Shown piece after piece: positions 1 to 64,000 of a stretch of 64,000 nucleotides of DNA. Source of the DNA: an uncultured Pelagibacteraceae bacterium (GTDB taxonomy: Bacteria > Pseudomonadota > Alphaproteobacteria > Pelagibacterales > Pelagibacteraceae); NCBI GenBank assembly GCA_902634885.1, contig CACPLR010000005.1, forward strand, positions 44,225 to 108,224, written 5' to 3'. The translations under genes were made by a program, and so were the position numbers. Within the stretch, counting starts at the first letter, position 1, and each line of letters starts with the position of its first letter. Under the pieces are notes generated by a model. The model was not told the origin of the DNA, did not search any database, and was given only the letters and a program-made list of their open reading frames with translations.

Positions 1-477
1 ATTAACCAAAGCTTTCCTCATGAGACACCAATAGTCAAAACAGATGTAAAGTTAAACGCTGATACATTTGATGATAATGCTAAAAAAGAATTTTTAAAAG
101 GTGCTCAAATTGCTTACGAAACGATTGTCACAAGTTTTTCCGAAGGAAAACTAAAAGATATTAAATCTTTGTTGGGTAAAGAAGTTTATGATCAATTTGA
201 TCAAGCAGTAAAGGATAGAAAATTAAAAAATCTATCCTCTAGCACTACTTTTATAGGAATTAACTCTGCGGAAATTAAAAATCATGAACAAAATAAAAAT
301 ATGCTAGAGGTAACCGTTGAGTTTGTAAGTGAAATCATTTCACATATTAAGGATAAAGAAAACAAAACAGTTTCAGGAGATCCAGAGAAAATAAAAAAAG
401 TTCATGATATTTGGAAATTTTCTAAAGATAGTAGATCTGTAAATCCAAATTGGGTACTAATTGATACCCAAGCTTAA
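1..477 (+). CDS. Tim44-like domain protein (5' truncated by window edge)
   Basis: Frame 1 is open from base 1 (INQSFPHETPIVKTDVKLNADTFDDNAKKEFLKGAQIAYETIVTSFSEGKLKDIKSLLGKEVYDQF...), so the listed 169 start is internal. Tim44/TimA-like 'GA...AYE.IV.AF..G....L..LL..EV...F' pattern. Confidence 0.8.
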   Translation: MNQSFPHETPIVKTDVKLNADTFDDNAKKEFLKGAQIAYETIVTSFSEGKLKDIKSLLGKEVYDQFDQAVKDRKLKNLSSSTTFIGINSAEIKNHEQNKNMLEVTVEFVSEIISHIKDKENKTVSGDPEKIKKVHDIWKFSKDSRSVNPNWVLIDTQA

Positions 478-894
478 TTGACAAAAAAACTTTCAGATAA
501 AGATAAAAAGGACTGGCAAAATTTCCTAGATACCTCAGAAAAATTAGACAACAAAGATAAAGACACTTTAGATCACCAGAATAGAATTGGAGAGAAAGTT
601 ATAGATCTTCATGGATTTACTCTTGAGGTTGCAAATAAAAAAGTTTCTGAATTTATCCAATATTGTTATGATCAAAATGTAATAAAAATAAATATAATAA
701 CTGGTAAGGGACTTAGATCAAAAAATTTAGACGATCCATATCAATCTAAAGATTTAAGTATACTGAAGTACTCTGTTCCTAACTACATCAAAGATAGTCC
801 TCACCTTATGTCAAAAATTATCAAAATTGATCAGCAAGCAGTTGATAGTCCATCAAAAGGAAATTTTGAGATTTACTTAAAAAAGAAGTTATAA
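478..894 (+). CDS. Smr-domain protein
   Basis: [18 protein letters not shown]...[12 protein letters not shown] is the Smr signature; TTG start directly abuts the preceding stop. Confidence 0.88.
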
Positions 895-2256
895 AATAAA
901 CTTAGAAAGATCGGTATCTTTTACCAATTCTCCAATATTTTTCTTAATATATTTAGAATCTACTGTTATTTTTTCACCAGCTCTATCTGTAGCTGTAAAA
1001 CTAATCTCATCTAGTACTCTTTCGATAATGGTATGAAGACGTCTTGCACCAATATTTTCAACGGTTGTATTAACTTCGCTTGCAATATTAGCAATGGTAT
1101 TAATACCGTCGTCTGTAAATTCAAGGTCTACATTTTCAGTTTTTAAAAGTGCCTTGTACTGTTTTATCAAACTGTTATCTGGTTCTTTCAAAATTCTTTT
1201 AAAATCATCACTGTTTAGTGCATCAAGCTCAACTCTAATTGGAAGTCTTCCTTGAAGTTCCGGTAAAAGGTCAGATGGTTTTGCTAACTGGAATGCTCCT
1301 GATGCAATAAATAAAATATGATCGGTTTTAATAGGACCATATTTTGTACTTACTGTTGTTCCTTCAATCAAAGGTAATAGGTCTCTTTGAACCCCTTCTC
1401 TTGAAACATCCCCTCCAACACGATCAGTTCTAGCTGAAATTTTGTCTATCTCATCTAAAAATACGATACCATTATTTTCTGTTGAATTTTTTGCAGCTTT
1501 AATAATTTTATCTTGCTCAATTAATTTATCAGACTCTTCATTGATTAAAATTTCATGAGACTCTTTTACACTCATTTTCTTCTTTTTTGGTTTTTGCCCC
1601 ATAGATTTTCCTAAAACATCTGAAATATTTATCATCCCAACGTTTGCACCTGGCATTCCTGGTATTTCAAAAGATGGCATTTGGTTACTTTCTGCAACAG
1701 CGATTTCAATTTCATTGTCATCTAAATCTCCATCTCTTAACCTTTTTCTAAAACTTTCTCTGGTAGCAACACTTGCTTTGTTGCCGACTAATGCGTCTAA
1801 AACTCTTTCTTCAGCTAACTTTTGTGCTTGCGCGTGGACTTCTTTTCTTTTTTTTACCTTTTCCATTGAAATGGCGATCTCTAACAAATCCCTTACAATT
1901 TGTTCCACATCTCTTCCAACATAACCTACTTCTGTAAATCTTGTTGCTTCAACTTTTACAAAGGGAGCTTCAGCAAGCTTTGATAGTCTTCTTGAAATTT
2001 CTGTTTTACCAACTCCTGTTGGACCAATCATAAGTATATTTTTGGGTAAAACTTCATCTTTCATATCTCCAGATAAAGCCTGTCTTCTCCATCTATTTCT
2101 TAATGCTATAGCTACCGCTCTTTTTGCTTTGTTCTGTCCGACAACAAATCTATCTAACTCTGAAACAATTTCTCTTGGGGAAAGTGAATTTTCAATAGTT
2201 GAATTTTCTTTTGCAACCTTTTCTTTTGGAAATGTAGTTACGTTAGTTTTTTCCAT
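889..2256 (-). CDS. hslU: HslU ATPase subunit of the HslUV protease
   Basis: [33 protein letters not shown], Walker [21 protein letters not shown]; adjacent to hslV. Confidence 0.98.
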
Positions 2257-2257
2257 T

Positions 2258-2773
2258 TTATATTTTCTCCATACTTAAGTTGTCATTTGTAAAAACACAT
2301 ATTTCAGATGCAACTTTGATAGCTTTTTTTGCTATATCCTCAGCAGATTTATCACCATCCATTAATACTTTCGCAGCTGCTAAAGCATAATTTCCACCTG
2401 AACCAATTCCAATGACATCTCCTTCTGGCTCTAAAACATCTCCAGTACCAGAAATAATAAAACTTTTTTCTTTATCAGCTATAGCCATTAATGCTTCAAG
2501 TCTTCTTAAATATTTATCAGTTCTCCAATCTTTAGCTAGTTCGACAGCAGCTCTTGTTAAATTGCCCGCATGTTTTTCTAACTTAGACTCTAATCTTTCA
2601 AATAATGTAAGTGCGTCAGCTGTTGATCCGGCAAATCCAGCGATCACATTTCTTTTCTCAATCTTTCTGACTTTGTTAGCAGTTTTTTTAATTACAGTGT
2701 TTCCCATACTGACCTGTCCGTCACTTGCAACTACTACATCATTATTTTTTCTAACCAAAACTATTGTTGTCAT
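2258..2773 (-). CDS. hslV: HslV protease subunit
   Basis: [24 protein letters not shown]..., catalytic N-terminal Thr, [13 protein letters not shown]. Confidence 0.98.
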
Positions 2774-2864
2774 GCACTATAAATGGATACTAAATTTGAT
2801 AGTTCAAGCCCAGGTTTAGTATTATTGCCATAATTGAATTATATATATATACCTCTTTAAAATT

Positions 2865-3455
2865 ATGAAGCGTAAAGCAAAAATAAGCAGAAAGACAAAA
2901 GAAACCAACATCAATGTTGAACTTAACATAGATGGAAAAGGTAAATACAAAGTTGACACAGGCATCGGATTTTTAGATCACATGCTTGAACAACTATCAA
3001 AGCACTCTTCAATGGATATGAATATAAAAGCCAAGGGTGATACACACATTGATCTTCATCACACTACAGAGGATACGGGTATTGCAATCGGTGAATGTTT
3101 AAAAAAAGCATCAAAAAAGTTTGTTGGAATTAAAAGATATGCGCACGCAATGATACCAATGGATGAAACACTTACTCGAGTTGCAATCGATGTATCAAAT
3201 AGACCTTACTTAATTTGGAAAGTGAAATTAAAAGTCGAAAAGCTTGGAGAAATGGATACAGAGCTTTTCAAAGAGTGGTTTCAAGCTTTTTCACAAGCAG
3301 CTGGAATTACTTTACACGTTGAAAATATTTATGGTGATAATAGTCACCACATAATAGAATCTTGTTTTAAAGGCTTAGCAAGATCTTTAAGAGCTGCATT
3401 GGAAATGGACCCAAGGAACAAAACTACTATTCCATCCACTAAAGGCTCTTTATAA
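2865..3455 (+). CDS. hisB: Imidazoleglycerol-phosphate dehydratase
   Basis: [48 protein letters not shown]. Confidence 0.98.
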
Positions 3456-3460
3456 AATTA

Positions 3461-4087
3461 ATGAATGTTACAATTGTTGACTATAACTCAGGCAATATAA
3501 GCTCAGTAATTAATTCTTTCACTGAAGTTGCAAAAGATAGAGTTAATTTAGAAGTAACATCAGATTTAAAAAAAATTAAATCAAGTGATAAAGTCGTGTT
3601 ACCAGGACAAGGCTCATTTAAGAGCTGCATAGACGCTTTAAACAGCATAAATGGTCTAACAGATACTTTAGATGAGCTTGTGATAAATAAAAAAAAACCA
3701 CTTTTTGGAATATGTGTGGGATTACAGATGTTTGCTAATGTTGGCTATGAAGAAACAGAAACAAAAGGACTTGGATGGATACCTGGAAAAGTATCAAAAA
3801 TCGATAACAAAAATGGAAAATATAAACTTCCACATATTGGTTGGAACCAAATAAATATTGTTAAGGATAGCAAAATTTTTAAAAATATAGAAAATAATTC
3901 ACATATGTACTTTGTACATAGCTATGAGTTTATACCTGAAGATAAAAATGTTATTTCAGCAACAACAGATTATTCTTCAAACATCGTTTGTTCAGTTGAA
4001 AAAGAAAATATTTTTGGAACCCAATTTCATCCTGAAAAGAGTGATAAAATTGGCCTTAAAATAATTGAAAATTTTATGAGACTTTAA
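3461..4087 (+). CDS. hisH: Imidazole glycerol phosphate synthase subunit HisH
   Basis: Class I glutamine amidotransferase: DYNSGNISSV, LPGQGSF, FGICVGLQMF, GTQFHPEKS. Confidence 0.97.
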   Translation: MNVTIVDYNSGNISSVINSFTEVAKDRVNLEVTSDLKKIKSSDKVVLPGQGSFKSCIDALNSINGLTDTLDELVINKKKPLFGICVGLQMFANVGYEETETKGLGWIPGKVSKIDNKNGKYKLPHIGWNQINIVKDSKIFKNIENNSHMYFVHSYEFIPEDKNVISATTDYSSNIVCSVEKENIFGTQFHPEKSDKIGLKIIENFMRL

Positions 4088-4093
4088 TAAAAC

Positions 4094-4708
4094 ATGTCTA
4101 TGAAAAAAATATCTTTTTTGTTTATAATGATATTATTTTCAACGTCAGCATTATCCAAAGATTATTATTTTATAACCGGTATTAACAATAATAAAATTGA
4201 AACTGGTATAACTGTAAGCACAGCTTCTTTAGATGAAGATGATGATGATATGTTCTTCACTATTGGATATAATTATTCAGACAATCTAGGAATAGATATT
4301 TCCTTTTTTGAAACTGGAGATGCAACACTGTCTGGAGACAATGGCGATAGATTCACTCTCGAAGGGACTGAATATGAGTTTATAGTAAATAATGCTAAAA
4401 TATCAGTTTCTTCAGAAAACATAGCTATTGGTTTGAGGCCAAAAGCAAAATTTTCAGAGGAGTTAGATGTGTTCGGTAGAATAGGATATCATTTCTATGA
4501 GGCAACAGCCTCTGCCTCTGGCGATGGTATAACAACAGCATCACTTACTGATGATGACAGTTCAGACTTTTTCTACGGTTTTGGATTAAGTTATAAAGTT
4601 GATAATTTTTACTTGAATGTTGGTTTGGAGTATTATCAATTAGATTATGATTACATAGATGAAATAAAAACTGAATTTATTTCAATCGGTTTTATTTCTG
4701 AATTTTAA
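4094..4708 (+). CDS. Predicted outer-membrane beta-barrel protein
   Basis: Signal peptide (KKISFLFIMILFSTSALSK), alternating strand pattern, aromatic C-terminal residue (SIGFISEF). Confidence 0.7.
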   Translation: MSMKKISFLFIMILFSTSALSKDYYFITGINNNKIETGITVSTASLDEDDDDMFFTIGYNYSDNLGIDISFFETGDATLSGDNGDRFTLEGTEYEFIVNNAKISVSSENIAIGLRPKAKFSEELDVFGRIGYHFYEATASASGDGITTASLTDDDSSDFFYGFGLSYKVDNFYLNVGLEYYQLDYDYIDEIKTEFISIGFISEF

Positions 4709-4728
4709 AAAAATTAATTTTATAAATT

Positions 4729-5454
4729 GTGAAAATTTTTCCAGCTATAGATATTAAAGATAAAAAATGTGTAAGACTAATTAAAGGAGAATTTGAGAAT
4801 AAAACTGAATATGGGATATCTCCATTTGAACAAGCTTCAAAGTATAAAGATTATGGATTTAAAAATTTACACATTGTAGATTTAGATGGAGCCTTATCAG
4901 GAGAGACTGTTAATTTGGATATTATTCAAGAAATAGTAAAGAAGTGTGATCTTAATATTGAAATTGGAGGTGGAATTAGAAACTTTGAAAGCATCAAAAA
5001 ATATACTGATGCTGGTGTTGAAAAGGTTATTTTAGGAAGTGCGGCTATTAAAGACAAAGACTTTTTAAAAGGTGCTTGTGAAAAGTTCCCTAATAAAATT
5101 GCATTAGGCCTAGATGCAAAAGATGGATATTTGTCAGTTTCAGGATGGAAAGAAAACTCTAATCTCCTAACTTTAGAGTATCTAAAAGAAGTAAATAACT
5201 TTGGAGCAAGCAGATTAATATATACAGACATCAACAAAGATGGAATGAAGCAAAGTCCTAATTTTAAGGAAACTGAGATAGTGGCTAATAATTCGAATTG
5301 TCCAGTAATAATATCTGGTGGGGTATCAAATATAGATGATATTAAAAAAGCAAAAGAATTAAATAACAAAAATATTGAAGGTATAATTGTTGGTAAAGCT
5401 ATATATGATGGAGATATTAAGTTAGACGAACTCTCAAAAGAAATAGATGCTTAA
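4729..5454 (+). CDS. hisA: ProFAR isomerase HisA
   Basis: [37 protein letters not shown] start. Confidence 0.97.
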
Positions 5455-6199
5455 AAATAGAATTATCCCTTGTTTAGATGTTAAAAACGGAAGAGTTGTA
5501 AAAGGTATTAATTTTGTCGATCTAAAAGATGCTGGAGACCCAGTTGAACAAGCAAAGATTTATAGTGATGGTGGTGCTGATGAAATATGTTTTTTAGATA
5601 TTACAGCATCAAACGAAAATAGAGATACTATTTACGATGTGGTTAAGGAAACCTCAAAAAAATGTTTTGTGCCTTTGACAGTTGGAGGAGGTGTGAGAAG
5701 TGTTGATGATATAAACAAACTTTTAAACTGCGGTGCTGATAAAGTTTCAATAAATACAGCCGCAGTCCAAAACCCAAGTGTTGTCGAAGAAAGCTCTAAA
5801 AAATTTGGCTCACAATGTATTGTTGTTGCAATAGATGCAAAAAAAAAAGGAGATAAGTGGGAAATATTTACTCATGGTGGTAGAAAAGAAACAGGAATTA
5901 ATGCAATAGAATTTGCACTTAAAATGGAAAAAAGTGGAGCAGGGGAACTACTTGTTACTTCAATGGATAAGGATGGTACTCAATCTGGATATGATATTGA
6001 ATTAATGAAAACTATTTCTGAAAGTGTTAATATTCCTGTCATTGCATCTGGCGGAGTTGGAACTTTAGATCATTTGGTTGATGGAATAAAATCAGGTGCT
6101 AGTGCAGTTTTAGCTGCATCAATATTTCATTATGGCACATACTCAGTTAATGAAGCAAAGCAGTATTTGGCTTCAAAAGATATACCTGTTAGGATTTAG
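5447..6199 (+). CDS. hisF: Imidazole glycerol phosphate synthase subunit HisF
   Basis: [40 protein letters not shown], overlaps hisA. Confidence 0.98.
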
Positions 6200-6200
6200 T

Positions 6201-6473
6201 ATGCTTAAAATTTTAGAAGATCTCGTTACTCTTGCAAGAGAAAGAAAAAAGAACCCAGTCGAAGGATCTTATACTAATAAACTCTTAGAAGATGAAACTT
6301 TATCAAAAGAAAAGGTTCTAGAAGAAATAGATGAGCTAATTGAATCTGTTGAAAAAAATACAAATAAAATTCATGAAGCTGCAGACGTTTTTTATCATTT
6401 AATTATTTACCTCGAAAAAAGTGGAATCATGATAGAAGAAGTAATGAATGAATTAAAGCAAAGAAAGAAATAA
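6201..6473 (+). CDS. hisE: Phosphoribosyl-ATP pyrophosphatase
   Basis: MLKILEDLVTLARERKKNPVEGSYTNKLLEDETLSKEKVLEEIDELIES...ADVFYHLIIYLE. Start set to ATG 6201; the listed 6132 start lies inside hisF. Confidence 0.92.
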   Translation: MLKILEDLVTLARERKKNPVEGSYTNKLLEDETLSKEKVLEEIDELIESVEKNTNKIHEAADVFYHLIIYLEKSGIMIEEVMNELKQRKK

Positions 6474-7343
6474 TTGAAAAAAAAAAATTTATATAAATTC
6501 ATAATAATTTTTACTCTAATTTTTTATCCTTTATCCAATGTATATGGGATCGTTAAAACTTTTAAATATGGAAAAGGTCCATTGGTACTTAGTGAGGATA
6601 TGGCAAATTTATTAGAGTATTTTTTTAGCGGAGGTAGAATGGGTGTTTATGCAGAAAAACAATCAACAGCATGGTTCCCAGGTATTATAGTATTTGCAGA
6701 GGATGGATCGGATTTTTCTTATATGAGAAGACCAGCTCATGTAGATGCAAGCAATGTAGCTACAAAAAATTATGTTGGTATGGTTCTTAAAGATTGTCAA
6801 AAAAAATCTGGAAAAGAATGCTACTTGTTTGCAAGTGGTTACAAAATTTTGTGGGATAATGGGAGCAACAAAAAAAGACGAAAGCTTAAGAGAAAAGAAA
6901 TAAAAGCTGGAAAAACTCTTCAAATACTTCAAGAATTAGGATTTTACGATCCAGCATATTCTCAATCTTCAAGCAATCTCAGTGCTAGCAAACAAGAAAA
7001 CTCTAAATCAACAAATGATCAAGATAGTAAAAAAATATTTGTGTCGGGAGAGAGAGCAATGGCAATTCAATGGGAAGGTTATAAAGATTTAATAGTAGGA
7101 AATATTAATTTTAAAGTTTCTGAAAACGTTGGAGCTTTTAAACTAAGACTTCCAAAAAACGATGGAATTTGCAATGGCACCTATGCATTATCTGAAAGTA
7201 AAGGCACTTGGTCAATAATGTGTGATAACAAAATGAGTGCATCCGGAACACTTCAATGGAATAGCTCAGACGACTCAGTTACTGGGTCAGGTAAAGATAC
7301 AAATAATAAATCAGTGAAGTTCACTGCATCTGGAATAAACTAA
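6474..7343 (+). CDS. Exported protein of unknown function
   Basis: N-terminal signal/anchor (YKFIIIFTLIFYPLSNVYG) then soluble domain; no family recognised. Confidence 0.65.
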   Translation: MKKKNLYKFIIIFTLIFYPLSNVYGIVKTFKYGKGPLVLSEDMANLLEYFFSGGRMGVYAEKQSTAWFPGIIVFAEDGSDFSYMRRPAHVDASNVATKNYVGMVLKDCQKKSGKECYLFASGYKILWDNGSNKKRRKLKRKEIKAGKTLQILQELGFYDPAYSQSSSNLSASKQENSKSTNDQDSKKIFVSGERAMAIQWEGYKDLIVGNINFKVSENVGAFKLRLPKNDGICNGTYALSESKGTWSIMCDNKMSASGTLQWNSSDDSVTGSGKDTNNKSVKFTASGIN

Positions 7344-7357
7344 TTTAATATAATTAA

Positions 7358-7855
7358 CTAACCATCGTAAGGTAGAACTCTTATTGTTTTACCAAAAATT
7401 ATTACAACTCTATCATTATTATTTAATTTTGTTTCACTACCTTGAACGATGGCAACATCATCTTCACTGTCATCAATATTAATAATATATTGATGTCCAT
7501 CATGGTTTCCTAACAAGGCTTCAGTGACATAACCAAGTGCAGCTCCACCTATTGTTGCATAAACAATTGCAATTTCCTCACATTTAGCCCCTGCGATTAG
7601 TTCTTTTCCACAAACCTGTGTACCTAAAAGACCACCAATCATTGCTCCTGTAGTAGCACCAATTAAACTTCCTTCACCTTTAACTTTTACTGGCAAAGAA
7701 GAAACAATATTTCCGTATTTAATTGATTTAATTCTTTGTGTATCTGATTTTTTAACATCAGTTGGATTGGTCGTGTTACACGAAACTAAAAATAGAGATA
7801 AAAATAAAATAAATATATATTTCACATTTATTTGATTAGATTTAAAATTAGCCAT
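7358..7855 (-). CDS. Lipoprotein with glycine-zipper region
   Basis: Lipobox LVSC; GSLIGATTGAMIGGLLGTQVCG glycine zipper. Confidence 0.75.
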   Translation of the reverse strand: MANFKSNQINVKYIFILFLSLFLVSCNTTNPTDVKKSDTQRIKSIKYGNIVSSLPVKVKGEGSLIGATTGAMIGGLLGTQVCGKELIAGAKCEEIAIVYATIGGAALGYVTEALLGNHDGHQYIINIDDSEDDVAIVQGSETKLNNNDRVVIIFGKTIRVLPYDG

Positions 7856-7884
7856 AAATTAGGCATTATATATTATTTATAAGC

Positions 7885-8298
7885 TTGCATATGGACGTTG
7901 TAAAATCATTAATAGAATATCACAAAATGGTACCTCATCCCGAAGGTGGACATTACGTTGAGGTATTTAAAAATAAAAATGTGAGTCATATTTATTTTTT
8001 ATTGGAAGGCCATGAACATTCTCATTGGCACAGAATAACTAAGAATGAAACAGTACACTTTTATTCTGGAGATCCTTTAGAAATATATACTTCCAAATAT
8101 GGAGAAGAGTTTGAAACTAACCAAATTGGGTCAAATAACAATTTTATTTATAGTATTGAAAAAAATACTTGGTTTGCAATGAAACCAAAAGGCAAATTCA
8201 GCTTAATTGGTTGCACAGTTGCTCCAGCTTTTGAGTTCGAAGATTTAGAACTTGCTCCAAAAGATTGGAAACCGTCTAAATTTAATTTATCTCTTTAG
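7885..8298 (+). CDS. Cupin family protein (DUF985-like)
   Basis: KMVPHPEGGHYVEVFKN, HSHWHRITKNETVHFYSGDPLEI. Confidence 0.85.
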   Translation: MHMDVVKSLIEYHKMVPHPEGGHYVEVFKNKNVSHIYFLLEGHEHSHWHRITKNETVHFYSGDPLEIYTSKYGEEFETNQIGSNNNFIYSIEKNTWFAMKPKGKFSLIGCTVAPAFEFEDLELAPKDWKPSKFNLSL

Positions 8299-8349
8299 AT
8301 GAATTAAGTATTCACATTTATTAAATCCAGATATACTTTTTTTATAAAA

Positions 8350-9285
8350 ATGAGCCATAAATTTTATAAACCTGCAAGATCTAGACTTCAAAGAAGTGAA
8401 TTGGCAGTACCAGGTTCGTCACCAAATATGTTTGAAAAAGCATTGAATTCTGACGCTGATTATATCTTTTTAGATTTAGAAGACGCTGTTTCCCCAAATG
8501 ATAAGATCACTGCAAGAGCAAATGTTATTAAAGCTTTAAAAGAAATTAATTGGAGAGAAAAAGGAAAAACAATATCTGTTAGAATTAATAGTTTGGATAC
8601 GCACTATATGTATAGTGACCTTGTTAAAATAGTTGAGCAAGCTGGAGAAAATATCGATACAATACTGGTACCAAAAGCAGGTACTGCCAGTGATGTTTAT
8701 ATGGTTGATTGTATGCTTACACAAATTGAAACAAACAAAAAAATTAAAAATAAAATTGGAATTGAATGTTTAATTGAAACAGCACTTGGAATGTCAAATA
8801 TAAAAGAAATTGCAAAATCTAGTGAAAGACTTGAAGCTTTACATTTTGGGGTAGCAGATTATGCAGCAAGTCTTAGAGCGAGAACAGTTGTTATAGGTGG
8901 ATTAAATCCTGATTATCCTGGTGATCAATGGCATCATGGTTTATCAGAATTAGTGATGACTTGTAGAGCTTATGGATTAAGAGCAATTGATGGTCCTTTT
9001 GGAGATTTTAATGATCCTGACTCATACATTGCTGCTGCACAAAGAGGTGCAGCTATAGGGATAGAGGGGAAATGGGCAATACATCCTTCTCAAATAGAAT
9101 TAGCAAATAAAGTATTTTCACCCCCAGAAGCAGAGGTGAACAAGGCAAAAAGAATTTTAGAAGAGCTTGAAAAAGCTGCTAGAGAAGGCAAAGGTGCAGC
9201 TCAATTAGATGGCAGAATGATTGATGCGGCGTCTGCAAGAATGGCAGAGAATATTGTTAATATAGATAAATTAATAAATAAATAA
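8350..9285 (+). CDS. mcl: Malyl-CoA lyase / HpcH-HpaI family CoA-ester lyase
   Basis: RSELAVPGSSPNMFEKAL, DYIFLDLEDAVSPNDK, GIECLIETALGM, WAIHPSQIELAN; followed by mtkAB. Confidence 0.9.
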   Translation: MSHKFYKPARSRLQRSELAVPGSSPNMFEKALNSDADYIFLDLEDAVSPNDKITARANVIKALKEINWREKGKTISVRINSLDTHYMYSDLVKIVEQAGENIDTILVPKAGTASDVYMVDCMLTQIETNKKIKNKIGIECLIETALGMSNIKEIAKSSERLEALHFGVADYAASLRARTVVIGGLNPDYPGDQWHHGLSELVMTCRAYGLRAIDGPFGDFNDPDSYIAAAQRGAAIGIEGKWAIHPSQIELANKVFSPPEAEVNKAKRILEELEKAAREGKGAAQLDGRMIDAASARMAENIVNIDKLINK

Positions 9286-9287
9286 TT

Positions 9288-10445
9288 ATGGATATACACG
9301 AATATCAAGCGAAGGAAATTCTATCTAGTTTTGGTGTGACAATTCCTAGAGGAGGCATTGCTTATAGTCCTGAAAATGCTGAAAATAAAGCTAGAGAGAT
9401 TGGTGGATCTAAATGGGTTGTAAAGGCACAAATTCATTCTGGAGCAAGAGGAAAGGCTGGAGGAATAATAGTCTGTAATTCACCCTTAGAAGTTGCCCAG
9501 GCGACAGACAAATTATTAGGAAAAAAATTAGTTACAAATCAAACAGGACCTGAGGGAAAAATTGTAAATAGAATTTATATCGAGGAAGCAACTGATATAG
9601 AAAAGGAGCTTTATTTGGGTTTAGTGTTTGATAGAAGCTCAGAGAGCATAATGGTTGTAGCTTCAACAGAAGGAGGAATGAGTGTTGAAGAAATTGCTAA
9701 AGAAAAACCTGAAACAATTATAAGATCTAAAATTGAAGTAGCAGTTGGAATTCAAAGTTTTCAAGCAAGAGAGCTTGCATTTGGATTAGGAATAGATTCT
9801 GATTTAATTGCTAGAGCATCTGATACAATTATTGGATGTGCTAAAGCGTTTAGCGAGTTAGATGCTACAATGGTTGAAGTTAATCCATTAGTCATTTCAA
9901 AACAAAAACAAATATTAGCTTTAGATTGTAAAATGAGCTTCGATAACAATGCTATGTTTAGAAGAAATAAAGTATCAGAACTAAGAGATAAGTCACAGGA
10001 AGATGAGAAAGAAGTATATGCGTCAGATAGAGGTTTAAATTATGTAAGTTTAGAGGGAAACATTGGTAATATTATTAACGGAGCTGGGCTTGCTATGGCC
10101 TCGATGGACATGATTAAATTAGCTGGAGGAGAACCTGCAAACTTTTTAGACGTTGGTGGTGGAGCAACACCAGAAAAAATAGTGAAAGCTTTTAGATTAA
10201 TTACAATGGATAAAAAAGTAAAAGTAATTTTAGTAAATATTTTTGCAGGTATAAATAGATGCGATTGGGTTGCAGAAGGTATAGTCCAAGCGCTAGAAAA
10301 AATAGAGGTAAAGGTTCCATTAGTAATTAGACTAGCTGGGACTAATGTTGAAAAAGGCAACAAAATTTTAAAGGACAGTAAAATAAATTATATTGAGGCA
10401 AGTACCCTAGAGGAAGCTGCCAATAAAGCTGTGGCGGCATTATAA
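9288..10445 (+). CDS. mtkA: Malate-CoA ligase beta subunit (SucC family)
   Basis: MDIHEYQAKEILSSFGVTIPRGGIA...VKAQIHSGARGKAGG...LVTNQTGPEGK; closer to recalled MtkA than SucC. Confidence 0.85.
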   Translation: MDIHEYQAKEILSSFGVTIPRGGIAYSPENAENKAREIGGSKWVVKAQIHSGARGKAGGIIVCNSPLEVAQATDKLLGKKLVTNQTGPEGKIVNRIYIEEATDIEKELYLGLVFDRSSESIMVVASTEGGMSVEEIAKEKPETIIRSKIEVAVGIQSFQARELAFGLGIDSDLIARASDTIIGCAKAFSELDATMVEVNPLVISKQKQILALDCKMSFDNNAMFRRNKVSELRDKSQEDEKEVYASDRGLNYVSLEGNIGNIINGAGLAMASMDMIKLAGGEPANFLDVGGGATPEKIVKAFRLITMDKKVKVILVNIFAGINRCDWVAEGIVQALEKIEVKVPLVIRLAGTNVEKGNKILKDSKINYIEASTLEEAANKAVAAL

Positions 10446-11336
10446 TTGATGTCAGTAATTATTCATAAAGATACAAAAATTATTATCCAGGGATTTACTG
10501 GAAAGATGGGTACTTTTCATGCAGAGGAAATGATTAAATATGGATCCAACATTGTTGGAGGTGTAACACCAGGCAAAGGAGGTCAAAAGCATTTAAATAA
10601 GCCAGTATTTAACACTGTAAAAGATGCTGTCAAACATACAGGTGCTTCAGCATCAATATTATTTGTACCCCCAGCTTTTGCTGCAGACTCCGCGATGGAG
10701 GCAGCTGATGCAGGGATAAAAATTTGTGTAGCTATTGTAGATGGAATTCCATCACACGATATGATCAGAATTAAAAGATATATGAGACGATATTCTAAAA
10801 CAGAAAAAATGACTTTAGTTGGACCTAATTGCGCTGGAATAATCAGCCCAGGAAAATCGATGTTAGGAATAATGCCTGGACATATTTACAAAGAGGGTAG
10901 AGTTGGAATTATAAGCCGATCAGGTACATTAGGTTATGAAGCTGCTCAACAGATGAAAAATTTAGATATAGGAATTTCAACAAGCGTTGGTATTGGTGGT
11001 GATCCTATTAATGGAAGTTCTTTTAGAGATATAATTGAAAAATTTGAAGCAGATGATGAGACTGATGCAGTTTTAATGATTGGTGAAATAGGTGGACCCC
11101 AAGAAGTTGCAGCTGGGGAATTTGCAAAAGAAAACATGAAAAAGCCTGTTATAGGATATATTGCTGGTTTAACAGCCCCAAAAGGGAGAGTTATGGGTCA
11201 TGCTGGGGCAATAGTCTCAGCATATGGAGAGAGTGCAATTGAAAAGGTTGAAATTTTAAAGGAGTGTGGTGTTACAATTTCTAAAAATCCCTCAGTTATG
11301 GGTGACACCGTAAAATCAGTTTTGGAAAAAATGTAA
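10446..11336 (+). CDS. mtkB: Malate-CoA ligase alpha subunit (SucD family)
   Basis: IIQGFTGKMGTFHAEEMIKYGSNIVGGVTPGKGG, GPNCAGIISPGKSMLGIMPGHIY, MGHAGAIVSAYGESAIEKVEIL. Confidence 0.86.
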   Translation: MMSVIIHKDTKIIIQGFTGKMGTFHAEEMIKYGSNIVGGVTPGKGGQKHLNKPVFNTVKDAVKHTGASASILFVPPAFAADSAMEAADAGIKICVAIVDGIPSHDMIRIKRYMRRYSKTEKMTLVGPNCAGIISPGKSMLGIMPGHIYKEGRVGIISRSGTLGYEAAQQMKNLDIGISTSVGIGGDPINGSSFRDIIEKFEADDETDAVLMIGEIGGPQEVAAGEFAKENMKKPVIGYIAGLTAPKGRVMGHAGAIVSAYGESAIEKVEILKECGVTISKNPSVMGDTVKSVLEKM

Positions 11337-11702
11337 ATGTCTTACGATAATCAAAATATCTTTGCAAAAATTTTAAGAGGAGAAATACCATGCAAAAAAA
11401 TTTATGAGGATGATTTTGTATTATCTTTTTACGATATAAATCCACAAAAGAAAGTTCACGCATTAGTAATTCCTAAAGGAAAATATATTAACTTAGATGA
11501 TTTTAATAAAAATGCGTCTAAGGACGAAATAATAGGACTTATAAAAGGAATATCTACTGTTGCTGAAAAACTAGGTATTTCCTCTGAAAAAGGAAATGGG
11601 TATAGAACTTTAGCGAACATCAGTGACGATGGGGGACAAGAAGTTCCACATTTACATTTCCACTTATTTGGTGGTGAAAAAGTGGGTAAAATGGTTTCGT
11701 GA
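11337..11702 (+). CDS. HIT family (HinT-like) protein
   Basis: NIFAKILRGEIPCKKIYEDD...HALVIPKGKY...VPHLHFHLFGG (HxHxH). Confidence 0.95.
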   Translation: MSYDNQNIFAKILRGEIPCKKIYEDDFVLSFYDINPQKKVHALVIPKGKYINLDDFNKNASKDEIIGLIKGISTVAEKLGISSEKGNGYRTLANISDDGGQEVPHLHFHLFGGEKVGKMVS

Positions 11703-12211
11703 TAACTAAAGTAAATCGAAATTATTTAGAGATTAACTCTATTGAAGAATTAAATTATTCTCAAAGTCCAAATAATAAATGCGAATTGTTTGAGATAATT
11801 CCACCAGATTTTCAAATAAATAAATTTTTTTATAAACAAATTGGTAGTGATCACAGATGGATTGACCGTTTAGTTTGGGATGATCAAAAATGGGTATCTT
11901 ACGTGAATAATCCAAATGTTAAAACTTATGTGTTGAAAGAGAATGATGATTTAGTTGGATATTTTGAGCAAATAACAAACATAAAAAAAAATGACTGTGA
12001 AATTGCTTACTTTGGAATTTTAAAAGAGTTCTATGGTAAAAAATATGGAGCCCATCTTTTGTCCTTAGCAATAACAAAGTGTTTTGAGCAAAAAATTAAT
12101 AAGATATGGCTTCATACTTGTTCCCTAGATCATGAAAATGCACTTAAAAATTATTTAGCTCGTGGAATGAAAATATTTAAGTCAGAGACAATAAATTTAG
12201 ATATTAATTAG
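11699..12211 (+). CDS. GNAT family N-acetyltransferase
   Basis: LVGYFEQ...EIAYFGILKEFYGKKYGAHLLSLAI; GTGA start-stop overlap with HIT gene. Confidence 0.8.
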   Translation: MITKVNRNYLEINSIEELNYSQSPNNKCELFEIIPPDFQINKFFYKQIGSDHRWIDRLVWDDQKWVSYVNNPNVKTYVLKENDDLVGYFEQITNIKKNDCEIAYFGILKEFYGKKYGAHLLSLAITKCFEQKINKIWLHTCSLDHENALKNYLARGMKIFKSETINLDIN

Positions 12212-12758
12212 TATAATTTCTAATATCAAAAATATTTTCATCAAATTGAATGTTTTTTTGAACAATTGATAGTTTTGTTTCGACTTTATTTTGGTAAATA
12301 TCAATTGTTGACCAACCTACCAGGTTAAGATTGAGACTGTCGAAGTAAATACTTATTTCTAAATTTTCATAATACAATTCAAATTTATAATACTCATTTA
12401 TAGAAATCTCATCTTCAAGCTCTCCAATTTTATTAATGATAAACTCCTTATCCAAAATCAAATTAAGGGGAGTTTTATCTAGAGAATATCTAAAATATTG
12501 ATTATTTTTGTTAGAATTTATCAACAATGACTTCCCGTTAGAAACTAAAACTTTTTTATAGAAGTCATCATATTCACAAAAAATCTTCTTTGGATAATGA
12601 ATGATGCAGTTTCCAGTTTCGATTTTTTCACCAATTTTTTGTTCAAATTTAAACTTGAGACTATCTGTTGAAATAAGATTTGATATTATTTGGGATTTAA
12701 CAGATCCATGAACAATTGTAGTTGATAAAAAAAAAAATATAGGAATGAATTTTTTCAT
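12204..12758 (-). CDS. LolA-like outer-membrane lipoprotein carrier
   Basis: Signal peptide; LKFKFEQKIGEKIETGNCIIHYPKKIFCEYDD pattern; downstream of ftsK as often seen for lolA. Confidence 0.75.
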   Translation of the reverse strand: MKKFIPIFFFLSTTIVHGSVKSQIISNLISTDSLKFKFEQKIGEKIETGNCIIHYPKKIFCEYDDFYKKVLVSNGKSLLINSNKNNQYFRYSLDKTPLNLILDKEFIINKIGELEDEISINEYYKFELYYENLEISIYFDSLNLNLVGWSTIDIYQNKVETKLSIVQKNIQFDENIFDIRNYTN

Positions 12759-14845
12759 TTAAGAACTTCCCTTTTACCTACATGATTGGCTTTACTCACT
12801 TCTCCATTTAATTCCATCTGATCAATTATTCTTGCTGCACGGTTATATCCAATTTGTAGTTTTCTCTGTAAGAGAGATGTAGAAGCTTTTCTCTCACTTT
12901 TGATGATCTCAAGAGCAGTTTCATATAGTTCATCTAAATTTTCATCTTCTTTGCTAGATGATTTCGCATCTTTTTCATCTGCAAAATTTAAAATCTCGTC
13001 AACGTAATTTGGTTCAGCTTGATTTCTTAAAAAATTATTTATCTTTTCAATTTCGTTTTCGGATACAAATGGAGCATGAATTCTAACAATTTTATTCGCA
13101 GAGGACATGTAAAGCATATCTCCTTTTCCAAGCAATTGTTCTGCACCTTGTTCTCCAAGAATTGTTCTACTATCTATTTTAGAAGTAACTTGAAAAGATA
13201 TTCTTGTCGGAAAATTAGCTTTTATAGTTCCTGTAATCACATCTACACTTGGTCTTTGAGTTGCCATTATAATATGAATTCCAGCAGCTCTTGCCATTTG
13301 AGATAACTTTTGAATATAATTTTCGATTTCTTTACCAGCGACCAACATAAGGTCAGACATTTCATCAACAATCACAACAATATATGGCATCGATAATTTG
13401 TGTTTCTCGTTATAACCATCTATATTTCTAACCCCAACTCGTGTCATAAGCCTATATCTGCTCTCCATTTCCTTAACGACCCACCCTAATACAGATGCAG
13501 CTCTTTTTGCCTCGGTAATTACAGGACATAATAAGTGTGGAATTCCTTCATAAGTAGATAGTTCAAGCATTTTTGGATCTATCAAAATAAATTTACATTT
13601 TTCAGGAGGGTGTCTGTAAAGTAGTGATAGTATTATCGTATTGATACAAACCGATTTTCCCGATCCTGTAGTACCAGCAATCAATAAATGAGGCATAGAA
13701 CTTAGATCTCTTGTAATAGGCATACCAGAAATATTTTTTCCAAGAGCAATAGGTAACTTGATATTTTTTTTTGAAAATTCATTACTAGATATTATTTCGC
13801 TAAGATAAACATTTTCTCTTGAGGATTTTGGTAATTCTATCCCAATTGAGCTACTACCAGGAATAGTAGATATTCTAGCTGACTCCGAACTTGTATTTCT
13901 TGCAATATCTTCTGACAAATTAATAATTTTAGATACCTTTACGCCTGGTGCGGGCTCAAATTCATTTAATGTAACTACTGGGCCATTACTAATTTTATTT
14001 ATTTTTCCTTCTACGCCAAAATCTAATAAAATTTTTTCAAGTGTCTCCTCATCAACCTTAAATTCTGATGAATTCTCTCGTTCTTTTTTTGTTGGTTGTT
14101 TTAAAAATTCTAATGTGGGAAGTTTAAATTTTGCAGGTTTGATTTCTGTCTCAGGTTTTTTATCAAAAGAAAAATTTTCTTGAATTGATACTTGGCTTAC
14201 TTCAGGTGCTACATTTTCTTCTATTTCTGTATTTATTGTAACATTTTCAACTTTGTCTTTTCTTTTAAATAATAAAAATATTTTCTTAATGATATTTAAT
14301 ATGTATGAAATCTTAAAATTTATACTTTTTAAAAAAAATAATAATATAAAAACAATTAATAAGTAATAAGAAATTTTTTCTGAACTTTTAATTAGTTTTA
14401 ATATAAAAGTTTCTTTAAATAGGTTACCTAAAAAACCATTATTACCATTTATTATTAACCAATAAGATTTTTCATAAAACACTGAAAAAAACAATGAAGC
14501 TAATAAAATATAAAGAATTATAAAAAATAAATTTTCGATTATTAATAAAAATTTTTTTGATATAGCAATACACAAACCTGTAAAAAAAAATGTAAATGGT
14601 ATAAGTAGAGAGACTAAACCAAAACTTTGGAATAATAAATCAGATAAAAAACTTCCTTTAGATCCCATTAAATTTTTGATTGGGGTATTTTCTGGAAAAA
14701 TAAAATTAGGATCCTCTGCGGAATAAGTCACTAAGGATATAAATATAAAAATTGATACTAAAATTACCAATATACCAACTAATTCTGCCAATCTATTAAT
14801 ACAAAAAGTGCCAATTTTATTAATTAATTCTTTCATATTACACAA
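12755..14845 (-). CDS. ftsK: DNA translocase FtsK
   Basis: N-terminal TM helices, MPHLLIAGTTGSGKSVCIN, IDPKMLELS, C-terminal winged helix (ASTSLLQRKLQIGYNRAARIIDQME). Confidence 0.97.
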   Translation of the reverse strand: MCNMKELINKIGTFCINRLAELVGILVILVSIFIFISLVTYSAEDPNFIFPENTPIKNLMGSKGSFLSDLLFQSFGLVSLLIPFTFFFTGLCIAISKKFLLIIENLFFIILYILLASLFFSVFYEKSYWLIINGNNGFLGNLFKETFILKLIKSSEKISYYLLIVFILLFFLKSINFKISYILNIIKKIFLLFKRKDKVENVTINTEIEENVAPEVSQVSIQENFSFDKKPETEIKPAKFKLPTLEFLKQPTKKERENSSEFKVDEETLEKILLDFGVEGKINKISNGPVVTLNEFEPAPGVKVSKIINLSEDIARNTSSESARISTIPGSSSIGIELPKSSRENVYLSEIISSNEFSKKNIKLPIALGKNISGMPITRDLSSMPHLLIAGTTGSGKSVCINTIILSLLYRHPPEKCKFILIDPKMLELSTYEGIPHLLCPVITEAKRAASVLGWVVKEMESRYRLMTRVGVRNIDGYNEKHKLSMPYIVVIVDEMSDLMLVAGKEIENYIQKLSQMARAAGIHIIMATQRPSVDVITGTIKANFPTRISFQVTSKIDSRTILGEQGAEQLLGKGDMLYMSSANKIVRIHAPFVSENEIEKINNFLRNQAEPNYVDEILNFADEKDAKSSSKEDENLDELYETALEIIKSERKASTSLLQRKLQIGYNRAARIIDQMELNGEVSKANHVGKREVLK

Positions 14846-14898
14846 ATCAGATTTGTCACTTTTACCATTATATTATTATTGTTAAAATTAAATAATAA

Positions 14899-15996
14899 AT
14901 GAATGCATGTCTAATAGGCTTTAATCTTACAAATTTTTTATTAGCAATATTGCTCAGTAAAAAAGGTTTTAAAGTAGATATAATTTTTGATGAAAAAAGC
15001 ACATATAAATTTACAAATAGAACAATAGGTGTATCAAAAAAAAATGTTGAATTTATCAAATCTTTTTTACAAATTCCTAATCAATATCTTTGGCCAATTA
15101 AAGAAATTGAAATTTTTAATTTAAATAATGATCCATCCAAAAAAATTAAATTTAAAGATAATAAAAATGAGAATTTTTTTATTATAAAGCAAGAATATTT
15201 TAATAATCTATCTGAAAGAAAATGTAGAAAATTAAAAAATGTTAATTTTAAAAAATATAAAGAAAATGAAATTTTAAAATTAGAAAAAAATAACAGTTAT
15301 AATTTAATTATAAATTCTCAGTCAAACAATATTCTTATGAAAAGGTTTTTTTCAAATAGTATTAAAAAAGATTATGAGAGTTCAGCTTATACTTCGATAA
15401 TAAAACATAAAAAATTTGATAACTACAGAGCTATTCAAATTTTTACAAAATATGGACCACTAGCTTTCCTGCCATTATCAAGAGACAAAACATCTATAGT
15501 TTATTCTGTTCAAAAAAAATTTAAACTTAATTTAGATCAGATAAAAAATGAAATCCTAAAGTATTCAAAAAAATATGATTTAAAAAAATTGAATGATCTA
15601 GAAAAATTTGAACTTAAATATAACTTCTCTAGAAAATTTATTCATAAAAATATTGTCTGTTTTGGTGATGCTTTGCATAAAATTCATCCTTTAGCTGGTC
15701 AAGGATTTAATATGACAATAAGAGATTTAAAATTACTTTTGAATATAATTGAAAATAGAATAAATTATGGATTAGAAATTGATAGATCAACACTAATAGA
15801 GTTTAAAGATAAAAGTAAACATTTTAATTATATTTTTGGTATTGGAATAAATGTTATCAATGAATTTTTTAAATTAGATAGTAGATTTAATGGTAAATTA
15901 TCAGATAATATTTTCAGTTTCTTAGATACAAATGAGTTATTTAAAAAAAATTCAATTTTAATTGCTAATGAGGGTATTAACTTTGCTACTGAATAG
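14899..15996 (+). CDS. UbiH/Coq6-like FAD monooxygenase, divergent
   Basis: CFGDALHKIHPLAGQGFNMTIRDLKLL matches the second FAD motif of the UbiH family; N-terminal dinucleotide motif degenerate. Confidence 0.78.
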   Translation: MNACLIGFNLTNFLLAILLSKKGFKVDIIFDEKSTYKFTNRTIGVSKKNVEFIKSFLQIPNQYLWPIKEIEIFNLNNDPSKKIKFKDNKNENFFIIKQEYFNNLSERKCRKLKNVNFKKYKENEILKLEKNNSYNLIINSQSNNILMKRFFSNSIKKDYESSAYTSIIKHKKFDNYRAIQIFTKYGPLAFLPLSRDKTSIVYSVQKKFKLNLDQIKNEILKYSKKYDLKKLNDLEKFELKYNFSRKFIHKNIVCFGDALHKIHPLAGQGFNMTIRDLKLLLNIIENRINYGLEIDRSTLIEFKDKSKHFNYIFGIGINVINEFFKLDSRFNGKLSDNIFSFLDTNELFKKNSILIANEGINFATE

Positions 15997-16630
15997 TTTT
16001 GTTTGTAAAACTAAAATTAGTGTAAGTAACTAATATTTCCTCTAACTTCTTTTTTCTATCAACTAAGTTTTTTGTCTCTAATAAAATCTGTTTTTCTTCT
16101 AATGTAAATGGTGAAGCCATAGATAACGTATTTATTGTTTGCCTAACGTTTTGTTTTTCAAGATCATTCCAATTAATTTGGTAGCCTTGTTGCTCAAATA
16201 GTTTCTTAAGGTCATTAAAGACCTGTTTTAAATCAGAAAATTTTACTTGCTCATTGTTATCAATTAAGTCATTAGAAAATTTTTCAAAATTTACCTCACA
16301 TTCTCTATAAAGTTTATCCGAATTTATTTCACTAATTGTTTCGTATCTACATACTCCATTTAGAACTATTAGATATCTGCCATCCTCTGTTTCATTAAAA
16401 CTAGTAATCTTTCCAACACAACCGATTTTATGAAGATCAGGTTTTTTTAAATTTCCAGTTTTCTTAGGCTGTATCATCCCAATATATCTGTTGCTTTTCA
16501 TACTATCATCTATCATTTGTATATATCTAGGCTCAAAAATATTTAATGGAACTGTAGTTTTAGGAAAAATTATAAAATTAGATAGTGGAAAAACAGGTAT
16601 TTTTTTTGGTAAATCTTTATTTATCAACAT
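15986..16630 (-). CDS. Lon N-terminal (LON substrate-binding) domain protein
   Basis: KIPVFPLSNFIIFPKTTVPLNIFEPRYIQMIDDSM...IGCVGKITSFNETEDGRYLIVLNGVCRYE. Confidence 0.92.
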   Translation of the reverse strand: MLINKDLPKKIPVFPLSNFIIFPKTTVPLNIFEPRYIQMIDDSMKSNRYIGMIQPKKTGNLKKPDLHKIGCVGKITSFNETEDGRYLIVLNGVCRYETISEINSDKLYRECEVNFEKFSNDLIDNNEQVKFSDLKQVFNDLKKLFEQQGYQINWNDLEKQNVRQTINTLSMASPFTLEEKQILLETKNLVDRKKKLEEILVTYTNFSFTNKTIQ

Positions 16631-16678
16631 AACTTTTTAATTTAAAACAAGTATATAGTATTACATCTTTACATTTCA

Positions 16679-18331
16679 ATGAGAGAAAATAATTCAAATT
16701 TTGATAGGTCAAAAATTTTCAAACTTTTTCAAGATAAAAAGTATGCTAAAATATCAAAAATCACTAAATCAATACTCAAAGCTTTTAGTAAAGATAAAGA
16801 AATTTATAAAATTATAATATTAAGTGAATTAAATCAAAAAAACTTTAACAATGCTAAAATTGTATCTGAGAAACTACTTGACTTAATTAACGATGCTGAA
16901 ACTAATTATATACATGGCAATGTTTTAAAAATACAAAAAAAATTTAAGGAGGCAATAATTTATTATCAAAAGGCAATTGATTTTAAAAAAGATTATTTTG
17001 AGGCATATAACAATCTTGCCACATCACAAAAAAATATTGGTTTAAAACGCGAAGCACTTGAGAATTACAAAAATGCAATAAACTTAAAGGAAAACAATTT
17101 AGAGGCTCATTATAATTTAGCTAATCTATTGTATGATGAAAAAAGGTTTGAAGAAGCTCGTGAAAAATATGAGAAAGTAATTAAAATTGATAATAATTTT
17201 CCACAATCATATTTATCAATAGGTCTAATTAATTCTGTTCAAGGAAAATTTGAAGAGGCAAAGAACTATTTTTTAAAAGCTATAGAGAAAGATAAATTTC
17301 TAACTGAGGCATATGTTTATTACGTAAGTACAAGAAAAATTGATAAGAATGATAATATAATAAAAATTTTAGAGGAGCTTATAAATAATAATGATCTCCA
17401 TCCTAAGTACGAACAAGACATCTCATATGCACTTAGTAAAGTTTATTTCGATATAGATAATATTGACCTTGGATTTAAATTCTTAACAAAAGCAAAAAAA
17501 TTGTACTTAAAAAAAATCAACTTCTCAATCGAAGAAGAAAAAATTTCATTTCAAAAAGTAAAAAATTACTTCTCAACAAAAAAATTTAAAATGATAGATT
17601 TTAAGGACACTTATAAAGCTTACCCAATATTTATAATAGGAATGCCTAGGTCAGGCACTAGTCTGTTGGAGCAAATAATTTCAACACACTCGGAAGTTTT
17701 TGGTGCTGGAGAATTGAGGATTATGCCCAGAATTTTCTATGATACTAATTGGAATGAAAAAACTAGTCCAGAGGAACTTTTTAGATTTGTAAGAAGAGAA
17801 TATTTGTCAAATTTAGGAAAAATAATTACATCAAAAAAATTTATTGTAGATAAAATGCCTTTTAATTTTTTTGCAGTGGGATTTATTTTAAACTCAATTC
17901 CAGAGGCAAAGATCGTTCATATTTCAAGAAATCCAATGGCTGTTTGTTGGTCAAATTACAAGTCTAATTTTTTTGACAATATTGGTATGGATTATGCTCA
18001 TAAATTAGAAAGTATAGCAGAATATTATATAATTTATAACGAATTGATGAATTTTTGGAGGGATAAATACCCCTCGAGACTTATAGAAATTGATTATGAT
18101 AAATTTGTTTTAGATTATGAGACTAATTCAAAATCAGTCATAACAGAAATTGGCCTTAATTGGGAAAATGAAATTTTAAAATTTTATGAAAACAATAGAG
18201 TGGTTGAAACAAATTCTTTATTACAAGTAAGAAGCAAAGTGTATCAAGATAGTTCTCAAAAATGGAAAAAGTATGAAAAATATTTAACCCCAGTTATGGA
18301 AATACTTAATAATAATAATATTAAATTTTAA
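16679..18331 (+). CDS. TPR-repeat sulfotransferase
   Basis: Several TPRs (FEAYNNLATSQKNIGLKREALENYKNAI...), then PIFIIGMPRSGTSLLEQIISTHSEVFGAGEL (5'-PSB) and IVHISRNPMAVCWSNY (3'-PB). Confidence 0.92.
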   Translation: MRENNSNFDRSKIFKLFQDKKYAKISKITKSILKAFSKDKEIYKIIILSELNQKNFNNAKIVSEKLLDLINDAETNYIHGNVLKIQKKFKEAIIYYQKAIDFKKDYFEAYNNLATSQKNIGLKREALENYKNAINLKENNLEAHYNLANLLYDEKRFEEAREKYEKVIKIDNNFPQSYLSIGLINSVQGKFEEAKNYFLKAIEKDKFLTEAYVYYVSTRKIDKNDNIIKILEELINNNDLHPKYEQDISYALSKVYFDIDNIDLGFKFLTKAKKLYLKKINFSIEEEKISFQKVKNYFSTKKFKMIDFKDTYKAYPIFIIGMPRSGTSLLEQIISTHSEVFGAGELRIMPRIFYDTNWNEKTSPEELFRFVRREYLSNLGKIITSKKFIVDKMPFNFFAVGFILNSIPEAKIVHISRNPMAVCWSNYKSNFFDNIGMDYAHKLESIAEYYIIYNELMNFWRDKYPSRLIEIDYDKFVLDYETNSKSVITEIGLNWENEILKFYENNRVVETNSLLQVRSKVYQDSSQKWKKYEKYLTPVMEILNNNNIKF

Positions 18332-18334
18332 ATA

Positions 18335-19186
18335 ATGATTCTTTGGATAGCTTCTTACCCTAAGAGTGGAAATACTTGGGTAAGATCACTTATTTGTTCA
18401 TATTATTATACAAATGACGGTGTATTTACAGATGATACATTGTTAAAAAATATTGGACAGTTTCCAGAAAAAAAGTACTTTGAAAAGTTCAATTACAATA
18501 TTTTAGTTCCAGGTGATACAACTAAATTTTGGTTAAAAGCTCAAGAGTCAATTAATGAAGACAAAAAATTAAGATTTTTTAAAACACATAACTTTTTAGG
18601 AAAAATAAATAATGTACAATTTACAAATGAAGAAAACACTTTAGGTGCAATATATATTTTAAGGGATCCAAGAAATGTAATTACTTCCGTTAAGAATCAT
18701 TTTGAAATGACTTATGAGGAATCTTTAGAATTCATGCTTAATGAAAGAAAATTCACTTATGATTATTTCAAAAAAAATGATTATGGTGATTTTCAGTTTT
18801 TAAGTTCATGGGAAAAGAATTACCAAACTTGGATAAATAATAAAATGTTTCCAACATTAGTTATTAAGTATGAAGACTTAATTAATAATACTTATGACGA
18901 GTTCAAAAAAATTATAAATTTTATAGATAATTTAATTAAGAAAAAAAATGAATTTGACAAAAAAAAAGCACTAAATGCTCTATCAAGTACTAATTTTTTA
19001 AATTTAAAAAAAATTGAGAATACAAAAGGTTTTTCAGAATCCTTGTACTCTAAAAAAAAAAATAAAAAAATACCTTTTTTTCATTTAGGACCTGAAAATA
19101 ATTGGGAAAATAAGTTAGAAAAAGATTTCAAAGTTACAGTTAATGAAGTATTTAAAAAGAATTTAAAGGAATTACATTATTTTTAA
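18335..19186 (+). CDS. Sulfotransferase domain protein
   Basis: MILWIASYPKSGNTWVRS (5'-PSB), YILRDPRNVITSVKNHF (3'-PB). Confidence 0.92.
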   Translation: MILWIASYPKSGNTWVRSLICSYYYTNDGVFTDDTLLKNIGQFPEKKYFEKFNYNILVPGDTTKFWLKAQESINEDKKLRFFKTHNFLGKINNVQFTNEENTLGAIYILRDPRNVITSVKNHFEMTYEESLEFMLNERKFTYDYFKKNDYGDFQFLSSWEKNYQTWINNKMFPTLVIKYEDLINNTYDEFKKIINFIDNLIKKKNEFDKKKALNALSSTNFLNLKKIENTKGFSESLYSKKKNKKIPFFHLGPENNWENKLEKDFKVTVNEVFKKNLKELHYF

Positions 19187-19254
19187 TTTTTTTTAACAAA
19201 TTTTGCCTCTTGCTTAAAAGATAAAAAACTACTACCTTTAAATTAATTTATTAA

Positions 19255-19329
19255 GCGGGCATAGCTCAGTGGTAGAGCGTCTCGTTGCCAACGAGAAGGT
19301 CGTGGGTTCGAGTCCCATTGCCCGCTCCA
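19255..19329 (+). tRNA. tRNA-Gly (anticodon GCC), CCA encoded
   Basis: GCGGGCA...TGCCCGC acceptor, TAGCTCAGTGGTAGAGC D arm, CTCGTTGCCAACGAG anticodon arm, GTGGGTTCGAGTCCCAT T arm, T+CCA end. Confidence 0.97.
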
Positions 19330-19361
19330 TGAAATTTAAAAATTGAAAATAATATCTACCA

Positions 19362-20204
19362 ATGATTATTTGGATTGCTTCCTACCCCAAAAGTGGAAAT
19401 ACTTATTTACGATCATTCTTAAGCTCATATTACTTTAGTAAAAATGGAAAATTTGACTTTACTTTGCTAGAAAATATTAAAAATTTTCCAGGGATACATT
19501 ATTCAAAAAATAGATCAGATAGCAATCTTGAAGCGAGCAGAAATTGGATTATCAATCAAAATTATTTTTTTAAAAAAGAAAAACTAAACTTCTTAAAAAC
19601 ACATAACTCGATGAAACCTTTTGAAGGAAACAGATTTACTACTAAGGATCAAACTATTGGTGCAGTATATATATATAGAGATCCAAGAAACATTATAACA
19701 TCATTAAAAAATCATTATTCAATGAATTACCAAAATGCCTTCGATTTTATGAAAGACGATAAAAGCTTCATAATTCAAGACTCATATGACAATGACAAAA
19801 GTAATTTTACCTACCTGGGTTCTTGGGAAAGTCATTATAAATCGTGGTTTTATATTAAAGATTTTAGGATAATGTTAATTAAATATGAGGATCTTCAAGA
19901 TAGAAAATTTGAAATTTTTCTTGACCTTGTGAAATTTGTAAATTCTTTAGCAGATAAAAATGAAAAAGTTAATGAAAAAAAATTAGAAAAATCTATAAAG
20001 TCAACTAATTTTTCTGTTTTAAAAAACAGTGAGAGGAATCATGGTTTTGTTGAATCTGTAAAGTCTAAAATAAGTGGTCAAAAAGTAAATTTTTTTAATT
20101 TGGGTTTTAACAATAGGTGGAAAAAAAACTTACCTCAAGATTTTCAAATAAGTATGAGTGATTATTTTAAAGAAGACTTGAAATTTCTTAAATACTGGGG
20201 ATAA
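19362..20204 (+). CDS. Sulfotransferase domain protein (paralog of 18335..19186)
   Basis: MIIWIASYPKSGNTYLRSFLSSYY, YIYRDPRNIITSLKNHYSMN; co-linear with previous paralog. Confidence 0.92.
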   Translation: MIIWIASYPKSGNTYLRSFLSSYYFSKNGKFDFTLLENIKNFPGIHYSKNRSDSNLEASRNWIINQNYFFKKEKLNFLKTHNSMKPFEGNRFTTKDQTIGAVYIYRDPRNIITSLKNHYSMNYQNAFDFMKDDKSFIIQDSYDNDKSNFTYLGSWESHYKSWFYIKDFRIMLIKYEDLQDRKFEIFLDLVKFVNSLADKNEKVNEKKLEKSIKSTNFSVLKNSERNHGFVESVKSKISGQKVNFFNLGFNNRWKKNLPQDFQISMSDYFKEDLKFLKYWG

Positions 20205-20211
20205 ATAATGT

Positions 20212-20556
20212 ATGTCAGATTTAGCCAAAAAAAAATGTGTACCATGTGAAGGAAATATTCCTCCATTTAAATTAGAGGAAATACATAACTATTTAAAAAA
20301 AGTTGATGGCTGGTCAGTTAAAGAAGATGGCTTGGATGGGTATCACTTAACAAAAGACTTTAAATTTGAAAATTTTGTAAAAAGCCAGGGCTTTGTCAAT
20401 AAAGTTGGAGAAATAGCGGAAGAAGAGGGACATCACCCAGATATATGGTTTGGATGGGGTTATGCTAAAATAAAAATATATACCCATGCCATAAAAGGTT
20501 TAGCTGAAAGTGATTTTATATTGGCTGCTAAAATTGACAAAATTTCTAATGCTTAA
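20212..20556 (+). CDS. 4a-hydroxytetrahydrobiopterin dehydratase (PCD/DCoH)
   Basis: GWSVKEDGLDGYHLTKDFKFENFVKSQGFVNKVGEIAEEEGHHPDIWFGWGYAKIKIYTHAIKGL. Confidence 0.95.
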   Translation: MSDLAKKKCVPCEGNIPPFKLEEIHNYLKKVDGWSVKEDGLDGYHLTKDFKFENFVKSQGFVNKVGEIAEEEGHHPDIWFGWGYAKIKIYTHAIKGLAESDFILAAKIDKISNA

Positions 20557-22087
20557 AGTGACGTGTTTTTGAAAATACAAGCACAGTCTCTGTTTCATTA
20601 GCATATTTGATAATTTCTTTATCCCTAATTGAGCCATAAGGTTGAATAACTGCACTTACACCTGATTGAACTAAAGTTTCAATTCCATCTACAAAAGGAA
20701 AAAAGGCATCAGAAGCAGCAACTACTTGATCACTCTCTTTAATTTTTTGAAAGTTATTCATTTTATCAATTGCAATTTTACAACTATCCAGGCGGCTTGG
20801 TTGACCTGATCCTATTCCAACTGTTCTATTATTAGAAGTAAGTACAATTGCATTAGATTTTACATGTCTGCAAACATTTAGGGCAAACATTAGCTCTCTA
20901 AATATTTTAGACGAGGGTTTTTTTTTAGAAACAACTTGAAAATTTTTACTCTCAAACTTTTTATTATCAGGTGATTGTATGAGTAGTGAGTTAAAATTTG
21001 ATACAATACTATTTATGCTTTCTAATTTAATTTTTGAAGAGTCTATTATTCTTAAATTTTTCCTTTTTTTTAAGATTCTAATAGCATCTTTCTCATAACT
21101 ATTTCCAATTACTACTTCAAAATAAGTTTTAGATAATTCAGCTGCTAATTTGGTATTAATTTTAAAATTACAAGAAACAATTCCACCAAAAGCACTTATA
21201 GGATCTGAAGTTAGCGCTTCCTTAAAACTACTAACTTTGTTTTTGTTAATTGATACACCACAAGGATTTGCGTGTTTAACAATTACTGTACCAACTCCAG
21301 CCGGTAATGATTTTGATGCGTTTAGTGCTGCATATATATCGTTATAGTTATTATAACTGAGTTTTTTTCCATGTAACTGATCTAAATTTGTTGATAAAGA
21401 ATAGCTATATATGGAAGCAATTTGATGTGGGTTTTCTCCATATCTAAGTTTCTCAACTAGATTTGTTGATATTACTTTTTTAATTGGAAAACTTGTCTTA
21501 TTTTTTTCTAAAAAGTAATTCGAAATCATTGCATCGTAAGATGCAGTTTCAGTAAAAGCTTCCTCAGACATTTGTTGTCTAAAAGATAATGAAGTTGATC
21601 CTTTATTTTCATTTAATTCCGATATTAATTTTTCGTATTGACCCAATTTTGTGATAATTGTGACATCTTTATAATTTTTCGCTGCCGCTCTAACCATTGT
21701 TGGTCCACCAATATCAATATTTTCTATAATTTTATTGTGATTCATATTTTTGCTAACCGCTTTCTCGAATGGGTAAAAATTTACTATTACTAAATCTATA
21801 TTTTCAAAATTATAAGATTTCATAGCAAGTTTGTGAGATTTTTTATTTCTCTCATTTAAAATTCCAGCATGAATTTTTGGGTGCAAGGTTTTCACTCTTC
21901 CATCAAGAATTTCTGGAAATTTTGTAAAATTTGAAACCTCATTACATTTAAAACCATGTTTTTTTATTTCTTTAAATGTTCCACCTGAACTTATAATTTT
22001 GATCCTAAATTTTTTAAGAACTGTCAAGATTTTTCTTAAGTTATGTTTATCTGAAACTGAGACTAGAGCCTGTGAAATTTTTTTCAT
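20546..22087 (-). CDS. purH: AICAR transformylase/IMP cyclohydrolase
   Basis: QALVSVSDKHNLRKI, SSGGTFKEI, DGRVKTLHPKIHAGIL, RYGENPHQ, VKHANPCGVS. Confidence 0.98.
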   Translation of the reverse strand: MKKISQALVSVSDKHNLRKILTVLKKFRIKIISSGGTFKEIKKHGFKCNEVSNFTKFPEILDGRVKTLHPKIHAGILNERNKKSHKLAMKSYNFENIDLVIVNFYPFEKAVSKNMNHNKIIENIDIGGPTMVRAAAKNYKDVTIITKLGQYEKLISELNENKGSTSLSFRQQMSEEAFTETASYDAMISNYFLEKNKTSFPIKKVISTNLVEKLRYGENPHQIASIYSYSLSTNLDQLHGKKLSYNNYNDIYAALNASKSLPAGVGTVIVKHANPCGVSINKNKVSSFKEALTSDPISAFGGIVSCNFKINTKLAAELSKTYFEVVIGNSYEKDAIRILKKRKNLRIIDSSKIKLESINSIVSNFNSLLIQSPDNKKFESKNFQVVSKKKPSSKIFRELMFALNVCRHVKSNAIVLTSNNRTVGIGSGQPSRLDSCKIAIDKMNNFQKIKESDQVVAASDAFFPFVDGIETLVQSGVSAVIQPYGSIRDKEIIKYANETETVLVFSKTRHFKH

Positions 22088-23715
22088 TCAATTTTAGTTA
22101 TTTCCCATTTTATCACTTGATCATCTTTTTCAGTCAAACCATAGATAAAAATATTTTGATTTTCTAAATAATCATTTTTATTACCAAAATATAATCCAGT
22201 TTCAACATCAATAGACCCATTTACTGAATAAAATCTCCAAGCAGAATTTTCAAGTTCAATTAGTATTGTATTTTTATCCTGAGTCTTTGTTACTTTCGTT
22301 GTTGGCATTAAATGAAATCTAATATCAAAATTTGTAGGTATAAAATTTTTATTTTTAATAAGTTTCTCTGTACCTACAAATTTATTTTTTTCCGGGAAAA
22401 ATTCTAATGACCTTTCATGAATAGTTCCATAATTTTTTAAATATCCATCATGAGAACATTTAATTAGCCAATAGTTCTTTTCGCATACGATATTTTTATT
22501 AAAAGTATTGAAATTTAATTTATTTAATATTTTATTTCTAAAATTTTTTTTAAAAGAAACAATAGAGTTGTTATTTAATATCAAAGTAGAGTGTGCTGCT
22601 GTTGATCTTGAAATTAAATTCAATTTGTTTTTTAAATTTTGATAATACCCCGAATTACAAATTATTTTTCTTCCTTTATATATTGCTTCAAATGAAAGAG
22701 GTCCACTTTGGTAATTTTCAGAAAATTTACTTTCTGGAGCAGTCCCAATGTCCATTCCTAAAATTACCTTTTTATTTTTTAAAATGCCGTATCCACCTAA
22801 ATCTCTTTTTTCACTTTTAAAAGAGTATTTTTGATAATCTAGATAAACATCAAAATCTTCTAAATTGCTGTTATGATTGCCATTAAATAATAAACTTTGT
22901 TTTACTGAACCCCAAACAAAGTTATACCCTTTGCCCAAGTGAAAAATTATTTCATCGAGATATCCAGGGATTTCATTGGATGACTCTTTCAAAAACTCTC
23001 TTAAAAGAATAAAGTATTTTAAGTAGAATACCAGTTGTCTAATATTTCTAGATTTTGGAAAATATTCTGTGTCGAAGCAGGAAGTAATTATTTTTTTTAA
23101 TAGCTTTAGTCCAAAATCTAAATATTTTTCATCATTATAAGATATTCCTGCTAAAATAATTGCAGAACATCCAATTAATTTATCATGGTAATTATCTGAT
23201 CTTTTTATTTCATTAATTAAATGATTTATTTGTTTAAAAATTATCTTATTAAATTTTTCTTTATATATTTTATCTCCTTCATCATATGTTAATTGTGAAT
23301 TCGTGATCCATGAAATAATTCTTCTTGATAAAATATCGATTTCCCATAAATTATCATTATATTTTTGATTACTCTCAATCCATTTATTTATTATTGATAT
23401 ACAAATTTTTTTAGAGGACTTTAAATCAATTGAAAAAAGCCAAAAAAAATTATTTAATTTTTTATAGTCCTTATAAGAAAGTTTATTTACTTCCCAAATT
23501 TTGTCTGTTTCAAAATCTTCAATTTTATTTTTTGTTTTTTCATATTTTGCAATTGAACCCAAAATTTTTAAGGAAGGTTTATAAGTTAATGCTTTAAGAT
23601 TTTTTGATGAGATTTTCTTGTCGTAAATAGCAGAATTTAAATAAATTTTTCTTATTTTTTTTAAAACTTGATAAAGTGATTGATTAATAATCAGCGTGAA
23701 ATTATTCAATTTCAT
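22084..23715 (-). CDS. Heparinase II/III-like family protein
   Basis: LLFNGNHNSNLEDFD...GGYGILKNKK...IICNSGYYQNLKNKLNLISRSTAAHSTLILNNNS; between rpe and purH as in other alphaproteobacteria. Confidence 0.85.
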   Translation of the reverse strand: MKLNNFTLIINQSLYQVLKKIRKIYLNSAIYDKKISSKNLKALTYKPSLKILGSIAKYEKTKNKIEDFETDKIWEVNKLSYKDYKKLNNFFWLFSIDLKSSKKICISIINKWIESNQKYNDNLWEIDILSRRIISWITNSQLTYDEGDKIYKEKFNKIIFKQINHLINEIKRSDNYHDKLIGCSAIILAGISYNDEKYLDFGLKLLKKIITSCFDTEYFPKSRNIRQLVFYLKYFILLREFLKESSNEIPGYLDEIIFHLGKGYNFVWGSVKQSLLFNGNHNSNLEDFDVYLDYQKYSFKSEKRDLGGYGILKNKKVILGMDIGTAPESKFSENYQSGPLSFEAIYKGRKIICNSGYYQNLKNKLNLISRSTAAHSTLILNNNSIVSFKKNFRNKILNKLNFNTFNKNIVCEKNYWLIKCSHDGYLKNYGTIHERSLEFFPEKNKFVGTEKLIKNKNFIPTNFDIRFHLMPTTKVTKTQDKNTILIELENSAWRFYSVNGSIDVETGLYFGNKNDYLENQNIFIYGLTEKDDQVIKWEITKIE

Positions 23716-23716
23716 T

Positions 23717-24400
23717 TTACACTAATCTTAGTGTCTCAATATTTTTTTTAATATCCCCTCTATTTTCTTTAAAAATTGTAGTACCAGAGACTAATATATT
23801 TGCTCCAGCATTCAGAATATCTTTAGAGTTTGAAAAATTAACTCCACCATCAACTTCAATATCAAAATTATAATTATTTTTATCTTTTATTTCTTTGAGC
23901 GATTTTATTTTATCCAATACTTCTGGTATAAATTTTTGGCCTCCAAAACCAGGAAATACACTCATTATTAATACTAAATCAATATTGTCATAGTAGTCAG
24001 ATATTGTTTTAATTTCCGTATCAGGATTTAATGAGACACCTACTTTTTTATCCAAACTTTTAATTAATGATATTGTTTCTTTCATATTTCCTGTTGCTTC
24101 TGGATGAAAAGTAATAATATCAGCCCCTGCATCTGAAAAGTCTTTTATATATTTATGCACCGGGGATATCATTAAGTGTACATCAAACTTCAATGAACAA
24201 TGTTTTCTAAGTGCCTTAATGACTGGTGGACCAATTGTGAGATTAGGAACAAAATGTCCATCCATCACATCAACGTGGATCATGTCTGCCCCACCTTCTT
24301 CAAGCCGTTTTATTTCATTAGCCAGTTGACTAAAATCTGCTGATAAAATGGATGGTGAAATTTGAATTTTTTTCATTAGTGCTAGGTTTACTAGTACCAA
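23717..24400 (-). CDS. rpe: Ribulose-phosphate 3-epimerase
   Basis: ISPSILSADFSQLANEIKRLEEGGADMIHVDVMDGHFVPNLTIGPPV, MSVFPGFGGQKFIPEVLDKI. Likely start is the internal ATG (MKKIQISPSIL). Confidence 0.97.
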   Translation of the reverse strand: MVLVNLALMKKIQISPSILSADFSQLANEIKRLEEGGADMIHVDVMDGHFVPNLTIGPPVIKALRKHCSLKFDVHLMISPVHKYIKDFSDAGADIITFHPEATGNMKETISLIKSLDKKVGVSLNPDTEIKTISDYYDNIDLVLIMSVFPGFGGQKFIPEVLDKIKSLKEIKDKNNYNFDIEVDGGVNFSNSKDILNAGANILVSGTTIFKENRGDIKKNIETLRLV

Positions 24401-24403
24401 TTT

Positions 24404-24760
24404 TTAAAATTTAATTGAATTAAAAAATTGATAGATTTGTCTTGAAATTTCACTCTCAAGAGGAAAAGACAACATTCCCATTACAGAATAACCCAATATC
24501 CAAGGCATTAAATAAAATCTAATCATATAAAAAAACCAAGCGACATATAATGGCACAAGAGGCCCAATAATAAAAGAAGGTGTTATTGGTTTAAATACAT
24601 TAATCAAAGGATTCGTATACTTAACAAAAACTTTCATGAAAAAAAACTCAGAGTCTTCACGTTGAAAGATATTCATTGCAACTCTTCCAATTAAGGTCCA
24701 CATAATTATTCCAAGCAAATAATCTATAAAATAGATTAAAGGATGAAAGTTTGCTGACAT
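24404..24760 (-). CDS. Small membrane protein, YggT-like
   Basis: Three hydrophobic segments; loosely YggT-like 'R...NPLINVFKPITPSF'. Confidence 0.5.
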   Translation of the reverse strand: MSANFHPLIYFIDYLLGIIMWTLIGRVAMNIFQREDSEFFFMKVFVKYTNPLINVFKPITPSFIIGPLVPLYVAWFFYMIRFYLMPWILGYSVMGMLSFPLESEISRQIYQFFNSIKF

Positions 24761-24791
24761 TCAAAATTTATATTGGAAAAATAATTGAAAT

Positions 24792-24820
24792 TAAAGGGGC
24801 GAAATTAATCGCCCCTTAAA
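24792..24820. terminator. GC-rich hairpin in rpe/actP intergenic gap; candidate terminator of the symporter gene
   Basis: AAGGGGCGA (24794-24802) / TCGCCCCTT (24809-24817) with 6-nt loop; strongest GC stem in an AT-rich region. Confidence 0.7.
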
Positions 24821-24829
24821 AGAGTTTAT

Positions 24830-26641
24830 TTAGTGTTGTTTACCAAGAATTGTTTTACCACTCGGTACACGTACGTTATCAACCATTTTTTGAGTAGCTT
24901 TATCTGGCTCTTGTGTCATTAAACTTACAACAACCATAGAAACTAAACTTACAGCTGATCCAAAGATACCAAATGTCAATTGTGTAATACCTAGGAAACC
25001 ACTTCCACCACTTCGTACCCAAACTAAGTACCAAGCACCTGAAACTAAACCTAAGACCATTCCAGCAATTGCACCTTGTCTGTTAGCTCTCTTCCACCAT
25101 ACACCTAGTACAAGTGGGAAGAACAATCCAGACATCGCAAAGTCAAATGCCCAAATAACCGAACCTAAGATACCTTGTATTTCCATCGCTGCGATAGTTG
25201 CCCCAGCAAAACCAATTACTACAAGTAATACCCTTGCAACAACTAGTCTTTTTGCAGTTTCCGCTTTTGGATCAATGATTTTGTAGTAAACATCATGTGA
25301 TATAGCGTTTGCAATCGCCAGAATTAAACCATCAGCTGTTGACATGGCAGCAGCCATACCTCCAGCAGCAACTAGACCCGAAATTACATATGGTAATCCT
25401 GCAATCTCTGGAGTTGCTAATACAACGGCTTTACCACCCATGAAGAACTCGTTTAATTCAACAGTTCCATTTCCGTTAAAGTCGCTGATAAACATCAAGT
25501 TTGCTTGGTTCCAGTTTTGATACCAATCTATCGCTTGAACTTCTGCTATTGATTTACCAATTATACCAGTTGATAAAGTTGGATCAATCAATGACAACTT
25601 AGATAGTGTAGCTAACATTGGAGCAGAAGAATATAGTAAGAAGATAAAGAATAATGACCAACCTACTGACTTTCTAGCTGCTTTTACACTTGGAGTAGTG
25701 AAGTATCTCATCATAACGTGTGGTAATGAAGCTGTTCCCATCATCATCGCCAATGCTAATGAAATAAATGCCCAAGGTGTAGCGTTAACTGCAGAGTGAG
25801 CTTTAGTTATTCCTGCTAAGCCTTTTGGTACCAAAGCAAGATCTTCCTTAGAATTTGCAATGAAACCAAATTGCTGTTCAAGTTCACCAATTCTAGCAAC
25901 CTCATCAGCTAACATAAAGTGAGGGAAGAACCCTGCACCCATTTTGTTACTGATCCAGAATACTGGAAGTAGGTAAGCTATAATTAGTACGATATATTGT
26001 GCAACCTGTGTCCAAGTTACTCCTCTCATACCACCCAACATTGAACACAATAAGATACTTATTAGTCCAATATAAACAGCGTACTGAAACGGAATATCAA
26101 GTGCAACAGACGCAATAGTACCTGTAGCGTTAATTTGAGCTGTTACATAAGTAAACGATGCAACAGTTAAAACAACCACTGCACAGAACCTAGCTAAATT
26201 ACCACCGTATCTTGTACCTATAAAATCTGGGACTGTGTAACAGCCAAATTTTCTTAAGTACGGTGCTAATAAGGATGCAACAAGCACGTAACCACCAGTC
26301 CAACCTACAAGTAGAGCCATATAACCATAACCTTTAAAGTAAATACCACCTGCCATTGCAACGAATGAAGCACCAGACATCCAGTCTGCTGCTGTGGCCA
26401 TTCCATTGAATACCGTTGGTACTTGCCTTCCAGCTACGTAATAAGCATCTGCTTGAGCTGTTCGTGATAGATAACCAATTAATGCATAGATGAATACTGT
26501 AAATGCAACAAAGGCGATACCTATCGCTTTAGCAGACAGACCCATCTGTTCAGCAATTGCCATGATAACTATGAAACCTATAAATCCTCCAGTATAGATT
26601 CCATAAATTCTTGGCAAATTATCTATAAAACTACCTTTCAT
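24830..26641 (-). CDS. Sodium:solute symporter, acetate permease-like (VC_2705-type SSS subunit)
   Basis: YYVAGRQVPTVFNGMATAADWMSGASFVAMAG, SSS fold; paired with DUF4212 small subunit. Confidence 0.9.
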   Translation of the reverse strand: MKGSFIDNLPRIYGIYTGGFIGFIVIMAIAEQMGLSAKAIGIAFVAFTVFIYALIGYLSRTAQADAYYVAGRQVPTVFNGMATAADWMSGASFVAMAGGIYFKGYGYMALLVGWTGGYVLVASLLAPYLRKFGCYTVPDFIGTRYGGNLARFCAVVVLTVASFTYVTAQINATGTIASVALDIPFQYAVYIGLISILLCSMLGGMRGVTWTQVAQYIVLIIAYLLPVFWISNKMGAGFFPHFMLADEVARIGELEQQFGFIANSKEDLALVPKGLAGITKAHSAVNATPWAFISLALAMMMGTASLPHVMMRYFTTPSVKAARKSVGWSLFFIFLLYSSAPMLATLSKLSLIDPTLSTGIIGKSIAEVQAIDWYQNWNQANLMFISDFNGNGTVELNEFFMGGKAVVLATPEIAGLPYVISGLVAAGGMAAAMSTADGLILAIANAISHDVYYKIIDPKAETAKRLVVARVLLVVIGFAGATIAAMEIQGILGSVIWAFDFAMSGLFFPLVLGVWWKRANRQGAIAGMVLGLVSGAWYLVWVRSGGSGFLGITQLTFGIFGSAVSLVSMVVVSLMTQEPDKATQKMVDNVRVPSGKTILGKQH

Positions 26642-26901
26642 TATTCGTCCTCTCTTTCGCTAAAGCCGAACTCTTCGTCAATTTTTTCTTGCCTGTTTGC
26701 AAACCAAAAAATTAAAATTACAAAGATTCCCAGAGATCCTTGACATGTAAACCAATATGTCCAGGGATATCCAAAAGGTCCAGTGACCTCGTTCATTTCA
26801 GCTCCAAAGAGAAAGATGCCAATTGAGAAAACAAACCAGATAGCAAGTGTTATAAATAACAAGCCACGAGATTTTTCCCAATGTTTTGTTTGATTTGACA
26901 T
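26641..26901 (-). CDS. DUF4212 small subunit of sodium/substrate symporter
   Basis: HWEKSRGLLFITLAIWFVFSIGIFLF...GPFGYPWTYWFTCQGSLGIFVILIFWFANRQEKIDEEFGF. Confidence 0.93.
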   Translation of the reverse strand: MSNQTKHWEKSRGLLFITLAIWFVFSIGIFLFGAEMNEVTGPFGYPWTYWFTCQGSLGIFVILIFWFANRQEKIDEEFGFSEREDE

Positions 26902-26914
26902 TTTTACCTCTCTA

Positions 26915-26930
26915 TTAAGTTATAACTTAA
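26915..26930. promoter_or_regulatory. Perfect 16-bp palindrome in symporter leader
   Basis: TTAAGTTATAACTTAA, 14 bases before the start codon of 26641..26901 (minus strand), adjacent to its RBS. Confidence 0.4.
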
Positions 26931-27036
26931 CAAAACCATAACCATTATGAGAGCTTTGAAAAGACTAAAAATTGTACACATAAAGTACTTATTTACTTAC
27001 TTTTTTAGGGTATAATTGAATTACTTCACATAAATT

Positions 27037-27660
27037 ATGGGAAAATACAAATTGACCTGGAAAGATCTCACGCTAAGAGATTTCAAAATATATTTATTCG
27101 CTATGTTTAAAGCGTTTATTCCTAAGAAAAAAATCAAAAATTTGGATCATTTAGAGGAGTTTATTCAAACAAAATCTGCATGGGTAACACAAGTAACTCT
27201 GTATAATTATTTAAAAACTAGAATGGGAACTAGATATGTACTTCATTTTGAAAATGATGTTTTTATGGGATCAGTAAATCTCGCAAAATGGAATATATAT
27301 TCTGTATCTTTGCAGGATTTAACTTTTTTTACATTCTCATATTTAAATGTAAATTTTAATTTTCGAGAAATAAGTAAAGCAAAAGAAATATTCAACAAGA
27401 TTTTAGATGATGAAATTTCAAATAAGATGCCATTGGATATTATTGAAACCGCTAGAAAAAGTTTTGATGAGAGGTTAGAAAAAATTAATTGGAATGAATA
27501 TTATCAAGATTTACCATTCAATCCTAGTGCTTTGTCATTATATAAATGGGCTCCAATAGCAGAAGAGTTGAAAACTTTAGATCGACAAATTGTGCTTAAT
27601 TCAATGATTTTAAAATGGGATATTATAAAAAAAGAATTTGTAAGTTTAATTCAATTTTAA
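27037..27660 (+). CDS. Conserved-looking protein of unknown function
   Basis: Long ORF with good coding character between the acetate symporter and acs; no family recognised. Confidence 0.7.
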
Positions 27661-29774
27661 ATATTTTTTCTATTTTCAACTAAACTGTTTACGACACTAG
27701 GATCTGCCAAAGTGGTAGTATCACCCAATTGTTCGTGTTCATTAGCAGCAATTTTTCTTAAAATTCTTCTCATTATTTTACCAGATCTTGTTTTTGGAAG
27801 ACCTGGAGTAAAATGAATAAGATCTGGAGTTGCCAAAGGTCCAATTTGTTTTCTTACCCAAAGTTTTAAATCTCTTTCAAGTTCTCCTGTTTCTGTTTCA
27901 CCGGCATTTAGAGTTACATAACAGTAAAGACCATTCCCTTTGATATCATGTGGATACCCAACTACTGCCGCCTCTGCTACTTTTGGATGGGCGACAAATG
28001 CACTTTCAATTTCTGCAGTTCCCAAGTTATGTCCTGACACTATAATTACATCATCGACTCTACCTGTTATCCAATAGTAACCATCTTTATCTCTTCTACA
28101 TCCATCTCCTGTAAAATATTTTCCATTGAACTGAGAAAAGTAAGTATCAATAAATCTTTGATGATCTCCATAAACTGTTCTCATTTGACCAGGCCATGAT
28201 TGAGCAATACAAAGTCTTCCCTCTCCAGCGCCTTTAATTTCATTTCCATTTTTGTCAACGAGGACAGGTTTAATTCCATAGAAAGGTTTTGTTGCTGAAC
28301 CCGGCTTAAGCGGAATAGCACCAGTTTGAGGAGCAATCATAATTCCACCTGTTTCAGTTTGCCACCATGTATCAACAATTGGGCATTTAGAATTTCCAAC
28401 AGTTTTATAATACCACATCCATGCCTCAGGATTGATTGGTTCTCCAACTGTACCTAAAAGTTTTAGTGTTTTACGTGATGTTTTTTTAACTGGCTTGTCT
28501 CCCTCTCGCATGAGAGCTCTGATTGCAGTTGGAGCAGTGTAGAATGTATTAACTTTATATTTATCAACTATTTGCCACCACCTTGAACTGTCAGGGTAAT
28601 TTGGAATTCCTTCAAACATAATTGTAGTTGCTCCATTGGAAAGTGGCCCATAAATTATATAGCTATGACCTGTTACCCAACCAATATCTGCCGTGCACCA
28701 GTAAATATCTTTTGGTTTATAATTAAAAATATATTGATGTGTCATTGAGGCATAGACCATGTATCCACCAGTTGTGTGGAGCACACCCTTCGGTTTACCT
28801 GTTGAACCTGAAGTATATAAAATGAATAAAGGATCTTCTGCATTCATTTCCTCTGGTTCACACTGATTTGAAACATCTTTAATTAAATCATGGTACCAAA
28901 CATCTCTTCCATTATCCCAGTTGATATAATTACCTGTACGTTTGACCACAATACATTTTTTTACATTTGGACAATTTAAAAGCGCTTCATCAGTTGTATA
29001 TTTAAGTGGTATTGTTTTTCCACCTCTCACCCCTTCATCTGCAGTTATAATGTATTCTGATTCACAATCGTTAACTCTTCCAGAGATAGACTCAGCAGAA
29101 AATCCACCAAAAATAATTGAATGAACTGCTCCAATTCTTACACAAGCAAGCATTAAAATTGCAAGTTCAGGTATCATTGTTAAGTAAATTGTTACTCTAT
29201 CTCCCTTTTTAATTCCTAATTTTTTTAAACCATTTGCTGCTCTAGATACCTTTTGATGAAGTTGTTTGTATGTAATTTTTTGACTATCTTTTGGATCATC
29301 TCCTACCCAAATTATTGCAGTTTTATCTTTTTTATCTTTTAAATGTCTATCAATACAGTTTGCAGATGCATTTAAAGTACCATCTTGAAACCATTTAATT
29401 CTAACTTCTTTGGTGCTGTATTTCACATCTTTGATTTTTTTATAAGGTTTAATCCATGAAATTCTTTTTCCTTCTTTTCTCCAGAATTCATCATTACTTT
29501 TTATAGATTGAGAATATTTTTGCTGGTATTTACTTTTATTTGCTAAACTACTTTTTATCCATTCAGGTTTTGTTTTAATTATTACTTCCGATACCTCATT
29601 TGTCTCTTGTTTTTGAGTTATAGATTTCTGTATTTTTTTTTTTGAAGCCTTCTTTTTAATCTTAGACTTTCTTTTTATTTTTTTTGAAGCCTTCTTTTTA
29701 ATCTTAGACTTTCTTTTTATTTTTTTAGAATACTTTTTTTTAGTTTTTGTTTTTTTCTTTTTTTTTGTAGGCAT
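27657..29774 (-). CDS. acs: Acetyl-CoA synthetase with lysine-rich N-terminal extension
   Basis: [59 protein letters not shown]; first ~60 aa are K-rich. Confidence 0.97.
29643..29726 (-). repeat. Two perfect tandem copies of a 42-bp unit encoding [14 protein letters not shown]
   Basis: 29643-29684 and 29685-29726 are identical on reading; translated 14-aa unit present twice. Confidence 0.93.
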
Positions 29775-29788
29775 GTAATAATTTAAAT

Positions 29789-30202
29789 TTAAATCTTACC
29801 CATGTTATTTATGATTTTCCAGCTTTTATAATCAACAGGCATTACTGAGAGTCTGCTTTGTTTGATTAAGGCTAAATGGCTTAAATCCTTATTTTTTTTA
29901 ATATTTTCAAGAGTAACTGGGGTTTGTAGTTTATTTTTAAATCTTACTTTGACTGCAACAAACTTCTTTTTTTTATCTGTTGGGTCTAGAAAGGCAGTTT
30001 TGATTACCTCAACTATACCAACAATTTCTTTGCCAATATTCGAATGGTAAAAAAAACAGAGATCACCTTTCTTCATGCTCTTTAGATTATTTGCTGCTTG
30101 ATAGTTTCTAACCCCATCCCAATTCGTGCCTTTTAATCCGGCTTTGATTTGTTGATCAACAGACCAGACGTCTGGTTCTGACTTTAATAACCAGTATTTC
30201 AT
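29789..30202 (-). CDS. EVE-domain protein
   Basis: [55 protein letters not shown]. Confidence 0.95.
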
Positions 30203-31275
30203 TATAATTCTACTCCTGCTCCTTTTAGAAATTTCGCATTTATATCTAGAGGTAGTCTTGGTTCAGCTGGTAAATCTAAATTATCAAATTGTTTATTTTT
30301 AAATTTTTCTAATCCTACCATTGCTATCATCGCAGCGTTATCCCCACACAATTTTAAATCAGGAAAAATAGGTTTGAAATTATGTTGCATACTTAATTCA
30401 ATTAATTTTTTTCTTATACCTTTATTTGCTGCTACTCCTCCAGCTACTACGAATGAACCATTGCTCGTTGAATTTAATTTTTTAAACTCATCTAATGCAA
30501 CTTTTGTTTTTGTAAACAATATTTCTTCTATTGTTTTCTGAAATGATGCTGCAAGATCAAATTTTTCCTGATCACTTTTAATATTTTTAACAATTCTTAA
30601 AATTGCAGTCTTTAGACCTGCAAAAGATAGATTACATCCACCTTTATTAATTATTGGTTTTGGTAAATCATATTTTTCTGGATTTCCTTTTTTAGCAAAC
30701 TCTTCAATTTTAGGCCCTCCGGGAAAATCTATACCCAACAATTTTGCGGTTTTATCAAAAGCTTCCCCCAATGCATCATCTATTGTAGTACCAAGTCTTT
30801 TATAATCTCCCAATCCTTTTACGGATAGATACTGACTGTGGCCTCCAGAAATCAATAATAGAAGATAAGGGTAATCAATTTTATCGTGGAGTTTTGGACT
30901 TAAAGCGTGTCCTTCTAAATGATTTATCCCTATAAAAGGAATGCCCAAAGTTGATGCTAATCCTTTACCAAAACTTAGTCCAACTGAGAGACAAACTATT
31001 AAACCAGGACCATAAGTCGCCGCTATCGCAGAAACTTTATTTAATTCAATTCCACTATCGCTAATTGCTTTTTTCGCTATAAGGTCGATTTTTTCAACAT
31101 GTGATCTAGCAGCTAATTCAGGAACTACACCACCAAACTCTTTATGAATATCAAATTGACTTGAGATAATGTTTGATAGAATTTTTGGTGTTCCATTTTG
31201 ATTATCTTGAATTAATGAAACTGCTGTTTCATCACAACTAGTCTCTATTCCTAATATTATTGGTTTTTCTGACAT
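30202..31275 (-). CDS. tsaD: tRNA t6A modification protein TsaD
   Basis: ILGIETSCDETAVSLI, GGVVPELAARSHVE, GINHLEGHALS, ISGGHSQY. Confidence 0.98.
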   Translation of the reverse strand: MSEKPIILGIETSCDETAVSLIQDNQNGTPKILSNIISSQFDIHKEFGGVVPELAARSHVEKIDLIAKKAISDSGIELNKVSAIAATYGPGLIVCLSVGLSFGKGLASTLGIPFIGINHLEGHALSPKLHDKIDYPYLLLLISGGHSQYLSVKGLGDYKRLGTTIDDALGEAFDKTAKLLGIDFPGGPKIEEFAKKGNPEKYDLPKPIINKGGCNLSFAGLKTAILRIVKNIKSDQEKFDLAASFQKTIEEILFTKTKVALDEFKKLNSTSNGSFVVAGGVAANKGIRKKLIELSMQHNFKPIFPDLKLCGDNAAMIAMVGLEKFKNKQFDNLDLPAEPRLPLDINAKFLKGAGVEL

Positions 31276-31333
31276 AAAATTTTTTTTTTAATTAATACAA
31301 TTAAATTATAAGAATGTAATAGAAATTAAATTT

Positions 31334-32242
31334 ATGAAAAGAGATAACATCATAATTGGATCAAGAGGAAGTAAGCTTGCTATAATTTATGCAGAAAAGG
31401 TAAAGAGTGAGATATCAAAATTCTATTCTGGAAAAATTGAGATAAGAAAAATTATAACCATCGGTGATCAAAATCAAAATGAAAGACTTTCAAGTATAGG
31501 TGGAAAAGGAATGTTTTCGACTAATATTGAAAAAGAACTATTAGAAAATAAAATTGATATAGCCGTTCATGCCCTCAAAGATATGCCATCTGCCGATACT
31601 ATCGGACTAACAACAAACTGCTTTTTGAAAAGAAATTCACCAAATGAAATACTAATCAGTAAAAATTTAAAATTTAATGATCTTAAGCAGGGATCAGTTA
31701 TTGGTACGTCCTCATTTAGAAGAGAATATCAGTTAAGAAATGTTAGAGCTGATTTGGTATATAAATTGATAAGAGGAAATGTTGATACAAGAATTAAAAA
31801 ATTAGAAAACGATGAGTACGATGCAATCATTTTATCAAAAGCAGGAATAGACTCTTTAAATTTACAAAATAAAATTACAGATGAATTTGATGTTGCAAAA
31901 CTAGTTCCATGTGCTGGACAAGGTATAATAGCAATACAATGCAATCAAAATAATCAAGACATACTTAGATTAATAGAGAAAATAAATGACAAACAAACTA
32001 GAATTATTGCCAATACAGAAAGAGAAGTTCTTAAAATATTAGAGGGAGATTGTGATACAGCCATAGGCGTTTTTGCAATTATAAAGAACAATAAAATTGA
32101 ACTCACAGCAGAACTATTCTCTGTTGATGGAAAAAGCAGATTTTTTATCAAGGCAGATGATGACATTGAAAATCACATGATTTTAGCAAAAAAGATTGCA
32201 GGAGACTTGAAGATTAAATCTAAAGGATCATATAAAGGCTAA
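31334..32242 (+). CDS. hemC: Hydroxymethylbilane synthase
   Basis: IIGSRGSKLAIIYAEKV, DIAVHALKDMPS, GTSSFRREYQLRN, EGDCDTAIGVFA. Confidence 0.97.
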   Translation: MKRDNIIIGSRGSKLAIIYAEKVKSEISKFYSGKIEIRKIITIGDQNQNERLSSIGGKGMFSTNIEKELLENKIDIAVHALKDMPSADTIGLTTNCFLKRNSPNEILISKNLKFNDLKQGSVIGTSSFRREYQLRNVRADLVYKLIRGNVDTRIKKLENDEYDAIILSKAGIDSLNLQNKITDEFDVAKLVPCAGQGIIAIQCNQNNQDILRLIEKINDKQTRIIANTEREVLKILEGDCDTAIGVFAIIKNNKIELTAELFSVDGKSRFFIKADDDIENHMILAKKIAGDLKIKSKGSYKG

Positions 32243-32243
32243 A

Positions 32244-32942
32244 ATGCACATACTATTAACAAGACCTCTAGAAGATTCCAAAGATTTGATTATAAGGTTT
32301 AAAGAACTAGGTCATCAAGTTTCACATTTGCCAGTAATAACAATTGAAAAAAAAGATTATGAGGACCCAAATTATAATGAATTCAAAGGAATAATTTTTA
32401 CAAGTTCTAATGCAATTAAAAATTTAGACATTTCAAAAATAAATAAAGATATTTTTTGTTTTTGTGTGGGAAATGCAACAGAGAAAATTGCAAAAGAAAA
32501 AGGTTTTCAAAATATTTTTACTGCTGAAGGAAATGTTTCAAATTTGAAAGAAATAATTATCCAAAACTTTGATCCTAAAAATGGGAATTTAATTTATGTA
32601 AGTGGAGAGTTAGTTTCTTATGACTTGGAAAAAGAGTTAAAGTTAGAAGGTTACTATGTGAAAAGAATTATTAACTATTCTGTAAACTCTAATGAAAAAT
32701 TATCTGATGAATTTGTAGGGCAATTAAAAAATTCGATACCAGAGATAGTTTTTATTTATTCTGAAAATAGTGCTCGTAGTTATCTAAACTTGCTTAAAAA
32801 ATATAATTTAATTGATAATTGGATGGATACAAATTTAATGTGTTTAGGTGAAAAATCATCAGCTGTTCTTAACGAAATAAAGTGGAAAAAAATATTTTTA
32901 TTTAATCCTGGTGAAGAAGAGTATTTACTATATAAAATTTAA
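32244..32942 (+). CDS. hemD: Uroporphyrinogen-III synthase
   Basis: ILLTRPLEDSKDLIIRFKELGHQVSHLPVI; follows hemC. Confidence 0.85.
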   Translation: MHILLTRPLEDSKDLIIRFKELGHQVSHLPVITIEKKDYEDPNYNEFKGIIFTSSNAIKNLDISKINKDIFCFCVGNATEKIAKEKGFQNIFTAEGNVSNLKEIIIQNFDPKNGNLIYVSGELVSYDLEKELKLEGYYVKRIINYSVNSNEKLSDEFVGQLKNSIPEIVFIYSENSARSYLNLLKKYNLIDNWMDTNLMCLGEKSSAVLNEIKWKKIFLFNPGEEEYLLYKI

Positions 32943-32945
32943 ATA

Positions 32946-34031
32946 ATGGAAGTCTTAAATAATTTTAAAAGCTTATTCTTATCAGTATGGGAAAAAGGTA
33001 TACTTGGGATAGATTTTTTTCAGGTCCTGGTTGGTTTGGGAATTTTCCTCCTTTTTCTTATTTTTAGGGGCTTAATAAGCAGATTAATTATTAAAAAACT
33101 TGAAATAATTTCCAAACGTACAACTAATAAACTTGATGATACATTTGTTAAATCAATGATGGGGCCTGCAAGGTTTCTTCCAATTGTGTTAGGAGTTTTT
33201 TTTGCGAGTTATTACATGTCATTTTCTGACGACATGAGAGATTTTGTGGATAATTTAAACAGGACTTTAATAACCATTTTAATATTTTGGATTATTCATC
33301 AAATAATAGAGCCAATTTCTTATATTTTAAGTGGATTAGATAAAATTTTAACAAGAGAACTAATAGGATGGATTATCAAATCTTTAAAAATTCTAATTTT
33401 TATTTTAGGTGCTGCTGCGGTTCTTGAGTTATGGGGAATTAAAATTGGACCAATTATTGCTGGTTTAGGTTTATTTGGAGTTGCTGTTGCATTAGGTGCG
33501 CAGGACTTATTTAAAAATTTAATTTCAGGAATTTTAGTTCTAGTTGAAAAAAGATTTAGGATGGGTGATTGGATCAGAGTAGACGGAATAATAGAGGGCG
33601 TTGTTGAAAAAATCGGATTTAGATCTACAGTGATAAGAAAATTTGACAAATCACTTGCAATTATTCCAAATTTTCAATTTGCTGAAAACGCAGTAATAAA
33701 TGTTAGTCAAACTACGAACTGGTTAATAAGTTGGATAATTACACTTCAATATGACACCACAGTTGATCAACTTAAAACTATTAGGAATCAAATAGAAGAA
33801 CATATAAATAAAAGTGAGGATTTTGATCAATCAATTGGAGTTGCTGTGAGAGTGGACAAATTTGCAGACAGCTCCATAGATATGTATGTAAGATGTTTCA
33901 GTAAAACAAATAGTTGGAACGAATGGTTAAAAGTAAAAGAGAATTTGGCGCTTTCTATAAAGCAAATAGTTGAGACAAATAAAGCTTCTTTTGCATTCCC
34001 AAGTCAATCAATATATGTAGAAAAAAAATGA
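32946..34031 (+). CDS. MscS-family mechanosensitive channel
   Basis: GLGLFGVAVALGAQDLFKNLISGILVLVEKRFRMGDWIRVDGIIEGVVEKIGFRSTVIR. Confidence 0.95.
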   Translation: MEVLNNFKSLFLSVWEKGILGIDFFQVLVGLGIFLLFLIFRGLISRLIIKKLEIISKRTTNKLDDTFVKSMMGPARFLPIVLGVFFASYYMSFSDDMRDFVDNLNRTLITILIFWIIHQIIEPISYILSGLDKILTRELIGWIIKSLKILIFILGAAAVLELWGIKIGPIIAGLGLFGVAVALGAQDLFKNLISGILVLVEKRFRMGDWIRVDGIIEGVVEKIGFRSTVIRKFDKSLAIIPNFQFAENAVINVSQTTNWLISWIITLQYDTTVDQLKTIRNQIEEHINKSEDFDQSIGVAVRVDKFADSSIDMYVRCFSKTNSWNEWLKVKENLALSIKQIVETNKASFAFPSQSIYVEKK

Positions 34032-34321
34032 TAGCTATTTATTACTTAGCTCTTCAAGTTTTAAAATTGTATTCTTATGTAGTAATTAGCTATGTAATAT
34101 TAAGCTGGTTGGTTGGTTTTAATATCATAAATACTTCAAATAGATTTGTTTATTCTATATTACAGTTTGGTTATAGGTTTACAGAACCAGCCCTATCAAG
34201 AATTCGAAGATTTCTTCCAAATTTAGGTGCTTTTGACATTTCCCCTATTATTCTTCTTTTGTTGATATGGTTTGTAGAAATGTGTATGAAGCTCTACTTA
34301 GCACCAATTATATTTAATTAA
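34028..34321 (+). CDS. YggT family protein
   Basis: VVISYVILSWLVGF...EPALSRIRRFLPNLGAFDISPIILLLLIWF. Confidence 0.92.
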   Translation: MIAIYYLALQVLKLYSYVVISYVILSWLVGFNIINTSNRFVYSILQFGYRFTEPALSRIRRFLPNLGAFDISPIILLLLIWFVEMCMKLYLAPIIFN

Positions 34322-34324
34322 TTT

Positions 34325-35173
34325 ATGATTTTAATCGATGGAAAAAAAGCTGCGGCTGAACTTAGACAGGAACTAAAAGAAGAAGTTTCTGAATTAAAAA
34401 AAAAATATAATCAGGTTCCTGGTTTAACAGTAATACTAATAGGAGATTTAACTCCTAGTCAAATTTATGTGAGAAATAAGGAGAAATCAGCAATTGAGGT
34501 CGGCTTAAAATCTGATGTAATAAGGTATCCAGACTCTGTCGAAGAAAAAACTGTTTTAGAAAAAATTGAAGAGCTAAATAAAGATAATAGTGTCTCAGGA
34601 ATTTTAGTACAGCTTCCACTGCCAAAACATATTGATAAACAGAAAGTTATTGAGGCTATTGATCCAGCAAAAGATGTTGATGGATTTCATCCTATGAATG
34701 TTGGTAATTTATCTTCCGGATATGAAAGCTCAATTCCATGTACACCTCTTGGATGTTATCTACTTATTAAAAAAATTGAACCTAACTTAAACGGAAAAAA
34801 GGCAGTTGTAGTTGGTAGATCAAATTTAAACGGAAAGCCCATGACACAATTATTATTAAAGGAAAATTGTACTGTAACTATCACTCATTCAAAAACAAAA
34901 GATTTAAAAAAAGAGTGTTTAGAGGGGGATATTATCGTAGCAGCAGTTGGTATCCCTGAATTAGTAAAAGGTGACTGGGTTAAAAAAGATGCAATTGTTA
35001 TAGATGTTGGAATTAATAAAACGGAAAAAGGTATAGTTGGAGATGTAGCATTTGATGAAGTTTCAAAAGTTTCAAGAGCATTAACACCCGTTCCTGGAGG
35101 TGTTGGCCCAATGACTATTGCGTGTTTACTAAAAAACACAATAGATTGTTTCAAAAGATCACAAAAAAATTAA
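34325..35173 (+). CDS. folD: Methylenetetrahydrofolate dehydrogenase/cyclohydrolase
   Basis: GDLTPSQIYVRNKEKSAIEVGL, ILVQLPLPKHID, PVPGGVGPMTIACLLKNT. Confidence 0.98.
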   Translation: MILIDGKKAAAELRQELKEEVSELKKKYNQVPGLTVILIGDLTPSQIYVRNKEKSAIEVGLKSDVIRYPDSVEEKTVLEKIEELNKDNSVSGILVQLPLPKHIDKQKVIEAIDPAKDVDGFHPMNVGNLSSGYESSIPCTPLGCYLLIKKIEPNLNGKKAVVVGRSNLNGKPMTQLLLKENCTVTITHSKTKDLKKECLEGDIIVAAVGIPELVKGDWVKKDAIVIDVGINKTEKGIVGDVAFDEVSKVSRALTPVPGGVGPMTIACLLKNTIDCFKRSQKN

Positions 35174-35182
35174 ATTATTACT

Positions 35183-36241
35183 GTGAAAAAATTAGCAATT
35201 TTTATTGTTATTTTTTTAACTTATAACTCATTCACAATAAGTATGGAAAATAAACCTTATCATCACTTACCAGATGGGACATTTCGAAATCCAGAGGGAT
35301 CCCCTGAGAGAAATAAAAATTTTAATTGGTCATTTAAAAAGTTTAGACAAGAAAAAAAAAATTTGGATATGACTGTTCCAAGTGATCATGTTGTAGAAAA
35401 AAGTAATGTAATTAAAGAATTTAATAGCCTAAAAAATGATGATTATATTGGTTGGATTGGGCATGCTACTTTTTTGATTAAATTAGGTGAGACCACTATT
35501 ATTACAGATCCTGTTTTTTCTAAAAATGCTGGACCACTTATATTTGGGCCAAAAAGATTTACTGAACCAGCTTTAAATTTAGATGAATTACCAGAAATAA
35601 ATTTATTTTTACTAACTCATAACCATTATGATCATCAAGATATGAGTACAATAAGAAAATTCCCATACAAGCAAGCAAAAGTAATGCTTCCTCTAAAACT
35701 AGGAAAATATTTTAAACGGTATAAGGACGTTAATGAAATGGATTGGTATGACGAGATCACAGTGAATAATGATTTAAATGTAACTTTTTTACCCGCAGTT
35801 CATTGGTCCAAAAGAAGCTTGACGGATACTAATAAAAGTTTGTGGGGAAATTTTTTGATTAATTACAAGGGCAAAAAAATACTTTTTGCTTGTGATACAG
35901 GTGTTGGAAATATTTACAAAGATCTTGGTGAGAAATATGGACCAATAGATTTAACGATTTTAAATATAGGTGCTTATAACTTTTACCCCATGGCACCCTA
36001 TAAAGATAAATCAACTTATCACACAAATCCAGAGGAAGCATTGAGCATAGCCAGAAATCTTAAAAGTAAAAAGGTTTTAGGAATGCACTGGGGAACATTT
36101 GTACTCTCCTTAGAACCAATTATGGAGCCAAGGCAAAGATTTAAAGATAATGCTCAAAATTATGGATTTAAAAAAGAAGACGCTTTGATTTTTAAAATTG
36201 GTGAATTTCAGTCTCTGAAAAGTCTATTAAATTATAATTAA
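35183..36241 (+). CDS. MBL-fold metallohydrolase, NAPE-PLD/UlaG-like
   Basis: WIGHATFLIKLGETTIITDPVFS, LLTHNHYDHQDMSTI, ACDTGVGNIY, HWGTFVLSLEP; GTG start. Confidence 0.9.
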   Translation: MKKLAIFIVIFLTYNSFTISMENKPYHHLPDGTFRNPEGSPERNKNFNWSFKKFRQEKKNLDMTVPSDHVVEKSNVIKEFNSLKNDDYIGWIGHATFLIKLGETTIITDPVFSKNAGPLIFGPKRFTEPALNLDELPEINLFLLTHNHYDHQDMSTIRKFPYKQAKVMLPLKLGKYFKRYKDVNEMDWYDEITVNNDLNVTFLPAVHWSKRSLTDTNKSLWGNFLINYKGKKILFACDTGVGNIYKDLGEKYGPIDLTILNIGAYNFYPMAPYKDKSTYHTNPEEALSIARNLKSKKVLGMHWGTFVLSLEPIMEPRQRFKDNAQNYGFKKEDALIFKIGEFQSLKSLLNYN

Positions 36242-36258
36242 TTCTTTCTAATGAATTT

Positions 36259-37941
36259 TCAGCAATTAACTAAAGATTTAAATATATTTTCTAATTCAGG
36301 AATTACATTTTTATTTTCATAAAGATACTTATCAGCCTGTTGTCTATAATATTTTTTTAATTCATAGTTATCTGAGTTGGCTAATTCTACACATTTAGAG
36401 ACATAATTTTCTAAATTATCGGTTACAGGAGGGTTTTCTATTTTCATTTGTTTATATGCTCCTGTTACAATTCTGCTTTTTAGGTACTCTGTAGGCATTG
36501 TGACAGTTGGAGTACCGTAAAACATGGATTCATGAAATGAATTTCCAGCTCCAAACCAAAATGGATCTAATATTACAGAAGAAGACCCACAATAATTTAA
36601 ATATTCTTCAACAGTTAATCTTTCTATAAATTTTATTCTGTCAATTCCTTCTGGGATTTTTTTTTTTAGTCTCTCAAAAAAAAGTTTATTTAATACTTTA
36701 TTTCCATCTTGAATAAATATGATTTGTCCTTTTTTATCTTCATATAGAATTTTTTTTATAGCCTCGTCAAATGATGGATGCATTTTTATTAAAGTTTGAG
36801 GACAGAAATAAATCTTTTTATTATTTAGTTGATCTTCCGAAATTTGATTTATTACTTTAGGTTTATAAAAATACATTGGCAAATAATCCGACAGAATGAC
36901 TTTTTCACTGTATCGATTTTTATATCCTTCAACTTCTAACAAATTAGATGATAAAAAATAATCTATTTTATAATTACCTGTAGTTTCAGGATGTCCCCAA
37001 CTTGTAATTTGATACTTTGCAAGTTTGACTAATGTTAAATAAAATAAGTCAGTGGACATGTGAATGTCGGGATAAAATAATATATCTAAATTTTTTGACG
37101 CGATTAAATCTACTTTGTCTTGAAATTCTTTTGGCAAAATAAAGTTTTTATGATTATATAAAACTTCATTCTCATTTATTTCTATAAATTTTTCCCCAGG
37201 TAAAGTTTTGTTTGAATGAAATACAAATATATCAAAAATATTTTTATCTATTTTATATATTATACCTCTAAAAAGTTTCATTATAGTATGATCTGTAAAA
37301 AACTCTGAAATGAAACCAATAGTTATTTTCTCATTCTTTTTTGATGTATCTATCTTAAAGTTTTCTATTTCTGGGTAAATTTTTTTGTAAAGTTTTGTCA
37401 GTTTTGTGTTAATCGCTAAATTATCTTTGCCGTCATATGATAGTTCAAAATTTATTGGCTTTAAAAGAGAATTTGACAAACTCAAGTTTGGTAGTCTTTC
37501 ATCAGAAATTAGACTATCTATTTCCTGGTAGAATTTTTCTCTGGTCTCTTTAATTTCATCTTCAGAACTAAAAAAGTTTGGATAAAAAATTTTTGACCTA
37601 ATTTGATTTTTAGGGTTATATTTTTTTTTTTTTAAAGCGTGTTTTTGAAGATTTTTAAGTTTAGAATATTCATTTTGATCTATATAAGTATAAAGTAATA
37701 GTTCATAACCGACTTCATCTCCCTCTTTATTTAAAGAAATTAAATTTAAAAGTACCTTTTCAGCCTTATCATATTTTTTTATTTTTATGTAAATTTTAGA
37801 TAAATTTTCTAAAGCAGGTATGCTTTGAGGGGCATATTCAAGTGTCTTTTTAAAATAATCTATTGCCTCTAAATATTTTTTTTTAGAATATAAATCTATT
37901 CCTTTTTGAAAGTTAATTTTTGCTAACTCTACAACGTTCAT
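36259..37941 (-). CDS. TPR protein with O-GlcNAc-transferase-like (SPINDLY-type) domain
   Basis: N-terminal TPRs; SWGHPETTGNYKIDYFLSS, IYFCPQTLIKMHPSFDEAI, ILDPFWFGAGNSFHESMFYGTPTVTMP. Confidence 0.85.
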   Translation of the reverse strand: MNVVELAKINFQKGIDLYSKKKYLEAIDYFKKTLEYAPQSIPALENLSKIYIKIKKYDKAEKVLLNLISLNKEGDEVGYELLLYTYIDQNEYSKLKNLQKHALKKKKYNPKNQIRSKIFYPNFFSSEDEIKETREKFYQEIDSLISDERLPNLSLSNSLLKPINFELSYDGKDNLAINTKLTKLYKKIYPEIENFKIDTSKKNEKITIGFISEFFTDHTIMKLFRGIIYKIDKNIFDIFVFHSNKTLPGEKFIEINENEVLYNHKNFILPKEFQDKVDLIASKNLDILFYPDIHMSTDLFYLTLVKLAKYQITSWGHPETTGNYKIDYFLSSNLLEVEGYKNRYSEKVILSDYLPMYFYKPKVINQISEDQLNNKKIYFCPQTLIKMHPSFDEAIKKILYEDKKGQIIFIQDGNKVLNKLFFERLKKKIPEGIDRIKFIERLTVEEYLNYCGSSSVILDPFWFGAGNSFHESMFYGTPTVTMPTEYLKSRIVTGAYKQMKIENPPVTDNLENYVSKCVELANSDNYELKKYYRQQADKYLYENKNVIPELENIFKSLVNC

Positions 37942-37981
37942 TATATATCGATTTTCTACTAAAAATATTAATTTCTAGTAA

Positions 37982-39043
37982 TCAATTTTTTTCCATTATC
38001 CACAAACCATCTTCACTTAAAAATAAAATCTTTCCATTTTTAGGATGAACTTGAATATCTCTAATTCTTCCAATTTCTCCTTTAAAAATAATCTCTTCGT
38101 CTACTTTATTTAAGTCATCAAATTTCAATTTCCTTAAAGATTGATCTTTAAGAGATGTAATTAACGCATGACCATTCCATTCAATAAATTCTTCACCCTT
38201 ATAAATAGTAATTGCACTTGTTGCTATTGAAGGGACCCAATATTTTATTGCTTTTGTAAATCCTGGTTTCCATTTAGGACCTATAGGTAAACCCGAGTAA
38301 TTCTTTCCTCCCCAACCAAGAATTTTCCAACCATAATTTTCACCTTTTTTTGCTTCACCAAACCAATCTCCACCTTTAGCACCGTGATTACTCATATAAA
38401 CTTTACCGTCAAAAGGCGAAACAGTCAGTCCTTGGGGATTTCTAATACCAATTTGATAAATTTCAGGTAACCAGTCGGGTTTTCCATCAAATTTAGGATT
38501 ATCATTTGGAATACTTCCATCTAAATGAATTCTGATTATGCTACCTGGATGTTTTGATGCATCTTGTGCAATCATTCCTTTGCCTCTTTCACCAGCTGAC
38601 GCATAAAGATATTTACCCTTAATGGCTAATCTAGAACCAAAGTGATAGCCAGAATCTATTGGAGGATTAGCTTGGAATATATTTTTAAAAACTAAATTTT
38701 TTTTATCTAAATTTGCTAAAGCTATTGAGGTACTAGTCTTCCTATTTCCTCTATTTTCTGTATATGAAATCCAAACTTTATTTTCTTGATGTAGAATATC
38801 AAGCAGCCCTCCTTGTCCATCCTCCAAAAAATTAAGATTGTGCTCAACATCGTTAACTTGATTATTAATAATATTTACAATTTTAATGAGACCACTTTTT
38901 TCAGTTATTATCATTTCATCATTATTTAAAAAAGAAGAGCCCCAAGGATTATTTAAATTAGCAATCTTTACAAATTTAAAGTTTTCTGAATTAGCTTTTG
39001 AAAATGAAAGTATAAAAATAAATAGAAAAAAAAATTTTTTCAC
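37982..39043 (-). CDS. PQQ-dependent sugar dehydrogenase-like (GSDH family) exported protein
   Basis: Signal peptide VKKFFFLFIFILSFSKANS from a GTG at 39043; GGLLDI, GERGKGMIAQD, GIRNPQGLTVSPFDGKVYMSNHGAKGGD. Listed ORF start (39079) lies inside the upstream SDR gene. Confidence 0.88.
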   Translation of the reverse strand: MKKFFFLFIFILSFSKANSENFKFVKIANLNNPWGSSFLNNDEMIITEKSGLIKIVNIINNQVNDVEHNLNFLEDGQGGLLDILHQENKVWISYTENRGNRKTSTSIALANLDKKNLVFKNIFQANPPIDSGYHFGSRLAIKGKYLYASAGERGKGMIAQDASKHPGSIIRIHLDGSIPNDNPKFDGKPDWLPEIYQIGIRNPQGLTVSPFDGKVYMSNHGAKGGDWFGEAKKGENYGWKILGWGGKNYSGLPIGPKWKPGFTKAIKYWVPSIATSAITIYKGEEFIEWNGHALITSLKDQSLRKLKFDDLNKVDEEIIFKGEIGRIRDIQVHPKNGKILFLSEDGLWIMEKN

Positions 39044-39044
39044 T

Positions 39045-39755
39045 CTAGGATAGCTTTGATCTTCCGCCATCAACTGCAATTATTTGACCTGTAACCCAAG
39101 AACTTTCCTCAGTAATCAAAAATTTTGCTAGCGAAGCTGAGTCTTTTCCTTCTCCAATTCTTTTAAGAGGATGTGCTTTAGCAATTCCCTCTGCTAAAAC
39201 TTTATTCTTTAACATTGGTTCAGCTATTTTTGAATTTGTTAAACTAGGTGCAATACAATTGACTCTTATATTTGGAGCAAATTCAGCAGCTAATGACACA
39301 GTAAGCCCCTCAACAGCTGCTTTTGTAGACGCAATTATTGAATGATTAGTAAAACCCCTTTGAGCTGCAACAGTTGAAAATAATACTACTGATCCCTTGT
39401 TTTTTTTTAATGACTCTTGATATCCTTTTATTAAGTCTATTGCAGAGTAAAGATTAAGCTTCATACATTTATTTAAATCTGCCTCAGTTATCATCCTGAA
39501 TGGCTTCAGATCAATTGAACCCACACAGTATGCTATACCTTTAACATCCTCTATGTCTGACTTTAATTTTTCTACAAAACCATCATTTAATACGTTGACT
39601 ATAGAGTAATCGCAATTAAATTTTTCAGATAAAGATTTGGTCTGATCTTCATTTCTACCCACTAGGTGAATTTCTTTACCTGCTGAGTATAGCTGTTCTG
39701 CTAAATTAGATCCTATTGCTCCTGTTGCTCCAACTACTAAATATTTATCTGACAT
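39045..39755 (-). CDS. SDR family oxidoreductase
   Basis: LVVGATGAIGSNLAEQLYSAGKEIHLVGRN, FSTVAAQRGFTNHSIIASTKAAVEGLTVSLAAEFAP. Confidence 0.93.
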   Translation of the reverse strand: MSDKYLVVGATGAIGSNLAEQLYSAGKEIHLVGRNEDQTKSLSEKFNCDYSIVNVLNDGFVEKLKSDIEDVKGIAYCVGSIDLKPFRMITEADLNKCMKLNLYSAIDLIKGYQESLKKNKGSVVLFSTVAAQRGFTNHSIIASTKAAVEGLTVSLAAEFAPNIRVNCIAPSLTNSKIAEPMLKNKVLAEGIAKAHPLKRIGEGKDSASLAKFLITEESSWVTGQIIAVDGGRSKLS

Positions 39756-39783
39756 ATTTTTTTTGAAGAGTTATATATAGGTT

Positions 39784-41277
39784 ATGAAATTATTTTTTCT
39801 ACTAGGAAACCAACTATTTGACGAAAAATACTTAGAAAAGTTTAAAAAAGATCATATTTTTTATATGGCCGAGGATTTTCAACTTTGCACTTATGAAAAA
39901 CACCATAAAAACAAAATTTTACTGTTTCTCTCGTCCATGCGGTCGCATGCCGATAGGTTAAAAAAAAGTAAATTTAAAATTGAATATTCAACAATAGAGG
40001 AAAAGACATTTAAACTAGACTACACAGAAAAATTAAAAAAAACTATAAAATCAAAAAAAATAAATGAAATTTCCAGCTTCGAAATTGAAGATAAATTTTT
40101 TGAAAAAAAAATAAGTCAGTTTACCAAAAAAGAAAATATTAAATGGAATATTGTTCAATCACCAATGTTTTTGAATTCAAGACAAAATTTTAAAAAATAT
40201 CTATCAAAATCAAAAAAACCTTTTATGGCTGTATTCTATAAAGATACACGAAGAGAATTAAATATTTTAATTAAAAAAGATGGAACTCCCGAGGGAGGAA
40301 AGTGGAGTTTTGATGAAGATAATAGGAACAAACTACCAAAAAATATTTCAATTCCAAAATTTCCAAAAATAAAAGAGACATCTCATACAAAAAAATTAAA
40401 ACACATCATTGAAAAATATTTTAAAGATCATCCTGGTAACGTGGAAAACTTTTGGTTTGCAACGGAATATGAGGATGTCATCAAGCTATTAAATTTTTTT
40501 ATTAAAGAAAAATCTAATCTGTTTGGTGATTATGAAGATGCTGTTGATCAAAAAGATAATATCTTATTTCACAGTGCTTTAAGTCCCTATTTAAATTTAG
40601 GATTAATTACTCCTGAGCTTATATTGAAAAAAATTCTAGATTTTCATAAGAAAAATAAAATTAGATTAAATTCATTAGAGGGATATATCCGTCAAGTAAT
40701 AGGGTGGAGAGAATTTATGAGAGGTATTTATCAAAGTTATTCTAATGAAATGGAAACGAGAAACTTCTTTAAACAAAATAGAAAAATGAAAAAAAGTTGG
40801 TACGATGGATCAACTGGCCTTCCACCATTAGATTACGCAATCAAGAACGCGTTAAAATATGGATGGTCACATCACATAGAGAGATTAATGATTTTGTCTA
40901 ACATTATGAACCTTTGTGAAATTAAACCTAACATCGTTTATAAATGGTTTATGGAAATGTTTGTTGATTCATCTGATTGGGTAATGGTTCCAAATGTTTA
41001 TGGTATGGGCTTGTTTAGTGATGGAGGTATTTTTGCAACCAAACCTTACATTTGTGGATCCAGTTATTTTATGAAGATGATGGACTTTAAAAAAGGAGAA
41101 TGGTGCAACACAATGGATGGTTTGTACTGGAGGTTTATCAATAGGAATAGAAATTTTTTTTTAAAAAACCCAAGATTGTCGATGATGGTAAGAATTTTTG
41201 ATAAAATGAAAGCTGAAAGAAAAAAACTCATATTAGCCGAGGCAGAAAAATTTATAAAACAAAATACAATCCAGTGA
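39784..41277 (+). CDS. Cryptochrome/photolyase family protein (FeS-BCP/Phr-related type)
   Basis: LLGNQLFDEKYL N-terminus; ALSPYLNLGLITPELIL, GYIRQVIGWREFMRGIY, GWSHHIERLMILSNIMNLCEIKP, VPNVYGMGLFSDGGIFATKPYICGSSYFMKM. Confidence 0.93.
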   Translation: MKLFFLLGNQLFDEKYLEKFKKDHIFYMAEDFQLCTYEKHHKNKILLFLSSMRSHADRLKKSKFKIEYSTIEEKTFKLDYTEKLKKTIKSKKINEISSFEIEDKFFEKKISQFTKKENIKWNIVQSPMFLNSRQNFKKYLSKSKKPFMAVFYKDTRRELNILIKKDGTPEGGKWSFDEDNRNKLPKNISIPKFPKIKETSHTKKLKHIIEKYFKDHPGNVENFWFATEYEDVIKLLNFFIKEKSNLFGDYEDAVDQKDNILFHSALSPYLNLGLITPELILKKILDFHKKNKIRLNSLEGYIRQVIGWREFMRGIYQSYSNEMETRNFFKQNRKMKKSWYDGSTGLPPLDYAIKNALKYGWSHHIERLMILSNIMNLCEIKPNIVYKWFMEMFVDSSDWVMVPNVYGMGLFSDGGIFATKPYICGSSYFMKMMDFKKGEWCNTMDGLYWRFINRNRNFFLKNPRLSMMVRIFDKMKAERKKLILAEAEKFIKQNTIQ

Positions 41278-41399
41278 AAAAACAAAATCTACCTTCTAAA
41301 ATATGCCCAATATGTAAAAGATCATTCGCATGGAGACGAAAATGGAAGTTGAACTGGGAACGAGTTAAATATTGTTCTAAAAAGTGTTCGAGATCTTAA
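41274..41399 (+). CDS. DUF2256-like small zinc-finger protein (absent from ORF track)
   Basis: GTG start overlaps the photolyase stop (GTGA). Translation V/MKKQNLPSKICPICKRSFAWRRKWKLNWERVKYCSKKCSRS*, with DUF2256 CPxCxRxFxWRxKW..W..V.YCS..C pattern. Confidence 0.9.
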   Translation: MKKQNLPSKICPICKRSFAWRRKWKLNWERVKYCSKKCSRS

Positions 41400-41400
41400 G

Positions 41401-41628
41401 TTAGCAGCAAGAGCAACTACTTTTTTTTTCTTTTTTAATCTTTTCAGGATTATCTTTTTCTATTTTATTTTGAGTAACTTTAGGTTCTTCAAAAACTTTT
41501 TTCTTTAAAATTTTATCCTCTATATAAGCATACAATGAGCTAAAACCGATTTTAGAAGCTCTCTTTTCCTCATAGGCTCTTCTACCTTTTAAGTTTTCAA
41601 TAATTTCTAATATTTGAGGATTATTCAT
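41401..41628 (-). CDS. Small protein with cysteine-rich C-terminal tail (SCSCC)
   Basis: 75-aa ORF, K/E-rich linker, C-terminus KKSSCSCC; nothing else explains this interval. Confidence 0.6.
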   Translation of the reverse strand: MNNPQILEIIENLKGRRAYEEKRASKIGFSSLYAYIEDKILKKKVFEEPKVTQNKIEKDNPEKIKKEKKSSCSCC

Positions 41629-41658
41629 AGAATTAATTTATATCACTTAAAATTTTTA

Positions 41659-42795
41659 TTACAAAATATGCTCTATAATTTTGGGAATATATTTTTTAAA
41701 ATTAAAAAATCCTTTGTTACAATATTTCCACGCGTTTTGATCAATGTTTCTATATAAAAAATGTATCTCTAAATGATTCGAATTTAAAAAATCTAAATTC
41801 TCACCTATTGTTGGATATAGACCACAACAATTTTCAATATTTGTTATTTCACTAATGTTAATAATTTCACAATCAATAGATTGATCTTTTAACCTTTTTT
41901 CTTGATCTTTAATTAACTGAGACTTAAATTTCAATAATTTCTCACTTAGCTTTATAGATCTATTATCATTTTTATTAGAAACTAAGTAAATTTTCTTAAA
42001 GTTTTTATCTTTAAAGTCAGTAATTTCAAACGAGAGATTATTTTCAAAAACCAACAGGTTTTTTTCTTCAACGTTTTGTGGGTTTGTAAAATTTTGTTTT
42101 ACTATATTATAAGATTTTTCAGAAACTTTTGGAGGAGCATTTTCATTTAATTTAACATTTTGAAATCTATTGTTAGTGAATTTTTTAATATTCCATTCAC
42201 TCGCTAGGTAATGCTTCCCTTGAGTTTGAATACCCGCAACCCATCTCCATCCAAGAGTATTTGATGCAGCATCACCATCAAAAAGATGCTGCATAAAAAA
42301 TTCCGCACCTAATTGCCAAGGTAATTCTAAAGTAAAAATCCAGATACTAGCAAACCACATTCTTGTATGATTATGTAAATAATTATTCTCTTTAAGTTCG
42401 TTTACCCATTCATTGAAGCAATCTATGTTTGTTTTTCCCTCAATTGCAGACAGGTAATCTTGATTATTTTGAAATTCGTTTTTTATCTTATCTAATTCTA
42501 GAAGATAATCTGTCCAAACATTAGGTCTTAATTCTAACCAACCTTTCCAATATGTTCGCCATAAAACTTCCTGAATAAATTTTTCATTTTTTGAGAAAGA
42601 AAATTTACTTAGTGATTTTTTTATCACCTCTTTTTCATTAATTATCCCATGAGTTATATATGGTGATAAACAAGAAACATTTAACCTTTTTTCAGGACCA
42701 AAATCAAAATTTCTTAATCTAGAATATTCTGCAAGATTATTTTCAACAAAATTATCTAATTGATCTATGGCCTTTGCCCTTGAAGCTTCAAACAT
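41659..42795 (-). CDS. Photolyase-like protein containing the FAD-binding helical domain but no N-terminal photolyase alpha/beta domain
   Basis: SCLSPYITHGII, FIQEVLWRTYWKGWLE, NNYLHNHTRMWFASIW, FMQHLFDGDAASNTLGWRWVAGIQTQGKHYLAS. Confidence 0.88.
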   Translation of the reverse strand: MFEASRAKAIDQLDNFVENNLAEYSRLRNFDFGPEKRLNVSCLSPYITHGIINEKEVIKKSLSKFSFSKNEKFIQEVLWRTYWKGWLELRPNVWTDYLLELDKIKNEFQNNQDYLSAIEGKTNIDCFNEWVNELKENNYLHNHTRMWFASIWIFTLELPWQLGAEFFMQHLFDGDAASNTLGWRWVAGIQTQGKHYLASEWNIKKFTNNRFQNVKLNENAPPKVSEKSYNIVKQNFTNPQNVEEKNLLVFENNLSFEITDFKDKNFKKIYLVSNKNDNRSIKLSEKLLKFKSQLIKDQEKRLKDQSIDCEIINISEITNIENCCGLYPTIGENLDFLNSNHLEIHFLYRNIDQNAWKYCNKGFFNFKKYIPKIIEHIL

Positions 42796-42804
42796 TGCTT
42801 TTAA

Positions 42805-43185
42805 TTATTTCGATTTTTTTTTCTTTAGACCTAATTTATCACTGTGTCTTAACCTTAAAACAACAATCGCTGCAGCAATTAACAAAATTGCAACTGCTTC
42901 GTAAACAAGTGCAGTGGGATCCATTTCTTTACCTTGTAAGATAATAAACCGGGCAAGAGCTGTTATCGCAATAAGTAATGGAAGTGTAATACTAATAGAC
43001 TGTTGGTTCCAAAAAACTCTAACCATAGCAAGTACCTCTAAGTAAAGAAACATTAAAAGTAAATCAGCTAATGTTACCAACTGATTGGTGAACATATTTT
43101 TAATTTCTATCCCAACAGCAATAACAGTGCTTACTAAAATAATACACATTAAGGCTAGTTGTAAGTTTTTTGTAATATTGTCCAT
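42805..43185 (-). CDS. PsiE-like (phosphate-starvation-inducible E family) membrane protein
   Basis: TLADLLLMFLYLEVLAMVRVFWNQQSISITLPLLIAITALARFIIL. Confidence 0.75.
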   Translation of the reverse strand: MDNITKNLQLALMCIILVSTVIAVGIEIKNMFTNQLVTLADLLLMFLYLEVLAMVRVFWNQQSISITLPLLIAITALARFIILQGKEMDPTALVYEAVAILLIAAAIVVLRLRHSDKLGLKKKKSK

Positions 43186-43643
43186 TATTTACCTTTAGTA
43201 AATGGTAACCATTTTTCAAATGCTGATTTTAAAGGACCATCATATGGAATTGAATAAGAATTTGGATTCGGACTAGTTAAAACTTCAATACCTTTTGAAA
43301 AAATAAAGATAAATACTATTACAAAAACAATTACCATTATTTTAAAAGGATCAAAATTTTTTGTTTGAAAGACACTTGCTGACCTTGCTTCTGCTTTATG
43401 GAATTGTTTAAAAGTCATATATACGGCAAATATTAATCCTATATGAGCTAAAAAAAGACCAGCCCACCCAAATGCAAAAGTTGTATATGAAAAAACATAT
43501 AAACTAAAAACTGTAGTCCAAATGAAACTTAAAACTAATAAAATTTGTAGTCTAACCGTTTTTGGAAGTGCACGTAAATCATTTTTACTATCATCAAATA
43601 AAATATTTGCAGCATCTCTCATCCAATTTTTAATTGATTCCAT
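43185..43643 (-). CDS. Membrane protein of unknown function
   Basis: Three predicted TM segments; start/stop overlap with the PsiE-like gene. Confidence 0.7.
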   Translation of the reverse strand: MESIKNWMRDAANILFDDSKNDLRALPKTVRLQILLVLSFIWTTVFSLYVFSYTTFAFGWAGLFLAHIGLIFAVYMTFKQFHKAEARSASVFQTKNFDPFKIMVIVFVIVFIFIFSKGIEVLTSPNPNSYSIPYDGPLKSAFEKWLPFTKGK

Positions 43644-43703
43644 ATATTGAAGATATAATTTTTTAAAATTTAAACAAATGCTAATTTGCCCTAAACTTTA
43701 CTG

Positions 43704-44888
43704 TTAACGCAGCTTTTTTTTATGAAAATTGATAAATCTTTCAACGTTAGATTTATTAAATGACTTGTTCTCTTCAAATGAAACTTTCTTCATTGAGTAA
43801 GCACTGCTATTAGTAAGTCTTGATTGAATTGTAATATTCCCTTTATATAATTTAAGCTTGACTGCACCATTAACTTTACTTCTTTTTAAATCAACAATTT
43901 TCTGAAGTTTAAATCTTTCTTTTGAATACCAATAACCATTATAAATCAACTCTGCATATCGAGACATTATTCGATCTTTCTTATGCATGGTTACTTTATC
44001 TAAAGTAACAGACTCTATTGCTCTATGTGCGTTAATTAAAAGAGTCCCACCAGGTGTTTCGTATACACCTCTAGATTTGATGCCTAAAAACCTATTCTCA
44101 ACTAAGTCAACCCTTCCAATTCCATTATTACCAGCGAAATTATTTAGTTTTGACAGTAACTTAGCAGGTGACATTTTTTTTCCATTAATTCCAAAAGGAT
44201 CACCATTTTTAAAATTTATAGTGACATAAGTTGGTCTATTTGGTGCTTTTTCAGGTGAAACAGTTCTTTGAAAAATAAATTCTGGAGCTGAGTTTCTAGG
44301 GTTCTCCAAGACCTTTCCCTCTGTCGAGGTATGAAATAAATTATCATCCACAGAAAAAGGTGGTTCTCCTTTTTTATCATTTGGAATTGGAATATTGTAT
44401 TTTTTTGCGTAATTAATTAAGTCAGTTCTTGATCTTAATTTCCAAATTCTCCATGGAGCAATAATTTTTATATTTGAACCAAAATAATGATAACCTAATT
44501 CAAACCTTATTTGATCGTTGCCTTTTCCTGTCGATCCATGCGAAACAGCATAGGCTTTAAATTTCTTAGCAACTCTTATTTGGTCTTTTGCAATTAACGG
44601 GCGTGCAATTGATGTACCGAGTAAATAGACGCCTTCATAAATTGCATGTCCTCTAATCATTGGGTAAATGTAATCTTTTACAAAAATATCTTTTAGATCA
44701 TTTATTATTATTTTTTTTACACCAAGTTTTTTTGCATTTTTAATAATTTTATTTTTATTTATTTCTTGGCCAATATCGGCGGTATAGCATATTACTTCTG
44801 CATCATAATTCTCTTGAAGCCACTTTAAAATTATAGAAGTATCTAACCCTCCAGAATAGGCGAGCACTATTCTTTTTTTCGACTTCAT
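43704..44888 (-). CDS. argG: Argininosuccinate synthase
   Basis: RIVLAYSGGLDTSIILKWLQENY, HGSTGKGNDQIRFELG, APWRIW. Confidence 0.98.
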   Translation of the reverse strand: MKSKKRIVLAYSGGLDTSIILKWLQENYDAEVICYTADIGQEINKNKIIKNAKKLGVKKIIINDLKDIFVKDYIYPMIRGHAIYEGVYLLGTSIARPLIAKDQIRVAKKFKAYAVSHGSTGKGNDQIRFELGYHYFGSNIKIIAPWRIWKLRSRTDLINYAKKYNIPIPNDKKGEPPFSVDDNLFHTSTEGKVLENPRNSAPEFIFQRTVSPEKAPNRPTYVTINFKNGDPFGINGKKMSPAKLLSKLNNFAGNNGIGRVDLVENRFLGIKSRGVYETPGGTLLINAHRAIESVTLDKVTMHKKDRIMSRYAELIYNGYWYSKERFKLQKIVDLKRSKVNGAVKLKLYKGNITIQSRLTNSSAYSMKKVSFEENKSFNKSNVERFINFHKKKLR

Positions 44889-44892
44889 GATT

Positions 44893-45393
44893 TTATGTAC
44901 AATTTTTTTTTGCTGAATTGTATGCTTTGGTAAAACCCATCAACGAATAATGATCAATTGTTTGAGATCCTGATTTATTATATGCAGTAACCATAATTCT
45001 TGATGCTTTTTTCATTCTTTTTATAATTCTCTTTTCAATTTTATTGCTCGAAATCCATGCAAAGTCTTCTTGTGCAATGTCAAACTTATATTTAGATTTT
45101 CCAGATGATGCTATTATTGAATTCTGGCTATTATATTCGTAACCAGATGTAGTGCTTACCTCATCTGAAATTTTATCAGTTGGCCTAAATGTAACAAATA
45201 ATCTTGCCTCTCTATCCCCCTTTTTTGGAGATTGTAAAACAGGCTTTGATTGAGCAAAACAAATTTTTCCACCTGTATCCAATACTTGAATTACTTCCCA
45301 ATCTTTAAACTTTCCTATTTTTTTAACTTCTTCAGCAAAGCTGGATGAAAATGTAAAAAATAAAATAATAATTGAGTATCTAATTATGGACAT
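44893..45393 (-). CDS. Invasion-associated locus B (IalB)-like exported protein
   Basis: Signal peptide; KDWEVIQVLDTGGKICFAQSKP...RLFVTFRP pattern. Confidence 0.78.
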   Translation of the reverse strand: MSIIRYSIIILFFTFSSSFAEEVKKIGKFKDWEVIQVLDTGGKICFAQSKPVLQSPKKGDREARLFVTFRPTDKISDEVSTTSGYEYNSQNSIIASSGKSKYKFDIAQEDFAWISSNKIEKRIIKRMKKASRIMVTAYNKSGSQTIDHYSLMGFTKAYNSAKKNCT

Positions 45394-46418
45394 GGATTTG
45401 GAAATATTTTTTGAACATTATTTATTTCGTTAATTACTTCTTGATCTAATTTGACTTTTACACTTTCTATATTAGTTTTCAACTGATCCATAGTTGTTGC
45501 ACCTATGATCACGCTGGTCATAAATTCTTGCTCCTCACAAAATTTAATGGACATTTGACTCATATCTAGACCATATTTTTCACTTATTTTGAAATATTCC
45601 TCTACTGCTTTTTCAGTATTGGGCTTTCTATATCTGGTCCAAAAATCATAATCTCTCTCCATTCTCGAGCCCTTTGGCAATTCTCCATTTCTATATTTGC
45701 CTGACAAATATCCACTTGCCAAAGGTGAATAGGAGAGACATCCTATTTGTTCTCTAATAGAGACTTCTGCAAGTCCGACTTCATAAGATCTATTAAGTAA
45801 ACTATAAGGATTTTGAATAGACATCATTCTTGGTAAATTTTTATCTTTAGAAAGTTTAATATAATTCATCACTCCCCAAGGAGTTTCATTTGATAGCCCT
45901 ACGTATCTGATTTTACCCTTATCAATATATTTTTTTAACTGATTAAGAACGTCTTCGAATTGGTTCCATTCATTTTCTTTATGCTCATAACCCAATCTTC
46001 CAAAGTTATTGACATTTCTTTCTGGCCAATGAAGTTGATACAAGTCTACATAGTCAGTGTTCAATCTTTTAAGACTATGATTAAGCGCATTTTCTAAATT
46101 TTTACCTACAAAGCTATTTTCACCGTTTCTTAAGTAATCCCTTGATGGTCCAGCAACTTTTGTTGCTAAAATAACATCATCTCTTTTTTTGTTTTTTTTA
46201 AACCAATTGCCTATGATTTTTTCAGTATGACCGTAAGTTTCCTCTTTTGGAGGAACTGCATAAAGTTCAGCTGTGTCCCAAAAGTTTACACCCTCAGTTA
46301 ATGCAAAATCCATCTGTTCAAAGGCTTCCGATTCAGTATTTTGTTCTCCCCAAGTCATTGTACCGAGACAAATTGTGCTTACTTTAAGGTCTGTATTTCC
46401 CAATTTTTTGTAATTCAT
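45384..46418 (-). CDS. Aldo/keto reductase (Tas-like)
   Basis: MNYKKLGNTDLKVSTICLGTMTWGEQNTESEAFEQMDFAL, FWDTAELYAVPP, VDLYQLHWPERN. Confidence 0.96.
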   Translation of the reverse strand: MNYKKLGNTDLKVSTICLGTMTWGEQNTESEAFEQMDFALTEGVNFWDTAELYAVPPKEETYGHTEKIIGNWFKKNKKRDDVILATKVAGPSRDYLRNGENSFVGKNLENALNHSLKRLNTDYVDLYQLHWPERNVNNFGRLGYEHKENEWNQFEDVLNQLKKYIDKGKIRYVGLSNETPWGVMNYIKLSKDKNLPRMMSIQNPYSLLNRSYEVGLAEVSIREQIGCLSYSPLASGYLSGKYRNGELPKGSRMERDYDFWTRYRKPNTEKAVEEYFKISEKYGLDMSQMSIKFCEEQEFMTSVIIGATTMDQLKTNIESVKVKLDQEVINEINNVQKIFPNPCP

Positions 46419-46487
46419 TTTTTAAAGTTATTTTTACTTATATTTTGGTGGCTTGAAAATATAGAAATATGATATTATATAAATCGC

Positions 46488-47246
46488 ATGGAATTCAATA
46501 AAGAAAATATTTTAAATAAATCTACGACTGCAAAACAAGCAGTTGTAATGGATGAAGGTTTAAGAGCCTATATGTTAAAAGTATATAACTATATGGCTAC
46601 AGGAGTTCTGTTAACTGGTATTATAGCACTGTTATCTTTCAAAATGTCGGTTGTTACTGATGCTAATGGTTCAATTGTTGCATTAACTGAATTTGGTAAT
46701 GCTATATATTTGTCAGGATTAAAGTGGGTAGTAATGCTCGCACCTCTTGCAATAGTTTTTTATATGAGTTTTGGAATAAATAAAATGAGTTCGTCAAAAG
46801 CTCAAACTACCTTTTGGATATTTGCAGCTTTAATGGGTCTTTCTTTGTCCTCAATTCTTTTAGTTTATACAGGTTTAAGTGTTACTAGAGTATTTTTCAT
46901 ATCTTCAGCAACTTTTGGTGCAATGAGTATTTACGGCTACACAACAAAAAGAGATTTAACTAAATTTGGATCTTTTTTGATGATGGGTTTAATTGGAATT
47001 ATTATTGCTTCACTAGTTAATATTTTTCTTAAATCTTCTATGATGTATTTTGCAATTTCTATAATTGGAGTATTAATTTTTGTTGGCTTAACTGCTTATG
47101 ATACTCAAAAAATTAAAAACATGTACGTCGCTTCAGACTCTGGAGAATTGATGGGTAAAAAAGCAGTTATGGGTGCTTTAACTTTGTATTTAGATTTCAT
47201 TAATTTATTTATAATGTTGCTTAGACTCTTTGGTCAGAGAAGATAA
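46488..47246 (+). CDS. Bax inhibitor-1/YccA family membrane protein
   Basis: LRAYMLKVYNYMATGVLLTGIIALL, multi-TM, FVGLTAYDTQKIKNMY, GALTLYLDFINLFIMLLRLFG. Confidence 0.97.
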   Translation: MEFNKENILNKSTTAKQAVVMDEGLRAYMLKVYNYMATGVLLTGIIALLSFKMSVVTDANGSIVALTEFGNAIYLSGLKWVVMLAPLAIVFYMSFGINKMSSSKAQTTFWIFAALMGLSLSSILLVYTGLSVTRVFFISSATFGAMSIYGYTTKRDLTKFGSFLMMGLIGIIIASLVNIFLKSSMMYFAISIIGVLIFVGLTAYDTQKIKNMYVASDSGELMGKKAVMGALTLYLDFINLFIMLLRLFGQRR

Positions 47247-47591
47247 TTAATTTTTTAATTTTTTCCAGTTAGTATTCTTTAATAAATTTTCAAGATCAAA
47301 AGAATTTTTTAGAATTTTACCATTGGTATCAGTGATTAAATATCCTAAGTTTTTGTTTGATGGTTTAAAATTTTTACAAATTTTATAGATAGCGTTATCA
47401 GCAGCATTTTTAAAAACACTAAAACTTACTTGTTTGCTAGAAATTGAGAGCCCGTAGTCTCTCCAAGATCCTTCAGATACCATTCTAGCATAGAGATCCA
47501 AAATAATTTTCAACTCATTCTTTTCAAAAAAATACTTAATTTCCTCGTCTTTTTTTAAGTTATTTATAACAAGTTTTAAGTTTCTATTCAT
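47247..47591 (-). CDS. DUF2794-like protein
   Basis: FEKNELKIILDLYARMVSEGSWRDYGLSISSKQVSFSVFKNAADNAIYKICK. Confidence 0.85.
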   Translation of the reverse strand: MNRNLKLVINNLKKDEEIKYFFEKNELKIILDLYARMVSEGSWRDYGLSISSKQVSFSVFKNAADNAIYKICKNFKPSNKNLGYLITDTNGKILKNSFDLENLLKNTNWKKLKN

Positions 47592-48135
47592 TTAGTTTGT
47601 ACTTGTTAATAAGACCAATTTGAAAAGCGGTAAAAATAAATGTTATTGGAAGCATTCCCCAAACTTTGAAATTAACCCAAAACTCCTCTGTTTGCGTTCG
47701 CCAAATTACTTCATTTAATAATGCAAGACAAAAAAAGAAATACATCCATCTATTATTTAAGATTTTCCAGCCTTCGTCACTTAATGGTAAAGATTTTCCT
47801 AAAATTTTTTTTAAAATAGGATCATCTGTAAAATATTTTCCAAAAAATAAGGCTAACGCGAATAAAATATTAATTATTGTGGGCTTCATGTAAATGAAAA
47901 CTGGATTATCAAAATATATAGTTAAACCACCAAACAATGTAATTAAAACCCCACTTGTCAGAGGAACCATTGGAATTTTTTTCTCCAGGATCCAAACTAC
48001 AAGAACTGCAATTATAGTTGCAACTATTAGTGGAGGTATAGCAATTTTTAAATTTTTATCGTTATTATAGTAAAAGAAAAAAAAAATTACTAAAGGACCA
48101 ATATCTGTAATAAATTTTAAGAAAGATTTATTCAC
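47584..48135 (-). CDS. yciB: Septation protein A / YciB (IspZ) family
   Basis: FLKFITDIGPLVIFFFFYY, IPMVPLTSGVLITLFGGLTIYFDNPVFIYMKPTIINILFALAL, WVNFKVWGMLPITFIF. Confidence 0.93.
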   Translation of the reverse strand: MNKSFLKFITDIGPLVIFFFFYYNNDKNLKIAIPPLIVATIIAVLVVWILEKKIPMVPLTSGVLITLFGGLTIYFDNPVFIYMKPTIINILFALALFFGKYFTDDPILKKILGKSLPLSDEGWKILNNRWMYFFFCLALLNEVIWRTQTEEFWVNFKVWGMLPITFIFTAFQIGLINKYKLNE

Positions 48136-48212
48136 TGCTACATATTATCAGATTAATAAAACAATCATATTTTTTTTATTGATTTTTTTATTCAAATATC
48201 CATATTTACCTT

Positions 48213-48533
48213 GTGAGCATTCAAAAAGCTAAATTTTCAATTGGTGATGTAGTAAAGCACAAGCACTTCGATTTTAGAGGTGTGATTTATGATGTGGATT
48301 TTGAATTTAATAATTCAGAAGAATGGTACCAATCAATACCCAAAAACGTTAGACCTAGAAAAGACCAGCCTTTTTATCACCTACTCGCTGAAAATGATGA
48401 GATAACATATGAAGCATACGTGTCAGAACAAAATCTTTTAACAGATGACTCTGAAGAACCCATTAAACATCCATTGATAAATGAGATTTTTTCAGGGAAA
48501 AAAGGCTCAAGTTATTTTAAACCTTCAAATTAA
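48213..48533 (+). CDS. hspQ: Heat shock protein HspQ / YccV-like
   Basis: AKFSIGDVVKHKHFDFRGVIYDVDFEFNNSEEWYQSIP...DQPFYHLLAENDEITYEAYVSEQNLL; GTG start. Confidence 0.93.
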   Translation: MSIQKAKFSIGDVVKHKHFDFRGVIYDVDFEFNNSEEWYQSIPKNVRPRKDQPFYHLLAENDEITYEAYVSEQNLLTDDSEEPIKHPLINEIFSGKKGSSYFKPSN

Positions 48534-48602
48534 TAAAAGCCTACTTTTTAACACATTTTATACAAACAGAAGTCATAACTTATAAATATTATCAACTCAT
48601 AT

Positions 48603-48657
48603 CTGGCTGAGAATGCTTATTAATTCCATTTTTATCTCCCTCAGTATTCTCAGTCAG
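48603..48657 (+). ncRNA. Candidate structured leader upstream of ccmC (14-bp stem, 27-nt loop)
   Basis: CTGGCTGAGAATGC (48603-48616) pairs with GTATTCTCAGTCAG (48644-48657), 12 Watson-Crick plus 2 G-U pairs, no mismatches. Confidence 0.45.
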
Positions 48658-48702
48658 ACGATTTATCAAAATTTATATCGATTATTTATGTTATAAAAAC
48701 TC

Positions 48703-49410
48703 ATGTTAAATTATTTTAATCCTATTAACACTTTAAAGCTTATTAATAAGCTTCAGAAATTTATTTTTGCATTATTTATTGCAGTTTTAATTCTTGGATT
48801 GTTTGAAGCCTTGGTACTCTCTCCTGAGGATTATAAACAAAGCGACTCTGTAAGGATAATGTATGTTCATGTTCCTGCAGCTTGGATTTCACTTGGCATA
48901 TTTTCTGTTATATCAATCTTATCTTTTGGAATTTTAATTTTTAAAAATAAAAATTTTATTTTAATTTCTAAAAGTTTAGCACCATCTGGCTTTGTATTTA
49001 ATATCATTGCACTTGCTACAGGTTCAATCTGGGGAAAACCAACATGGGGTACCTGGTGGGCTTGGGATGCGAGAATTACATCAATGTTACTTCTTGCTGT
49101 ATTTTACTTGATGTTCATGATGAGTTGGAAAATTTTTGAAGATGAAAAGAAATCAATCAAACTTAGTTCATACATTGCAATTTTTGGATTAATAAATGTT
49201 CCAATAGTTAAATTTTCTGTTGACTGGTGGTCAACTTTACATCAACCGTCTTCTGTAAATGTGTTTAAGGAAACCACTATTCATTCAACTATGCTTATGC
49301 CATTAGGAATAATGACTGCGGCATTTGCACTTTTCTCCATTTTAATATTTTTAATGAAATATCATACAGAACTGTTAAAGATTAAAAATAAAGGATTAGA
49401 TAGATTATGA
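48703..49410 (+). CDS. ccmC: Heme exporter / cytochrome c biogenesis protein CcmC
   Basis: VRIMYVHVPAAWISLG, IWGKPTWGTWWAWDARITSMLLL, VDWWSTLHQPSS. Confidence 0.98.
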   Translation: MLNYFNPINTLKLINKLQKFIFALFIAVLILGLFEALVLSPEDYKQSDSVRIMYVHVPAAWISLGIFSVISILSFGILIFKNKNFILISKSLAPSGFVFNIIALATGSIWGKPTWGTWWAWDARITSMLLLAVFYLMFMMSWKIFEDEKKSIKLSSYIAIFGLINVPIVKFSVDWWSTLHQPSSVNVFKETTIHSTMLMPLGIMTAAFALFSILIFLMKYHTELLKIKNKGLDRL

Positions 49411-49640
49411 TAAGTGAAATTTTAAACATGAATGGATACGGTTTGTATGTTTGGTCATCTTTTATGTTTACTTTGTTAAGTTTTGGTACTTTATATTTCG
49501 TAACTAAAATTCAGCTAAATAAAGAGTTAAAGAAATTTGAGGTTAAATTTAAAAATTTAGATATTGACAAAGCTGAAATTGCAAAAAAGCAAGAGACTTG
49601 CAGAGGAATTTTATCAAGTACTTCAACATCTAAAATTTAA
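49407..49640 (+). CDS. ccmD: CcmD
   Basis: Small single-TM ORF between ccmC and ccmE, YGLYVWSSFMFTLLSFG. Confidence 0.85.
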   Translation: MISEILNMNGYGLYVWSSFMFTLLSFGTLYFVTKIQLNKELKKFEVKFKNLDIDKAEIAKKQETCRGILSSTSTSKI

Positions 49641-49652
49641 CTTTAGATTTTC

Positions 49653-50072
49653 ATGTATGGTAAAAAAGTCAAGATAAGAGCTTTTTTTATTATTTTAGCA
49701 TTCACTTCAGCAGTTCTTATCACTTTTTTGGTGATAAATTCTTTAAAAGAAAATGTAGTATTTTTCAAATCACCGACTGACATTAATAATTTAAATCAAA
49801 TAGAAAGTAAAAAAATAAGAGTTGGCGGGATGGTTAAAAAAAACTCAATAGAAATTGAAAATAAAAATTTAAAATTTGTAATTACTGATTTTAAAAATGA
49901 GATAATTGTAACTTTTAGTGGAGCTGTACCCAACTTATTTGAAGAGGGAAAAGGAGTAGTTGCAGAGGGATATTTAGAAGACAGAAAATTTTTAAAAGCA
50001 GAAAAAATTTTAGCAAAACATGATGAAAATTATATGCCTCCAGAGGTTAAAGAGGCAATGCAAGGAAATTAG
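49653..50072 (+). CDS. ccmE: Cytochrome c maturation protein CcmE
   Basis: [69 protein letters not shown]. Confidence 0.97.
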
Positions 50073-50074
50073 AA

Positions 50075-51949
50075 ATGATTAATCAAATTGGAGCTTATTC
50101 ACTATACATCTGTTTATTTGCTTCTGTATACTTAATACTTAAATCATATATTTCCTCAAAAAATTTTGACAAAAAAATTGATCAAACTTTTTTTGCAACT
50201 TTGTCAGTACAACTATTTATGACAATTTTAAGTTTTTTTACCCTAGTCTTTGCTTTTGTTTTTTCTGACTTTTCAAATATTACAGTTTTCAATAATTCTC
50301 ATACGTTGAAGCCTCTTTTTTATAAAATATCAGGAACCTGGGGCAATCATGAGGGAAGTCTACTGTTGTGGTTATTAGTACTAACTTTCTTTTTGTTCAT
50401 TTTTTTTGTTACTTCAAAAAAGATGAATGTAAGATATAGAATTTTAACAATTTTATTTCAGGAAATTATTATTTTAGGTTTTTTACTCTTTATTCTTTTT
50501 ACATCAAACCCTTTTTTAAATATTTTACCAATACCAGATGAAGGTTTAGGTTTAAATCCAATTTTGCAAGATCCAGCACTGGCAATCCATCCACCACTTT
50601 TATATGTGGGTTATGTTGGAACCTCTATAATTTTTTCTGCATCATTAGCAGCTTTAATTACTAAAACTGTAGATAATATTTGGGCATCTCATATTAAAAA
50701 TTGGATTTTAATTTCTTGGATATTCTTATCAGTAGGAATACTTTTAGGATCTATATGGGCTTACTATGAATTAGGATGGGGTGGTTTCTGGTTTTGGGAT
50801 CCCGTCGAAAACGTTTCATTGATGCCTTGGTTTTGTTTGACTGCATTGCTTCATTCAATAATAGTTCTTAAAAATAGAAATGTTCTTCATTCTTGGACTG
50901 TAATTTTATCAATCACAACATTTTCATTAAGTATGAGTGGAACATTTTTAGTTAGATCAGGGATACTTAATTCAATTCACACATTTGCTAATGATCCATC
51001 TAGAGGCGTCTTTATATTAACATTCCTATTATTTCTTGTTTTACTAGCTGTTTTTATTTTCTTTTTTAACCAAAAAAATTTTCCAGTTACGTACCAAAGA
51101 TCATTTTTAGTTAGTAGAGAGACAAGTATATTAATCAATAATTGGTTTATGATGTTTTTTTTATCAGTAGTATTAGTGGGTACAGCATATCCAATTTTTC
51201 TTGAAGTTATTAGTGATGCCAAAATTTCGGTAGGACCACCATTTTATCATAAACTAATCGTTCCATTTCTTATACCTTTTTTGTTTTTTATGGCATTAGG
51301 ACCAAACATAAAGTGGATAAAGGATATGATACAAAAACGAAACATATCACAAATTATTATTTTTATTTTATGTTTTATAATTTCCTTTTTTATTGTTTTA
51401 AATACTAACACTAATTATTTATTTTCAACTTTGTTATTCACATTCAGTTTTTATTTATTTTTTAATGTAATAAATAGTTTTAAAAAAAAAAATTCTAATT
51501 TATCTCAAAAAATTTCTCATCTTGGTTTTAGTATTTTTATGCTCAGTATTTTATTCAATGGTATTTTATCTAAAGAAAATTCAGCAAACATGAAGGTTGG
51601 TGATGAAATTAATTTTTTAAACAAAAAATTAATTTTTGAGAATGTAAAAGTTGAAAGTGATTCAAATTTCAAAAAATTAATTGGTGAATTCAAACTTAAG
51701 GAAAATGAAAAAATTATCCATTTCAAACCCGAAATCAGAGTTTATAGTCAACCTGAAACCGTCACAAGTGAGGCAGACATTTCATCAACGCTATTTTCAG
51801 ATAATTTTTTGGTTTTCAGCCTTATTAAAAATGATGGTTTTTTTAATGTTAGATACCAATATAAGCCTTTAATGATTTGGATTTGGATATCAGTATTATT
51901 GATGTCACTCGGTGGAGTACTGAGTTTCTTTAAATTAAATGAAAAATAA
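50075..51949 (+). CDS. ccmF: Heme lyase CcmF
   Basis: SGTWGNHEGSLLLWLL, HPPLLYVGYVG, GWGGFWFWDPVENVSLMPW, VRSGILNSIHTFA. Confidence 0.98.
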   Translation: MINQIGAYSLYICLFASVYLILKSYISSKNFDKKIDQTFFATLSVQLFMTILSFFTLVFAFVFSDFSNITVFNNSHTLKPLFYKISGTWGNHEGSLLLWLLVLTFFLFIFFVTSKKMNVRYRILTILFQEIIILGFLLFILFTSNPFLNILPIPDEGLGLNPILQDPALAIHPPLLYVGYVGTSIIFSASLAALITKTVDNIWASHIKNWILISWIFLSVGILLGSIWAYYELGWGGFWFWDPVENVSLMPWFCLTALLHSIIVLKNRNVLHSWTVILSITTFSLSMSGTFLVRSGILNSIHTFANDPSRGVFILTFLLFLVLLAVFIFFFNQKNFPVTYQRSFLVSRETSILINNWFMMFFLSVVLVGTAYPIFLEVISDAKISVGPPFYHKLIVPFLIPFLFFMALGPNIKWIKDMIQKRNISQIIIFILCFIISFFIVLNTNTNYLFSTLLFTFSFYLFFNVINSFKKKNSNLSQKISHLGFSIFMLSILFNGILSKENSANMKVGDEINFLNKKLIFENVKVESDSNFKKLIGEFKLKENEKIIHFKPEIRVYSQPETVTSEADISSTLFSDNFLVFSLIKNDGFFNVRYQYKPLMIWIWISVLLMSLGGVLSFFKLNEK

Positions 51950-52463
51950 TAAAATTTTTTATTTTGTTGTAATTTTAATAGTAGCAATTTTTTTTGTTTT
52001 GCTTTTGGGACTGAAAGAAGAAAAAAATTATCCCCCACAATCAGACCTAAAAAAAATAAATAATTCAATTTCACTCAAAGAGCTTTATTCAGGAAAAAAT
52101 ATTTTTCTTAATGACATATTTTTAACAAATGAATTAAATTTAATAAATATTTGGGCCTCTTGGTGTTTGCCATGTAAGGCTGAACACCCTTACTTAATAA
52201 ATCTGAATGAGAAATTTGACATAAATTTAATAGGTATAAATTATAAAGATAACCTAGATAATTCAAAAAAATTTCTATCTGATCTTGGAAATCCTTATGA
52301 TGAGGTCTTAGTAGATAGTGATGGAACAAAATCAATTGAGCTTGGCGCTATTGGAGTTCCAGAAACTTACTTGATAAATAATGAAAATACAATTATCAAA
52401 AAATTTATTGGACCACTAGACCAAGATGATTATGAAAATATAATTAACTTAATTAAAAAATGA
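51939..52463 (+). CDS. ccmG: Thiol:disulfide interchange protein CcmG/DsbE
   Basis: NIWASWCLPCKAEHPYL (CxxC), GAIGVPETYLIN. Confidence 0.96.
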   Translation: MKNNKIFYFVVILIVAIFFVLLLGLKEEKNYPPQSDLKKINNSISLKELYSGKNIFLNDIFLTNELNLINIWASWCLPCKAEHPYLINLNEKFDINLIGINYKDNLDNSKKFLSDLGNPYDEVLVDSDGTKSIELGAIGVPETYLINNENTIIKKFIGPLDQDDYENIINLIKK

Positions 52464-52825
52464 AAAAAATCTCTTTAATATTCATAATATTAATAATAAT
52501 CACCTTCCATTCCAATATCTCTTTTGCAGATAAAAAAAAGAATATTGATCATATAACCAAGAACTTACGATGTTTAATTTGTCAGGGTCAATCTGTTTAT
52601 GATTCTCAATCAGATTTTGCGTTGAGTATGAAAAAATTAATCCGAATTAAAATCAAAGAAGGAAATACCGAAGACGAGATATACAATTTTTTAAAAGAAA
52701 AATATGGTGAGTGGATTGTCTATGAACCAGAAGTGAATAAAAATACAATTTTTTTGTGGGGATTACCCCTTATTTTATTTATTTTTGGTGGTCTTTTAAT
52801 TATTAGAAAAGTATCTATAAAGTAA
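52460..52825 (+). CDS. ccmH: Cytochrome c maturation protein CcmH (short form)
   Basis: LRCLICQGQSVYDSQSDFALSMKKLIR, YGEWIVYEP. Confidence 0.96.
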   Translation: MKKISLIFIILIIITFHSNISFADKKKNIDHITKNLRCLICQGQSVYDSQSDFALSMKKLIRIKIKEGNTEDEIYNFLKEKYGEWIVYEPEVNKNTIFLWGLPLILFIFGGLLIIRKVSIK

Positions 52826-52837
52826 TCCTATTTTGAT

Positions 52838-53335
52838 ATGAAATTATTGACGAGCTTTGTTGTGTTTTGTGTTTTGATTTTTCCAAATTTTGGAAATGCT
52901 GAAAATTCTGGAAATAAATGGAATTTTTATACAGGCATGTTTGATTTCAGTGATGATGGAAAAAAATCAAATCTATTTGGTATTCAACATATAAATGAAG
53001 ATTTATATAGAGAAAGCTCTTTTGGCACTCTCCAGCCTGTTACCGGTGTATTCATAACTGCTGATAACGCTAAATATATATATACAGGATTTCAAATTCC
53101 AAAAAAAAATGGATCTTTTACTTTCACACCAAGCTTTACGCCTGGTCTTTATGATGAGGGAGATGGAAAAGATTTAGGACATGTGATTGAATTTAAAACT
53201 GAAATTCAGATATCTTTTGAGGTATCTGATCAAAGTGAAATGGGCATATCTTATAATCATATTTCAAACGCTAGCTTAGGAGATAAAAATCCGGGCGCTA
53301 ATAGTTATATGTTTAATTTTATAAAAGTTTACTGA
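52838..53335 (+). CDS. PagL/acyloxyacyl hydrolase-like outer-membrane protein
   Basis: Signal peptide; C-terminal YNHISNASLGDKNPGANSYMFNF resembles PagL H-S catalytic region. Confidence 0.8.
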   Translation: MKLLTSFVVFCVLIFPNFGNAENSGNKWNFYTGMFDFSDDGKKSNLFGIQHINEDLYRESSFGTLQPVTGVFITADNAKYIYTGFQIPKKNGSFTFTPSFTPGLYDEGDGKDLGHVIEFKTEIQISFEVSDQSEMGISYNHISNASLGDKNPGANSYMFNFIKVY

Positions 53336-53349
53336 GATTTTTACAATAT

Positions 53350-54501
53350 ATGAGAGTTAAAGATTGTTACAATTTTGAAGATTTTAGAAAACTTGCAAAA
53401 AGCAAGTTACCAGCACCAATTTTTCATTATATTGATGGAGGGGCAGATGATGAGGCAACTCTTAAAAGAAACACAAATGCGTTTAATGATTGTGACTTAG
53501 TTCCAAGTATTTTAACAAGTGTAGGAGAACCTGATCTGAAGACAGAAATTTTTGGTAGAAAAATTAATATGCCCATTTTTTTATCTCCAACAGCAATGCA
53601 AAGTTTGTATCACCCAGATGGTGACAAAGCATCAGCCAGAGCAGCAGAAAAATTTAATACAATGTACAGCATGTCTACTATGGCTTCATTCTCGATTGAG
53701 GAGATTGCAAATGTTTCAAGTGGACCAAAATTATTTCAACTATATATTCATAAAGACAAATCTTTTACTGATGATCTAATTGATAGATGTAGAAGGGCAA
53801 ACTTTGATGGACTATGTTTGACTGTAGACACCTTAGTTGCTGGTAATAGAGAAAGAGATCATAGAACTGGATTTACTACACCACCAAAATTTACTTTGGA
53901 AAGCCTGATGAGTTTTGCAATGAGACCTCAATGGGTTTTAAATTATTTAACAAATAAAAAGTTTGAATTAGCAAATATAAAACATAAAACAGACAAAGGT
54001 ACAAATATCGCTAAATCTGTCATTGATTACATTAATGAGCAATATGATCCAAAGATGAATTGGAGTGATGCAGAATATTGTATTAAGAAATGGAATGGAC
54101 CATTTGCTTTAAAAGGTGTTATGTCAGTTGAGGATGCCAAAAGAGCTGTGGATATAGGATGTACTGCAATAATGATCTCAAATCATGGTGGTAGGCAATT
54201 AGATGGATCAAGATCTCCATTTGATCAAGTCAAAGCAATTTCAGATGCTGTAGGTGATAAGCTAGAGATAATACTAGATGGTGGGGTAAGAAGAGGAACA
54301 CATGTGTTAAAAGCTCTTGCAGCAGGCGCAAAAGCATGTAGTTTTGGAAAAGCATTCCTTTTTAGCCTTGGAGCTGGAGGTCAAGCAGGTGTAGAAAGAT
54401 TGCTACATAATATGCAAGCTGAAATTAGACGAAATATGATACTAATGGGTTGCAAAAATTTATCGGAGTTAAACCAGGACAAAATAATATATAGGAGATA
54501 G
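53350..54501 (+). CDS. FMN-dependent alpha-hydroxy-acid dehydrogenase (LldD/glycolate oxidase-like)
   Basis: FHYIDGGADDEATLKRN, SPTAMQSLYHPDGD, LTVDTLVAGNRERD, ISNHGGRQLDGSRS, LDGGVRRGTHVLKALA. Confidence 0.96.
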   Translation: MRVKDCYNFEDFRKLAKSKLPAPIFHYIDGGADDEATLKRNTNAFNDCDLVPSILTSVGEPDLKTEIFGRKINMPIFLSPTAMQSLYHPDGDKASARAAEKFNTMYSMSTMASFSIEEIANVSSGPKLFQLYIHKDKSFTDDLIDRCRRANFDGLCLTVDTLVAGNRERDHRTGFTTPPKFTLESLMSFAMRPQWVLNYLTNKKFELANIKHKTDKGTNIAKSVIDYINEQYDPKMNWSDAEYCIKKWNGPFALKGVMSVEDAKRAVDIGCTAIMISNHGGRQLDGSRSPFDQVKAISDAVGDKLEIILDGGVRRGTHVLKALAAGAKACSFGKAFLFSLGAGGQAGVERLLHNMQAEIRRNMILMGCKNLSELNQDKIIYRR

Positions 54502-54504
54502 ATT

Positions 54505-55674
54505 ATGGAAATGAAATTAGCAGCAAGCTTAAATAGATTGGGCACAGAAACTGCTTTTAGTGTCTTAGCTGAGGCTAAAAAACTAGAGGCAAAAGGTCAT
54601 CCCATGATCCATCTTGGACTAGGACAACCAGATTTTAAAACTCCAAAGCATGTTGTAGATGCTGCAAAAAAAGCATTGGATGATGGACACCATGGATATG
54701 TAATGTCAAATGGCATACCTGAGTGCAGACAAGCTGTAACTAGATGGATAAAAAAAAGATACAATGCAGATGTTGATTTTGAAAGAATATTAATTATGCC
54801 AGGTGGTAAACCTACCATGACATATGCAATCCAGTGTTTTGGAGAACCAGGTGCAGAGATAATACATCCGACACCAGCATTTCCTATTTATGAGTCTATG
54901 ATAAATTACACTGGATCTACACCAGTTCCTTATGACCTTACCGAGGATAAAGATTTGAAATTCAATGCTGACAAAATATTATCTTTGATAACTGCTAAAA
55001 CAAGACTTTTAATTTTAATCAATCCAAATAACCCTACTGGAAGTTTTGTTGAAAAACCTGAAATAGACAAACTTGCTAAGGGATTAGAAAAATTTCCACA
55101 TGTAACAATTTTAAGTGATGAAATTTACAGTAGACAAATTTTTGATAATAAGGAAATGCCTACATTTTTCAATTACCCAGAATTAAGAGACAGGTTAATA
55201 GTATTAGAAGGTTGGAGCAAAGCATACTCAATGACTGGTTGGAGGTTAGGTTGGAGTTTTTGGCCTGAACATTTAGTTGAACATGTAAATAAACTTTTAA
55301 TAAATAGCGTTTCATGCGTAAATGCAGCTGCGCAGTTTGCTGGAATAGCAGCCTTAGATGGCCCAGATGATTCAATTCATGAAATGATGGAAAAATTTAC
55401 AGCGAGAAGAAAATTAATCCATGAAGGTCTAAATAGTTTGCCAGGTGTTGAATGCAGTCTACCAGGTGGTGCCTTTTATGCTTTCCCTAAAGTTACTGGT
55501 ACTGGAATGAATGGTGCAGAGTTTTGTCAAAAAGCAATGCATGAAGCTGGAGTTGCAATAGTTCCAGGAACAGCATTTGGAAAAAGTTGCAATGAATACG
55601 TTAGATTTAGTTTTGCGGCATCCAGAGATAACATTTCTCAAGCTTTAGAAAATATCAAAAAAATGCTTGGATAA
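54505..55674 (+). CDS. Class I/II pyridoxal-phosphate aminotransferase
   Basis: IHLGLGQPDFKTPKHVVDAAKKAL, NPNNPTGSF, SDEIYSRQIF, WSKAYSMTGWRLG. Confidence 0.96.
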   Translation: MEMKLAASLNRLGTETAFSVLAEAKKLEAKGHPMIHLGLGQPDFKTPKHVVDAAKKALDDGHHGYVMSNGIPECRQAVTRWIKKRYNADVDFERILIMPGGKPTMTYAIQCFGEPGAEIIHPTPAFPIYESMINYTGSTPVPYDLTEDKDLKFNADKILSLITAKTRLLILINPNNPTGSFVEKPEIDKLAKGLEKFPHVTILSDEIYSRQIFDNKEMPTFFNYPELRDRLIVLEGWSKAYSMTGWRLGWSFWPEHLVEHVNKLLINSVSCVNAAAQFAGIAALDGPDDSIHEMMEKFTARRKLIHEGLNSLPGVECSLPGGAFYAFPKVTGTGMNGAEFCQKAMHEAGVAIVPGTAFGKSCNEYVRFSFAASRDNISQALENIKKMLG

Positions 55675-55677
55675 TTT

Positions 55678-57174
55678 ATGTCCGAATTAGCTTTACCACA
55701 AATAGATAGGACTACGGTTTCAAAAAAAAGTCTTATAGTTTCTCGATTAAAAAAATTTACTAATGACGAAAATGTCTTAAGTGAAAACGAGGAAATAAAA
55801 CCATATGAAACTGATGGCTTGGCTGCATATAAACAGACCCCACTAGCAGTTGTTTTGCCAGAAAATACAAAAGAGGTAAGCGAAATATTAAAATTCTGTA
55901 ATGAGGAAAACATAAAAGTTATCCCTAGAGGTGCAGGAACAGGCTTGTCAGGTGGTGCGCTCCCTCTTCAAGATGCAATTTTGTTAGGTCTTGGAAAATT
56001 TAACAAAATTCTTGAAATAGATTTTGAAAATAAATGTGTTGTGACTCAACCTGGCGTTACAAATCTTGGCATTACACATGCTGTACAACACAAAGGATAT
56101 TATTATGCTCCTGATCCTTCAAGTCAGCTAGCATGTTCAATTGGAGGAAATGTAGCTGAAAATTCAGGAGGCGTTCACTCATTAAAATATGGAACTACTA
56201 CAAATAACATTCTTGGTGTCGAAATGGTAATGATGGATGGAACGATTACCAGAATTGGTGGTAAGACTTTAGATCAAGAGGGATATGATTTATTAGGGTT
56301 AGTATGTGGATCTGAAGGGCTACTAGGGGTGATTACAGAAGTAACAGTAAAAATTTTAAGAAAACCTCAATCTGTAAGAGCTGCTTTAATTGGCTTTCCA
56401 ACCGTCGAGGACGGAGGAAATTGTGTTTCTGATATTATATCAAGTGGGATAGTCCCTGCAGGAATGGAAATGATGGATAAAGCATTGATTGATGCAACTG
56501 ATAAATTCTCAAAAGCTGGTTATCCTAAAAATGCAGAAGTTTTAATGATCGTAGAGCTTGATGGTACCAAATCTGAAGTTGACGGTCTTTTAAATAAAGT
56601 AAGTGAGATTGCAAAACAAAATAACTCGAACAGTATGAAATTAAGCAATAATGAAAAAGAGAGATTAGCTTTTTGGTCTGGAAGAAAAGCCGCCTTCCCA
56701 GCCTGTGGAGCAATGGCCCCAGACTATTATTGTATGGATGGCTCTATTCCGAGAGGAAAGCTGTCTTTAATTTTAAAAGAAATAAATCAACTTTCAAAAA
56801 AATATAACTTGGCTGTTGCAAACGCTTTTCATGCTGGAGATGGAAACTTGCATCCCCTTATAATGTTTGATGGTAGTGATAAAGAACAGTTGAGAAAAAC
56901 TGAAGAATTTGGAGCAGAGATTTTAAAAGCTTGTGTAAAGCATGGTGGAGCATTAACAGGTGAGCATGGTGTAGGAATAGAAAAAAGAGAATTGATGTGC
57001 GAAGCTTTCAATAACGATGATATTCAACAACAATTAAACATCAAAAAGTCTTTAGATGAAAAAAATCTGTTAAATCCAGGAAAAGTTTATCCGATACTGA
57101 GAAAATGTGCAGAGGAAGGAAGAGTCCATGTCCATAGAGGAGAAGAAAAATTCCCAGATCTACCTAGATTCTGA
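55678..57174 (+). CDS. glcD: Glycolate oxidase subunit GlcD
   Basis: IPRGAGTGLSGGALP, DPSSQLACSIGGNVAENSGG, NAFHAGDGNLHPLIMFD, GEHGVGIEKRELM. Confidence 0.96.
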   Translation: MSELALPQIDRTTVSKKSLIVSRLKKFTNDENVLSENEEIKPYETDGLAAYKQTPLAVVLPENTKEVSEILKFCNEENIKVIPRGAGTGLSGGALPLQDAILLGLGKFNKILEIDFENKCVVTQPGVTNLGITHAVQHKGYYYAPDPSSQLACSIGGNVAENSGGVHSLKYGTTTNNILGVEMVMMDGTITRIGGKTLDQEGYDLLGLVCGSEGLLGVITEVTVKILRKPQSVRAALIGFPTVEDGGNCVSDIISSGIVPAGMEMMDKALIDATDKFSKAGYPKNAEVLMIVELDGTKSEVDGLLNKVSEIAKQNNSNSMKLSNNEKERLAFWSGRKAAFPACGAMAPDYYCMDGSIPRGKLSLILKEINQLSKKYNLAVANAFHAGDGNLHPLIMFDGSDKEQLRKTEEFGAEILKACVKHGGALTGEHGVGIEKRELMCEAFNNDDIQQQLNIKKSLDEKNLLNPGKVYPILRKCAEEGRVHVHRGEEKFPDLPRF

Positions 57175-58405
57175 AACGTTAAGTCCAAGTACTGAAAAAG
57201 AAGTATCAGAAATAGTAAGAGAAATTTACTCAAAAAAACTACCTATAGAGATAACAGGGACAGGCACAAAAAAAGTTTTTGGTTATAATTTACAAACTGC
57301 TAAAAAACTCAGCCTATCACAACTTTCTGGTATCATTGACTATCAAAAAGAAGAACTTTACATCAAAGTAAAAGCAGGAACTCCTATTGAAGACATTGAA
57401 AAAATATTAGAGGAAAACAATCAAGAGTTAGCATTTGAACCAATTGATTTTGGATACATGATAAATGGTCAAACAAACAAAGGGACTATAGGTGGCTATG
57501 TAGCGTGTAATTTTGCTGGATCCAGAAGATTTAAAGTTGGAAGTGTTAGAGATCATATTTTAGGTTTCAAAGGAGTTAATGGAAAAGGTGATGTTATAAA
57601 GTCGGGTGGGACTGTAGTTAAAAATGTTACTGGCTATGATCTTTCAAAATTAATATCAGGTTCGTTCGGAACACTTGTTGTTTTAACTGAAATAACATTA
57701 AAAGTTTCACCAAAAAAACAATCTCAAATTACAGTTATTGTTTATTCTGATGAAATTAAAAAAATATCAAATTTATTTGATAAAATTTTAAGCTCTAGTA
57801 ATGAAGTTTCAGCAGCAACATTCATACCTGAAGAACCCACTAATAAAAACTATGAACATACGAAAAATAAAATTTTCAAATTTAATAATCTGGATCAAGA
57901 AGGTTCTTTTTTAGCTTTTAGAATTGAGGGAGACAAGAAATCAATTGACGAGAGATTAAAAGAGTTAAAAATAGAGTTAGATTTATCACATTTCAAAAGT
58001 TCAATATTAGATGTTCACCAATCAGTACCTTTCTGGAAAAAAGTCAATAATTTGGAGTTATTTAGTGGAACAAAAAATAATATTTTGAGAGCTGTTATGC
58101 CTCCTGCTAAATGTGAGATATTTACTAAATTTCTAAATAAAAATTATAAATATTACATTGATTGGTGTGGATCATTGTTTTGGATTGAGGTCCTCGACAA
58201 AGACGATGATAAAATAAACAAAATAAAAAATTTTATCCTCGAAAATAGTGGATATCTAACGATTCTTAAAAAATCTGAAAATTTTGATTTTCAAGACACT
58301 TTGTTTACTATCGATAGTACAAGATTAATGATATCAAAAAAAATAAAAGATAGTTTTGATCCAAAAAAAATTTTTAACCCTGGAAGAATGTATAGAGGAA
58401 TTTAA
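57128..58405 (+). CDS. glcE: Glycolate oxidase FAD-binding subunit GlcE
   Basis: ITGTGTKKVFG, GTIGGYVACNFAGSRRFKVGSVRDHILGFKGVNGKG. Start placed at ATG 57128 (in frame with listed 57107). Confidence 0.94.
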   Translation: MSIEEKKNSQIYLDSETLSPSTEKEVSEIVREIYSKKLPIEITGTGTKKVFGYNLQTAKKLSLSQLSGIIDYQKEELYIKVKAGTPIEDIEKILEENNQELAFEPIDFGYMINGQTNKGTIGGYVACNFAGSRRFKVGSVRDHILGFKGVNGKGDVIKSGGTVVKNVTGYDLSKLISGSFGTLVVLTEITLKVSPKKQSQITVIVYSDEIKKISNLFDKILSSSNEVSAATFIPEEPTNKNYEHTKNKIFKFNNLDQEGSFLAFRIEGDKKSIDERLKELKIELDLSHFKSSILDVHQSVPFWKKVNNLELFSGTKNNILRAVMPPAKCEIFTKFLNKNYKYYIDWCGSLFWIEVLDKDDDKINKIKNFILENSGYLTILKKSENFDFQDTLFTIDSTRLMISKKIKDSFDPKKIFNPGRMYRGI

Positions 58406-59697
58406 TGCAAACCAATTTTTCAGAAAACCAACTAAAAGATAAAGACAACCAGTCTACAGAAAAGATATTTCAAAAATGTGTGCATTGTGGAATGTGCAAT
58501 GCAACTTGCCCTACCTATGGAATATTAGGCGATGAACTAGATGGACCAAGAGGAAGAATTTATCTAATTCAGGATATGTTGGAAAATGAGAGAAAGCCCT
58601 CCAAAAAAGTTGTTAAGCACATAGACCGTTGTCTATCATGTTATAGCTGCATGACGACTTGCCCAGCTGGTGTTAATTACATGCATGTGATTGATCATGG
58701 CAGAAAATATATTGAAAAAAATTATGACAGACCTTTATTTGATAAAATTTTAAGAAATTTTTTATCGAAAGTTCTTCCAAATACCCAATATTTTAAATTA
58801 ACAAGCTATCTAGTTAAGATTGGGAAGTTATTTAAATTTTTATTTCCAAAGAAGATAAAAGATATGATGGAATTGATGCCAACTTCTTTTCCAGAAAAAA
58901 CTATTAAGGTAAAAGAAATATATCCAGCAAATGGAAAAAAAATCGCAAGAGTAGCCTTATTGACTGGATGTGTGCAAAAAGAATTATCGCCACAAATTAA
59001 TGAATCCACAATAAGATTATTAAATAGACATGGTGTTGAAGTTGTCGTCCCAAAAAAAATTAGATGCTGTGGTTCATTAAATCATCATTTAGGTAAAGAG
59101 GACGATGCAAATATCGATTTTATAAATAATATTGAAACCTGGTATAAAGAACATAAAAAAGGAAATCTTGATGCAATATTATCTAATACCTCTGGATGTG
59201 GAACTACTTTGAAGGACTATGGATTTATATTTAGAAATGACAAAAAATTAAAAGCTAAAGCAAAAACTGTATCTGAGTTAAGCAAAGATGTTACTGAATA
59301 TTTGTCAGAAAACTTGAAACTTAATATTCAAAAGAAAAATAAGAAATATAAAATTGCTTATCATTCTGCATGTTCAATGCAACATGGTCAAAAGGTTCAT
59401 AATGAACCGATCGGCTTACTTCAAAAAACTGACAATGATATAATGGAAATACCCAATGGACACCTTTGTTGTGGTTCTGCTGGAACTTATAATATTCTGC
59501 AATCAGAAATCGCGAAAAATCTTTTAAAAGATAAAGTTAAGAATATAGAGAGTACAAATCCACAGATTATATCTACTGGAAATATAGGTTGCATAACCCA
59601 AATATCTAATGGCACCAATATACCAATTTTACATACTATAGAACTGCTGGATTGGTACACTGGTGGTCCTAAACCAAAAATTTTGAATAAAATTTAA
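58405..59697 (+). CDS. glcF: Glycolate oxidase iron-sulfur subunit GlcF
   Basis: CVHCGMCNATCPTYG, CLSCYSCMTTCPAGVNY, CCGSLNHHLG, CCGSAGTYNI. Confidence 0.97.
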   Translation: MQTNFSENQLKDKDNQSTEKIFQKCVHCGMCNATCPTYGILGDELDGPRGRIYLIQDMLENERKPSKKVVKHIDRCLSCYSCMTTCPAGVNYMHVIDHGRKYIEKNYDRPLFDKILRNFLSKVLPNTQYFKLTSYLVKIGKLFKFLFPKKIKDMMELMPTSFPEKTIKVKEIYPANGKKIARVALLTGCVQKELSPQINESTIRLLNRHGVEVVVPKKIRCCGSLNHHLGKEDDANIDFINNIETWYKEHKKGNLDAILSNTSGCGTTLKDYGFIFRNDKKLKAKAKTVSELSKDVTEYLSENLKLNIQKKNKKYKIAYHSACSMQHGQKVHNEPIGLLQKTDNDIMEIPNGHLCCGSAGTYNILQSEIAKNLLKDKVKNIESTNPQIISTGNIGCITQISNGTNIPILHTIELLDWYTGGPKPKILNKI

Positions 59698-59698
59698 T

Positions 59699-60652
59699 AT
59701 GAAAAAAATTCTAGTAACAAGAAAACTGCTTAGATCTTGTGAAGATAAAGCATTAAAAAGTTTTGATGCTAATTTAAACTTAAATGACGAATTATATTCG
59801 AAAAAAAAATTAATTGAAATGAGTGAAGGAAAAGATGGAATATTATCTTCTTTAACAGATAAACTTGATGCTGAAACAATAAATAAATTACCGGAAACTA
59901 TAAAAATTATTTCAAATTTTGCAGTTGGTTTTGGAAATATAGATTTGGAGGCAGCTAAGGCGAAAGGAATAGCGGTTACAAATACACCTGACGTTTTAAC
60001 AGATGCTACAGCTGAAATTGGAATCTTGCTAATACTTGGAGCATGCAGAAGAGCTTCAGAGGGAATAGAGTCTGCTAAAGAAAGCAACTGGAAGTGGTCT
60101 GCAGATTATTTAATTGGAAAGCAATTAACTGGTGCAAGACTTGGAGTATTAGGTATGGGAAGAATTGGTCAAAAGATTGCAAAAATTGCAAAGTCTTTAG
60201 GAATGATAATACATTATCATAATCGATCAAAATTAGCTGAGGAAAAAGAACAAGGTGCTGTTTACCATGATAATTTAAAAAGTTTATTATCAGTGTCTGA
60301 TGTTTTATCTATTTGTTGTCCAGCCTCGAAAGAAACAATTGATATGATTAATAAAGATACTATTGAGTATTTGCCAAAAGGTGCAGTTGTCACTAATGTT
60401 GCAAGAGGAGATATTGTAGACGATGAAGCTTTGATAGATGCACTTGAAAGAAGAAAAGTCTATGCAGTTGGTTTAGATGTCTACAAAAATGAGCCAAATT
60501 TAAATCCAGGTTACCTGAAATATAAAAGCGCTTTTATCCTTCCCCATTTAGGAAGCGCTACAAAAGAAACAAGAACTGCAATGGCTAATCTTGCAATTGA
60601 CAACATTGATGAATTTTTTAAAACAGGAGACTGTAAAAATAAAGTAAATTAG
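59699..60652 (+). CDS. D-isomer-specific 2-hydroxyacid dehydrogenase (glyoxylate/hydroxypyruvate reductase-like)
   Basis: NFAVGFGNIDLEAAKAKGIAVTNTPDVLTDATAE, LGVLGMGRIGQKIAKIAK, LPHLGSATKETR. Confidence 0.96.
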   Translation: MKKILVTRKLLRSCEDKALKSFDANLNLNDELYSKKKLIEMSEGKDGILSSLTDKLDAETINKLPETIKIISNFAVGFGNIDLEAAKAKGIAVTNTPDVLTDATAEIGILLILGACRRASEGIESAKESNWKWSADYLIGKQLTGARLGVLGMGRIGQKIAKIAKSLGMIIHYHNRSKLAEEKEQGAVYHDNLKSLLSVSDVLSICCPASKETIDMINKDTIEYLPKGAVVTNVARGDIVDDEALIDALERRKVYAVGLDVYKNEPNLNPGYLKYKSAFILPHLGSATKETRTAMANLAIDNIDEFFKTGDCKNKVN

Positions 60653-60780
60653 GACTTTTTGACCTAATTATACAATCTCAAATTGTATTTAATTGCAAAA
60701 TGTAATCGATTTTAGAATGACTCTAGCAATTTTACATGTTTAACTCTTAAGAGTTAATTAACTTTAAAGAGGAGAAATAA
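60653..60780 (+). promoter_or_regulatory. Structured leader of the TRAP transporter operon
   Basis: Inverted repeats AATTAGG/CCTAATT (60647-60653/60663-60669), ATACAAT/ATTGTAT (60670-60676/60682-60688), and an 18-bp palindrome TTAACTCTTAAGAGTTAA (60740-60757), then RBS AGAGGAG. Confidence 0.45.
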
Positions 60781-61938
60781 ATGGTTAAAGAAAAAAAACC
60801 TTTGAAGGGTAAAATTCCTTCAAGACGTAAGTTCTTTAAAACGGCAGCAGCAACTGGTGCAGCGGCAACAGCAGCGGTAGCAATGCCTAATCTTGCATTG
60901 GGAGGTGGTCATACCACTCTTAAAATGCAAGCAGCTTGGCCTAGCGGAGCAAATATCTTTTTCGAAATGGCAGGAGACTATGCGAAAATGGTTGACCAGA
61001 TGTCAGGCGGAACTTTAAAAATTGACTTACAACCAGTTGGAGCAGTTGTTAAAACTTCCGAAATTGGACAAGCTGTAAGTTCAGGAGTACTTGATATGGG
61101 TCACTGGGTGACTGCATATTGGTATGGAAAAAACCCTGCGGCTTCATTGTTTGGAACTGGACCATCATACGGTATGTCATCACAAGAAGTAATGGGATGG
61201 ATGGAATATGGTGGAGGAAGAGCTCTATACGAAGAAACTTTAGCAAAAGTTGGTTTTGACTATGTTGGTTTCTTTCATATGCCTATGCCAGCTCAACCAT
61301 TCGGATGGTTTAAAAAGAATGTAACTAAAGTATCCGATGTAAAAGGAATGAAGTACAGAACAGTTGGTCTTGCAACTAACGTTCTTACTGCAATGGGAAT
61401 GGTAGTTAGACAGTTACCAGGTGGAGAAATCCAACCAGCAATGAAAACTGGTTTGATTGATGCAGCTGAGTTTAACAACCCAACTTCAGACTCTCAGTTT
61501 GGTATGCAGGATGTATCTAAGCATTATCACTTAGGTAGTTTCCACCAATCTCAGGAGATGTTTGAAATTCCTATTAACAAAAAATCATACAACAACCTTT
61601 CGCCTGCACATCAAGCAATTTTGAAAAATGCTGCTTATGCTGCAAACACTGATAACTACTTTAAAGCTTTAGTAAGATATTCAGCTGACTTATCTAAGTT
61701 AATGAATGAGCATAAAGTAAATGTATATCAAACTTCAGATGCAATTCTTTCTGAGCAGTTAAAAGGTTGGGACAAAGTAGTCGGTGACTTTTCTGGAAAA
61801 GATCCATTCTTCAAGAAAATCATAGACTCACAGAAAGCGTATGCTAAGAGAGTAATGAAGTACTTGCTGATGAATCAGCCTAATTACAAACTTGCTTACG
61901 AAAATGAGTTTGGTCCAATAGCAAAAGTAAAAATCTAA
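60781..61938 (+). CDS. dctP: TRAP transporter solute-binding protein, TakP-like, Tat signal
   Basis: SRRKFFKTAAATGAAATAAVAMP; GGEIQPAMKTGLIDAAEFNNP and VLDMGHWVTAYWYGKNPAASLF match recalled TakP pattern. Confidence 0.94.
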   Translation: MVKEKKPLKGKIPSRRKFFKTAAATGAAATAAVAMPNLALGGGHTTLKMQAAWPSGANIFFEMAGDYAKMVDQMSGGTLKIDLQPVGAVVKTSEIGQAVSSGVLDMGHWVTAYWYGKNPAASLFGTGPSYGMSSQEVMGWMEYGGGRALYEETLAKVGFDYVGFFHMPMPAQPFGWFKKNVTKVSDVKGMKYRTVGLATNVLTAMGMVVRQLPGGEIQPAMKTGLIDAAEFNNPTSDSQFGMQDVSKHYHLGSFHQSQEMFEIPINKKSYNNLSPAHQAILKNAAYAANTDNYFKALVRYSADLSKLMNEHKVNVYQTSDAILSEQLKGWDKVVGDFSGKDPFFKKIIDSQKAYAKRVMKYLLMNQPNYKLAYENEFGPIAKVKI

Positions 61939-61960
61939 TAATTTTTAATAAATTAGAAAA

Positions 61961-61988
61961 AAAAGGGGGGCTTTTTAGCCCCCTTTTT
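61961..61988 (+). terminator. Strong hairpin plus T-tract between dctP and dctQ
   Basis: GGGGGCT (61966-61972) TTTT AGCCCCC (61977-61983) TTTTT, flanked by A-tract. Confidence 0.85.
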
Positions 61989-62009
61989 GTTATTACTTAG
62001 ATAGTTTTT

Positions 62010-62594
62010 ATGAGATCATTTATCAAGTTTGCAGATCAACTAAGTACATCAATGGGTAAGGCATTTTCATGGTGTATTGTAATTTTAATGTGTGGAACTT
62101 GTTATGAGGTGGTTATGGCATATGCATTTAATGCTCCCACATTATGGAATTTTGATTTTAGTCTTCAAATGTATGGAGCCATTTTTATGATGGCAGGTGC
62201 TTATACTTTGTCGACAGAGGCTCATGTAAGAGGTGATGTAATTTACCGATTGTTCAAACCCAGAACTCAAGGTTGGATTGATCTAGTTTTATATTTTGTT
62301 TTTTTCTTTCCAGGTGTTTTGGCTCTAGCATTTTATGGCTATGAATACGCATCTATGGCCTGGAAAATAAAAGAAACTAGTTGGAATAGTCCAGCACAAA
62401 TTCAAATTTATATGGCAAAATCTTTGATACCACTATCTGGTTTACTATTAATCATTCAAGGAATAAGTGAAGTATTCAGATCAATCATTTGTATTCAAAC
62501 TGGTCATTGGCCTGCAAGATTGGTTGTTGCCGAGGAGACAGAAAAAATTTTAATGAGAACAACTCAAGACGAGGACCAAAAAGATGTTATTTAG
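62010..62594 (+). CDS. dctQ: TRAP transporter small permease subunit
   Basis: Four TM segments, DFSLQMYGAIFMMAGAYTLSTEAHVRGDVIY. Confidence 0.93.
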   Translation: MRSFIKFADQLSTSMGKAFSWCIVILMCGTCYEVVMAYAFNAPTLWNFDFSLQMYGAIFMMAGAYTLSTEAHVRGDVIYRLFKPRTQGWIDLVLYFVFFFPGVLALAFYGYEYASMAWKIKETSWNSPAQIQIYMAKSLIPLSGLLLIIQGISEVFRSIICIQTGHWPARLVVAEETEKILMRTTQDEDQKDVI

Positions 62595-63945
62595 TTTGAC
62601 AAATCCTGAAATAGCTATCTTGATGATGGGTATATTTCTATTTGCAGTGCTTTTAGGTTTTCCAATTGCTTTTACCTTGATGGCAATGGGAATTGGTTTT
62701 GGTTATTTTGCATATTACGATCCGTCAAGAATGGATCACTTGTTGGATAACAGGATATTCCAATTATTTGTTCAAAACACATATTCTGTGATGGACAATA
62801 CAGTGCTTACCGCCGTCCCCTTATTTTTATTTATGGGTTATCTAGTTGAAAGAGCAGGAATTGTAGCAAGATTATTTAATGCAATTAGACTAGCTTCACA
62901 TGGTTTGCCAGCTTCAATGGCTGTAGCTGCACTTGTCACTTGTGCATTATTTTCTACAGCTACTGGAATTATTGGTGCAGTAGTTACATTAATGGGACTA
63001 CTTGCATGGCCTGCAATGATAAGAGCAGGTTATGACAAAAAATTTGCATCGGGAGTTATATGTTCGGGTGGTTGTTTAGGTATTTTAATTCCTCCAAGTA
63101 TCATGCTTATAGTTTATGCAGTAATTGCTCAATTATCTCCTCTTAGATTATTTGCAGCAGCAATATTTCCTGGATTGATGCTGGCAGGGCTTTATATAAT
63201 TTATGCAATAACTAGGGCGTACTTTAATCCATCCATTGCACCTAAGCCTCCAAAGGAGGAAATACCTCCAAGAGCCGTGATATTAAAAGAGGTTTTAGTT
63301 TCATTTGTACCATTATTTTCTCTCATAATATTAGTTTTAGGAACTATTCTTGCAGGTCTTGCAACGCCAGCAGAGGCTGCAGCGGTGGGAGCTCTTGGAT
63401 CTTTAGTCCTATCTTTAATTTATAAGTCTTTAAAATGGAAAAGTTTTAAAGAGTCTGTTTTCCTTACAGCAAAAACAACCGCAATGATAATGTGGTTGTT
63501 TGTAGGATCATGGACTTTTGCAGCAGTGTTTTCTTATTTGGGTGGTCACGAAGTTTTTGAACACTTTTTTAAATCTATGAATTTAGCTCCTTGGCAGTTT
63601 TTAGTGATTACTCAAATAATTATTTTTATTCTAGGATGGCCTTTAGAATGGACAGAAATTCTAATTATTTTTGTACCTATATTCCTTCCACTGGTAGAAT
63701 TTTTTGGTGTTAATCCGTATTTCTTTGCTATGTTGATCGCATTAAACTTGCAAACATCTTTCTTAACACCACCCATGGCAATGTCTGCATATTATCTTAA
63801 AGGTGTACAAACAAAAAACGTAGAGTTGTTGGAAATATTTAAAGGGATCATGCCATTTTTAGGAATAGTGATTTTTGCAATGGTATTGATGTACATTTTT
63901 CCAGGTATAGCCTTATGGCTTCCTGATGTACTTTTTGCTGACTAA
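62584..63945 (+). CDS. dctM: TRAP transporter large permease subunit
   Basis: LLGFPIAFTLMAMG, FSTATGIIGAVVTLMGLLAWPAMIRAGYDKKFASGVICSGGCLGILIPPSIMLIVYAV, LNLQTSFLTPPMAMSAYYL. Confidence 0.96.
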   Translation: MLFSLTNPEIAILMMGIFLFAVLLGFPIAFTLMAMGIGFGYFAYYDPSRMDHLLDNRIFQLFVQNTYSVMDNTVLTAVPLFLFMGYLVERAGIVARLFNAIRLASHGLPASMAVAALVTCALFSTATGIIGAVVTLMGLLAWPAMIRAGYDKKFASGVICSGGCLGILIPPSIMLIVYAVIAQLSPLRLFAAAIFPGLMLAGLYIIYAITRAYFNPSIAPKPPKEEIPPRAVILKEVLVSFVPLFSLIILVLGTILAGLATPAEAAAVGALGSLVLSLIYKSLKWKSFKESVFLTAKTTAMIMWLFVGSWTFAAVFSYLGGHEVFEHFFKSMNLAPWQFLVITQIIIFILGWPLEWTEILIIFVPIFLPLVEFFGVNPYFFAMLIALNLQTSFLTPPMAMSAYYLKGVQTKNVELLEIFKGIMPFLGIVIFAMVLMYIFPGIALWLPDVLFAD

Positions 63946-63956
63946 AGAAGAAATTG

Positions 63957-64000
63957 ATGAATGAAATATTTTCACAGAGTGTAGAAAACCTTGCTTTAAA
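63957..64000 (+). CDS. Start of a further ORF truncated by window end
   Basis: ATG at 63957: MNEIFSQSVENLAL..., open to window edge. Confidence 0.4.
   Translation, partial: MNEIFSQSVENLAL

Follow-up and report, generated by a model that had tools for sequence, protein, structure and literature searches.

What kind of photolyase begins with its FAD domain? The question is raised by a gene in a 64,000-nucleotide stretch of a Pelagibacteraceae (SAR11) genome, referred to here as the window. The open reading frame occupies positions 41659-42795 on the minus strand, starts with ATG, encodes 378 amino acids and has no internal stops. Pfam placed FAD_binding_7 at residues 73-197 (E = 1.2e-17), found neither a DNA_photolyase nor a DPRP domain at the N-terminus, and matched no family in the C-terminal part. 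The alignment to E. coli photolyase (1dnp) pairs residues 5-196 with its residues 203-395; therefore, the conventional N-terminal domain of about 200 residues is missing from the N-terminus. Both analyses agree with the preliminary description, in which the protein opened with the FAD domain and had no N-terminal antenna/Rossmann domain. The alpha/beta-looking stretch noticed there after the FAD domain corresponds to a conserved alpha/beta domain of about 138 residues in the AlphaFold2 model. The whole protein was modelled with pLDDT 90.5 and pTM 0.90 (77.9-90.5 across five models), and residues 241-378 alone with pLDDT 93.7 and pTM 0.84. The gene and its parts are as follows.

41659..42795, minus strand: NewPHL-type (inverted-topology) photolyase gene, 378 aa (open reading frame, clade, AlphaFold2 model)
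42181..42783, minus strand: N-terminal helical FAD/catalytic domain, residues 5-205 (FAD_binding_7, 1dnp alignment, residue mapping, Foldseek matches to photolyases)
42076..42180, minus strand: linker, residues 206-240, without regular secondary structure (AlphaFold2 model)
41662..42075, minus strand: C-terminal alpha/beta domain (residues 241-378), called the 'Z-domain' in the literature (AlphaFold2, Foldseek, alphaproteobacterial conservation)

A FAD-first, alpha/beta-last layout characterises NewPHL, a class described by Emmerich et al. (2020, NAR 48:12845), as that work is presented in PMC13274461 and PMC9426592. Under the name 'NewPHLs or SPLs', PMC13274461 describes these proteins as repairing cyclobutane pyrimidine dimers (CPDs) in single-stranded DNA and as having an inverted domain topology; the members it names come from D. 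shibae, M. mesophilicum, E. litoralis and R. centenum. The D. shibae protein has a Trp dyad only (PMC8948257), and the class is equated with Phr7 of Prochlorococcus, which lacks the FeS cysteine cluster (PMC9426592). Thus, of the rearranged architecture suggested in the preliminary description, the reversal is real but the novelty is not, going by the accounts of the layout in PMC13274461 and PMC9426592; since the layout is that of NewPHL, it is one of an already characterised short photolyase class, the outcome which that description had named as contrary to its proposal.

Structure and origin of the C-terminal domain

The C-terminal domain is predicted by AlphaFold2 to consist of five strands alternating with helices, in the strand/helix order of the photolyase alpha/beta domain. 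When it was submitted alone to Foldseek, the best PDB matches were the FeS-type photolyases 5lfa, 9hnk, 3zxs, 8ijy and 4dja, with probabilities of 0.99-1.00 and TMq of 0.54-0.60 but E values of only 0.015-0.03, in an output that does not print the matched target region. Six of the top seven matches were FeS-type photolyases and one was an eIF2B chain; eIF2B and unrelated proteins followed. The nearest solved structure is thus the N-terminal alpha/beta domain of the FeS-BCP/PhrB-type (6-4) photolyases. With the full-length model, Foldseek aligned only the FAD domain, to photolyases, as expected of a sequential aligner.

Sequence comparisons gave a fainter signal. Using hhalign, the domain aligned with the DPRP-domain alignment colinearly from the first strand over 94 columns, with a score of 25.7. 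None of 149 block shuffles reached this score (maximum 18.5), but an unrelated aldo-keto reductase used as a control scored 25.3, so the DPRP profile match is not decisive. Against the N-terminal domains of class I photolyases the score was not above the shuffles, 3 of 149 of which reached it. A search of PDB sequences with an HMM of the domain found nothing convincing, the only match being a weak one to the SDR protein BdcA (E = 0.009).

These results bear on the two options of the preliminary description, a fused new domain or a permuted photolyase domain. The first would make the C-terminal domain an unrelated Rossmann-like fusion to a lone FAD domain, convergent in its resemblance to photolyases; the lack of a Pfam match, the recovery of BdcA alone by the domain HMM, and a profile score against photolyase N-domains not clearly over the aldo-keto reductase control all speak in its favor. 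We nevertheless regard it as unlikely. The structure search with the domain alone puts FeS-type photolyases first, in full-domain alignments, strands and helices follow one another as they do in the photolyase domain, and the DPRP alignment is colinear from the first strand. In addition, a FAD-first protein from Deinococcus has a C-terminal domain that opens, as judged by eye, with the photolyase-like strand motif VVWVHGDRLSPTNEAL. The permuted domain is therefore the better supported option, by Foldseek and by the strand/helix order, and the C-terminal domain is probably a relocated photolyase alpha/beta domain, mainly on the evidence of the predicted structure, its homology being weak by sequence.

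The domain is divergent within the family. Non-SAR11 homologues, except the FeS-type protein of locus L138, are about 370-500 aa long (lengths are approximate, start codons being uncertain) and carry a C-terminal alpha/beta part with the common motif WD...WP.A..GFF.FK..IP; the SAR11 domain is 13-23% identical to those of non-SAR11 members.

The Deinococcus protein is encoded on a plasmid (locus L235, 2899-4269). Its N-terminal FAD domain is followed by a cysteine cluster and then by a stretch that, by eye, resembles a photolyase alpha/beta domain, so that it looks like a second inverted lineage.

Active site, electron chain and class membership

Mapped onto E. coli Phr, in the literature numbering that leaves out Met1, residues E274, W277, M345, N378 and W384 correspond to E76, W79, M146, N179 and W185 of the SAR11 protein. 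Other residues for FAD binding or CPD contact are also kept (Y24, S41, L43, S44, R80, N142, D173 and D175). The CPD and FAD residues are invariant in all 33 family members compared and in all 17 class I proteins. The E. coli triad residues W382 and W359 are retained as W183 and W160, forming a Trp dyad, while the third tryptophan of the triad (E. coli W306) is lost in every one of the 33 members of the family but occurs in each of the 17 class I proteins. The aligned SAR11 proteins have no cysteine pair following the FAD domain, unlike the Deinococcus protein.

In a tree of FAD domains, the SAR11 protein lies inside a 34-member clade (support 98/98) together with alphaproteobacterial proteins of about 400 aa and the same layout, from Roseobacteraceae, Sphingomonadaceae, Azospirillaceae and Caulobacteraceae. 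Class I (99/96) and FeS-BCP (100/99) proteins are separate from this clade. Weakly sister to it (90/58) are the FeS-type short photolyases, that is, the SPLs of Xu et al. (2021) and the reversed-order Phr4/5/6 (PMC9426592), whose FAD domain is near class I.

Four other classes were considered and rejected. The FeS-containing SPLs or Phr4/5/6 have a four-cysteine FeS cluster right after the FAD domain (L235, L138), and the SAR11 protein is without one there. FeS-BCP proteins of the PhrB type have the conventional order, DPRP then FAD, and their FAD domains group in a distant clade of their own. Class I CPD photolyases such as E. coli Phr share the FAD domain and the CPD-repair residues, but they have the conventional order with an N-terminal DNA_photolyase domain, the full Trp triad and a WQW motif in place of WRW, and their clade is separate. 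For DASH cryptochromes, TIGR02765 scored 56.7 bits, below its cut-off of 317. The SAR11 protein instead has the features of NewPHL: an N-terminal FAD domain followed by a short C-terminal alpha/beta ('Z') domain in inverted topology, the CPD and FAD residues of the active site, the Trp dyad, no FeS cysteine cluster and an alphaproteobacterial distribution. Within the class, the SAR11 members stand out as AT-rich and 378-390 aa long, and are known here from sequence. On layout, residues and clade, the characterised NewPHLs (D. shibae A8LJA9 and M. mesophilicum M7YZC8) being compared by description, the 378-aa protein is very probably a SAR11 member of this class. It is a genuine but unremarkable example, of a kind that has already been explained.

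The photolyase fold could have been kept in a light sensor of the cryptochrome kind rather than in a repair enzyme. The fold is common to cryptochromes, and the SAR11 members have been seen only as sequences; against this, the CPD-contact residues and the equivalent of N378 are all invariant, and CPD repair is the activity of those class members that have been characterised, which makes a sensor very improbable.

As a NewPHL, the protein would bind FAD in its N-terminal helical domain and would repair CPDs by light-driven electron transfer out of the reduced cofactor. Photoreduction of FAD would proceed through a two-tryptophan chain, W183 and W160, not three. The relocated C-terminal domain, which would correspond to the antenna-type domain at the N-terminus of ordinary photolyases, is predicted to pack on the FAD domain and to seal the FAD site, presumably with no antenna pigment. 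By analogy with the D. shibae and M. mesophilicum NewPHLs, lesions in single-stranded DNA may be preferred. Emmerich and colleagues are said to have found that NewPHLs often stand in for DASH photolyases, have no antenna pigment and have a C-terminal domain that seals the FAD site.

Distribution and photolyase repertoire in SAR11

The gene was found in 105 of 118 sampled Pelagibacteraceae genomes, and the closest named relative is 93% identical. Homologues across the same genus have an identical start point, length and C-terminal part. Among 399 sampled Pseudomonadota genomes, 24 had matches (E <= 1e-30), all of them Alphaproteobacteria; the same domain order, which the preliminary description had proposed looking for in other taxa, occurs across the Alphaproteobacteria. 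Named plasmid-borne relatives come from Ruegeria, Peteryoungia, Asticcacaulis and Novosphingobium and are annotated 'FAD-binding domain-containing protein'. A search for carriage by phages returned partial FAD-domain matches only and no full-length relatives. Between pairs of SAR11 sequences, dN/dS ranged from 0.05 to 0.17 in the FAD domain and from 0.09 to 0.21 in the C-terminal domain; both domains are under purifying selection. The missing N-terminal domain might suggest a class I photolyase that has been truncated or has degenerated, but this is hardly credible; the truncation or pseudogene reading was rejected because the start point and length are shared genus-wide, the clade is distinct from class I, and purifying selection acts on both domains.

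The DASH model scored above its cut-off in none of the 118 Pelagibacteraceae genomes. Near-universal carriage of NewPHL together with this absence suggests that the inverted photolyase takes the single-strand repair role in SAR11, and the absence of DASH above the cut-off agrees with a NewPHL in the DASH role. SAR11 is among the most abundant bacterial groups of the surface ocean, and the presence of NewPHL there extends a known class modestly, without amounting to a novel type of system. The minor additions are the SAR11 distribution with no DASH gene above the cut-off, the frequent neighbors and a possible link between the C-terminal and FeS-BCP domains. These neighbors are an FeS-type photolyase gene and a DUF2256 reading frame, located in the window as follows.

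39784..41277, plus strand: FeS-BCP/PhrB-type photolyase-like gene (DPRP and FAD_binding_7 by Pfam), convergent with the NewPHL gene
41274-41399, plus strand: DUF2256 open reading frame, overlapping and following the FeS-BCP-type gene

The pairing of NewPHL and FeS-BCP-type genes recurs at many SAR11 loci. One could imagine that the C-terminal domain came from an FeS-BCP (PhrB/DPRP-type) antenna domain, that NewPHL arose by recombination of two photolyase lineages lying side by side, and that the SAR11 pair cooperates in single-strand and (6-4) photorepair; we consider this scenario a long shot.

Outside SAR11, the wider gene neighborhood is mostly not conserved. In a non-SAR11 alphaproteobacterium, the NewPHL gene and the FeS-BCP gene form a tandem in which the stop codon of one overlaps the start codon of the next (L180, 7912-10667), and on the Ruegeria, Peteryoungia and Asticcacaulis plasmids (L236, L237 and L238) genes for AarF/ABC1/UbiB kinases adjoin the NewPHL gene or lie near it. 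In the window, a 75-aa open reading frame on the minus strand (41401-41628) ends in SSCSCC, has no Pfam family and is 51-100% conserved in some SAR11 loci. The same genome also has a divergent fourth gene of the photolyase family (L002, 718-2175), with a partial DNA_photolyase match in its first half and SQFQMQSG at the position expected for the WxW motif.
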